Below the pieces are notes generated by a model, which had not been told where the DNA came from, did no database searches, and saw only the letters and a list, made by a program, of their open reading frames with translations. DNA of 37,972 nt, from IMG/VR virus record IMGVR_UViG_3300005355_000390, positions 1 to 37,972 of that record; one strand, written 5' to 3'. The position numbers and the translations under genes were made by a program. This document shows positions 1 to 37,972 of this stretch, piece by piece; the stretch's first letter is position 1; every line of letters starts with the position of its first letter. This stretch comes from a virus.

Positions 1-18
1 CAGCTGAGCTACGGGCGC
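1..18 (-). tRNA. 5' end of tRNA-Arg, continues outside the window
   Basis: Read on the minus strand this is the acceptor strand GCGCCCG, then TA, then the start of the D arm GCTCAGCTG. It equals the first 18 nt of the tRNA half at 37760-37801. The remainder lies left of the window, so this is presumably the copy rebuilt as a complete tRNA-Arg(TCG) by integration, with its 5' part supplied by the phage. The tRNA identity comes from the anticodon loop seen in the right copy. Its upstream DNA is phage sequence, so the host tRNA now depends on phage promoters. Confidence 0.75.
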
Positions 19-69
19 CCCGTTAACTGATTCTGCCACAGTGGGTTGGGTCGTGTCCTTCGGTCGCAT
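1..69 (-). CDS. int: Integrase N-terminal fragment (int-N), split by integration
   Basis: An ATG at 69-67 is preceded by a strong Shine-Dalgarno GAGGAGG (82-76) with a 6 nt spacer. The frame reads MRPKDTTQPTVAESVNG and then APVAQL through the tRNA-derived sequence to the window edge. The right-end integrase frame reads the same APVAQL through its tRNA half and continues into the catalytic protein. Joining the two at the shared core gives an integrase of about 336 residues. I infer that this is the real start of int, used in the excised circle and detached by integration. In the prophage this start instead reads into the rebuilt tRNA gene. Confidence 0.8.
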   Translation of the reverse strand, partial: MRPKDTTQPTVAESVNGAPVAQL

Positions 70-98
70 TTCGTTCCTCCTCGAATCCAATGCTCACG

Positions 99-114
99 TG
101 TACAGACATTGTAC
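99..114. promoter_or_regulatory. Operator overlapping the int -10 box
   Basis: TGTACAGACATTGTAC has GTAC arms at both ends. Its reverse complement contains ACAATGTCTGTACA, which occurs identically at 6365-6378, and the core TGTCTGTACA recurs at 6321-6330. The site covers the int -10 box, so a bound protein would be expected to block int transcription. The repressor is not proven; the ribbon-helix-helix gene at 4973-5140 is the best candidate. Confidence 0.6.
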
Positions 115-136
115 GGTGAAAACTTCGGAGGGTCAA
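108..136 (-). promoter_or_regulatory. int promoter
   Basis: On the minus strand TTGACC (136-131), 17 nt, then TACAAT (113-108), each differing from the sigma-70 consensus at one base. Transcription would start near 101 and run through the Shine-Dalgarno at 82-76 into the int start at 69. In the prophage the same transcript would run into the rebuilt tRNA-Arg. Confidence 0.75.
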
Positions 137-241
137 CGAAAGACTCGATGACGGGCAGCGAAAGGCCGGTGTCTTGCAGGATCGAGGCAGGGAAACAACA
201 TTAGGTCTACCGACTCGGATTCCCTCGCGGAGACAAGGGTT

Positions 242-886
242 ATGAGGATTCAGAAGGTATTACCGGCCCTCCTGCTGATGCTTGCAACACTTTTCGCCGG
301 GGATGTGGCCACCGCGGACGCGCTCGAACTGGACCGACTCCGCACCCTCGTTGGCGTTGACATCAGTACCCCCGTCATCATCGGAGCAGGCGCCCTGCCT
401 CCTTCGGTTCCGCTCCGAATCTTTGTGGTTACGTGGCCAGAAAGCATCGACCGGCAGGCACTGCTCGCTCGCAGCGAAGAATGGAATGAGAGTCGTAAGG
501 GGAAGAAGTACGGGCGGATTAGCATCGTCGCCGACGCATCCGAAGCAGACATCATCCTCGCGTCATGGACTGATAGGGGAGACGTCACAACCTCCACCCG
601 TGTTGTTTCTGGGACTAATACGGTCTACGTCCCGTCCGGAGTCAAAGGCGTTCGGGGCACGTATCAGGCCGTGCCCACGGTCTCTTCTTATGACGCAACG
701 AGCATTCCCGTCTACAACTACGTGATTTCTGTTCGTGAGGGTGGCATCCACATACATGGCCGTCACGTCTTGCAGGTCAGTCAATCATCCCTGACGGGCG
801 CTTTTGACGATCTGTGGGAAGGTGTAACCCAGGCCCTGAAAAAACGGGGTAACATCAAGCACCTATCGAAGGGCGAAGAGCCGTAG
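242..886 (+). CDS. Exported hypothetical protein
   Basis: A 214-residue protein starting MRIQK with a hydrophobic stretch (about residues 7-24, ending near ADA) typical of a cleavable signal peptide, so it probably acts outside the cytoplasm. No lipobox cysteine follows. The mature part alternates short beta-like segments and charged turns, with a Val-rich middle; no known catalytic motif was seen. A purine-rich GGAG lies about 9 nt before the ATG. It stands alone on the plus strand and meets the HNH gene tail to tail with only 4 bp between stops. Its position next to the attachment site fits a lysogenic cargo gene, but the function is unknown. Confidence 0.6.
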   Translation: MRIQKVLPALLLMLATLFAGDVATADALELDRLRTLVGVDISTPVIIGAGALPPSVPLRIFVVTWPESIDRQALLARSEEWNESRKGKKYGRISIVADASEADIILASWTDRGDVTTSTRVVSGTNTVYVPSGVKGVRGTYQAVPTVSSYDATSIPVYNYVISVREGGIHIHGRHVLQVSQSSLTGAFDDLWEGVTQALKKRGNIKHLSKGEEP

Positions 887-890
887 GACA

Positions 891-1472
891 TCAGACGCCC
901 TTCCAGGTCTTGTCCTTCACGATCAGACGGACGGTGTCGTAGCTGACGCCGAACTGCCGCGCCAGCTCCGCGATCGAATCGCCGACGAGGTAGTTCATGC
1001 CGATCGCGATGACCTCCGCCCGCCCGAGCTTGGCCGCCGCATTGTGCTGGCCGTCGTTGCGCTTCAATCCCATCCGGCAGGCGTGCTTCATGTTTTCGCT
1101 CGCGGTGCAGAATTCGAGATGGTCGATCGAGTTGTTCTCTCGGTTTCCGTCAATGTGATTGATCTGGTGCCCATCCGGTCGCGGACCGTGGAAAGCCAGT
1201 AGGACCAGGTTGGCTACCCAATGCCGGACGGCACGGCCGTCGGAGTACAGCTGGACGCAGAGGTAGCCCTTGCCGTCCCGCCAGGGTCGAATCAGCTTCC
1301 AGCTCCCACGGCCGCAGGAGCGAACCCTCCCTAAGCTCGAGACCTCGTAGAGATCTGAGAACTGGGGGAAGGGGACCGCCCGCCATTCCTCGCCGGGTTC
1401 GGAGAGGGGCTTGGGTGGCCTAAGTGGGTGAACGTCGTGTAGCGGAGTCGGTTCCTGTAGTTCGTGAAGCAT
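891..1472 (-). CDS. HNH endonuclease with NUMOD4 and helix-turn-helix
   Basis: A 193-residue protein with three recognisable parts. An N-terminal NUMOD4-like segment (about 28-75: EEWRAVP, LYEVSSLGRVRS) is followed by an HNH core (about 85-130) with the signature INHIDGNRENN, DHLEF and SENMKH, and a C-terminal helix-turn-helix (about 150-188: SIAELARQFGVSYDTVRLI). This architecture is typical of phage homing-type endonucleases that nick or cut DNA. The ATG at 1472 is chosen because it lies one base after the stop of the preceding gene; the longer frame upstream overlaps that gene. It is the last gene of the sigma-fragment operon. It could be a free-standing homing enzyme or have a role in packaging; the former is more usual. 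Confidence 0.88.
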   Translation of the reverse strand: MLHELQEPTPLHDVHPLRPPKPLSEPGEEWRAVPFPQFSDLYEVSSLGRVRSCGRGSWKLIRPWRDGKGYLCVQLYSDGRAVRHWVANLVLLAFHGPRPDGHQINHIDGNRENNSIDHLEFCTASENMKHACRMGLKRNDGQHNAAAKLGRAEVIAIGMNYLVGDSIAELARQFGVSYDTVRLIVKDKTWKGV

Positions 1473-1473
1473 T

Positions 1474-1761
1474 TCAGACCTCGTCTTCGTCGGGCTCGTT
1501 GTTGCAGCCCACTTCTTCCGCGTACCTGTCGCAGGCACACGGATCTGCCAGGGCCAGCTGAAAGATCAGCCCGCCTCCAAACTCGCGGAGAGTCAGATAT
1601 GACCCTTCCGGGATGACCTGAACGACTTGCCTGACGTGCTGGCCAAGGATGCAGACGCGCTGTGCTTCGAGAACTTGGCCGAGCTGTGTGTCGCGGGTTC
1701 TGAAACGGATGCCGTGACGCGCTCCCATCTGTTGTAGCCAGTCGGGCACTTCCTTGATCAT
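1474..1761 (-). CDS. Hypothetical protein in the sigma operon
   Basis: A 95-residue protein not recognised. It has three cysteines near the C-terminus (CACDRYAEEVGC) followed by an acidic tail NEPDEDEV; the cysteines could bind metal, which is a guess. Its ATG overlaps the stop of the upstream region-2 gene as ATGA, and its own stop is one base before the HNH start, so translation is probably coupled along the operon. Confidence 0.6.
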   Translation of the reverse strand: MIKEVPDWLQQMGARHGIRFRTRDTQLGQVLEAQRVCILGQHVRQVVQVIPEGSYLTLREFGGGLIFQLALADPCACDRYAEEVGCNNEPDEDEV

Positions 1762-2123
1762 CTATTCCGCTTCCATCGGCGACGTGTCGAAGCCGGGATG
1801 CGAATCAGGTCGCGCGAAGAGCCGACAAGTTCACCGATGCGGGAACGCAGTCGGCGCGCGAGACAAGTTCCAAACCTTGCGTTCGGCGAGCAGTCGCGGA
1901 TCACGTCGTAGCTGAGCAGGACCCCCTCGTTGACGAGGTCTTCAACGGAATATGCCGCGCATGCGTAAGGCGTCACCGTGTCCCGGATCAGCCTGAGGTT
2001 CGAGAGGATTAGCCGGCGCGCAGCCTCGTCATCACCGCCGCGGGCGGCCTCGATGAGACGAGCTTCCTCGTCGGCGTTGAGCGGCGGGTTCGCGTCGATC
2101 ACATCCGCAGGGAAGGGAGTCAT
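1758..2123 (-). CDS. Sigma-70 region 2-only protein B
   Basis: A 121-residue protein whose body follows sigma-70 regions 1.2 to 2.4: DEEARLIEAARGGDDEAARRLIL (about 18-40), NLRLIRDTV (region 2.1), VEDLVNEGVLLSYDVI (region 2.2, the core-RNA-polymerase-binding helix) and LRSRIGELVGSSRDLIRIP (regions 2.3-2.4 and the start of 3). It stops soon after the basic tail RRRWKRNR and has no region 4. The ATG at 2123 overlaps the upstream stop as ATGA; a longer in-frame extension would overlap the neighbour and looks non-coding. It lies beside a second region-2 protein and a region-4 protein, so it is probably one module of a divided sigma factor. It may compete with or modify protein A. Confidence 0.72.
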   Translation of the reverse strand: MTPFPADVIDANPPLNADEEARLIEAARGGDDEAARRLILSNLRLIRDTVTPYACAAYSVEDLVNEGVLLSYDVIRDCSPNARFGTCLARRLRSRIGELVGSSRDLIRIPASTRRRWKRNR

Positions 2124-2494
2124 GACCGGCCCCCTTCCCTCGGATACCTGCGGCGCTGAACCTGATCCTTGGGCGGACGGATCAAGCACGAACGACCTGC
2201 GGCATCCCGGATATGCACCGCGAGCGCGCGAAAGGCGTAGCCCATGAATGGAGTGCCGTCAGCTGCGTCGAAGGTATCGATTGCCTTCAGGACGCCCACG
2301 ATCCCTTCGTGAACGAGATCCGCGAGTGGCATCGAAGGTGTCCGCCAGCGACTCGCGACACGAAGGCAGGCAGGAACAGCGTTCAGGACCAACGCGTCCC
2401 GAGCTTGTTGCTCGCCCGCCTGAGCGCGCTGCACGAGTTCGAGTTCCTCGTCTCGGTCGATACGGGACGGAAGCGCTGGGAGGCGGTAGCTCAT
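2120..2494 (-). CDS. Sigma-70 region 2-only protein A
   Basis: A 124-residue protein with a sigma-70 region 2 layout: DEELELVQRAQAGEQQARDALV (about 15-36), CLRVASRW (2.1), LADLVHEGIVGVLKAIDTFD (2.2, about 58-76) and GTPFMGYAFRALAVHIRDAAGR (2.3-2.4), then IRPP and a basic tail. There is no region 4. The ATG at 2494 overlaps the stop of the region-4 gene as ATGA and its own stop overlaps the next start in the same way. The phage would thus make the core-binding and -10-binding module separately from the -35-binding module. A known parallel is the Bacillus subtilis SigO-RsoA pair, in which two proteins together act as one sigma factor. Confidence 0.82.
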   Translation of the reverse strand: MSYRLPALPSRIDRDEELELVQRAQAGEQQARDALVLNAVPACLRVASRWRTPSMPLADLVHEGIVGVLKAIDTFDAADGTPFMGYAFRALAVHIRDAAGRSCLIRPPKDQVQRRRYPREGGRS

Positions 2495-2838
2495 GCGCGC
2501 ACCCCCAACCGACGGCGAAGGGCGGAGATCGCAGATACCCACCGTTGCGAGACGGCGGCGCGAGAGATGCCTAGCCTGCGGCTGCTCTCCGCCAGGCTGA
2601 GATCACCGAAGAGGAAGAGTTCGAGAACCTCGCGTTGTTTATCGGGCAGGGTCGGGATAAGCCCCCGCAACCGAGCACGCAGGTCGCGCTCGATGAGGGA
2701 TGTGAGCGGATCAGGTTCGGGTGAACGGGTTGTGAGTTTATCGGCGAGCGTGCGCGTTCGATCGTCCAGCCTGGCCGGTTGGTCGAGGCTGGCTACGACA
2801 CGCGGGCACGGCGGCCGATAGTTCTTGGAGAGGGGCAT
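2491..2838 (-). CDS. Sigma-70 region 4-only protein
   Basis: A 115-residue protein. Residues 48-75 (IERDLRARLRGLIPTLPDKQREVLEL) resemble region 4.1 and residues 80-108 (LSLAESSRRLGISRAAVSQRWV) are a textbook region 4.2 helix-turn-helix, which normally reads the -35 element. The first 45 residues are low-complexity and lack region 2. It is the first gene of the five-gene overlapping operon and is followed by two region-2-only genes. The start is uncertain because no clear Shine-Dalgarno precedes the ATG at 2838. It could also be a stand-alone LuxR- or sigma-like regulator, but the coupling to region-2 genes favours a divided sigma factor. Confidence 0.82.
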   Translation of the reverse strand: MPLSKNYRPPCPRVVASLDQPARLDDRTRTLADKLTTRSPEPDPLTSLIERDLRARLRGLIPTLPDKQREVLELFLFGDLSLAESSRRLGISRAAVSQRWVSAISALRRRLGVRA

Positions 2839-2957
2839 TCATGGGGATTCCGGGCTTCGGGTTGGGTTCCGGAGGAACGCGGCAAGACACCGCGGGAGAG
2901 AGGGCGCTGGCGCGAGCGGACCGCGAAGCCCCCTACGGGGTGCAGCCCGCTGCGCAT

Positions 2958-3545
2958 TCAGAACAGGCTGCTCATGTAGTTCGGGTCGGGCGGCGGGTCA
3001 TCGGGAACAGGGCGGTGGTCGTGGTCGTACTCGGCGAGCGCCTCTTCGAACTCATCGAGCAGCTTCCACCGACGCGCGCCAATGGGCTCCGCGATCACCG
3101 AACACCAGAGTGAATTGATAGCCGCAAGCCCCGGGTCGGGCACCATCGTCCGCGCGCCTGCGTCGATCGAACTCGAATCGATCGATGGCTCCTGGCCGCC
3201 CTCCAGGCGGCTCGACTCGATCGAAGCGCCTTTGCCGATGGAAGGGATGATCTTGGGGGAGAGCTTCCGAGAGATCGCGGCCGCCACTCCTGCCGGATCG
3301 TGCTTCCACCGGTCCACCGACGCGCGCCGTTCGGCCGCCGTCCAGAACTCGGCGGTCTCCAAAACCACAAAGTCAACGCGTGATCGGTCCGCGTAGACCT
3401 CCGGACACTGCCGCCGGATGCCCTTCGAATAGGGAGTCACTCCGCCCACCAGGTCATCGAAGTCGGGGGCGGCGGTGCGGAAGGTCGCATGAATTCGGTA
3501 TGTGCTCGGGGCAGACTTCACGAATATCGCGAACGTCTCAGGCAT
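2958..3545 (-). CDS. Hypothetical early protein
   Basis: A 195-residue protein, not recognised. AGGAG precedes the ATG by 5 nt, supporting the start. The N-terminal half (MPETFAIFVKSAP through RKLSPKI) looks folded, with mixed charged and aromatic residues. The middle (about 105-135) is a Ser/Ile/Asp/Glu linker encoded by several TCGATCGA repeats, and the C-terminus is acidic and Pro-rich (HDHRPVPDDPPPDPNYM). It ends 119 bp before the sigma operon on the same strand and may be co-transcribed with it. Confidence 0.65.
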   Translation of the reverse strand: MPETFAIFVKSAPSTYRIHATFRTAAPDFDDLVGGVTPYSKGIRRQCPEVYADRSRVDFVVLETAEFWTAAERRASVDRWKHDPAGVAAAISRKLSPKIIPSIGKGASIESSRLEGGQEPSIDSSSIDAGARTMVPDPGLAAINSLWCSVIAEPIGARRWKLLDEFEEALAEYDHDHRPVPDDPPPDPNYMSSLF

Positions 3546-3704
3546 CTCGTCTCCTTTCCTGAGTCAGCGTCCCTGGCGTTTCTCTCCATCGGCCAGGGTT
3601 ATGGGGAAGTCGAATCGAGTCGATCGAAGCCGGCCTTGCCCGGGCCGGCCCTGCCGTCGAATCGAAGACCTGGTCTTTAGAAGACCAGTCGATCGATCGA
3701 TCGA
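3163..3704. repeat. Cluster of TCGATCGA motifs
   Basis: The self-complementary octamer TCGATCGA occurs at 3163-3170, 3178-3185, 3217-3224 and 3620-3627, and a fourfold TCGA tandem fills 3689-3704. Three copies are inside the coding region at 2958-3545 and the others are in its upstream region. They may be repeated protein-binding sites or a simple-sequence expansion. Confidence 0.6.
3670..3688. repeat. Perfect 8-bp inverted repeat upstream of the 2958-3545 gene
   Basis: CTGGTCTT and AAGACCAG flank a 3-nt TAG loop and abut the TCGA tandem. There is no T-tract, so an operator is more likely than a terminator. It lies in the 202-bp gap between the genes at 3545 and 3748, where no other gene was seen. 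Confidence 0.55.
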
Positions 3705-3747
3705 CGTACGTGCGGGCGAAAGGGGTCTCACTCGCGTGAAGGGTCCC

Positions 3748-4041
3748 TTATTCGACACTTCCGCGACACTTCGGCGACAGGTCCACGTTGTGCTCGACGC
3801 AGTACCTGAGGGCGGCGCGCAACTTCGCATGCTTCTCGCGATCGTAGGTCCGCTGACAGCTACGGCAGCGCGTCCTACATGCACCGCGCGAGGTCTTGAA
3901 CGATCCGTGTGCGCGCCACGATGAGGGCGTGTACTCCGACTCGGGCCGGAACGTGTTGCACGTCAGGCAGAGCTTCTCCGGCTGACCGCTGTCGGCGGTG
4001 CGAGAAATCACACCGTCAGCGGGCGAAGTTGAAGTGCTCAT
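3748..4041 (-). CDS. Small zinc-finger protein
   Basis: A 97-residue protein with a CxxC pair at about residues 25-28 (CLTC) and a second pair at about 58-61 (CRSC), plus further cysteines, spaced like the treble-clef or zinc-ribbon modules found in small phage proteins and next to HNH nucleases. The segment after the second pair (QRTYDREKH) fits the usual pattern of this group. No HNH catalytic histidines were seen, so a binding role is more likely than cleavage. AGGAG lies 9 nt before the ATG, and a -10-like TATACT is further upstream. It stands alone between the terminator at 4159-4186 and the next minus-strand gene. Confidence 0.7.
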   Translation of the reverse strand: MSTSTSPADGVISRTADSGQPEKLCLTCNTFRPESEYTPSSWRAHGSFKTSRGACRTRCRSCQRTYDREKHAKLRAALRYCVEHNVDLSPKCRGSVE

Positions 4042-4128
4042 GTGAGGGTACTCCTGTGAGGGCCGCTGGGAGCGGCCGGTGCGTCATCGGGGCGGGGAGC
4101 CCCGCGGAATCACTTACTTACGGTCGAT

Positions 4129-4134
4129 AGTATA
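4129..4134 (-). promoter_or_regulatory. -10 box for the zinc-finger gene
   Basis: TATACT on the minus strand, one mismatch from TATAAT. No convincing -35 is at the expected distance. It lies just past the terminator at 4159-4186, which fits a fresh transcription start for the gene at 3748-4041. Confidence 0.45.
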
Positions 4135-4158
4135 GCGACCGGCCCGCAGAGTCGGGAG

Positions 4159-4186
4159 AAAAAAGCGGCGTCGTTCCGCCGTTTTT
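4159..4186 (-). terminator. Rho-independent terminator
   Basis: On the minus strand: A-tract, CGGCG, short loop, CGCCG, then a run of six Ts after one C. It follows the stop of the gene at 4208-4489. Because A and T tracts flank both sides it may also work in the other direction. Confidence 0.8.
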
Positions 4187-4207
4187 GAAAAAAGTTCAAG
4201 AAAGTTT

Positions 4208-4489
4208 TCAGGGAGCGGGCGGGCACTTCTTGCAGCCGTTCATACGGTGCTCGCTCAGGAGCGCGCCGAGAATCCGGACTACCTCCGCGTGATCGTCGGG
4301 GTCGTTGAGTGTCGTGCCCCTTTCCTCGCCGTGTAGCCTGAGCACAGCCTTCCCTTCACCGTCCACGGTGTAGGTGAGGGGCGCGGCGGGAATACGTCCG
4401 GTGTTCGGGTTCGTGATCGGCTTGTTCGACTTGAGCGGCACCGGTCTACCCTCAGCTTTCAGTTCGCCGGATACGTGCGATCCGGACAT
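4208..4489 (-). CDS. Hypothetical protein
   Basis: A 93-residue protein, not recognised. The middle (LTYTVDGEGKAVLRLHGEERG) looks like two beta strands and is followed by a helix (DHAEVVRILGALLSEHRM) and a C-terminal CKKC pair. Its start lies inside the preceding 56-codon frame (38-bp overlap), so the two are probably co-translated, and a terminator follows its stop. Confidence 0.5.
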   Translation of the reverse strand: MSGSHVSGELKAEGRPVPLKSNKPITNPNTGRIPAAPLTYTVDGEGKAVLRLHGEERGTTLNDPDDHAEVVRILGALLSEHRMNGCKKCPPAP

Positions 4490-4622
4490 CGGTCTCGGCG
4501 GCGGATTCCAGGAGTTTCAGTTCCCGGAGCATCTCAGCGTGACGTGCAAGAATTTCAAGGGTCTCGTCTAGCCGCTCGCGTAGCTCCCGGTTCTCGATTT
4601 CCAACTGCCGCGGGTCCTGCAT
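4452..4622 (-). CDS. Small coiled-coil protein
   Basis: A 56-residue frame starting MQDPRQLEIENRELRERLDE with leucines and charged residues spaced as in a coiled coil over about residues 6-40. A TACAAT -10-like hexamer at 4638-4633 lies only 10 nt before the ATG, so the transcript would have almost no leader. No Shine-Dalgarno was seen. It could be a small dimeric regulator or adaptor; function is unknown. Confidence 0.5.
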   Translation of the reverse strand: MQDPRQLEIENRELRERLDETLEILARHAEMLRELKLLESAAETDVRIARIRRTES

Positions 4623-4972
4623 GATGCCACGATTGTACGATCAGGCCGTCCACGCACCAGCGGTAATCGGACTTTTCTTATTCCCCGAATATTCCCCCTG
4701 ACAAGCGATCGAAGTGAGCGGCTATTCACCATGGTCGTAGTCGGCGGCTGAGAGGCTAGCCGGCAGGCGACTGAGGGTCCTACCTACCCAGGGGCCGGTT
4801 CGTTGCGGCGGCTGTATCAAGCACAGACCTCCACGCCGTCACGTCAACGCCGGTTCCCGGATGCCCTCTTCGCTGTCACCATAGAGACGAGTAAGGTTGG
4901 CCACTACCAGAGACGTCGCTAGCCAACCCCCATCTGTCAAGGAGGATTTTCTTGTTCCTCGAGCCCTGGCAG
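4623..4972. other. 350-bp gap without a recognised gene
   Basis: Short frames here lack coherent starts and protein-like composition. The visible items are the TACAAT box and ATTGTACG motif at 4632-4639 and a doubled ATTCCCC near 4680-4695. An isolated AAGGAGG near 4940 on the plus strand is not followed by a convincing gene. Confidence 0.5.
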
Positions 4973-5140
4973 TCAGCGCTTTTTCGCGGTCTTGCGGGCG
5001 GGGGCGCGGAACTCGGCCTCCCGGGCAATGAGCCGCTTGAGCCACGCAGACAAGCTCAACATCTCCGCCTCCGCCTTGGCCTTGGCTGCATCGCGTAGCG
5101 CCTTCGGAATTCTGATGTCGAGCCTGACGTCGGATTGCAC
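4973..5140 (-). CDS. Ribbon-helix-helix DNA-binding protein, candidate repressor
   Basis: With the GTG start at 5140 the product is 55 residues, the usual size for Arc/MetJ-type ribbon-helix-helix proteins. Residues 4-11 (DVRLDIRI) form the expected DNA-reading strand, followed by helix one (PKALRDAAKAKAEAEM) and helix two (SLSAWLKRLIAREAEF), then a basic tail. The GTG is preferred over longer frames because GGAGG lies 5 nt upstream and upstream residues look non-coding. Such proteins bind as dimers of dimers to short repeated operators. Its promoter shares 11 of 12 bases with the int promoter/operator (CCGTACAWTGTC), so autoregulation and control of int are likely. No toxin gene is adjacent, so an antitoxin role is less likely. 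Confidence 0.75.
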   Translation of the reverse strand: MQSDVRLDIRIPKALRDAAKAKAEAEMLSLSAWLKRLIAREAEFRAPARKTAKKR

Positions 5141-5153
5141 GGCGGCCTCCGCG

Positions 5154-5186
5154 GACAATGTACGGCAGAAGTCCGGCATGGTGCAA
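5154..5186 (-). promoter_or_regulatory. Promoter and operator-like site of the ribbon-helix-helix gene
   Basis: On the minus strand TTGCAC (5186-5181), 18 nt, TACATT (5162-5157). The sequence CCGTACATTGTC (5165-5154) matches CCGTACAATGTC at the int promoter (116-105) at 11 of 12 positions. Transcription would begin next to the GGAGG at 5150-5146, giving a leader of about 10 nt. Confidence 0.55.
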
Positions 5187-5380
5187 CTAACTAGAAACGC
5201 CGTCATGGTGCCCGGAAGTAGCCAGGGCACCCGAGGTGGCGGGCAGGCTTCCAAGAGAGCGGGCGGGCAGGCTCGAAGGCTAGGGAACGGTTTCACGCAT
5301 AACAGTATGGCGTTGACCGCTCCAAGCGCTCGTAGGCAAGGCCTCAGCAGGAAACCCCGTAGGGTAGGGCAGAGACAGCA

Positions 5381-5408
5381 AGGCCCGGTCTATACGAGCC
5401 CCGGGCCT
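5381..5408. repeat. 8-bp inverted repeat
   Basis: AGGCCCGG (5381-5388) and CCGGGCCT (5401-5408) flank a 12-nt loop, just past the stop of the zinc-ribbon gene at 5439. It could be a weak terminator or RNA hairpin for the minus-strand transcript, but no T-tract follows on either strand. Confidence 0.45.
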
Positions 5409-5438
5409 ATGGTAAGGAATGAGAAAAGCTACAAGGCG

Positions 5439-5576
5439 TCAGTTTCTCGGCCGCTCGTTCGGAGACACATCCAAATCTATGTCCGAGCCGTGGCAACGGG
5501 GGCAGCTCGGGTCAAGGCTTGCTGTCGCGAATCTTCGGCCGCACTCCTGGCAGACAACAGGGATTCGATGGTCTAT
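5439..5576 (-). CDS. Small zinc-ribbon protein with a possible ATA start
   Basis: About 45 residues containing VVCQECGRRF and DPSCPRCHGSDIDL, two CxxC pairs 15 residues apart as in rubredoxin-like zinc ribbons common in small phage and bacterial proteins. A strong GGAGGA (5590-5585) sits inside the end of the upstream gene, 8 nt before an in-frame ATA (5576-5574). No ATG, GTG or TTG lies between the stop of the upstream gene and the first CxxC. Either ATA is used as a rare start, or a longer product begins inside the upstream gene, or the start has decayed. It is the last gene of the radC operon. Confidence 0.6.
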   Translation of the reverse strand: MDHRIPVVCQECGRRFATASLDPSCPRCHGSDIDLDVSPNERPRN

Positions 5577-5580
5577 GGCG

Positions 5581-5784
5581 TCACTCCTCCGAGAACTCGA
5601 AGCGGTGAAGGAGCGCGCCGTCCCTGTGGACCTCGACGTATCCGCTCCCATCGGCCCGAACGAAGGCCGTGGAGAACGTGCGCCACGTATTGGCCTGAGC
5701 TTCGGAAGCCCGGGCGCCGAGCCGGTGGGCTTCCTTCTCGCGTGAGGAATCAAGGCCGCGACACTTCGCAATCGTGGCGGCCAT
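5581..5784 (-). CDS. Hypothetical protein coupled to radC
   Basis: A 67-residue protein, not recognised. An N-terminal helical, charged segment (SSREKEAHRLGARASEAQAN) is followed by a beta-like end (TFSTAFVRADGSGYVEVHRDG, LHRFEFSEE). Its ATG shares a base with the radC stop (TGATG), so it is very likely translated with radC. Confidence 0.55.
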   Translation of the reverse strand: MAATIAKCRGLDSSREKEAHRLGARASEAQANTWRTFSTAFVRADGSGYVEVHRDGALLHRFEFSEE

Positions 5785-6284
5785 CAGAGCATCCCCTTTT
5801 CCTTCAGGGACGCGAAGCCCTCCCGCGAAATCACGATGTGGTCGTAAAGCGGGATGCCGAGCAGATCGGCGGCCTTGCTGACGGCGCGGGTGAATTCGAC
5901 ATCGTCCGACGACGGAACAAGCGTCCCGCTCGGATGGTTGTGTACGAGCAGGAAGCCCAAGGCCTGATGGACGATCGCGGGGCGGAGAATCTCTCTCGGA
6001 TGACTCCTTGTGGTGTTCAGCGACCCTATCGAGATTACTTCACGCGCGAGCAGGTAGTTTTGGGAATCGAGATAGAGCCCGATCAAGTGCTCCTGTTTCT
6101 TCGCGGCGTAGTCTCGAACGACGGCGAAGGCATCGGCCGGAGTTTGAACACGAGCGCGGGCGGCCGTGTTCTCCTGAACCCTCCAGGAAAGCTCGAAGAG
6201 GGCGGCCAGCAGTTCCGGCTTCGAATGTCCTCGAATCCGCTTCAATAACTCCCTGGGATCTCGTGGCGGTTTCGTTCTGTACAT
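5784..6284 (-). CDS. radC: RadC-family JAB-domain protein
   Basis: A 166-residue protein with the RadC JAB/MPN metal-site signature LVHNHPSG followed by DDVEFT (about 113-130), ahead of LLGIPLYDHIVIS and a C-terminal FASLKEKG, all characteristic of the family. It is shorter than chromosomal RadC (about 220 residues) because the helix-hairpin-helix N-terminal part is replaced by a short helical region. The biochemical role of RadC is unsettled; mobile elements often carry it. AAGGAGG lies 9 nt before the ATG. It is divergent from the small-terminase gene, with two operator motifs in the 83-bp gap, and heads a three-gene unit. Confidence 0.88.
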   Translation of the reverse strand: MYRTKPPRDPRELLKRIRGHSKPELLAALFELSWRVQENTAARARVQTPADAFAVVRDYAAKKQEHLIGLYLDSQNYLLAREVISIGSLNTTRSHPREILRPAIVHQALGFLLVHNHPSGTLVPSSDDVEFTRAVSKAADLLGIPLYDHIVISREGFASLKEKGML

Positions 6285-6312
6285 GATGAGATTCCTCCTT
6301 CCTAGGTGAATG

Positions 6313-6330
6313 ACAGACGTTGTCTGTACA
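6313..6330. promoter_or_regulatory. Operator between radC and terS
   Basis: ACAGACGTTGTCTGTACA contains a perfect ACAGAC/GTCTGT inverted repeat with a 3-nt centre, and the TGTCTGTACA core shared with 99-114 and 6364-6378. It lies just downstream of the radC -10 box, where a bound protein would hinder transcription. Confidence 0.6.
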
Positions 6331-6332
6331 TC

Positions 6333-6361
6333 CGTATACGACGAAGGAATCCGCTAGACAA
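6333..6361 (-). promoter_or_regulatory. radC promoter
   Basis: On the minus strand TTGTCT (6361-6356), 17 nt, TATACG (6338-6333). Each box matches the sigma-70 consensus at four of six positions. The operator at 6313-6330 covers the expected transcription start. Confidence 0.5.
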
Positions 6362-6363
6362 GG

Positions 6364-6378
6364 GACAATGTCTGTACA
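6364..6378. promoter_or_regulatory. Operator over the start of the small-terminase gene
   Basis: GACAATGTCTGTACA shares 14 bases (ACAATGTCTGTACA) with the int operator. It covers the ATG at 6368 and the end of the radC -35 box, so a bound protein could affect both directions. Confidence 0.55.
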
Positions 6379-7012
6379 AATACCAGAAGAGAGGCAAGAC
6401 CTAACGCGCAAGCAAGCGGCAGTAGTGGAGGCCTTGCTGGACCCTGCAAACGACAGCATGCGGGCCGTTGCTCAGAAGGCATGCGTAAACGGGACCAGTG
6501 TCTACGAGATCCGACAGAAACCGAACGTTCAGAGAGCCCTACAAGCCGAGCTTGACCGCCGCTCGAAAATCGGCTCCACCGCTGAACGGATCGTGCGGCA
6601 GGCTCTGCGCAAGCTCGAAGGCTACCTAAACGGCCGTCCCGACGGGGTAGAACTCACCCGGGCGGAGTTCGAAGCCCTCGGAGCCCTCTGCAAGCTCTCG
6701 AACGACATTCGAAAGACCGAAGCGGAGATAGGCTCGGACTCATCGGAAGAGATCCCCCGGGAAGAGCGGCTCCGAGCGGGCGCGCAGATCGCCCGCGGCG
6801 TCCTCGTCGGAGTGCTCGTAGTTACAGCGCGGCCGGAGATTGCCGGAGAACTCACCGCGAAACTACAAACGATCCTCGAGCGTGCGGGCGTACCGCTTCC
6901 GTTCCGTGAGCGTTGTACTCGGGATCAAACGCTCAGCGAAGCTCAGGCCCCCGAGGCCCTCACGTCACCGCAAGGCGAAGCGATAGACGCGGAAGTGATT
7001 ACGGGTCAATGA
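6368..7012 (+). CDS. Probable terminase small subunit
   Basis: A 214-residue protein with an N-terminal helix-turn-helix-like segment (about 11-60: LTRKQAAVVEALL, AVAQKACVNGTSVYEI, PNVQRALQAEL) resembling the DNA-binding end of phage small terminases, followed by helical oligomerisation-type sequence and an acidic tail. It precedes the large terminase, the usual place for this gene, although a reversed channel gene lies between. The ATG at 6368 is preferred to a longer frame since AAGGGA precedes it closely, though the spacing is short. A transcriptional regulator is the alternative. An operator covers the start codon. Confidence 0.6.
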   Translation: MSVQIPEERQDLTRKQAAVVEALLDPANDSMRAVAQKACVNGTSVYEIRQKPNVQRALQAELDRRSKIGSTAERIVRQALRKLEGYLNGRPDGVELTRAEFEALGALCKLSNDIRKTEAEIGSDSSEEIPREERLRAGAQIARGVLVGVLVVTARPEIAGELTAKLQTILERAGVPLPFRERCTRDQTLSEAQAPEALTSPQGEAIDAEVITGQ

Positions 7013-7140
7013 CATGGAGCGACGCGCTATCAAGTCCGCGCGATCGGCAGCGGATCGAGCAACGCGGCAGACCCACGGGTCCCGGGGTTATCCCGCGTGC
7101 GCACATGGCGCTTCGCGCTGACCCCACGACAAATTTTTGA
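7009..7140 (+). CDS. Possible 43-residue overlapping gene
   Basis: An ATG overlaps the stop of the small-terminase gene as ATGA, and a frame of 43 codons follows (MTWSDALSSPRDRQRIEQRG onward). It is Arg/Pro-rich and not recognised. It could be a tiny gene, or what remains of sequence between the terminase genes before the channel gene was inserted. The rest of the gap to 7208 shows nothing clear. Confidence 0.3.
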   Translation: MTWSDALSSPRDRQRIEQRGRPTGPGVIPRAHMALRADPTTNF

Positions 7141-7208
7141 GGTCTTGTAGAACGTTGAACATACAACCTCTGATTGGCTCGGCGTCGGTACGAAGGCAGG
7201 GAGATGCC

Positions 7209-7844
7209 CTATGAGGACGTGTCTTTCTCCGTTTCATCGAGCGTCTTTGGCCTCGGGAGAAAGGCAATGATCCTGGCGAAAATGACGAGCGTCATGAACA
7301 CTGCAACCAAAAGATGGGCGATGACCAATGCTTGTCCAGTACACGCATTCGGTGCGATGTCGCCATATCCGACCGTGGTCATCGTGACCATGCTGTAGTA
7401 GAGCGCTCCGATAGGCGTTGCAAGATGATCCTTTCCCACAAACGAGTCACGAAGGTACGAGTACGCTGCAGCGAACCAGATGACTGCCTCCACGTAGTTG
7501 TGAAGAGCGAGAACGACAGTTCGACGGTAACTGCGGAGGGCATAGTCCGAAACTCGACCGGGGTGGTTGTACGGATCCAACAGGACAACTCTTGCCTGAT
7601 AGGTCGTGACCTCCAGTAATCGAATGGCTGCGTAAATCATGAGGCAGAGCTTTAGTGGATTCAGGCCGTCGCTCGTGACGAGAATAAGCGTAACGCCGGC
7701 CACGATTGGATTCAGGAGCACCCACGCATCTACCCAGCCATAAGTGCGTAACGCTGGACGTAGTCTCCAAATCCAATGCAGCGGCGACAGCCACCTAGCG
7801 GCACTGAGAATTCGGTCCCATAGTCGTATGACAAAAGAGTCCAC
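7209..7844 (-). CDS. Potassium channel protein
   Basis: A 211-residue membrane protein with the canonical potassium selectivity filter TTVGYGD (156-162) behind a pore helix (GALYYSMVTM). Hydrophobic segments lie at about 39-57, 63-79, 109-130 and 170-195, so it has two N-terminal spans, then an outer helix, pore and inner helix as in Ion_trans_2 channels. It should conduct K+ across the host inner membrane. The GTG start has GGAGG 9 nt upstream. It is reversed within the packaging genes, separating small and large terminase, which marks it as an inserted accessory gene. No RCK or cyclic-nucleotide domain is present. Confidence 0.92.
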   Translation of the reverse strand: MDSFVIRLWDRILSAARWLSPLHWIWRLRPALRTYGWVDAWVLLNPIVAGVTLILVTSDGLNPLKLCLMIYAAIRLLEVTTYQARVVLLDPYNHPGRVSDYALRSYRRTVVLALHNYVEAVIWFAAAYSYLRDSFVGKDHLATPIGALYYSMVTMTTVGYGDIAPNACTGQALVIAHLLVAVFMTLVIFARIIAFLPRPKTLDETEKDTSS

Positions 7845-7885
7845 AGCAATGATCCTCCGCAGAACAGCTACTCTGCCGAAGTACC

Positions 7886-9547
7886 GTGTGGTCAGTCAAG
7901 ACAGGTGGTAATCCCGGTAGTTTGAGCACCCTCGCACGAATCAACCAACAGAGACAGCGGACCGAGGCGCGGCGCAAGTCGGTTGACGACCTCAACCACC
8001 TCTGCGTGGACAAGCTGGGGATCGGTGTCCTCCGCGGCGGGTTCAGCCGAGAGATGTGCTCCTTCCTCGATGAGAACAGACGCGAGTCGCGAGTTCTCCT
8101 GCTGGCGCCCCGCTTCTCCTACAAGACGCTGACAGTCAAGGGCCGGATCATCCAGGAGATCCTCGACAACCCGCACGTCACCATCGGCTACGTCCACCAC
8201 ACGCTCGAGAAGGCCATCCAGGTCGTCAACGAGGTGGGTGAGCTGCTCCTGAAGAGCCCGGAGATCCGCGAGCTGCTCCCAGAGGGCAATCGGCCGCCGA
8301 CGAGAGGGAAGTGGCTCAAGGACGGGGAGTTCATGCTGCCCGGCCGCGGGTTCGGCAACCGGCAGCCGACGCTCAAGGCGTTCTCCACCGGGATGGATCT
8401 GACCGGTCAACACTTCTCACTCCTGATCGGGGACGACCTGATCTCGAAGCGGGCTGTGGAGGAGTTGAAGGGCGTCGAGTACATCACGCGCTGGTGGACG
8501 AGTACCGCGGTTCCGGTCATCGGCGCCACGGGGCGAGCGCTTCTGGTCGGTACGCGGTGGAGCTACGACGACCTCTACGGGGACGCGCTCAAGTCGCCTC
8601 TGTGGAAGTGCTTGCTCCGGGGAATCCTCGAGAGCGAGAAGCACCCAGACCCCCAGGGCCAGCCCATCGAACTGATGGTGCTGCTCAATCCGGATGATCA
8701 CCAAGGAGCGATGCGCCCGCTCAGCAAGGACGACGTCATCCGCTACAAGATGCCGCCCCCGGATGGGATGGGCGCTGACTTCGCGCCCCAGATGTTGAAC
8801 CTTCCGGAACCTGAGGGCGGCCGGCCTTGGATTCCGGCGACCCACGAGCACTTCGTTCGACTCGAGGACATCAGCGACTTCATCCGGCAGGTGATCATCC
8901 TGACCGACCCGGCGCCGCGGGGCTTCGGCAAGTACGACGCGAAGTCCGCCGAGCACGATTTCTGGGCCATCTCCGTCGTCGGCTACTACCAGGACGCGCC
9001 GAACATCATGAAGCGCACCCTGCTCGACGGGTGTGCGTCGAAGGATTGGATCGTCGACAACGGGATGCTCCAAATTATCCGCCTGCTACGGAGATGGAGC
9101 GCGTACAACGCCCTAGTCGTCGGTATCGAAGAGCCCCTTGGAGCGGCCCACAACGCCCGATTCTTCTGCACGAAGCTCGAGGAGATGGCGAGGGGCCGGC
9201 AGCGCGTGGAGGCCGTTCCCTTCCGAAGCACGCACAGGGGCAAGCGGGCACGCTTTGCTGATCTTTTCTCGCTCGCCGAGACCGGTTTCTTCACGATCGC
9301 GGACTCCTGCCCAACGGACTACCGCAACCTGTTCCTGGCTCAGGTCCGTGCCCATCCGCACCAGGCCGAAGGCCACGACGATGCGGCGGACGCGACGGCC
9401 TACGTGGACGATCCCGCGCTCGAGGACTTCATCCCCAAGGCGGCCATCGCTCGCAAGCGCCGGCTCGACGGCTTCGACCCCTACAACCTGATGCCTAACG
9501 AGGACGAAGACGCCTACGTCCAGCGGTCGCGGTACTTCGGAATCTGA
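7886..9547 (+). CDS. terL: Terminase large subunit
   Basis: A 553-residue DNA-packaging motor. The ATPase half has a Walker A-like LLLAPRFSYKT (71-81), a Walker B SLLIGDD (178-184) and a coupling-motif candidate VGTRW (221-225). The nuclease half has the RNase H-like acidic sites ILTDPAP (D341), VGIEE (about 415) and HDDAADA (about 498). It cuts and pumps phage DNA into proheads through the portal. The Walker A has FSYKT in place of the usual GxGKT/S, a variant known in TerL proteins. GTG at 7886 lacks a clear ribosome-binding site; a TTG at 7922 is an alternative. The channel gene lies directly upstream, divergent. Confidence 0.93.
   Translation: MWSVKTGGNPGSLSTLARINQQRQRTEARRKSVDDLNHLCVDKLGIGVLRGGFSREMCSFLDENRRESRVLLLAPRFSYKTLTVKGRIIQEILDNPHVTIGYVHHTLEKAIQVVNEVGELLLKSPEIRELLPEGNRPPTRGKWLKDGEFMLPGRGFGNRQPTLKAFSTGMDLTGQHFSLLIGDDLISKRAVEELKGVEYITRWWTSTAVPVIGATGRALLVGTRWSYDDLYGDALKSPLWKCLLRGILESEKHPDPQGQPIELMVLLNPDDHQGAMRPLSKDDVIRYKMPPPDGMGADFAPQMLNLPEPEGGRPWIPATHEHFVRLEDISDFIRQVIILTDPAPRGFGKYDAKSAEHDFWAISVVGYYQDAPNIMKRTLLDGCASKDWIVDNGMLQIIRLLRRWSAYNALVVGIEEPLGAAHNARFFCTKLEEMARGRQRVEAVPFRSTHRGKRARFADLFSLAETGFFTIADSCPTDYRNLFLAQVRAHPHQAEGHDDAADATAYVDDPALEDFIPKAAIARKRRLDGFDPYNLMPNEDEDAYVQRSRYFGI
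7894..7899 (-). promoter_or_regulatory. Possible -35 box for the channel gene
   Basis: TTGACT on the minus strand, 50 bp upstream of the GTG start. The corresponding -10 is weak (CAGAGT at 18 nt). A dyad GCAGA/TCTGC (7859-7863 and 7872-7876) lies between promoter and gene and may be an operator. Confidence 0.3.
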
Positions 9548-9550
9548 GTC

Positions 9551-10261
9551 ATGGAAGCTGTCGAGAGCATTCCCAAGATCAGCATCCACTCCGACGAGGC
9601 GATAGACGCCCTGTGCCGGAGGATCGTCGTCGCCGTTCCGTTCCAGGACAGCCGCGGAGTGCATCCCGAGCTTCAGGACATGCTGTTCCGGTGGAAGGCC
9701 TCGGGCGTGGAGACCATCCGCTTTGCGAACAGCGGCGGGTTCCTGGACGTCGTTCGCGCCCACGCGGCCCATGTCTTCGTCGGGGAGCACCGGGACCGGG
9801 ACATCCTGGTCATGATCGACAGCGACGTGGTCCCAGAAGATCCCGCCTCGGTCATCGAACTCGCCACGTGGGAGGCTCCGGTGGTTGCGGCCGTCTGCGT
9901 CATCCGCAATCCCAAGGGCGAGCTGGTCGCGAACTTCGCGCATCAGGGGCCATGGGGTAACCGCAGTCCCCGACTGGGACAGCACGATCTGCCCTCGCAG
10001 GGCCTGGTGGAGGCTATTTGGATCGGGACCGGGATGGTCGCCATCCGCCGCGAGGCGCTCGAGAAGATCGTGGATCCGTTCCTGCTGCCCGACTCCATTC
10101 GCAAGGAAGCGGTCCGAACCGGTGTCTTGGCTGAGGCCGAGGACCAGTACTTCTCCCGGCAGGCACGCGAGGCCGGCCTTCAGCTTTTTGTGGATCCTGC
10201 TGTGCGGCCAGAACACTACAAGGTGGGTCCACTCGCCTGGAAGGACGCGGACTCCAAGTAA
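9551..10261 (+). CDS. Glycosyltransferase-like protein (GT-A fold)
   Basis: A 236-residue protein resembling GT-A glycosyltransferases: an N-terminal strand IVVAVPFQDS, then ILVMIDSDVVPEDP (about 79-92) with the DxD-type metal and nucleotide-sugar site, VVAAVCVIRNP, an aromatic GTGMVAIRREAL segment, and a late EDQYFSRQAREAG acceptor-side motif. It probably transfers a sugar to a phage or host component; the substrate is unknown. It sits between terL and portal with 3 bp before and none after (TAAATG), so it belongs to the morphogenesis operon rather than to a surface-modification cassette. Confidence 0.7.
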   Translation: MEAVESIPKISIHSDEAIDALCRRIVVAVPFQDSRGVHPELQDMLFRWKASGVETIRFANSGGFLDVVRAHAAHVFVGEHRDRDILVMIDSDVVPEDPASVIELATWEAPVVAAVCVIRNPKGELVANFAHQGPWGNRSPRLGQHDLPSQGLVEAIWIGTGMVAIRREALEKIVDPFLLPDSIRKEAVRTGVLAEAEDQYFSRQAREAGLQLFVDPAVRPEHYKVGPLAWKDADSK

Positions 10262-12142
10262 ATGCCGATCAACCAGAAACAGCTCGAAGACGAGTCAGCC
10301 CTTCGCTGGACCCGTGCGTTCGTGGAGCACTCGGACCAGCACCGCCGGCAGCTGGGGCTGTACCAGGTTTGGGAGGAAGTCCTCACCTCCTACCTCGTGA
10401 GCCCCGAGTACAGCTCGAGCGGCAACACATCGTTGCCCCTGGGCTCGGCCCATCTGAAGCGGTCCAGCCGTGGCAATCCGGGACGGGACAACCCAGTTGC
10501 GGGATCAGAGACTCGCGAGCTGGTCGATGTTCTGTGCGCGAAGCTCATGCTCGCGCTCTTCGGCGGGACTCGCGATTTCGCCGGGGCAAAGCGCCGAGGG
10601 CAAGAGGACGCCAAGGCAGCTCGCACGGTCTCCGATCTCGTCCGCTACGTGTTCGGTCGCTCGGGCCACTACTTCAGCCTGAACACCGCAATCAAAGATT
10701 GCACGCTCTTCGGAACCGGCATCGTCTTTGGGACCTGGTGTCTCGAGGAAGGGCCGGTCACGAAGTACTCGATCGAGCGTCTCGGCGGCTTCGAGAGCGT
10801 CAACCCCTACACGACCAACGGCGCCTTCTACGACGACCTCAAGCTGCGGCGGTTGGACCCGGTGGACTTCTACGACTGTCCCGGATACGACCTCATCCAA
10901 GACATGCCCGGGGTGGCAAGACGCTTCACGATGACCCCGCCCGAGGCACTCGCGTACGCCAAGCGGGGCAAGTACGGCTTTGACGAAGCCGCCGTCAAGG
11001 AAGCGATATCGAAGGCTCCCGGCACGGACGAGAAGAGATCCACGGACACCAGCTGGCGCCGCGATCGTGTGCAGTCCGAGAAACCGCACCCGGACCTGAA
11101 GGTCATGACGGGCCTCGAGTACTGGGGTCAGGTGCCGTGGCTTCCTGCCGATGGCGAGCGCTGGCGCATCCTGACGGTTCTCAACGGCATCGTCGTCAGA
11201 AACGTCCCGTGGTTCTTGCCGGAGCGGGAGCTGCCGTTCTACGACATCCGCGCCAACGTGATCGGTGGGCGGTTCTGGGGGCTCAGCCCCGCCGAAGCTG
11301 TCCGCTTTCAGCAGGACGCGGCCAACGCCCTCTTGATGTTGCTCATGGACGGAACGATCCGCTCCGTTCATCCGCCCATCATCCATGACCGGAACGACAT
11401 TCTCGACAAGGCCGCGCTGCGTGCGTGGCGTCCGGACACCCTGATTGCGTCGGACTACCCCGATCGGATCAAGACTTTGACTTACGGCGCCAACTTCCCT
11501 CAGGGCTGGAGCATGCGCGGAGCGCTCCAGAACGAGATCCAGCGCAACTCGGGAGCCCTCGGTTCGATCGCCGGCTACGGGCTCGGAATCAATCGAGCCT
11601 CAGCGACGGAGGCCAATCAGACGTTCCAGATGGCCCTCGATCGGCCCGAGTGGATGGCTCAGCTCATCGAGAAGGAGAGCCTTCCTCGGCTCGGCCGCGG
11701 GATCCTGCGCTTCTATCAGATGTTCTTGCCGGACTCGCAGGCCCTTGCTGATCGCATCGGGCAGCGTCCGGACCCCGTGCAGCTCGAGCAGATTCACGGG
11801 GACTGGGACGTCGAGTTCCTTGGCTCGCGCAACGCCCAGTCGCTTCAAGCGAGGCTCTCAGCCTTCGATCGGATCCTGGCGTTCAGCATGAACGGCATGG
11901 GTGGCGTTCAGATTCCGATGGACAAGCTGATCGTCCAGTACCTGGAGGACACGGGCTACGACGAGATTGCGCAGGACGTGGGTGACCCCGAAGTCATCTT
12001 CCAGAACGTGATGATGTCCCACATGACAAACGGTCAACGAGGCATGCCCGGGCAGTTTCAACCCAAGGCGCCCGGCGGGAACATCGCACAGCAGGCGGGC
12101 GCCGAGATTCCAATGAGCGCGGGTGGTGAGGTGATTCAGTGA
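10262..12142 (+). CDS. Portal (head-tail connector) protein
   Basis: A 626-residue protein in the portal position between large terminase and scaffold. Its size and pattern fit podovirus portals: an N-terminal helical region, a long segment with TLFGTGIVFGTWCLEEG (about 155), a central RRLDPVDFYDCPGYDLIQDMPG, an ALLMLLMDGTIRSVHPPI segment (about 355-372) and a C-terminal helical, Gln-rich tail. Twelve copies would form the ring for DNA entry and tail attachment. It begins immediately after the previous stop and ends overlapping the next GTG (GTGA). Confidence 0.85.
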   Translation: MPINQKQLEDESALRWTRAFVEHSDQHRRQLGLYQVWEEVLTSYLVSPEYSSSGNTSLPLGSAHLKRSSRGNPGRDNPVAGSETRELVDVLCAKLMLALFGGTRDFAGAKRRGQEDAKAARTVSDLVRYVFGRSGHYFSLNTAIKDCTLFGTGIVFGTWCLEEGPVTKYSIERLGGFESVNPYTTNGAFYDDLKLRRLDPVDFYDCPGYDLIQDMPGVARRFTMTPPEALAYAKRGKYGFDEAAVKEAISKAPGTDEKRSTDTSWRRDRVQSEKPHPDLKVMTGLEYWGQVPWLPADGERWRILTVLNGIVVRNVPWFLPERELPFYDIRANVIGGRFWGLSPAEAVRFQQDAANALLMLLMDGTIRSVHPPIIHDRNDILDKAALRAWRPDTLIASDYPDRIKTLTYGANFPQGWSMRGALQNEIQRNSGALGSIAGYGLGINRASATEANQTFQMALDRPEWMAQLIEKESLPRLGRGILRFYQMFLPDSQALADRIGQRPDPVQLEQIHGDWDVEFLGSRNAQSLQARLSAFDRILAFSMNGMGGVQIPMDKLIVQYLEDTGYDEIAQDVGDPEVIFQNVMMSHMTNGQRGMPGQFQPKAPGGNIAQQAGAEIPMSAGGEVIQ

Positions 12143-12432
12143 GCTACGTGTCGTCGCTGTTGAAGCTCCGCCGAGCCCGTGAGGAAAAGCCTGACGTCAA
12201 AGAGCTGGCGGAGATCGAGGCCTTTGCACGCTTCGCAGCCGAGCCCTACTACGAGATCTTCATGAAGCGCCTGGAACAGAAGGCGCTCCATGAGGGTTTG
12301 GGGCTGACGGACAGCGAGGCGCTACGAGTTTCACAGGGGAAGCGAGAAGCCTTCCTCGAAATCATCAAGGACAACAAGCGGCTCGAGATGATCGCTCGCG
12401 AGCGTCTCGGCTCAGAGCCCGCGGAAGAATAA
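12139..12432 (+). CDS. Small hypothetical morphogenesis protein
   Basis: A 97-residue, highly charged, helical protein (KELAEIEAFARFAAEPYY, KREAFLEIIKDNKRLEMI) without a recognised domain. The GTG start overlaps the portal stop as GTGA. Its place between portal and scaffold suggests a head-assembly helper. Confidence 0.65.
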   Translation: MSYVSSLLKLRRAREEKPDVKELAEIEAFARFAAEPYYEIFMKRLEQKALHEGLGLTDSEALRVSQGKREAFLEIIKDNKRLEMIARERLGSEPAEE

Positions 12433-12495
12433 CGGGCAACACCGACCTTGGGGCGCACGTAAGTCCGGACCCTGGGGCGCTGGAGAAGCAAGATC

Positions 12496-13482
12496 ATGGG
12501 CAAGCTCAGTAGAGCGGAAGCAATGGAAGCGTTCGAGAAGGGTCCCAGCGCGGACACTCGAATCAACTTCGAGAAGGAAATGGAAAAGATTGCCGCTAGT
12601 CTCGATACCGGGACCAGCGGAAACCAGGGCAAGCAAGACGCGGACGACTCCGAGGCCGAAGTCCTCACCATCGAAGTACCGCAGGACACGCCCTCCTCCG
12701 AAGACGCCGCGGCTGGCAAGGACAAGAAGACCGAGGCCAGCCCCGAGCATAGGAAGAGCGATACCGACGCCTCTGCTAGTCAGGACACCCAGAAGGGCGA
12801 CAAGCCCAAGACCGAGACCGTAGATCCACTCGAGGCTCGGCTCGAACTCATGGAGCGCGAGGCGAAGCTCCAGGAGCTGCGCGACGAGCGCCGAGATCTC
12901 GAGATCGAGAAGTGGAAGAACCTTGCACGTACCCGAGCCAGCGAGATCGGGAACCTCCGCAAGACCAAGCCCAAGCCCGGAAGCGATGAGCTTGACGAGC
13001 TGGTGGACGCCGTCGCCGAGACCGAGGGTGAGAAGCCCCCGGCCGCCGACGATTCTTGGCGGAGGATGGTCAATGAAGAGCTGATCGAGAAAGCACGGTG
13101 GGACGAGCTGCGGAAGTTTCACGACGAGAACCGCACGGCCGACAAGGACGATGTTGCTCAGATGATCCCTTGGATCGAAGCCCACAAGATGGACTACGCC
13201 GAGGAACTCAACAGCAACAGTCCGAAGGTCGTCCGCCGCGCCTACAACATGCTCCTTCGTGAAGCCTACATCGCCGTCCGCGAGGAAAAGTACGTTGGGG
13301 AACTGAACGGTCTCAAGGAACGCCGGACCAAGCACGAAGCAGATCTGAAAGAGAAGAAGCAGGGGGCATTCGTCTCCGGCGGCTCTTCCAGCGATGCGGA
13401 AGCGACCGGCAAGCCCAAGGTCGTCAAGTCCATCAAGGACCTGAGTGACGACGAACTGAGGGCCGCGCTCAACAGACGCTGA
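12496..13482 (+). CDS. Scaffold-like protein
   Basis: A 328-residue protein, directly before the major capsid gene. It is acidic, Lys/Glu/Asp-rich and low in hydrophobics; residues 50-110 are disordered (Ser, Asp, Lys) and about 110-160 form a strong coiled coil (LEARLELMEREAKLQELRDE). The C-terminus ends in a charged helix (SIKDLSDDELRAALNRR), like the capsid-binding end of scaffolds. It is expected to guide coat assembly and then leave. The assignment rests on position and composition. Confidence 0.7.
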   Translation: MGKLSRAEAMEAFEKGPSADTRINFEKEMEKIAASLDTGTSGNQGKQDADDSEAEVLTIEVPQDTPSSEDAAAGKDKKTEASPEHRKSDTDASASQDTQKGDKPKTETVDPLEARLELMEREAKLQELRDERRDLEIEKWKNLARTRASEIGNLRKTKPKPGSDELDELVDAVAETEGEKPPAADDSWRRMVNEELIEKARWDELRKFHDENRTADKDDVAQMIPWIEAHKMDYAEELNSNSPKVVRRAYNMLLREAYIAVREEKYVGELNGLKERRTKHEADLKEKKQGAFVSGGSSSDAEATGKPKVVKSIKDLSDDELRAALNRR

Positions 13483-13516
13483 GCGCCTGACTTCAGAGAC
13501 AACGAGGTAACGCAAA

Positions 13517-14467
13517 ATGGGTATGGACACTGCTGCAAATCGCGAGCTTCAGAATGAGTACATCGAGCGGAAGTTCCTCGAGCAGCTGAAGCCTGCGCTT
13601 CAGTTCTACAAGTTCGCCACCGAGGGAGAAGTCCCCGGCGGAGTGGGTGACTCCATCCGCTGGCTGCACTTCCCGGAGTTCTCAGTGGACACCTCGGACC
13701 TGTCCGAGACCAACGCCGGCGACAACGAGATCTCCGCGTACGCGGCCACGGCCGTTTCGGGCTCGATCAAGCCGAAGGGCCAGTTCATCAAGATCTCGGA
13801 GCACTCGGCCAAGACGATGCCCCCGGGGGCGCTCGATCAGATCAGCGAGCGTCTCGCCTTCCTGGGCGCGAAGACGGTGGATACGCTTCTGCGTGACGCC
13901 GCCTACGACACCGTGAACTACTTCAAGGAGGGAGCGACCGCGAAGAACACGGGGACTCTCACGGCGGCGAACAAACTGCGGGCGACCACGTTCACGTACG
14001 TGTGCGCCGAGCTGAACACCTCCGGGAACATGGGGTTCGCTTCCGAGGGCGGGCAGTTCGCGTCGATTCTTCACCCGGTGCAGGCCGCGCACCTGAAGAA
14101 CGAACCCACCACGGCCTCGGGTCTTCCGACCTGGTCCGAACTCAACAAGTACGTCCAGGGCTCGCAGGGCAAGACTCTCGCGGGTGATGCCGGTTCGCTG
14201 TTCGGCATCGCCGTCAAGGAGTCTCCGCTCATCACCAAGGTGGAGGTGGACACGGGTGTCAGCGGCTATCGCGGTGTCGTCCTCGCGAAGGACGGCCTCG
14301 GGCGCGCGGGGATCGGTGACATGCAGCCTGAGGTGATCATCAAGAACCCGGGCAAGACCGACACCAGCCAGGCCCTCAACACCTTCTGGACGTACGGCGT
14401 GAAGTTCCGCGCCGCTCACAAGCTGCTCAGCTCGGACCGCGTTCTGGTCCTTTACAGCGCCAGCTAA
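13517..14467 (+). CDS. Major capsid protein, N4 gp56-like
   Basis: A 316-residue protein after the scaffold gene. It has an N-terminal arm (ANRELQNEYIERKFLEQLKPA), a Gly-rich GVGDSIRWLHFPEF segment, a region like the N4 gp56 family (AYAATAVSGSIKPKGQFIKISEHSAKT), a central helix (LDQISERLAFLGAKTVDTLLRDAAYDTV), and a C-terminal KFRAAHKLLSSDRVLVLY. These fit an HK97-fold capsid. GAGG precedes the ATG and a long hairpin follows the stop, as often seen after highly expressed coat genes. Confidence 0.85.
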   Translation: MGMDTAANRELQNEYIERKFLEQLKPALQFYKFATEGEVPGGVGDSIRWLHFPEFSVDTSDLSETNAGDNEISAYAATAVSGSIKPKGQFIKISEHSAKTMPPGALDQISERLAFLGAKTVDTLLRDAAYDTVNYFKEGATAKNTGTLTAANKLRATTFTYVCAELNTSGNMGFASEGGQFASILHPVQAAHLKNEPTTASGLPTWSELNKYVQGSQGKTLAGDAGSLFGIAVKESPLITKVEVDTGVSGYRGVVLAKDGLGRAGIGDMQPEVIIKNPGKTDTSQALNTFWTYGVKFRAAHKLLSSDRVLVLYSAS

Positions 14468-14485
14468 CCGGCGCTGCTTCACATA

Positions 14486-14522
14486 GGAAGGGGTCTGGTG
14501 CGAGGGGTGCCGGACTCCTTCC
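14486..14522 (+). terminator. Long hairpin after the capsid gene
   Basis: Arms 14486-14501 and 14507-14522 pair over 16 bp, with four G-U pairs, around a GAGGG loop, followed by GCCTTTTC. The short T-tract suggests partial termination or 3'-end protection of the capsid mRNA, letting some transcription through to the tail genes. Confidence 0.65.
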
Positions 14523-14556
14523 GCCTTTTCATGTCTGAGAAACGGAGTCGTCTGAG

Positions 14557-15213
14557 GTGTCGGACCTGCTGTCCACTGTTCTGATCGATCCCTTCGGCGG
14601 GAACTCGATCGACTACAACGACCTGAAGAAGAAGCTCCTCGAGCTTCAGCCGAATCTCGTCTTCGATGAGGGCTCGGGGCGCTGCGTCTACATGTTCGCC
14701 GAAGGGAAGATGCGGGCCGGGCTCTACTACAACAAGGACTACATCAGCGCGGTGGAGCGCGGCGCCATTCCCGAGCTCTCGCTGTATGACAAGTGGGAGG
14801 ATCAGGTCATTCCTGCTTCGCCTCAGGAAGTTCTCGCCGAACCGGACGGAACGAAGGCGTGGTTCGAGGAGATCTGGGTGACGCGGGAGAAGGACCCTCA
14901 GAACTTCATGGTGCTCGATCAATGGCTGGGCATAGAGCCGATCAGGATCTTGAAGTACCCGAAGACCGAGGTCATGGTCCAGCGTGAGAACGGGTGCTGC
15001 ATCGTGATCAGCAACGGATTCCGAAAGGTCTCGCTCCCCAGTCACGTCCTGAGGATCGGATGGCGGGAGGTGCTCGAGCGCCTCTTGGACGCCAGGATCC
15101 CGAACATCACGAAGAACGCGCTCGAGAAGAAGTTCAACGTGGACCTTTCAGGCCCGCGCCGCTCTGGCTTGCAGCTCGAGGTGGCGATGGCCGGCGTCCC
15201 GACAATGACCTGA
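14557..15213 (+). CDS. Hypothetical virion-module protein
   Basis: A 218-residue protein, not recognised, between capsid and adaptor genes. It has mixed alpha/beta sequence with aromatic clusters (RCVYMFAEGKMRAGLYYNKDYI, AWFEEIWVTREKDPQNFMVLDQWLG). The GTG start is used (VSDLLS). By position it may be a head-completion or decoration protein. Confidence 0.6.
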   Translation: MSDLLSTVLIDPFGGNSIDYNDLKKKLLELQPNLVFDEGSGRCVYMFAEGKMRAGLYYNKDYISAVERGAIPELSLYDKWEDQVIPASPQEVLAEPDGTKAWFEEIWVTREKDPQNFMVLDQWLGIEPIRILKYPKTEVMVQRENGCCIVISNGFRKVSLPSHVLRIGWREVLERLLDARIPNITKNALEKKFNVDLSGPRRSGLQLEVAMAGVPTMT

Positions 15214-15220
15214 GGCGGCG

Positions 15221-15844
15221 ATGGCACGATCCGAGTACGAGCTTTCCCTTGACGCAGCTAGATACGTCGATTCGCCGGACGATCCGGAAGCCCTGGGAAT
15301 CGCAGTCTCGGGGATCCGAGAAGGTTGCGACCAGTTCAACATGAAGAACTGGAACTTCATGCTGCGAACCTCGGGCTTCGCTCTTCAGGCCAACATCAGC
15401 ACCTACAACTTTCCGAGCGGTATCCGCACCCCGCGGCACATGGCCATGAAGAACGGCGGCCAGACCGTCCCCCTCGGATATCTGGATCCGAAGTCCTTCT
15501 TCCTCGAATGGCCCGGCACTGGAGCCGGAGAGCCCAGCATCTACACGGTGGTTCCGGACGGAGCCGGCGGCTCCAACGTGCGCTTCAACTCAGCGCCCGC
15601 CACCGACAACCTCGCGGTCTGGCCTTCGGGTGAGCTGACCTATTTCGCTCGCGTGCCCTATCCCGCTACGAGTGGATCCACCCTGGGCGTCCCTCCAGAA
15701 GCCGAGATGGTCATCCTGGAATACGCGCGCATGTACATGGCCGAGCGGTACGCGCCCGAGAAGATGGCCGGCCCGAAGGAGCGGTTCCAGGCGGGCTATC
15801 GCCAACTCCAGATCGACGAAACGACCGACTGGAACGAGGACTAA
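15221..15844 (+). CDS. Probable head-tail adaptor protein
   Basis: A 207-residue protein in the place of T7 gp11-like adaptors. It begins with a helical segment (YELSLDAARYVDSPDDPEALGIAV), has a beta-rich centre (GFALQANISTYNFPSGIRTPRHM, FFLEWPGTG) and closes with a helix (AEMVILEYARMYMAERYAP), the pattern seen in podovirus adaptors. It would sit below the portal and carry the nozzle. GAGG precedes the ATG. Confidence 0.65.
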   Translation: MARSEYELSLDAARYVDSPDDPEALGIAVSGIREGCDQFNMKNWNFMLRTSGFALQANISTYNFPSGIRTPRHMAMKNGGQTVPLGYLDPKSFFLEWPGTGAGEPSIYTVVPDGAGGSNVRFNSAPATDNLAVWPSGELTYFARVPYPATSGSTLGVPPEAEMVILEYARMYMAERYAPEKMAGPKERFQAGYRQLQIDETTDWNED

Positions 15845-15850
15845 GCCGAG

Positions 15851-18352
15851 ATGAGCAAGCCCGTCCAGCTCCTGCTGAATGGTGGCCTGAACTCTCGTCA
15901 GGATCCCTCTCAGTTTCAAGCGAATGAGCTGACCGAGGCGGTCGGAGCCTACTACCGCCCCGGAGACCCGATCTCCGTCTACAAGATCGACGGCCGCAGT
16001 CTCTACGCGGCGAGCGGGCAGATCACGAGCGGTCAGCCGATCAAGGGTGTTGTGGGCTGTGTGTTCGATTCCGGCACGGGCGCCAACAAGCTCGTCGCGT
16101 ACTCGAACTCGGGGCTTTTCTACGGGGACATCGCGGGCTCGAGCCAGATCCACCCGCTCTATTCCGGCTGGGGCGCCAGCGGGACGCTTATGGGCGGGAT
16201 CCACAACAACGACCATTGGTATCTGTACAACGGCGAGGACCTGAACGTCGTCCTCGACGCCTTCGGGGGCATCCGTCAGCACGGGATGACGCCGGCTGAC
16301 GCGACCCCGAACGACGATGAGATTCAGCTCTCGGGGATTCCCGCGAGCCTCGTGCTGTATCGGCCGGCATCGGGGATCAATGAGACAACGTTCTCGGGTC
16401 AGGTTGATCCGTTCCAGTATCCCTATGCAAGCGGGCAGTGGATCACCACCAACAACACGTGGAACGACATACCGCTGGCCTTCGACGCGATTCCTACGCA
16501 GAACGTCCCGATCAATCAGTCCGCAGCTTGGGTCAAGTCAAACAAGCAGGGCGACAACGAAGGGTTTTCCTACAAGTTCCATGTGGTCAAGTTCACGACC
16601 TTCCCCTCCGGCAATGAGACGGGGCGAAGGCTGTTCGTGGATTACGAGGTCATTCACAACATCAGCCATGACGTGAACGCCAACCAGCGCGGCGGGGTCT
16701 TCCTCGAGATCCAGTACAGCCTCAACGCTGGTGCGACCTGGAACGTGCTGACTCACTTCAACGCCAAGGTCCAGGACAACACCCACGGTGCGCTCACCGC
16801 AGTAAGCCCTGAGCTGGCAGTAAACAACAGCGGGGTTCAGGTCCGCGGGATCATGTTCGATGAGTCGTGGCGCCGAAACCAGTGGGTCGCCCGGATCATG
16901 GACGTTCGGATCGGCAACGGTGGGTTGGCGGCGCAGACGCAAACTTCGGGCGTCTGCTACGGCTACACGGAGTACGATCGCAGCGAGGATCTTCAGTCCG
17001 TCATCGCCTACAACCCCAACCCGTTCGTGGTCAGCGGATTTGGTGGCGTGTTCATGGGGCTGCCCGCCGTGCCTCAGAACTCCAACGCAGACAGCTACTT
17101 CATCTATCGCACCTTCGCGGGCGGGACTCCGCCGCAAGACTTCGCCAAGATCGGAGAGGTCGAAGTCGGCATCAGTGGTTTCGTGGATCCCTTCACCCAC
17201 GCGGTGGATGTCCCCGATGCAGGCCTGCTCGCGTATCCGATGGTGCGGGTCCTTGACACGTACTACGACCGGGACTATCCGCCTCCACCGTTCATCAGCA
17301 TCAACCAGTTCAAGGCGTCGTTCGTCGGGGTCAATCCGGATCAACCTCGGAAGCTCTGGTACTCCGTCCCGGGGAGAGTCGAGAGCTACTCGAAGGTCTA
17401 CGTCATCGATAAGTTCCCGATGCCCGAGCACGACTTCCTGCGCGGGTCGATGACCGTCGGCGATACCTTGATGATCCTCGCGGACGGCGGGCTCATGCGT
17501 ACCGACCAGCTTCCCGTCGTCAACGAGGAGGGCGTACTCGCCACCGCTGACATCACGCGAATCGACGGTCAGCCCGGATGCGTGGGCTACCGCGCGTTTA
17601 CCGCCTACAGCGTGAACGGCGCTCCGCGTGGGGCCTGGGTCAGTCCATACGGTGTCCACATCACTACCTCGACGACGTGCTCGCGCGTCAGCGACGACCT
17701 GGACTGGGAGAACACCATCGATCAGTCCACGCTGGGAACGTCGATCCTGTTCTGGGACAAGGAACGGTTGCTCCTGTATTTGATCTACGACGCCAATGGG
17801 GACGCGGTCAATGACTCGGTCCTCTTCTTCCACATGGCGCCGGAGCATCTCAAGGGGTCGGAGGCGAATCCCAAGATCACAGGCCCGCACCCGTGCCGGA
17901 TTCAGGCCATCAACGCCTGCGTTCCCGAGGGGCAACAGCTCATTTTCACGGGTGGAACGGACGGCCAGGCTTACGTGGAATGGAGCGGTTCCATCGACAC
18001 GAGTCGCGCCTTCAACGCGAGCGGTCTGGTGCCATTCCAGGTGGTGGGCGGAAAAATCTACGACGATGCAGGCTACGACGAGTTCTCCGTGTTCAAGGGT
18101 GTGGTCCGCCATGACGACTGGGGATCAAACGAGGCTGCCGCTCTGACTTGGCGCTACGGACGGGATCACGACGGGTTCGAATCGGCTGTCACGAAAAGCG
18201 TCTCTCTCAGCGGCAACCGAAACACCGAGATCTTCATCGGACGGGCGGGCGAGTGGGGCCAAGTGGCCATCGCTCACAGCGGAATCGGCTCGGGAAGGAT
18301 CTCGAACCTCAAGCTGTTGTTCCAGGGTGAAGGACCGTCTGGGAATCGGTAA
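15851..18352 (+). CDS. Probable tail nozzle (tail tubular B-like) protein
   Basis: An 833-residue, beta-rich, aromatic and Gly-rich protein with many short repeats (SGLFYGDIAGSSQIHPLYSG, YLYNGEDLNVVLDAFGG), fitting the beta-propeller core of T7 gp12-type nozzles. A typical opening is present (LLLNGGLNSRQDPSQFQANELTEA), as in nozzle proteins that begin GGLN-like. It follows the adaptor gene and overlaps the fibre gene by one base (TAATG). It should form the distal tail tube. The exact fold is inferred. Confidence 0.7.
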   Translation: MSKPVQLLLNGGLNSRQDPSQFQANELTEAVGAYYRPGDPISVYKIDGRSLYAASGQITSGQPIKGVVGCVFDSGTGANKLVAYSNSGLFYGDIAGSSQIHPLYSGWGASGTLMGGIHNNDHWYLYNGEDLNVVLDAFGGIRQHGMTPADATPNDDEIQLSGIPASLVLYRPASGINETTFSGQVDPFQYPYASGQWITTNNTWNDIPLAFDAIPTQNVPINQSAAWVKSNKQGDNEGFSYKFHVVKFTTFPSGNETGRRLFVDYEVIHNISHDVNANQRGGVFLEIQYSLNAGATWNVLTHFNAKVQDNTHGALTAVSPELAVNNSGVQVRGIMFDESWRRNQWVARIMDVRIGNGGLAAQTQTSGVCYGYTEYDRSEDLQSVIAYNPNPFVVSGFGGVFMGLPAVPQNSNADSYFIYRTFAGGTPPQDFAKIGEVEVGISGFVDPFTHAVDVPDAGLLAYPMVRVLDTYYDRDYPPPPFISINQFKASFVGVNPDQPRKLWYSVPGRVESYSKVYVIDKFPMPEHDFLRGSMTVGDTLMILADGGLMRTDQLPVVNEEGVLATADITRIDGQPGCVGYRAFTAYSVNGAPRGAWVSPYGVHITTSTTCSRVSDDLDWENTIDQSTLGTSILFWDKERLLLYLIYDANGDAVNDSVLFFHMAPEHLKGSEANPKITGPHPCRIQAINACVPEGQQLIFTGGTDGQAYVEWSGSIDTSRAFNASGLVPFQVVGGKIYDDAGYDEFSVFKGVVRHDDWGSNEAAALTWRYGRDHDGFESAVTKSVSLSGNRNTEIFIGRAGEWGQVAIAHSGIGSGRISNLKLLFQGEGPSGNR

Positions 18353-21291
18353 TGGGCGGTAGTCAGAAGCTCGCGTTGGGCGAGTTCGGCGATGTCGAGA
18401 AGGAAGCTGGACCGACGACGATCCGCGTCCTGAAGAAACTCAGAGCGGCCGTCGAGAGCCTCGGGGGTGTGGCTGACCGCGTCTACGACCGTGCCGAGCG
18501 CCGGGTCATTACAGACGGTGGACGCCACAGTCAGCTCAGCGAACTCGACTACGACCACGCCGGCCACACCGGCTTCGTCCCTGACCGCCGTGTTCTGACC
18601 GCGGTAAGCGGCCTGTTCGGTGGCGGTGATATGAGCGCGGATCGCCTCTTTGGAATCGACTACGCCGCTGCCCACGCCTACCACCCGTCAGGCAACTGGA
18701 CGAGCATCGCCATCAGCGGTGCCGTGGGACAGAGCGCAGACCTCTTCGCAGTCACCGGCAGCGGTCTGGGCTCCGAGTTCGACTACATGAGTCGCCTCGC
18801 GTTGCTCTGGCCCTTGGCCGTCAGCGGAGCCACTCTCACCATCGGCCCGCACGTCTACACAAGCGGGCAGAGCAACACCGCGAACTACGTCCACTTCGGC
18901 GATGACACGGCTATCCTTCAGGACAGCACGGGCAACGGCATTCCCCTCAACGAAACTCTCACTATCGAGGCTCTGTTCCGAGTGCCATCGGGCGTCTCGA
19001 TCGGATCTCAACAACTTCAACTCGTCACGCGGGGCAGTGACCCGACAACGAACGCTCCCTGTAACTACCAGCTCGGACTGCGCACTACAGGCAAGCCCTA
19101 CTACCGTATTCACAAGGCTCTGACCGGGACACTCGACTTCACGGGTACGCATGACTTGCGCGACGGGGGCTGGCATCACCTGATCGCAGTCGTAGAGAAG
19201 GCCGCCACTCCGCGCGCTTGGCTCTACGTGGACGGGATCTTCGAGGCCAGCGGGGTTGCCAATGCGTCGGACTGGAATTGGACGCTCGTTGACGACACGA
19301 CGCCCACGCGATTCGGGAACAACCTCAACGGCAACGGAACGCCCTCAGGCCTGGACTTGGCCGGCGTGCTCGCACGCCACGGCATGGCCTACAGCGGGAC
19401 GGACATGTCCGCGGTCACGCCGACCAATCGAGCCGCCTTGGGAAGTCTTCTTCCGAGTGGCAACTACAGCGCCGACGCGAGCATCATTTTCTACGTTCCT
19501 TTCTGGGAGCAGACAGGGCAAATCGCCCACGACATCGGCCCAAGCGGCTATCAGTTCTACCTGGGTGCATCGGCTGCTACGGAGTCCACTGATCCCACGT
19601 GGGCGACAGCTACGGTGGGAGCGGGAACCACAACGGTCACCGATCCGCTGGTGGTCCTACTCAGCGGCAACGGTCAGGTTCTCGACTGGGTCCTCGGTAA
19701 CGGCTACGTCGGGCTGGGGATCTTCCCGGCCCAGATGCTCCACGTGTCAGGGAACGGGCTCTTTACGGGCTGGGTCAGCGGTACGACGCTGTACGGCTCG
19801 GTCATCAGCGGCGGTCAGATCGCGGAAGGCGGGACGCCGCTCATCCAGAAGTACGCGCTCAGCGGCGCGTATGCGCTCGAAACTCGGCAGATCATCGCCG
19901 GCTCAGGCCTGATCGGCGGCGGAACTCTCGCGGCGGATCGTACCGTCCATATAGGCATCGGCTCAGGGCTCTACCTTCAACCTGACATCGTCGGCTTCGA
20001 CACCAGTTTCGGTGATGCCCGCTACGCCTTGAGCGGAGCGACGGGCGGCGGTGGTGGCGGCGGGTCCGTCACAGTGACGAGCGGCATGCTCCAGACGCGA
20101 GTCCTGCTCTACGACAACGCCATGTCGTCCGACACGGCTGGACCGATCACCGTGAATCCCGTGGGGGCGGGTTACGACCGTTGGGAGATTCTCCTTCAGG
20201 TTGCGTCAACGTGCTCGAGCAACGTTGCATGCGCCAACATCAAGATGGAGTTCAACTCTGACACCACGGGTGCGAACTACCAAAGGGTCCGGGACATTCT
20301 CGGTACGGACACTGGAGACTCCCGCGTCAAAGACACGACCGGCGGCTACAACACGATCGGCCAGCTGACGACTTCCAACGCCAGCTCTTCGAGCGCCCTG
20401 ACCCCATACCAAGTCATGTTGTACAACCCCGATTCGAGCACGAAGGGCAAGCCCTACTCGGTGAACTCGATCACCCCGTACCAGGACACCAACTCAATGT
20501 ACGGGAACTGGGCGATGGCCTACTACCAGAGCAACACCGCCATTACTCGAATCGACTTCTCGCTTACGGCTGGCAACTTTAAGGCCGGCTCGCGGATCCA
20601 AATCTGGGGCATCAAGAATCAGTCGGTCGTCACGGGCGTCATGGGCGGCGGTGTGACCCCGGCCTTCTCGGGGCTGACTGATGTGAATAATGGGTCGTGG
20701 ACCAGCGGTCAGATGGCCCGCTACGACGGTGCGACCTGGCAACCCTTTTCGCAGACCAGCGGACAGATCGTCACGGACACGGAGATTAGCGGTGGAACGC
20801 TTGGGGCTTCCCAGTCGTCCATCGACATCCAAAGCATCCCGGCCGGATACGATGACTTGATCCTCAGGCTATACGTCCGCACTGACCGAGCGTCCGAGAA
20901 CGATGGTCTGTCGGTGTACTTCAACGGCGACTCGACCGGCTCGAACTACCGGAATGACTTGATCGTGGACGATGGGGCGAATCCCACGTTCGGCGTGGCT
21001 GATGACTTCCAGATCGGCCTCGCACCGGGTGGCAACGCCCCGGCCAACACCTTCGGCTGGTCCGAAGTGACCATCGGCAACTACGCTGGCTCAGCTCACA
21101 AGACGATGCAGGGGATGACGGGCCGGCGGAAGAACGCGACGGCTGTGGCCATTGCCCTGGCTCATGTCGTCTGGGAGAACACCGCGGCCGTCAACCGAAT
21201 CACCGTCATCACGGGCACCGGCAGCAACATCGTAGCCGGGACCAAATACCAGCTGGTCGCGAGGAAGAAGGACTGGTTCCTCCGGCCCTAA
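18352..21291 (+). CDS. Tail fibre or receptor-binding protein with LamG domain
   Basis: A 979-residue protein. Residues about 203-330 resemble a LamG/concanavalin-like domain (LTIEALFRVPSG, GWHHLIAVVEKAATPRAWLYVDGIFEASG). A Gly-rich hinge (TGGGGGGGSVTVTSG) lies near 565-580. Two similar C-terminal modules follow, with MEFNSDTTGANYQ near 632 and VYFNGDSTGSNYR near 855, so the tip seems duplicated. Between them is an AFSGLTDVNNGSWTSGQMARYDGATWQPF linker shared with the next gene. It probably recognises the host surface, possibly a sugar. Confidence 0.75.
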   Translation: MGGSQKLALGEFGDVEKEAGPTTIRVLKKLRAAVESLGGVADRVYDRAERRVITDGGRHSQLSELDYDHAGHTGFVPDRRVLTAVSGLFGGGDMSADRLFGIDYAAAHAYHPSGNWTSIAISGAVGQSADLFAVTGSGLGSEFDYMSRLALLWPLAVSGATLTIGPHVYTSGQSNTANYVHFGDDTAILQDSTGNGIPLNETLTIEALFRVPSGVSIGSQQLQLVTRGSDPTTNAPCNYQLGLRTTGKPYYRIHKALTGTLDFTGTHDLRDGGWHHLIAVVEKAATPRAWLYVDGIFEASGVANASDWNWTLVDDTTPTRFGNNLNGNGTPSGLDLAGVLARHGMAYSGTDMSAVTPTNRAALGSLLPSGNYSADASIIFYVPFWEQTGQIAHDIGPSGYQFYLGASAATESTDPTWATATVGAGTTTVTDPLVVLLSGNGQVLDWVLGNGYVGLGIFPAQMLHVSGNGLFTGWVSGTTLYGSVISGGQIAEGGTPLIQKYALSGAYALETRQIIAGSGLIGGGTLAADRTVHIGIGSGLYLQPDIVGFDTSFGDARYALSGATGGGGGGGSVTVTSGMLQTRVLLYDNAMSSDTAGPITVNPVGAGYDRWEILLQVASTCSSNVACANIKMEFNSDTTGANYQRVRDILGTDTGDSRVKDTTGGYNTIGQLTTSNASSSSALTPYQVMLYNPDSSTKGKPYSVNSITPYQDTNSMYGNWAMAYYQSNTAITRIDFSLTAGNFKAGSRIQIWGIKNQSVVTGVMGGGVTPAFSGLTDVNNGSWTSGQMARYDGATWQPFSQTSGQIVTDTEISGGTLGASQSSIDIQSIPAGYDDLILRLYVRTDRASENDGLSVYFNGDSTGSNYRNDLIVDDGANPTFGVADDFQIGLAPGGNAPANTFGWSEVTIGNYAGSAHKTMQGMTGRRKNATAVAIALAHVVWENTAAVNRITVITGTGSNIVAGTKYQLVARKKDWFLRP

Positions 21292-21303
21292 GAGGAGTGC
21301 GAT

Positions 21304-21567
21304 ATGGCTGAGTTCAGAAGCGGGAACACACAGAATCTCGACGGCGATGTTTACGTCAGCGGCACGATCTACGAGGGAGGCATTCCCCTGGCCAGCAAGT
21401 ACTCGGAAGCGCATCTCGCCTTCTCTGGCCTGACAGGAGTTGCGACCAGCGGGTGGATCGCGGGGCAGATCGCCCGTTTCAATGGGTCTTCGTGGCAGCC
21501 GGTGACGCTTACCTCTGGGGCCGTTGGATCCGGTGGAGAATGGGTGCTTCTCGCCCCTTTAGCGTGA
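21304..21567 (+). CDS. Small fibre-like protein, paralogue of part of the tail fibre
   Basis: An 87-residue protein. Its first half (VSGTIYEGGIPLASKYS) resembles the fibre segment around EGGTPLIQKYALSG, and its second half (LAFSGLTGVATSGWIAGQIARFNGSSWQPV) resembles the fibre linker AFSGLTDVNNGSWTSGQMARYDGATWQPF. It may be a separate fibre tip or trimerisation piece. GAGGAG precedes the ATG. The stop overlaps a GTG that opens a short Gly-rich frame. Confidence 0.65.
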   Translation: MAEFRSGNTQNLDGDVYVSGTIYEGGIPLASKYSEAHLAFSGLTGVATSGWIAGQIARFNGSSWQPVTLTSGAVGSGGEWVLLAPLA

Positions 21568-21620
21568 CGCCGTCAGGGAACGGCGGCGGAGGCGGCGGCG
21601 ACTTCGAGCTGGAAGAGTAG
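21564..21620 (+). CDS. Possible 18-codon Gly-rich extension frame
   Basis: A GTG overlaps the stop of the fibre-like gene (GTGA) and reads VTPSGNGGGGGGDFELEE before TAG. The six glycines and acidic end resemble protein linkers rather than random sequence. It may be a tiny peptide or a C-terminal extension reached by a -1 frameshift. Confidence 0.3.
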   Translation: MTPSGNGGGGGGDFELEE

Positions 21621-21638
21621 GAGAGGAGTCATAAGAAG

Positions 21639-22181
21639 ATGAGCAGGAAGAACCAGACGTGGAGCACCGGCAGCGCTCAGCCGGGGTACATGGATCGCTT
21701 CAAGCTGGGCAGCGACCCGAGCACGCGGGCAGCCTACAGCAACCTCTATGACGTGCTGTCCAGCCGCGGAAGCGTGGATCCCTACATCTACAACCGCAAC
21801 ATGGCCAGCACGGCACGTGATCTCCAGATGGCGAGGGATGCGGCGGCGGGAGCAGCGGCCGGGCGGGGGCTGAGCGGTGCTGGGACCACTGGCGCCGTCG
21901 ATGCGAGCCTTCTGTCCCGGGGCATTCAGACCCAGGCTGATATCCGCGCGAAGTATGCCTCGGATCAGGCCGAACGCGAGCGACAGGATCTGGCTCTGTA
22001 CCAGGCCATGATCATGCAGCCCGCGCAGTTCCTGAAGGAGATCCAGCTTCGGCGTCGTCTCGGTAACCAGCAGCTCGAGGCCTCCGGCAGAGGCGGACAA
22101 GGGACGAACTGGGGCGGTCTCCTTCAGGGTCTTGGCTCCGTGCTTCAGGGCGCCGGAGCGTGGAAGGCGGCGAGCAAGTGA
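21639..22181 (+). CDS. Probable internal virion or ejection protein, small
   Basis: A 180-residue protein, Ala/Gly/Gln-rich, with a long amphipathic helical centre (ASTARDLQMARDAAAGAAAGRG, SDQAERERQDLALYQAMI) and a Gly-rich, weakly hydrophobic C-terminus (WGGLLQGLGSVLQGAGAW). Composition, size and place before two larger helical proteins resemble T7 gp14-type ejected proteins. GGAG precedes the ATG and its stop overlaps the next GTG. Confidence 0.55.
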   Translation: MSRKNQTWSTGSAQPGYMDRFKLGSDPSTRAAYSNLYDVLSSRGSVDPYIYNRNMASTARDLQMARDAAAGAAAGRGLSGAGTTGAVDASLLSRGIQTQADIRAKYASDQAERERQDLALYQAMIMQPAQFLKEIQLRRRLGNQQLEASGRGGQGTNWGGLLQGLGSVLQGAGAWKAASK

Positions 22182-22576
22182 GGAACCTCATCGATAAGGG
22201 CGACCGTGATGCTGGGGCTGCTCCGCCTCAAGGGGCGGGCGCCGGCCCCAGCGGCAGCTCGAATTCGAACCAGTCAATGCCAAGCGGTAAGGGTAGCAGG
22301 TCGAATAGTTCCAGCCCTGGTGGCGGCGGTGGTGGCTTTAACACCGAGTGGTTCAGCAAACTCGGCGGCATTCTCGGCAACATCGATCTTCCCAGTGGTG
22401 GAGAGATGAGCCAGCCGTCCACCACAGCCCCTACCTTCGAGACCGGTCCACTTCAGTCTTCGCTCCCTCGGCCAAATCAGCGGCTCGCGTACAGATCTTC
22501 GTCCACTTCACTGAGTGAAGACGATTGGTTTGAGCTGGGCCGACGGATCGCGGATGTACTGGCAGGTAACGCATGA
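22178..22576 (+). CDS. Ser/Gly-rich hypothetical virion protein
   Basis: A 132-residue protein, low in complexity in its first half (Ser, Gly, Pro, Asn, with a run of six glycines), then a short ordered end (SEDDWFELGRRIADVLAGNA). The GTG at 22178 overlaps the upstream stop as GTGA and is preferred over an ATG further upstream. It overlaps the next ATG as well, so it is part of the ejection-protein group. Confidence 0.6.
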   Translation: MRNLIDKGDRDAGAAPPQGAGAGPSGSSNSNQSMPSGKGSRSNSSSPGGGGGGFNTEWFSKLGGILGNIDLPSGGEMSQPSTTAPTFETGPLQSSLPRPNQRLAYRSSSTSLSEDDWFELGRRIADVLAGNA

Positions 22577-24189
22577 CCCAAGAAGAACTCCTTGCTCTTG
22601 AAGCAGCGCTCGACGGCCGCGATCCGAACTACCAGGAGCCGTTGAATTACACGCCGGCCGCGGGGCCGGTGAACTCACAGCCCGCTCCCATGTCTGCGCC
22701 CGATCCCTCCACCATGACGCTTGAGGAGCTTCAGCGCTACGAGATCGATCAGCAGCGGATTGAGAACCAGAGGCGAGCCGAAAGGCGACAGCGAGAACTG
22801 GACCTCACAAAAGCGGCATTCGAAGGCCACGACACGAAGCCAGGCGCCATCGGCACGAAGCCCTGGAAGGAACTGAGCCGTGGGCAGAAGGTCATGACCG
22901 TGATGATGGCCCTCGCGGACGTGGGAGCGGGTTACTTCGGACACGAGAGCCGCAGCTTCCTCAACACGGTCCAAGGGAATCAGAAACTGGACCGAGATCG
23001 CGACGAGAGGAAGCGTCAGGAAGGCTTCACGATGGCCCAGATGGGCCTGAAGAACGAGGGTGAAGCCGCCGATGATCAGTTGAGTCTCTTGAGGCTGGGC
23101 ATGACCGCCCGGGCCAAGGAACTCCAGCAGCAGCGGGATTGGGTCCAGAACCTAATCGAAGCCACTCCGCCCGAGAGTCTTCACCGGGATGCAATGAAGC
23201 GGGCGGCGGGCCTCAAGACTCTCGTCGATGACCCCAAGGTTGCGGACACATACGTCCCGCCCACGGTCGTCGGCGCCGACAGGGACCGTATGCGGCAGCT
23301 CGTTCAGGCTCGCATCCGCGAGGGTGAAGTTCAGAACTCCGACAAGAAGCGCGAGCGCATCAACTACTGGGTGAACCGGGTCAATCAGATTATGGACAGC
23401 GCGCCCGCAAGCTACGACGAGCACGGCAACGTCGTTCCGACTGCGAATCCCTTGGAGGAGGATCTCGTGGCGAATGGCCTTATGGCCGTCGCCGATGACG
23501 ATCCCGATCGCAGCAAGTTCACCAATGCCTACCGCGCCTTCGACGCCGTGGGAGCCGCGGACCTCGATAGCGTGGACAACCTAGGACGCGGGCTCGAAGC
23601 GATGGCTGCCCAGCGTGCCCAGAAGGCACGAGAGCGAAGTGCGAGGCGTGATCCCAACCTTCCGGAGAACGTCGCGGCAGCTCTCCGCAAGTCCATTACG
23701 AACAACGGGGGCGACCTGAAGTACCTCAGCGACGAGGAGAAGTCGGACCCCGACTTCCTTCAGACCCTTGCTGCGGAGCACGTCAATGTTCCCCGCGCCG
23801 AGCGGATGGATCAGGTCGAAACGGTTAAGAAGTGGGAGAAGGGGCTTTCGGACCTGGCCACCGCGGACGGAAGGGCTCAGCTCATTGCTGGCCGAGCGTC
23901 CTTCGATGATGTGACCGATGACCTGCTGAAGCGAGCGAACGCCTTCTCGGCGGGCACCACGATGAAGAAGGGCGAGCGCATTGTGCAAACGCCTCCGCTG
24001 GTGGGAACCCACGCCCTGGCAGTCTCGCGAATGACCATGGAGTGGTTGAAGAAGCACCAGAAGGAGATCGAGCGCGCGATCGAAGCGCGCAAGAGGACGG
24101 CGCCGAGAGCCAAGCCGCCGGAGCCTCCGAAGGCTGAGGCCGATGCACCTGTCGGCTTCGTGCCAGGGCGTCTGCCGCCCATGTACTGA
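22573..24189 (+). CDS. Probable internal virion protein, medium
   Basis: A 538-residue, highly charged, helical protein (RIENQRRAERRQRELDL, DDQLSLLRLGMTARAKELQQ) with a Pro-rich N-terminus and a basic Pro/Ala C-terminus. It lies between a small Ala-rich and a very large protein, the same order as T7 gp14-gp15-gp16, so an ejected core protein is likely. It begins in the overlap ATGA and ends sharing a base with the next ATG (TGATG). Confidence 0.6.
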   Translation: MTQEELLALEAALDGRDPNYQEPLNYTPAAGPVNSQPAPMSAPDPSTMTLEELQRYEIDQQRIENQRRAERRQRELDLTKAAFEGHDTKPGAIGTKPWKELSRGQKVMTVMMALADVGAGYFGHESRSFLNTVQGNQKLDRDRDERKRQEGFTMAQMGLKNEGEAADDQLSLLRLGMTARAKELQQQRDWVQNLIEATPPESLHRDAMKRAAGLKTLVDDPKVADTYVPPTVVGADRDRMRQLVQARIREGEVQNSDKKRERINYWVNRVNQIMDSAPASYDEHGNVVPTANPLEEDLVANGLMAVADDDPDRSKFTNAYRAFDAVGAADLDSVDNLGRGLEAMAAQRAQKARERSARRDPNLPENVAAALRKSITNNGGDLKYLSDEEKSDPDFLQTLAAEHVNVPRAERMDQVETVKKWEKGLSDLATADGRAQLIAGRASFDDVTDDLLKRANAFSAGTTMKKGERIVQTPPLVGTHALAVSRMTMEWLKKHQKEIERAIEARKRTAPRAKPPEPPKAEADAPVGFVPGRLPPMY

Positions 24190-27100
24190 TGGCCGAAGAT
24201 TTCTCGATCCTAGACGTCAAGCCCGGGGAAGAAGAAGAGCAGAAGCAGTCAGAGTCGGACTCCACCTTCTCCATCCTCGATGTGCAGCCCACCGAGACGG
24301 GAACGCCGGAGCGGGACTCCGGTTTCTCTGTCTTGGACGTCCAGCCGTCCACGGGTATGTCGAGCCGTGGGACCGGCGGAGGCTCGCTCGGCTCCGGTGA
24401 CAGGGGCCGGGATAAGCGTCTCCTGAAAGACGTCGATCGCCTCGAAGAGAAGGCCGACGAAGGCGGCGTGTGGGACTCCGTCAAGAGCGGAGGGCTCACC
24501 ACCCTGGGCGCCGTTACGGACATCCTGAGTCGGCTGAACTACGCCTCGGCCGGTGTCGCCGAGGAGCTTCTGACGGAGCGGGGTGGTGGCGGGCTGGCCG
24601 CGCTCAAGCGCGCTGGCCGGGAGATCTTCAGCGGAGCGGGGAAGATCCCCAACCTTCTCGATGCCGTCCTGCCCGGGGACATGATCCCGGACAACCTGCT
24701 ACCGGATCTCGAGGGAGACAAGGAAGGCTACGGCCAAGTCCTCGAACAGTCGGGTTGGGGGACGGGCTTCGAGTTCTCGGACATCCCCGTGATCGGCAGC
24801 ATCTACAACGACACGGGCGAGGGCTGGCGCTTCCAGAAGGGTGGGTGGGCCGACATCTCCGGCCGGGGCATCGTCGGCTTCGCTCTGGACGTGGTTCTCG
24901 ATCCTCTTACTTACATGACGGTCGGTGTGGGGAAGGGCACTCAGCTGGTCCTGAAGCAGGGCGCCAAGGTCGCGCTCAAGAAGATGCTTTCGGTAGCGGG
25001 AGAGGATGCTCTCAAGATCGGCATGCGGAAAGTCCTCGGTGCGTCAGACGGCGGCCTGAAGCTCCTGCGAAAGGGACTCTGGGAATCGCTCCCCAACGCG
25101 GAGGGCAAGATCCTTCTCTCCAAGTCCGACGAAGCGGTCCAGGCCACGTGGCGCAACCTTCGCGGTTTGGCCAAGGACGCGCCGATCGAGGACATTGCCT
25201 TCAAGGATCTGACGGGTCACGAGCTTGCCGAGCTGACGGCAACCGCTACCAGAATCGCCAAGGAAGATCTGGCTTCGAAGTACCTGAGCGATCCCGAGGC
25301 GTGGGGACACATCTTCGACGACGGAGGCGTGAAGTTCTTCGAGAACAGTCGGCTCCTTAGGACACGCACTGTCCCTGGAACCGTTTGGCTCGAGGAGCGA
25401 ATGAGCCAGATCGGCGCAGATGCGCTTCAGGGGATCAGAGGAAGGATCTACGGCAAGGCCGCCGAGGGAAGCAAGTTCTACATGAGCCTGCTCGAGAGCG
25501 GCCGTGTCATTTCACGGCGCGGTGACGTCATCGCCCGGCACTTCCACAGGGACATGACCCGCGATCCCATCTACCTCGATCTCAAGAAGACTCTCTTGGC
25601 CAAGCAGGCCTCGATGCAGGCCGATCTGGTCGAGACGGTTCAGAAGGCGGTAGGTGATCTGAAGCTCAAGCCCCAGCAGTGGGACGAGCTGACCTACACG
25701 ATCGACGACGCGACCCGAAGAGCGAACGCCGAGGCGGCGAAGTCGGCCCTCGCCGGCCAAGCCAAGAACACCGAAGACATCATGGCGCAGATCGTCCGCG
25801 ATGCTTCGTCAGTCGCCCCGACGATGAAGACCCTCCAGGGCGTTGCTCCTGAAAGGCTTCAATCCGCTATCGGCTTCACGGTTCGGTTCCTTCGCGGACT
25901 GGATGAGGAAGAGTTCTCGGCTTGGCGGAGGAACCTGCGCGAAGTCGGCGTGACCGAGAAGGCCATCAGGATCGCGGGCGACGAGATCGACAAGCTGGCG
26001 ATCGCGGAGAACGGCCAGGCAGCGCTCGGCCGGGAGCTTGAGGGATCGATCAGCGACATCACGGACTTCATCGACTCCTCCGTGATGAAGCAGCCGCTTG
26101 GGGAGAACCAGCGGCGCGTGCTCGAGAACTACATGTACCAGCGCGCTGTCCGACTCTATCACAGCAACGTCCCGACCTTCTTCACCAACGAGGCCGAGAA
26201 GATCGTGGCCGGTCTCAACGAGATCGCCCGCGGCGGCTACTACTTCAACCGCGACCGGCTGAGCGGCCGGCACATGGCTGTCTACAGCGCCATCCCTCGC
26301 AGGTTGATCCTCGGAGAGAGCCTCAAGCGGGGAGTGAACCTTCCGGGATTCCCTGACCTCAGGCCCCTTCTGGATCTCCGCGAGACCCTGAGGCGGCGTG
26401 TAGCCAACCACGTCGAAGACCTGGTCGCCCGCGACTGGGACCGGTCGCTCAAGAAGCAGTTCAACATCGACGCCATGGGTGTGATCCCGGACGAGATCTT
26501 CCGGGGCCTCGATGTCGGCAGGGAAGCCTTCCCGACGCAGGAGGGCTGGGATCGATTCCAGAAAGCATGGACGCAGTGGTCCATCAAGAAGGCCCGCTTC
26601 CGTGCTGCCGCCGAGAAGGTCGGTACTCGCATCACGGAGGACGCCTACGAGAAGCGGCTTCACCGGTCCCTCGAGAAGACGATCGGCGCCTTTGGCTTCA
26701 CAGATCTGGGCGAGAACGCCGTGGCGCGGAAGGCCTGGTTCCGGCGCGAGCTGGGCGACGTCGCCTCCCGGCGTGATCTCGTGAACGTGCTTCGCGTGTA
26801 TGGCCCGTGGCTGGAAAAGGATTGGGACCTGATGCCCCGGTTCACGGGGCTCGAGGCGTACCGGCAGTTCCGGACCATGGACCCTTCGGCCTACAAGAAG
26901 GTCGATACGATTTTCGGGCGGGCGGACGTGCCCGTGGAGATCCTCTCGGACCTGAAGCACCTGAAGGATTCCGCCCTGAAGAGCCGCGAGCTGGCCGACT
27001 CGATCCGTTGGTACGACACCTTCAACAACACCTTCAAGAGTCTGGTGACGGCGTACTTCCCGTCGTTCCATTTCCGGAACTGGTACTCGAACGTTGCCCA

Positions 27101-28271
27101 GAGCTTCACGGACCTGGGCGTTTCGTCCATGAGTCCCGCGATCATCAAGCGGACATGGGACGTCTGGCGCGGGAACCCGGGTACGTTCGTGACGGACCTC
27201 GGTCAAGCCTTGGAGAACCAGGAGCTGAGGCGGCTCTCTCAGGAACTTGGCGTGTGGAAGAAGGGCGAGCCCTCCATCTTCGAGTTCACGGGCGAGTACA
27301 GCCCGTTCCAGGCAGGAAAACTGAAGGCGGCGGTACAGCGACCCGGCCGTTTCATGCGTGAAAAAGTCGGCTCCAACATCGAGAACGAGGGCCGGCTCCA
27401 GCTCTGGCTCAACTACATCCGCCGCGGCATGGAGCCCGGGCAGGCGGCCGACCGCGTCAACAAGTTCCTCTTCGACTACCAGGCCCTGAACAACGCGGAG
27501 CGCGAGCTGTTCCGTCGCGTCATCCCGTTCTACGTCTTCATGCGGAAGAACCTGCCGCTTCAGGCCGAGAACGTGATCAAGCGACCTGGGACCGTGACCA
27601 CCCAGCTGAAGCTGGTGCGAGAGCGTCCCGAAGAGACTCAGCAGATGGCGATCTGGTGGGCGGACGACGGCTCGCTCGTGCGACTGCGAAGGGACGGCAG
27701 CCAGATTCAAGTTCTATCCAACCTCGATCTCCCGCTCCTGGACATCAAGAGGTTCGACACGCTGCTCGGCAAGGGCGAGGCGTGGCGAGAGATCCTGGCT
27801 TCCACAAGCCCGATCCTCCGGGCGCCCTACGAGATGGCCACCGACACGGACATCTTCACGGGCCGGCAGTCGGATCGGAAGGACGGCGAGACTTTCGGTC
27901 TGATGTTCGACAAGGCACCGAGGTCAATCCGGCAGTTCATGGGTTACGCCCCGGGCAGCTACGACAACGCTGGCCGGAGGATCAAGCCGAGTATCGATCA
28001 GGACAAGTTCTTCCTCGTCATGCAGGGCTGGATGGTCAGCCGCATCCTCCGGACGTCAGACAAGGCCTTCGAGAAGCTGTTCCTGGACCCGGAGAACCGG
28101 AAGATCGGAGAGTTCGCGGCATGGACGCTCACCGGTCTCGAGAAGCGCGGGATCGACCTGGACGCCGAAGCACGGCGCAAGCTTCGCCAGCGGAAGATCC
28201 AGCTCGAGGAGGCTCTCAGCAACTCCGGCCAGGGCTACCAGATGAACATCTACAGGGACTACCAACGCTGA
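24189..28271 (+). CDS. Large internal virion protein with N-terminal triple repeat
   Basis: A 1360-residue protein, the largest here. Its first 55 residues hold three near copies of FSILDVxP (5-12, 27-34 and 46-53) separated by acidic spacers. The rest is mostly helical. Near 1090-1115 is FLFDYQALNNAERELFRR followed by VIPFYVFMRKNLPLQ, a segment found in very large phage ejection proteins. By size and position it resembles T7 gp16, which crosses the host envelope with the DNA. No lytic transglycosylase or peptidase motif was found. It closes the main structural run. Confidence 0.65.
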   Translation: MAEDFSILDVKPGEEEEQKQSESDSTFSILDVQPTETGTPERDSGFSVLDVQPSTGMSSRGTGGGSLGSGDRGRDKRLLKDVDRLEEKADEGGVWDSVKSGGLTTLGAVTDILSRLNYASAGVAEELLTERGGGGLAALKRAGREIFSGAGKIPNLLDAVLPGDMIPDNLLPDLEGDKEGYGQVLEQSGWGTGFEFSDIPVIGSIYNDTGEGWRFQKGGWADISGRGIVGFALDVVLDPLTYMTVGVGKGTQLVLKQGAKVALKKMLSVAGEDALKIGMRKVLGASDGGLKLLRKGLWESLPNAEGKILLSKSDEAVQATWRNLRGLAKDAPIEDIAFKDLTGHELAELTATATRIAKEDLASKYLSDPEAWGHIFDDGGVKFFENSRLLRTRTVPGTVWLEERMSQIGADALQGIRGRIYGKAAEGSKFYMSLLESGRVISRRGDVIARHFHRDMTRDPIYLDLKKTLLAKQASMQADLVETVQKAVGDLKLKPQQWDELTYTIDDATRRANAEAAKSALAGQAKNTEDIMAQIVRDASSVAPTMKTLQGVAPERLQSAIGFTVRFLRGLDEEEFSAWRRNLREVGVTEKAIRIAGDEIDKLAIAENGQAALGRELEGSISDITDFIDSSVMKQPLGENQRRVLENYMYQRAVRLYHSNVPTFFTNEAEKIVAGLNEIARGGYYFNRDRLSGRHMAVYSAIPRRLILGESLKRGVNLPGFPDLRPLLDLRETLRRRVANHVEDLVARDWDRSLKKQFNIDAMGVIPDEIFRGLDVGREAFPTQEGWDRFQKAWTQWSIKKARFRAAAEKVGTRITEDAYEKRLHRSLEKTIGAFGFTDLGENAVARKAWFRRELGDVASRRDLVNVLRVYGPWLEKDWDLMPRFTGLEAYRQFRTMDPSAYKKVDTIFGRADVPVEILSDLKHLKDSALKSRELADSIRWYDTFNNTFKSLVTAYFPSFHFRNWYSNVAQSFTDLGVSSMSPAIIKRTWDVWRGNPGTFVTDLGQALENQELRRLSQELGVWKKGEPSIFEFTGEYSPFQAGKLKAAVQRPGRFMREKVGSNIENEGRLQLWLNYIRRGMEPGQAADRVNKFLFDYQALNNAERELFRRVIPFYVFMRKNLPLQAENVIKRPGTVTTQLKLVRERPEETQQMAIWWADDGSLVRLRRDGSQIQVLSNLDLPLLDIKRFDTLLGKGEAWREILASTSPILRAPYEMATDTDIFTGRQSDRKDGETFGLMFDKAPRSIRQFMGYAPGSYDNAGRRIKPSIDQDKFFLVMQGWMVSRILRTSDKAFEKLFLDPENRKIGEFAAWTLTGLEKRGIDLDAEARRKLRQRKIQLEEALSNSGQGYQMNIYRDYQR

Positions 28272-28398
28272 GCAACGCCGCAAGTCTGTGCGCACTCTCA
28301 GGAGTGGTGCTCGACCAACCGGTTCCCGAACGGCATGAACCTGTCTACCCGTGTCCCTTCTACGACTTCTACGTACTCAAGAAACGTGAGAGTGAACC

Positions 28399-28656
28399 GT
28401 GATCAAGGACCTGGAGCCAGGCAAGCTCTACAAGATCAGCTGGTGGGACATTCTCGAGGACTCGCGGGGCAACCCGACAGAAGCACAGCCGAAGCTGTTC
28501 CGGCACACGTATCGGTTTCACTCGATCAGAAGCGCGCACGACGGCCGCCGCCGCATCCGTTACTTCGTCTTCACGGCCGGCGACGGGCCTGACTTCTACC
28601 ACTCGATCGCGATACCGGAGGGATGCGTCAGCCGCATCGAACTGATCGCGCAATAG
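28399..28656 (+). CDS. Small hypothetical protein
   Basis: An 85-residue protein with a beta-rich pattern (GKLYKISWWDILEDS, FRHTYRFHSI, RIRYFVFTAGDG), not recognised. GTG start. It follows a 127-bp gap with only a short CACTC/GAGTG hairpin near 28292-28305. Confidence 0.55.
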   Translation: MIKDLEPGKLYKISWWDILEDSRGNPTEAQPKLFRHTYRFHSIRSAHDGRRRIRYFVFTAGDGPDFYHSIAIPEGCVSRIELIAQ

Positions 28657-28668
28657 GACTTCCCGGTA

Positions 28669-29001
28669 ATGATCTTCTCGGTCTCATTTGCTGAGGCAGT
28701 TGGATTCATCTTGTTCGTCTTCGTCATCGCTCCCGCGCTCCTGTGGATGGGTCGTTTCGTCTCCAGGACGAACTCTCGGCTGGGCATCCTTGAAGATTGG
28801 AAGGGAACCCAGGGCTCCCTCGCCGGCCGGCTCGACCTCAGCGAAAGAGATAACTCCCGCCTCAGTCAGGAAGTAGCGAAGCTCCAGACGACCGTCGAAA
28901 CGCTGAGCGGTGAAGTGACCGAACTCCGGATCCTAGTAGCTACTCTAACTGCCCGACTCGAGACCTTCGGAAAGGCACCCGACCGATCGGAAGCCAGATG
29001 A
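28669..29001 (+). CDS. Membrane-anchored coiled-coil protein
   Basis: A 110-residue protein with one N-terminal membrane span (about 6-28: FAEAVGFILFVFVIAPALLWMG) and a heptad-like helix (about 55-100: LSERDNSRLSQEVAKLQTTVETL). This is the layout of an inner-membrane spanin or of some small holin-like proteins, and it stands where lysis genes often sit. No partner o-spanin or endolysin was found, so a lysis role is only possible. Its stop overlaps the next ATG. Confidence 0.6.
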   Translation: MIFSVSFAEAVGFILFVFVIAPALLWMGRFVSRTNSRLGILEDWKGTQGSLAGRLDLSERDNSRLSQEVAKLQTTVETLSGEVTELRILVATLTARLETFGKAPDRSEAR

Positions 29002-29195
29002 GCCTGAAGTGGCATCAGATCTTCCACGCACGCTACCCCGCGCCCCCGACCGAACACGAAGTCATCGTCCAGGCGCCGTGCTCGTTCTGCCGGAAGTACT
29101 TTGATCAGGGGATGCTTAAGAGGAAGGGGAAGAAACTGGCGTGTCGGGGATGCCTACCGCGGCTGTTGGCGAAGACAAAGAAGCGGCGGAGATAG
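28998..29195 (+). CDS. Small zinc-binding protein
   Basis: A 65-residue, very basic protein with CSFC (about 28-31) and CRGC (about 49-52) forming one likely zinc site, ending KTKKRRR. The ATG overlaps the previous stop (ATGA). It may bind nucleic acid. Confidence 0.6.
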   Translation: MSLKWHQIFHARYPAPPTEHEVIVQAPCSFCRKYFDQGMLKRKGKKLACRGCLPRLLAKTKKRRR

Positions 29196-29270
29196 GCATC
29201 GGTGTTGGCTTGCTCCCACGCTTGCAACTCGATAGGATCGCGTTAAGTTGAGGTAAGGGGCGAAGCCGAG

Positions 29271-29774
29271 GTGATACCTTTTCTAAAGAAGAGAGCCACG
29301 CCTGAGGGGATTGGCGGAATACTGGCTGGCTTCGTCCATCACAAACTCCAGGAGCCGGAGCAGACTGGCCCAGAAGCAGACCTTAGCGAAGGGATCGATC
29401 CATTGGTTCTCCGGTGGGAGTCGGCCTTCTTGTTTGCGTTTGCGGGCGACTTTGTCATCTGGAAGGATCTTCCCGGCTCGAGTCAAGACCGGGCCTCAAC
29501 CGGCTACTATTCTGCGCTACAGGCAATCCTCCGTCAGTACCCACAGCACTACGACAGCCTAGCAACTCAGCTTCAGAATCGAATCGAGCGCTACGGCAGG
29601 GCGATCAAAGAACCGCGAAGCGCCGCTGGTCCCTCAGGAGTAGCGCGCGCGTTTGCGCTTTGCTGTGCGGGTGATCAGTCGGATTTGTTCGTGGCGATGA
29701 TTGGAGAGGCCTACTTCGGTAGTACGGTCAAGGCGATGTCTGATCTGGTCAAGTCATACAAGATCGTAGGGTAG
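29271..29774 (+). CDS. Hypothetical protein
   Basis: A 167-residue protein, helical, with aromatic stretches (LRWESAFLFAFAGDFVIW) and SGVARAFALCCAGDQSDLFVAMIGEAYFG near the end. No catalytic motif was recognised. GTG start with AAGGGG at about 11 nt. A terminator follows its stop. Promoter elements in the 75-bp gap before it are weak, so it may be a separate accessory gene. Confidence 0.55.
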   Translation: MIPFLKKRATPEGIGGILAGFVHHKLQEPEQTGPEADLSEGIDPLVLRWESAFLFAFAGDFVIWKDLPGSSQDRASTGYYSALQAILRQYPQHYDSLATQLQNRIERYGRAIKEPRSAAGPSGVARAFALCCAGDQSDLFVAMIGEAYFGSTVKAMSDLVKSYKIVG

Positions 29775-29798
29775 TACCGAATAGTCGTTCCTCTATCG

Positions 29799-29830
29799 AG
29801 CCGCTCTTTTCGGCGGCTTGTTTGTTGTTC
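29799..29830 (+). terminator. Rho-independent terminator
   Basis: AGCCGC (29799-29804), 8-nt loop, GCGGCT (29813-29818), then the T-rich TGTTTGTTGTTC. It lies 25 bp after the stop at 29774 and closes the late plus-strand transcription unit. Confidence 0.75.
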
Positions 29831-29955
29831 CCGTTGCGGCCTAGCTGCTTGTCGGCTCGACTTCGCACCTAAGCGTCCGCTCGGCTATCATGCCGTTCGA
29901 TCGCGGTAGGCAAGCATGCCGACCGTCCGACAAAGGATCGAAGGAGGCGTGGAGG

Positions 29956-31161
29956 ATGATCCGACGTCATCGAAGACACGCTGGCTCAATCGCTTTGATG
30001 GCTGGGATAGTTATTCTGTCGGGATGCACTACCCTGACTGAGTCTCTTGTTCAGTACGGCAAGACCGTCGAGGAAGCGAACAAGAATGCACCAAAGAAGG
30101 TTTGTCCGAAGTGCGGAAGAGTTTACGAACACGATGCGATTGTCGAATACTGCCGCACAGATGGAACAAGGCTCGTCTTGTCTGACAATGTGAGGCCCGC
30201 CGCCGAGACACTAGCCGTCGCATACCAGTCCGAGCCCGAGCCTCCGGCAGCCGTGTCACCGCAAGCGAAGCAGGACGTGTACGTCGTGCTCGTACACGGC
30301 ACGACCCATATGACGGCCTTCTTGCAGTTCGTCCTGGGTGATGATAGCTGGTGCAAGGAAGACGATCCCGGCGGTTTTGTTCCCGCATTTCGTGCTGCCT
30401 TCGAGTTGGCTCAGCCTGACGCAGAATTGCACATTCAGTCATTCCACTGGGGCGGTGATGATAGCAACCCGGATCGGAACAACGGAGGCGTCGAGCTTTC
30501 GAAGCTATTGGACAGTTTTCCGGAAGACAGCAAGGTCTTCGTAATCGCCCACTCCCACGGTGGGAATGTTGCCCTTCGTGCCCTCACGTTCTCGGAGAGA
30601 GATGCGGAGACAGTGGTCCTGCTCGGTACGCCGTTCTTCGGCGTGAATATGGAAGTTGAGCAGACCGGACAGCGGTACACGGTTCCCCTCTATTTACCCC
30701 TGCCGCGTGAGGCTGCGAAAGCCCACATCGTGAACATCTTCTCACCGCAGGACAGCGTGGCAACGAGCCTCGCCAACCTTGCCCCCGGCATGACCGCTAC
30801 GGATCTCAAGTACACCAATGCCGAAGCGTGGGAGAAGAAGTGGGGCCTCGATCGCGTGAAGATCCGGGCACCACGGAACAAGAAGCCCGGCTACAGGAAC
30901 AAGCGGGTTGAATCGGAAGCGGTATACAACCTGGACTTCGGTACGGCGGTAATCGATCAGCAGGTGGATGAGTCACTCGGAAAGGATGTGACAAACATCT
31001 CCCTACAGGCGAACACTCCTGTATCCCTCGGAGTTCACGTCAAGACAAGATGGGTACACTCACAACTGCATTCTTCCCAGGTGGGTGCTGCTCTAGGCTT
31101 TGCCTTGGCAACCGACAGCTTCAGCAACTTCGTAGAGGCAGTAGGAGAGCTGCACCAGTAG
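29956..31161 (+). CDS. Lipoprotein with alpha/beta-hydrolase (lipase-like) domain
   Basis: 401 residues from the ATG at 29956, which has GGAGG close upstream. The N-terminus is a basic start, hydrophobic stretch and lipobox LSGC (C24), so the mature protein should be lipid-anchored. A short segment with CPKC (50-53) and C66 may bind a metal. The hydrolase part has VLVHGTT (oxyanion region, about 112-117) and the nucleophile elbow VIAHSHGGN (S200). Asp and His partners lie further on but could not be fixed. Substrate is unknown. It lies past the late terminator and looks like a lysogenic cargo gene that alters the host surface. Confidence 0.82.
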   Translation: MIRRHRRHAGSIALMAGIVILSGCTTLTESLVQYGKTVEEANKNAPKKVCPKCGRVYEHDAIVEYCRTDGTRLVLSDNVRPAAETLAVAYQSEPEPPAAVSPQAKQDVYVVLVHGTTHMTAFLQFVLGDDSWCKEDDPGGFVPAFRAAFELAQPDAELHIQSFHWGGDDSNPDRNNGGVELSKLLDSFPEDSKVFVIAHSHGGNVALRALTFSERDAETVVLLGTPFFGVNMEVEQTGQRYTVPLYLPLPREAAKAHIVNIFSPQDSVATSLANLAPGMTATDLKYTNAEAWEKKWGLDRVKIRAPRNKKPGYRNKRVESEAVYNLDFGTAVIDQQVDESLGKDVTNISLQANTPVSLGVHVKTRWVHSQLHSSQVGAALGFALATDSFSNFVEAVGELHQ

Positions 31162-31209
31162 CGAACCACGCAAGTTCGTGTAGAAGCGCATGCTAACGGT
31201 GTGGTGAAG

Positions 31210-31434
31210 CTAGGCGGTTCTGTGTGTCATCGCACGGTTCTTCTTGTCGATGAAGTCCAGGATACCTGCCTCTCGTTCCTGCTCCGAGCCATATTCGCCC
31301 TGGAACTCTGGAGACCGTGATCCCACGGCACCCATTCCGGCCGAAGAGTCTGGAAGTTCAACCATCATCAAGAAGTACCTGCCGCCACCCGAGGTTCTAA
31401 TGCAGTCGTACGTTCTGTTGCCAGCCCGTATCAT
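31210..31434 (-). CDS. Small hypothetical protein
   Basis: About 74 residues, not recognised, with a YDCIRTSGGGRYFLMMVELP segment and a charged C-terminus. A strong GGAGGAGG precedes the start region; the ATG at 31434 gives the better spacing than the GTG two codons before. It follows the nuclease gene by 27 bp on the same strand, so it is probably the third gene of that unit. Confidence 0.55.
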   Translation of the reverse strand: MIRAGNRTYDCIRTSGGGRYFLMMVELPDSSAGMGAVGSRSPEFQGEYGSEQEREAGILDFIDKKNRAMTHRTA

Positions 31435-31461
31435 ACTCACTGCCTCCTCCCTTTCCGGAGC

Positions 31462-32820
31462 TTATCTGGTTAACAACCGAACGACAGCGTTGTTCCAACG
31501 GACGAGATCTCTCCCTGTGTACGCCTTGGTGAGCGTCAACGAGGCGAACTTCTTATCGGCGACGTACATCTCTCGCCGGTAATTGGCTCCTACTCCCTTC
31601 AAGGCGCTCGGGTACAGCATCAGTGCTTGCACATTGCTGTATTCAGTCTCACGAAACCAACCGCCGCCGGCATCGTTCTGGAACAGCTTGTCGAACGCAG
31701 CGAAAGCGTTGTCCACGTGGTCTACGGGTATGCCGGTTTTCATTGAAAGCAGCTCGTACTCTTGGTCTTTGTAATCCTTAAGGATGAACCCGCCGAACAC
31801 GCCGAGGAACCATTGCCAGAACACAGGGTATCTTCGGAAGTGAGGCTCCTTCGAGATCTCCTCTAGCGCCCGTTCGAATGCGCCGGGCATAGTCGCAGTC
31901 GGCATGTCCAAGGTCTTTTCGCCGATCTTCCACGTGATGGTGGATTCGGCCTTCGATTCCAGCCCGTCGGCCTTGTAGCAGATGTAGTCCACGGCCGCCT
32001 TGAGTAGAGAAAGGCGCGCTCGGTGCTCCGACCAGCAGGCCGCCTGTATCTCGTCGAGTCCGTTGTTGTAGAAAGCCTCTGCGAAGACCGAGCTTGGGAT
32101 ACGCGCATCTTCTGTATCGAAAGTTCCCCCGTCGATCTCAATGCCGCACTTCCCGGTCAGATTCCGGTTCTCGCGGTAGGTCTCGTAAAGAGCTTCGACA
32201 CGCCCTGCGACGGTAGATTGAAAGAAAATATCGCTGTTGATCTGAAAGGCATGATCTTGGATCGCCTTGAACCTCTTCGCTTCAGGTTGACCATTGCCGA
32301 GTGTCCTGACGCGCATCATGAGTGCACGTTCGACCCAACACGCGAAGCGCCACGCTCGAACATCGCGTTCATCAAGGGTCACCTCACCGATCAGAGTAGT
32401 CAGGGGGCCGAGGTTCTTGGGGTCGGGTACGAAGATCAGTTTCACGCCGACCCGCTCTGCGAGACGCTGGTAATCGGCAAAGCGCTCCTTCTGGCGGGAG
32501 GTCACGAGCGCCGCGCCGTTGAGCTTCAGGTAGGTCTTCCAGCCCAGGATCTTGAAGATGTCCTTGAAGCCCCAGTCATTACCCGCTTTGGCTTCGATCA
32601 GGTGGAGAAACGGCGGCCGTGACGAGTAGTCGGTGCTGATCCCGTCCAACTGAAGGATCTCGATCCCGTCGCGCTCTGTGATGTCGCGCTCCACGTAGTG
32701 GCCCGCCGCGTGGAACGCTGCGCCGATCAGCTCTTCGTACTCCCTGCCCGTAGGCAGGCTCGGCAGAGCCGCGACAGTCAACCCGGTCTGCGCGCCGGGA
32801 GTCGCACCTGTTCCGGTCAC
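31462..32820 (-). CDS. PD-(D/E)XK nuclease, restriction- or defence-type
   Basis: 452 residues from the GTG at 32820, which overlaps the Abi_C stop as GTGA; a longer upstream frame is out-of-frame overlap. Residues about 27-100 form a PD-(D/E)XK core: REYEELIGAAFHAAGHYV, LDGIS (D59), then LIEAKAG (E76, K78) and an IFKILGWKTYL helix. The remaining 350 residues are a large helical/mixed region (FFQSTVAGRVEALYETYREN, FWQWFLGVFGGFIL) not recognised, possibly the sensor. It probably cuts DNA or RNA during phage or plasmid challenge. Coupling to the Abi_C gene suggests that the two work together. Confidence 0.75.
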   Translation of the reverse strand: MTGTGATPGAQTGLTVAALPSLPTGREYEELIGAAFHAAGHYVERDITERDGIEILQLDGISTDYSSRPPFLHLIEAKAGNDWGFKDIFKILGWKTYLKLNGAALVTSRQKERFADYQRLAERVGVKLIFVPDPKNLGPLTTLIGEVTLDERDVRAWRFACWVERALMMRVRTLGNGQPEAKRFKAIQDHAFQINSDIFFQSTVAGRVEALYETYRENRNLTGKCGIEIDGGTFDTEDARIPSSVFAEAFYNNGLDEIQAACWSEHRARLSLLKAAVDYICYKADGLESKAESTITWKIGEKTLDMPTATMPGAFERALEEISKEPHFRRYPVFWQWFLGVFGGFILKDYKDQEYELLSMKTGIPVDHVDNAFAAFDKLFQNDAGGGWFRETEYSNVQALMLYPSALKGVGANYRREMYVADKKFASLTLTKAYTGRDLVRWNNAVVRLLTR

Positions 32821-33659
32821 GGCTGTTGCCGGTGTCTCGTGAGCAGGAGTTCCGCGATGATCCCCATCGTCTCGACGGCGGCCCGGGCCTCCGGATCCGA
32901 CACCGCCGGAAGCCATGGACGTCCGTGCCCCGTGCCCTGCTTGTTGCGGAGATTGTTCACCGCGCACCCCGCCTCGTAGAGAGCCCTCTCGAAGCGCTTC
33001 TGTGAGTCGGCCGCCGGGGGCGTTGAGGCGTTGGCGTCCATGCCGAGAGCTGTGAACGCCCTACCCAGCAGCAATGGGAAGTTGCCGGCAGCGGAGGCCG
33101 ACCCCCATCTCTCGGAAACGATGTGGGCTGCCGTCGCCTCGAGCAGATCCTTCCCCGTGCCCGTGACGAGCGCGGCGTCGTCGTAACCTCTCTTGGCTCG
33201 ACGAACGTAGCTTCCAAGCGCATCCGAGAGCGCCGTGCCGGTCAGGTTGTCGAGCAGCAGCGACCGTAGTTCCCCGTCGCTGGTGAGTTCGAAGCCTTCC
33301 GACCGGAACGCGCACGCGGCGTTCGTGATGGCCTCGGCCCCGACGTAGTTATCCGACTCGTTCCGGAACCCACCGCACCCTCGAATGAGGGAGACCATGT
33401 TAGTCACCAAGGCCCCGCCCGCGTCGGGGTCGTTCGCGAGCGCGTGGCTCAGGGTCATCCTAAGCCGCTTCGCCTTGCCGACGAGCTGACCCTGGAACTT
33501 TGGATCTGCCGCCTTCAAGCCCGCCCTGGCGATCTCGAAGTCGATCGCGGAGTGGCTTGGGTCGCGGTGTGCCTGGGCATCGTCAACGAGCCGGGCGACC
33601 GCCACGATGATCGTGTCGGTGAGGGGCGCAATGGTCGACGTTTTGATCGGGGTGCTCAT
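32817..33659 (-). CDS. Abi_C-type abortive-infection protein
   Basis: A 280-residue protein whose C-terminal part (about 160-275) matches the abortive infection C-terminal pattern: ALYEAGCAVNNLRNKQGTGHGRPW (conserved RN and HG, 237-247) followed by a helix AVETMGIIAELLLTR. These domains are related to HEPN-like folds often used in RNA cleavage. The N-terminal 100 residues are helical and unrecognised. AAGGAG is 5 nt before the ATG. It is the first gene of a minus-strand unit with the nuclease and is divergent from the methyltransferase gene. Confidence 0.75.
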   Translation of the reverse strand: MSTPIKTSTIAPLTDTIIVAVARLVDDAQAHRDPSHSAIDFEIARAGLKAADPKFQGQLVGKAKRLRMTLSHALANDPDAGGALVTNMVSLIRGCGGFRNESDNYVGAEAITNAACAFRSEGFELTSDGELRSLLLDNLTGTALSDALGSYVRRAKRGYDDAALVTGTGKDLLEATAAHIVSERWGSASAAGNFPLLLGRAFTALGMDANASTPPAADSQKRFERALYEAGCAVNNLRNKQGTGHGRPWLPAVSDPEARAAVETMGIIAELLLTRHRQQP

Positions 33660-33929
33660 AATAACTCCTTATTCATCAATTACTTACCATTGACGCTCAT
33701 CCACGTCTCGGTGCCCGGTGATTCCTGCGTGCATCTTGGCCTTCGTCGCTTCCTTTCAAACAGCACTTCCTACGGTGCGGGCCGAGTATACCATGAGTTA
33801 CCTCGGGCGATGTACGCCTAAAGATGTTGGGTGCGATCATGTAGTAACCACAATATGTAGTGGGTACAGTCTCCTCCTCGACATCGACTGGGGCAGGCGG
33901 GTACAATCCTGGGCCGTCAGGAGCCCCGG
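33660..33929. other. Divergent intergenic region of the defence cassette
   Basis: 270 bp without a convincing gene. It holds the methyltransferase promoter (33878-33907), two copies of ATGTAGT near 33840-33862 and an imperfect inverted repeat ACCAC/GTGGGT around 33848-33864, possible operator elements for coordinated control of both divergent units. Confidence 0.5.
33878..33907 (+). promoter_or_regulatory. Methyltransferase promoter
   Basis: TCGACA (33878-33883), 18 nt, TACAAT (33902-33907); each differs from the sigma-70 consensus at one base. The leader of about 16 nt carries AGGAG (33919-33923) 6 nt before the ATG. Confidence 0.65.
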
Positions 33930-35624
33930 ATGAACACCCTCTACTACGGTGACAACTTGGACGTGCTCCAGCGCTACGTGAAGGACGAGACCGTAGACCT
34001 CGTTTACCTCGATCCTCCCTTCAACTCCAACCAGGGTTACAACGTCCTGTTCGCGGAACACGGCACGCGGTCTGGGGCTCAGATCAAGGCCTTCGAAGAC
34101 ACCTGGGAGTGGAACCTCGACGCGGAGGCTGCATACACGGACGCTGTGGAGCGGGGCGGGAAGGTATCCGAGGTCATGCGGGCGTTCATGACCTTCCTCG
34201 GCACCAGCGACATGATGGCGTACCTGTGCATGATTGCTCCGCGACTCGTGGAGCTTCGCCGAGTAATGAAGCCAACGGCCTCGATCTACCTGCACTGTGA
34301 CCCGACGGCCAGTCACTACTTGAAGATGTTGATGGACGGAGTATTTGGTCCCACGAATTTTCAGAACGAGATCTTGTGGAAGCGGACAACCGCCCATTCC
34401 GACGCGAAGCAAGGTGCAACTCACTTCGGACGGATTCATGACGTCATTCTTTTCTACAGGCGTGGCCAAACCTCAGTGTTCAATGTTCAGTACACCACCT
34501 ACGACGAGACCTACATGCGCAGTCACTACCGGCATGTCGAAGAAGGCACCGGAAGGAGATACAGAAAGGGAGACTTAACAGCTAACAAGCCGGGTGGCGA
34601 CACAGAGTACGAGTGGAAGGGCGTGAGGCCGTACAAGGGAAGATACTGGGCCTACTCCAAAGAAAAAATGCAAGAGTTCGAAACGCAGGGTCGTCTCGTG
34701 TATACACGAACGGGAATGCCTGAGTACAAACGTTACTTGGATGAAATGCCAGGCAGTCCCGCGCAAGACGTGTGGGACGACATCTCCCCGATCAATTCTC
34801 AGGCTCAGGAGAGACTTGGATTTCCGACCCAAAAACCAGAAGCTCTTCTGGAAAGGGTGATCAAGGCGAGTAGCAACGAGGGCGATCTTGTTCTCGATCC
34901 CTTCTGCGGATGCGGAACGGCTGTCTCTGTAGCTCAGCGGCTAAACCGTCGTTGGGTGGGGATCGACATCACTCACCTTGCGATCAACTTGATCAAGCGT
35001 CGTCTACAGGATACTTTCGGCGAATCGGTAAAGGAAACCTACAGCGTGGTCGGTGAACCCAAGGATCATGGAGGGGCTGTCGCACTCGCCGAACTAGACA
35101 AGTACCAGTTCCAGTGGTGGGCTCTTGGCTTAGTGCATGCCCGGCCCGCCGAGCGGAAAAAGGGCGCTGATCGGGGTATCGACGGAAGACTTTTCTTCCA
35201 CGATGAGAAGAAGTCGCTTGATCGAACGAAACAGATAATGATCTCCGTTAAGGGCGGTGGCACGTCTGTAAAGGACATTCGTGACTTGATCGGCGTGCTG
35301 ACGAGGGAAAAGGCGGAGATTGGGGTATTGATCACACTTCAGGAGCCGACTCGTGACATGCTTCGTGAGGCAGCAGAAGCTGGCTTCTACGCCTCGCCCT
35401 TCACGGCCAGCCGGCACCCCAAGGTTCAAATCTTCACAGTTGCGGATCTACTCGGGGGGAAAGAGATCGACTACCCGCGTATCCGTGCCGAGGTCACCTT
35501 CAAGCAGGCGCCGCGGGCAGTGGCAGAGCCGGAAGGTGAACCCACGCTTCCATTGGAGGGATTTGGGCCGACAGGGCATGGACCAGTAAAAAAGACACGA
35601 AAGCGCCACGATGAAGATGTCTGA
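33930..35624 (+). CDS. DNA methyltransferase fused to an Mrr-like nuclease
   Basis: A 564-residue protein. The methyltransferase part has motif [10 protein letters not shown] (24-31) before motif [11 protein letters not shown] (322-331) and IGID-type [10 protein letters not shown], the beta-class order of N4-cytosine/N6-adenine enzymes that use S-adenosylmethionine. Residues about 388-510 look like an Mrr catalytic domain: [21 protein letters not shown] (D414, D418), IMISVKGG (K441), VLITLQEPT and [12 protein letters not shown]. One chain may thus modify and cut DNA, as in some type II fusion enzymes. It begins the plus-strand half of the cassette; its end overlaps the next gene by 14 bp. Confidence 0.85.
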
Positions 35625-36192
35625 CAGAACCCTCTCTATTCAACACGTCGGGAAGAACATTCCCTACCGCGCCAGAACTGACGACAAAGGCCGTGTCAAC
35701 TACGGTTTCACTGCGCTCAAAGGACACCCTGAGCGAGTTGGAGATATCAAGGAGGTGGCGTTTAGCCCGGCCCTGGGCAGAGTCGTTAAGATGTTGGCAA
35801 ACGCAAGATCGCCCCTGTTTTCAGGTGGGTGTGACTGGAACCTGTTGAGTGATGGAGAACGGTTTCAGGTGACTGGATACCTGGAAGTCGTCCACAACTC
35901 AAAGGTCCTAGTTCAGCATCCCGAAGCCTATTTCAAGCTCTTCTTCGACTTCAGTGCTCTGGACATCGAGCTGAAAGGAAGCTACCACTGGATGATCGAG
36001 ACCATAAGGTTCCTCGACGCTGATTCGCTCGAGGGATGGTCTGTGGTCATCTACGTTTCTACTGATGGGTTAGCCACCAGTGCAGATGAGGCGCGTCATC
36101 GATGGGACGCAGCTGTAGACGATCTCGGCAATTATCTCAGTCAGGTACAGGCGTCAGGCGAGTGGGCATCGGCAGCGGATCGAATTTACTAG
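35611..36192 (+). CDS. Cassette paralogue 1, unknown function
   Basis: A 193-residue protein. Shared blocks with the next gene are an N-terminal VGKNIPY, a YGFTALKG block, [22 protein letters not shown] and the final RIY. It is alpha/beta in pattern with many aromatics and no known catalytic motif. The ATG at 35611 overlaps the methyltransferase stop by 14 bp (a second ATG is at 35617), so it is probably co-translated with it and functions with the modification enzyme. Confidence 0.7.
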
Positions 36193-36241
36193 CACTGACC
36201 CCTTCCGTTCTGACCTAGCAGGGAATGAGGCCGAGACAGAA

Positions 36242-36829
36242 ATGGGCGAACAGCCTAGGATGATTCTTGCCATCGAGAACATTGGGAAGGCCATACCGTA
36301 TCCCGCAGCGCAGCATGGAACCTCGACAAATCACGGTTTCAAGCAACTAAAGGGCAGCGAAGACCCGGCCGCGAGTGTTCCAGAGGCCAAAGACAACGCC
36401 GCAATCATGCGGGCAATCAACCTACTCAACGCCAATGAGACGCACTTCTTTACAATCGGCTGCGAAAAGGCCCTAAACAAAAATCCCGATGGCTCCTTCT
36501 TCATGAAGGGCTTTCTTGAATTCTCGTACAACTACCGGGAGGCGATTGCCGATCCACAGGCCTACTTCAGGCTCTTTCTCGAGTTCGACGAACTCTTGCG
36601 AATGCAGACGCCTCCGTATCTGAGGGGACACTTCTACTGGGTGATGGAGCAGAATCGATTTCTCGATGTCTCACGCAGTGGATATTCGCTAGTGACATGG
36701 CTTACGACAGAGGACCGCCCTTCAGGTGAAGAGGCGTCGAGTTGGTGGGAGCGGGCACTGAATCTCCAAACCGACTACTTACTGGGATTCCAACTCCCAG
36801 AAGCCGGGGGTCTTCAGCGGATCTATTGA
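36242..36829 (+). CDS. Cassette paralogue 2, unknown function
   Basis: A 195-residue protein related to the previous one through IGKAIPY, HGFKQLKG, AYFRLFLEF, FYWVMEQNRFLD and the final RIY, but clearly diverged. The pair seems to be an old tandem duplication. It ends 12 bp from the integrase stop, tail to tail. Function is unknown; a specificity or inhibitor role in the cassette is only a guess. Confidence 0.7.
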   Translation: MGEQPRMILAIENIGKAIPYPAAQHGTSTNHGFKQLKGSEDPAASVPEAKDNAAIMRAINLLNANETHFFTIGCEKALNKNPDGSFFMKGFLEFSYNYREAIADPQAYFRLFLEFDELLRMQTPPYLRGHFYWVMEQNRFLDVSRSGYSLVTWLTTEDRPSGEEASSWWERALNLQTDYLLGFQLPEAGGLQRIY

Positions 36830-36841
36830 TCCTCATGGGTC

Positions 36842-37801
36842 TCACTCCTTCTTCGTGTTCAGGATCTGATCGAGATGGGAGGACGCCGAGCGCACGACCT
36901 CGTCCGCCAGATGCGAGTACCGCTGGACCATCGTCATCGTCTTCCAACCGCCCAGTTCCTTCACGACCTGGAGCGGGACGTTGCTGGAGACGAGGATCGA
37001 CGCGAAGGAATGACGGCACGTGTGGAACGTCACGCCGTCCGGGTCGTTGCGCCCCCACTTCAGCCCCGCCGCGGCAACGGCCTTGGGCATGAACCGCCGG
37101 ATGCTGCTCTTCGCGCACCCACCCTCCGGGCCGGGGAACAGCAGCGCGTCGGCCGGTCCGAGGACACGCCGGGCCTCACAGTACTCGAGCAGCCAGCCCT
37201 CCACCGGGAACTTCCGGATCTCGCCGTTCTTCGTTGGCGCGATGAGGTAGGCGCGGCCTGTCCCGTCCGTCTCGAAGTCCGACACCCGCAAGCCGGTCAG
37301 CTCAGAGAGCCTGAAGCCCGTCCCCACGCCCGCACGGATGATCACCTGGAGCCAGTTCGGCGCCTTGGAAACGATCGCGTCCACCTCCTTGGGGCGGAGC
37401 CACCGAGTCCGGGCGTTGCGGACGATGGGCTTCTTCACCTTCGCGCACGGGTTGCGGAAGATCCAGTCCCGGGTGACCGCGAACGAGAAAAGCGCCGACA
37501 GGACCCGCAGGGCTTGGTGCCGGGAGGCCGGCTTGTAGTTGTGCGCGGTCGTCGCCTCGTCCAGGATCGCTTCGACGTCGTCGGGGGTGATGCTGCTGAG
37601 CGCCCGGTCCTTCAGGACGGGGAGCCAGACGGCCGAGAGGTAGAAGTAGTTCCGGATGTTGCGGCCCTCAGCCTTTTTGGATCTGAGGAACCGCTCGAGC
37701 GCCGTGCCGAAGGTCGGACCCTCGTAGACCGGTGCCGACGGGAGATCCCGGGGCTGCCCGGCTTCGAAGGCCAATGCTCTATCCAGCTGAGCTACGGGCG
37801 C
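36842..37801 (-). CDS. int: Tyrosine integrase, main part (int-C)
   Basis: The frame is open from the host side through the tRNA half (APVAQLDRALAFEA) into a tyrosine recombinase. It has an N-terminal core-binding domain (FGTALERFLRSKKAEGRN) and a catalytic domain with TGFRLSEL (R), APTKNGEIRKFP (K), TFHTCRHS (H, R), LGGWK (W) and VQRYSHL (Tyr nucleophile), in order. No ATG or GTG start with a ribosome site lies in the element part; TTG at 37774-37772 is the only near candidate. Its true start and promoter are at the left end (69 and 108-136), joined in the excised circle to give about 336 residues. Confidence 0.88.
   Translation of the reverse strand, partial: APVAQLDRALAFEAGQPRDLPSAPVYEGPTFGTALERFLRSKKAEGRNIRNYFYLSAVWLPVLKDRALSSITPDDVEAILDEATTAHNYKPASRHQALRVLSALFSFAVTRDWIFRNPCAKVKKPIVRNARTRWLRPKEVDAIVSKAPNWLQVIIRAGVGTGFRLSELTGLRVSDFETDGTGRAYLIAPTKNGEIRKFPVEGWLLEYCEARRVLGPADALLFPGPEGGCAKSSIRRFMPKAVAAAGLKWGRNDPDGVTFHTCRHSFASILVSSNVPLQVVKELGGWKTMTMVQRYSHLADEVVRSASSHLDQILNTKKE
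37760..37801 (-). pseudogene. 5' half of tRNA-Arg(TCG) left at the right junction
   Basis: 42 nt on the minus strand fold as acceptor strand GCGCCCG, TA, D arm, and anticodon arm TTGGC-CTTCGAA-GCC with anticodon TCG. After GCC the sequence turns to GGGCAGCC and no T arm follows, so only the 5' half remains. It marks the right attachment junction. Confidence 0.85.
37784..37801. repeat. Attachment-site direct repeat, right copy
   Basis: CAGCTGAGCTACGGGCGC is identical to 1-18 and ends exactly at the tRNA 5' boundary. The repeat may extend further leftward in both copies, but the left one is cut by the window edge. Confidence 0.85.
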
Positions 37802-37814
37802 GCGGGAATGGGAT

Positions 37815-37842
37815 CTTAAAGCAGAGGAAGGAATTGCGGCAA
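37815..37842 (-). promoter_or_regulatory. Original host tRNA-Arg promoter
   Basis: On the minus strand TTGCCG (37842-37837), 16 nt, TTTAAG (37820-37815), about 14 bp before the tRNA 5' end. In the prophage it would transcribe the orphan tRNA half and then int-C. It is host sequence. Confidence 0.45.
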
Positions 37843-37972
37843 TGGGAGCCCCAGTGCCGACGCTGTCACAGCGGCCGGTGCGCGAGGCGGCACGGTGCCC
37901 ATGAGCGGCGTCCGGGGCCGTGATCCCGGATGTTGGCGGAGGTCGATGCGATGGACTAAGCTCGAAGCGCAT

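Follow-up and report, generated by a model that had tools for sequence, protein, structure and literature searches.

Organization of the locus

The window, by which we mean the whole stretch of DNA that was analysed, is the entire IMG/VR virus record IMGVR_UViG_3300005355_000390 (37,972 nt), which is classed as linear and comes without flanks; the evidence base is this single metagenomic record (n = 1). Matches to terminase, portal, head, and tail proteins mark it as a tailed virus, and the terminase, portal, and head matches are to bacterial-virus families. One of the head-protein matches is a distant one to a Bacillus phage. Judged on this gene content, the record is likely to represent a temperate tailed bacteriophage with a bacterial-type gene set.

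A long open frame at the right end (int-C, Table 1) matched PF00589 (4.6e-22) and PF22022 (1.2e-5) and no other domain. The catalytic residues (R164, K191, H260, R263, and Y295) are conserved in alignments, and the int product is assigned from its sequence to the tyrosine recombinase (integrase) family. Close to int, positions 33930-35621 (plus strand) encode an N6/N4 DNA methylase (PF01555, 8.3e-42) fused to an Mrr-like endonuclease domain (PF04471, PF22722), possibly a one-piece restriction-modification protein. Just within the left end lie a homing-type endonuclease gene (NUMOD4 and HNH_3; 891-1538, minus strand) and a 214-aa ORF (242-886, plus strand) with the N-terminus MRIQKVLPALLLMLATLFAG, which is apparently secreted and had no family match. 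This ORF adjoins attL and is a candidate cargo gene expressed in the lysogen.

Table 1. Features at the two ends of the window
Feature	Position	Strand	Basis or remark
Left core copy, tRNA-Arg 5' end	1..18	-	exact 18-nt repeat; truncated by record end
int-N: ATG and first 23 codons of the joined integrase	1..69	-	17 codons element-specific (19-69), 6 core
Shine-Dalgarno (SD) sequence GAGGAGG	76..82	-	6 nt ahead of ATG at 69-67; perfect AGGAGG
In-frame TGA stop	94..96	-	8 codons ahead of int ATG
Sigma-70-like promoter TTGACC-17 nt-TACAAT	108..136	-	10/12 consensus matches
int-C: remaining integrase with core-binding and catalytic domains	36842..37801	-	PF00589, PF22022, alignments, predicted structure
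5' half of tRNA-Arg(UCG)-like gene	37760..37801	-	acceptor 5' strand, D arm, anticodon loop CTTCGAA
TTG start candidate	37772..37774	-	weak SD, -3.1 kcal/mol; sole common in-frame start between the right-flank terminal ATG and the folded domain
Right core copy	37784..37801	-	exact 18-nt repeat
Presumed host DNA upstream of the split tRNA	37802..37972	-	int frame open to ATG at 37972

A repeat at both ends corresponds to part of a tRNA-Arg-like gene

Both ends of the window carry the same exact 18-nt repeat, CAGCTGAGCTACGGGCGC, which corresponds on the minus strand to the 5' end of a tRNA-Arg(UCG)-like gene. The right copy follows the tRNA for 42 nt, past the anticodon loop (UCG), and then departs from the expected anticodon stem. 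On the outer side, the identity of the two cores ends exactly at tRNA base 1. A matching 5' half pattern is present in the full tRNA-Arg genes of locus L006 and other loci. What the record itself displays of the tRNA is the exact repeat and the one 42-nt 5' half; an intact tRNA would lie to the left of the record. Of the three frames through this half, only that of the integrase is open; in it the half reads APVAQLDRALAFEA. The original prediction of a bacterial phage integrase read through the 5' half of a tRNA agrees with this and with the bacterial-virus families noted above.

Start signals at the left end

A near-consensus promoter at the left end and a GAGGAGG placed 6 nt before an ATG at 69 had been predicted, and both are present. 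Promoters as good as this one were expected 0.1 times on average in shuffles of the 400-nt left end. Its orientation is across attP and into int, and it is predicted that it would drive int in the circle. The duplex with the anti-SD sequence at ATG 69 (-11.8 kcal/mol) was the strongest of the starts compared, the 15 other start sites in the window ranging from -8.6 to +0.9 kcal/mol (median -5.6). When the left end was resampled 200,000 times under a first-order Markov model, an in-frame ATG with a 6/6 SD and a frame open to the core arose in 0.12% of the resamples, and any start with an SD of at least 5/6 in 6%. The in-frame TGA just upstream means that the int-N ORF cannot begin much further upstream.

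The joined integrase

When the ends were joined in silico (right end to core plus left end), a stop-free frame of 336 aa resulted, with the core at codons 18-31. The left-end frame therefore enters the tRNA-derived core in the frame of the integrase, and the length of about 336 residues that had been predicted for the product was confirmed. attP would thus lie in the N-terminal coding region of int, with promoter, SD, and start codon at the far end, where integration would separate them from the enzyme, as was also predicted. We regard this anatomy (repeat, junction, and start signals) as well supported for the single record from which it was read.

The folded part of the enzyme begins after the junction. 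In comparison with lambda integrase, int-C from residue 35 onward aligns to lambda from residue 83 onward; hence the core-binding domain is nearly complete, and an arm-binding domain is lacking both before and after integration. The match to a profile built from 29 distant relatives begins within the tRNA-encoded segment, at residue 21 of the joined protein, where confidence is weak; positions 1-51 of the profile (the arm-binding region) have no counterpart. AlphaFold2 placed the core-binding domain at pLDDT >90 from about residue 31, with high confidence for the catalytic domain as well, and modeled the residues encoded by the tRNA half as a helix of their own, at low confidence; the model also has a disordered linker.

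Predicted consequences of integration

We consider it reasonably likely that the phage uses the 5' half of a host tRNA-Arg(UCG) gene as its insertion site and that its attP is located within the coding region for the int N-terminus. While the phage is a free circle, expression from the left-end signals (promoter, SD, and ATG) would run via the tRNA-derived core into int-C to give the 336-aa integrase. Recombination at the core would then leave these signals, together with 17 codons, at attL and a promoterless, startless enzyme body at attR. A loss of 23 codons, together with promoter and start, had been predicted. The loss of promoter and start is upheld by the sequence; the codon count is not, because six of the 23 codons (69 nt) to the left of the join belong to the repeated core and would be retained at attR. 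As the folded domains and catalytic residues are all in the retained part, what would be lost is expression and not the enzyme.

Without the left end, the integrase at attR has no well-supported start. The in-frame candidates are the TTG listed in Table 1, a CTG at 37786, and an ATG at the last base of the record (37972), 171 nt upstream in presumed host DNA. The promoter scan of the right flank upstream of the split tRNA found no site above threshold; a weak promoter-like sequence, TTGCCG-18-TAAGAT (8/12), was read there by eye and falls under the scan threshold. The int frame remains open through this flank for 57 codons, but at that composition such openness is expected 58% of the time, and the open frame was therefore dismissed as coding evidence. 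The record ends on the ATG of the resulting 376-aa ORF, which crosses the presumed host flank, as if it had been trimmed at a predicted gene start, and a gene caller would call a chimeric host-phage integrase at this end.

One alternative is that the promoter is an ordinary state-dependent int promoter, that attP is mostly non-coding, and that int starts within int-C, at TTG 37774 or another non-ATG codon, with ATG 69 opening a leader ORF. Such promoter switching without coding fusion is known from ICEKp1 and ICEclc (PMC13023037), and a leader would also fit with the first 20 residues of the joined integrase, which the family profile fails to recognize, and with the later beginning of the folded domains. 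Against this, the internal TTG and CTG are predicted to pair with the anti-SD at -3.1 and +0.6 kcal/mol as compared to -11.8 kcal/mol for ATG 69; and a leader need not share the frame of int free of stops through the tRNA and linker, yet this one does. We therefore consider a leader ORF unlikely.

Another possibility is that the left-end promoter serves the tRNA rebuilt at attL and that the SD, ATG, and matching frame are coincidental. Restoring a tRNA 5' half does indeed oblige an element to bring a promoter. In a comparable prophage at a tRNA-Arg(CCG) gene (L055/L032, IMGVR_UViG_3300019124_000022), the repeat takes in at least 70 nt ahead of the tRNA, so that this element holds a duplicate of the DNA upstream of that gene. 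A tRNA has no need of an SD or ATG, however, and an in-frame ATG with a perfect SD would occur by chance in only about 0.1% of cases; moreover, the tRNA and int roles of the promoter are compatible. Coincidence is thus very unlikely. Still more improbable is that the cores do not form an att pair and that the left end is another tRNA-Arg gene or the contig a chimera. In favor of this, the left end displays just 18 nt, all conserved tRNA sequence, before the record stops, and the right end coincides exactly with the start of an ORF, as trimming to a gene boundary would produce. Against it, the acceptor-stem strand GCGCCCG also matches, identity ends precisely at tRNA base 1, int is next to the core, the usual layout of a prophage, and the joined frame is unbroken.

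If the phage integrates through the core as we propose, the topology would exchange promoters between the two genes: the phage int promoter should take over transcription of the tRNA rebuilt at attL, and int-C should end up behind the host tRNA promoter. We therefore put forward, tentatively, that one promoter has two jobs, expressing the whole integrase in the circle and the rebuilt tRNA-Arg after integration, while the int body is left without start signals. Were this true, integration would be a one-way expression switch with no repressor required at int. A further suggestion is that a phage which rebuilds the 5' half of a tRNA has to supply its host with a promoter.

Under the proposed splitting, int expression is predicted to collapse once the phage has integrated; a weak TTG start would still lie behind the possible host tRNA promoter. 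Weighing against the model is that excision requires integrase, which the model removes, and this raises the question of how a prophage of such design ever excises. Low-level translation from the TTG, integrase supplied in trans, or rare events are conceivable routes.

Search for relatives and second cases

No relative closer than ~32% was found in single-protein scans of viral and genome contigs or in tblastn searches of phages and plasmids, and a terminase search for close relatives found none. An alignment scan collected 80 distant integrases, mostly enterobacterial-like. It had also been suggested that related prophages be searched for the same frame-preserving junction; we searched, and found no relative that has it.

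The exact tRNA half had no match in other records. A looser pattern of it retrieved 58 loci, none with an integrase frame across the tRNA half, and the 45-nt half, where it occurred in phage records, mostly belonged to tRNA genes. Of the 191 tRNA D arms present in the fetched IMG/VR loci, only the one in the window is crossed by an integrase frame; likewise, none of the 96 integrase ORFs tested, besides that of the window, spans a tRNA D arm. Two scans of the whole of IMG/VR, for a D arm 410-470 and 470-530 nt ahead of a TGxRxxE motif, retrieved 12 loci; in each of them the tRNA was intact and no integrase frame spanned it. The two scans cover elements with that spacing and a common D-arm sequence, and many of the fetched loci are redundant, so that the survey is a limited one.

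Partial tRNA 5' halves were seen near integrase genes in other arrangements. In Pseudomonas phage PPpW-3 (L264), an unannotated, non-coding 38-nt match to a tRNA-Arg 5' half (2501-2538) lies about 300 nt from the integrase gene and is likely an attP in a tRNA 5' half. In another locus (L021), a partial tRNA 5' half (2009-2047, plus strand) sits just past the 3' end of the integrase ORF, a layout opposite to that of the window.

Comparison with known systems

According to a 2021 review of archaeal recombinases, self-disrupting integrases are exclusive to archaea and carry PF16795 (PMC8371274). The locus resembles these SSV-type elements (type I, "suicidal"; SSV1, pTN3, and pT26-2) in a predicted attP in the N-terminal part of int and a probable tRNA target, with a core of ~40 nt and an int that would be whole only in the circle (PMC8371274). 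The likeness to SSV that was originally predicted holds in these respects, attP lying inside the N-terminal int with the frame kept in the in silico join. It fails in others. Phage_integr_3 (PF16795) was not among the domains found, which were PF00589 and PF22022 only; the bacterial-virus families, the sigma-70-like promoter, and the SD speak against an archaeal host; and the enzyme fold is not cut. Unlike the SSV-type elements, this is a bacterial-type tailed phage that carries the 5' half of its tRNA, and its attP precedes all the folded domains and leaves the enzyme body uncut, a milder arrangement than that of SSV. Membership in the archaeal SSV group was thus rejected on domain and phage gene content.

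The nearest bacterial precedent is Myxococcus phage Mx8, which was missing from the precedents first named for this locus (SSV and mycobacteriophages). The authors of Islander noted that the integrases of Mx8 and SSV extend across attP (PMC4383910), and integration gives the Mx8 int a new 3' end, after which the enzyme stays active with changed specificity (PMC6070905). Shared with Mx8 are the bacterial type of the phage, an attP within the int coding sequence, and an int that integration would alter (PMC6070905; PMC4383910). In Mx8, attP is in the 3' part of int and the C-terminus is altered, whereas here the core is close to the N-terminus and it is the 5' end of int, with promoter, SD, and ATG, that would be removed.

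ICEKp1 and ICEclc have circle-specific int promoters, with the coding sequence intact in both states (PMC13023037). As in those elements, a far-end promoter would drive int in the circle alone, and int would lie beside a host tRNA gene when integrated (PMC13023037); the promoter here is directed across attP into int, as seen from its orientation in the sequence. The difference is that here the start codon and first codons would move too. Mycobacteriophages with integration-dependent immunity, for which attP is inside the repressor gene, likewise use an attP within coding sequence as a state switch (PMC9934374). Their split gene is the repressor, interrupted at its 3' end, and not the integrase, and a typical mycobacteriophage core includes the 3' half of a tRNA (PMC10865867). 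The tRNA-Arg(CCG) prophage described above is similar in that a fragment of tRNA-Arg, its 5' half, precedes int and points the same way. Unlike in the window, its repeat reaches beyond the tRNA, and stops part the tRNA fragment from int, leaving no coding fusion.

The window combines a far-end promoter with a far-end start codon, at the N-terminus and by way of the 5' half of a tRNA. This placement of attP would spare the enzyme fold and cut expression only, and a bacterial int that starts across attP would show that the self-interrupting design arose outside the archaeal family.
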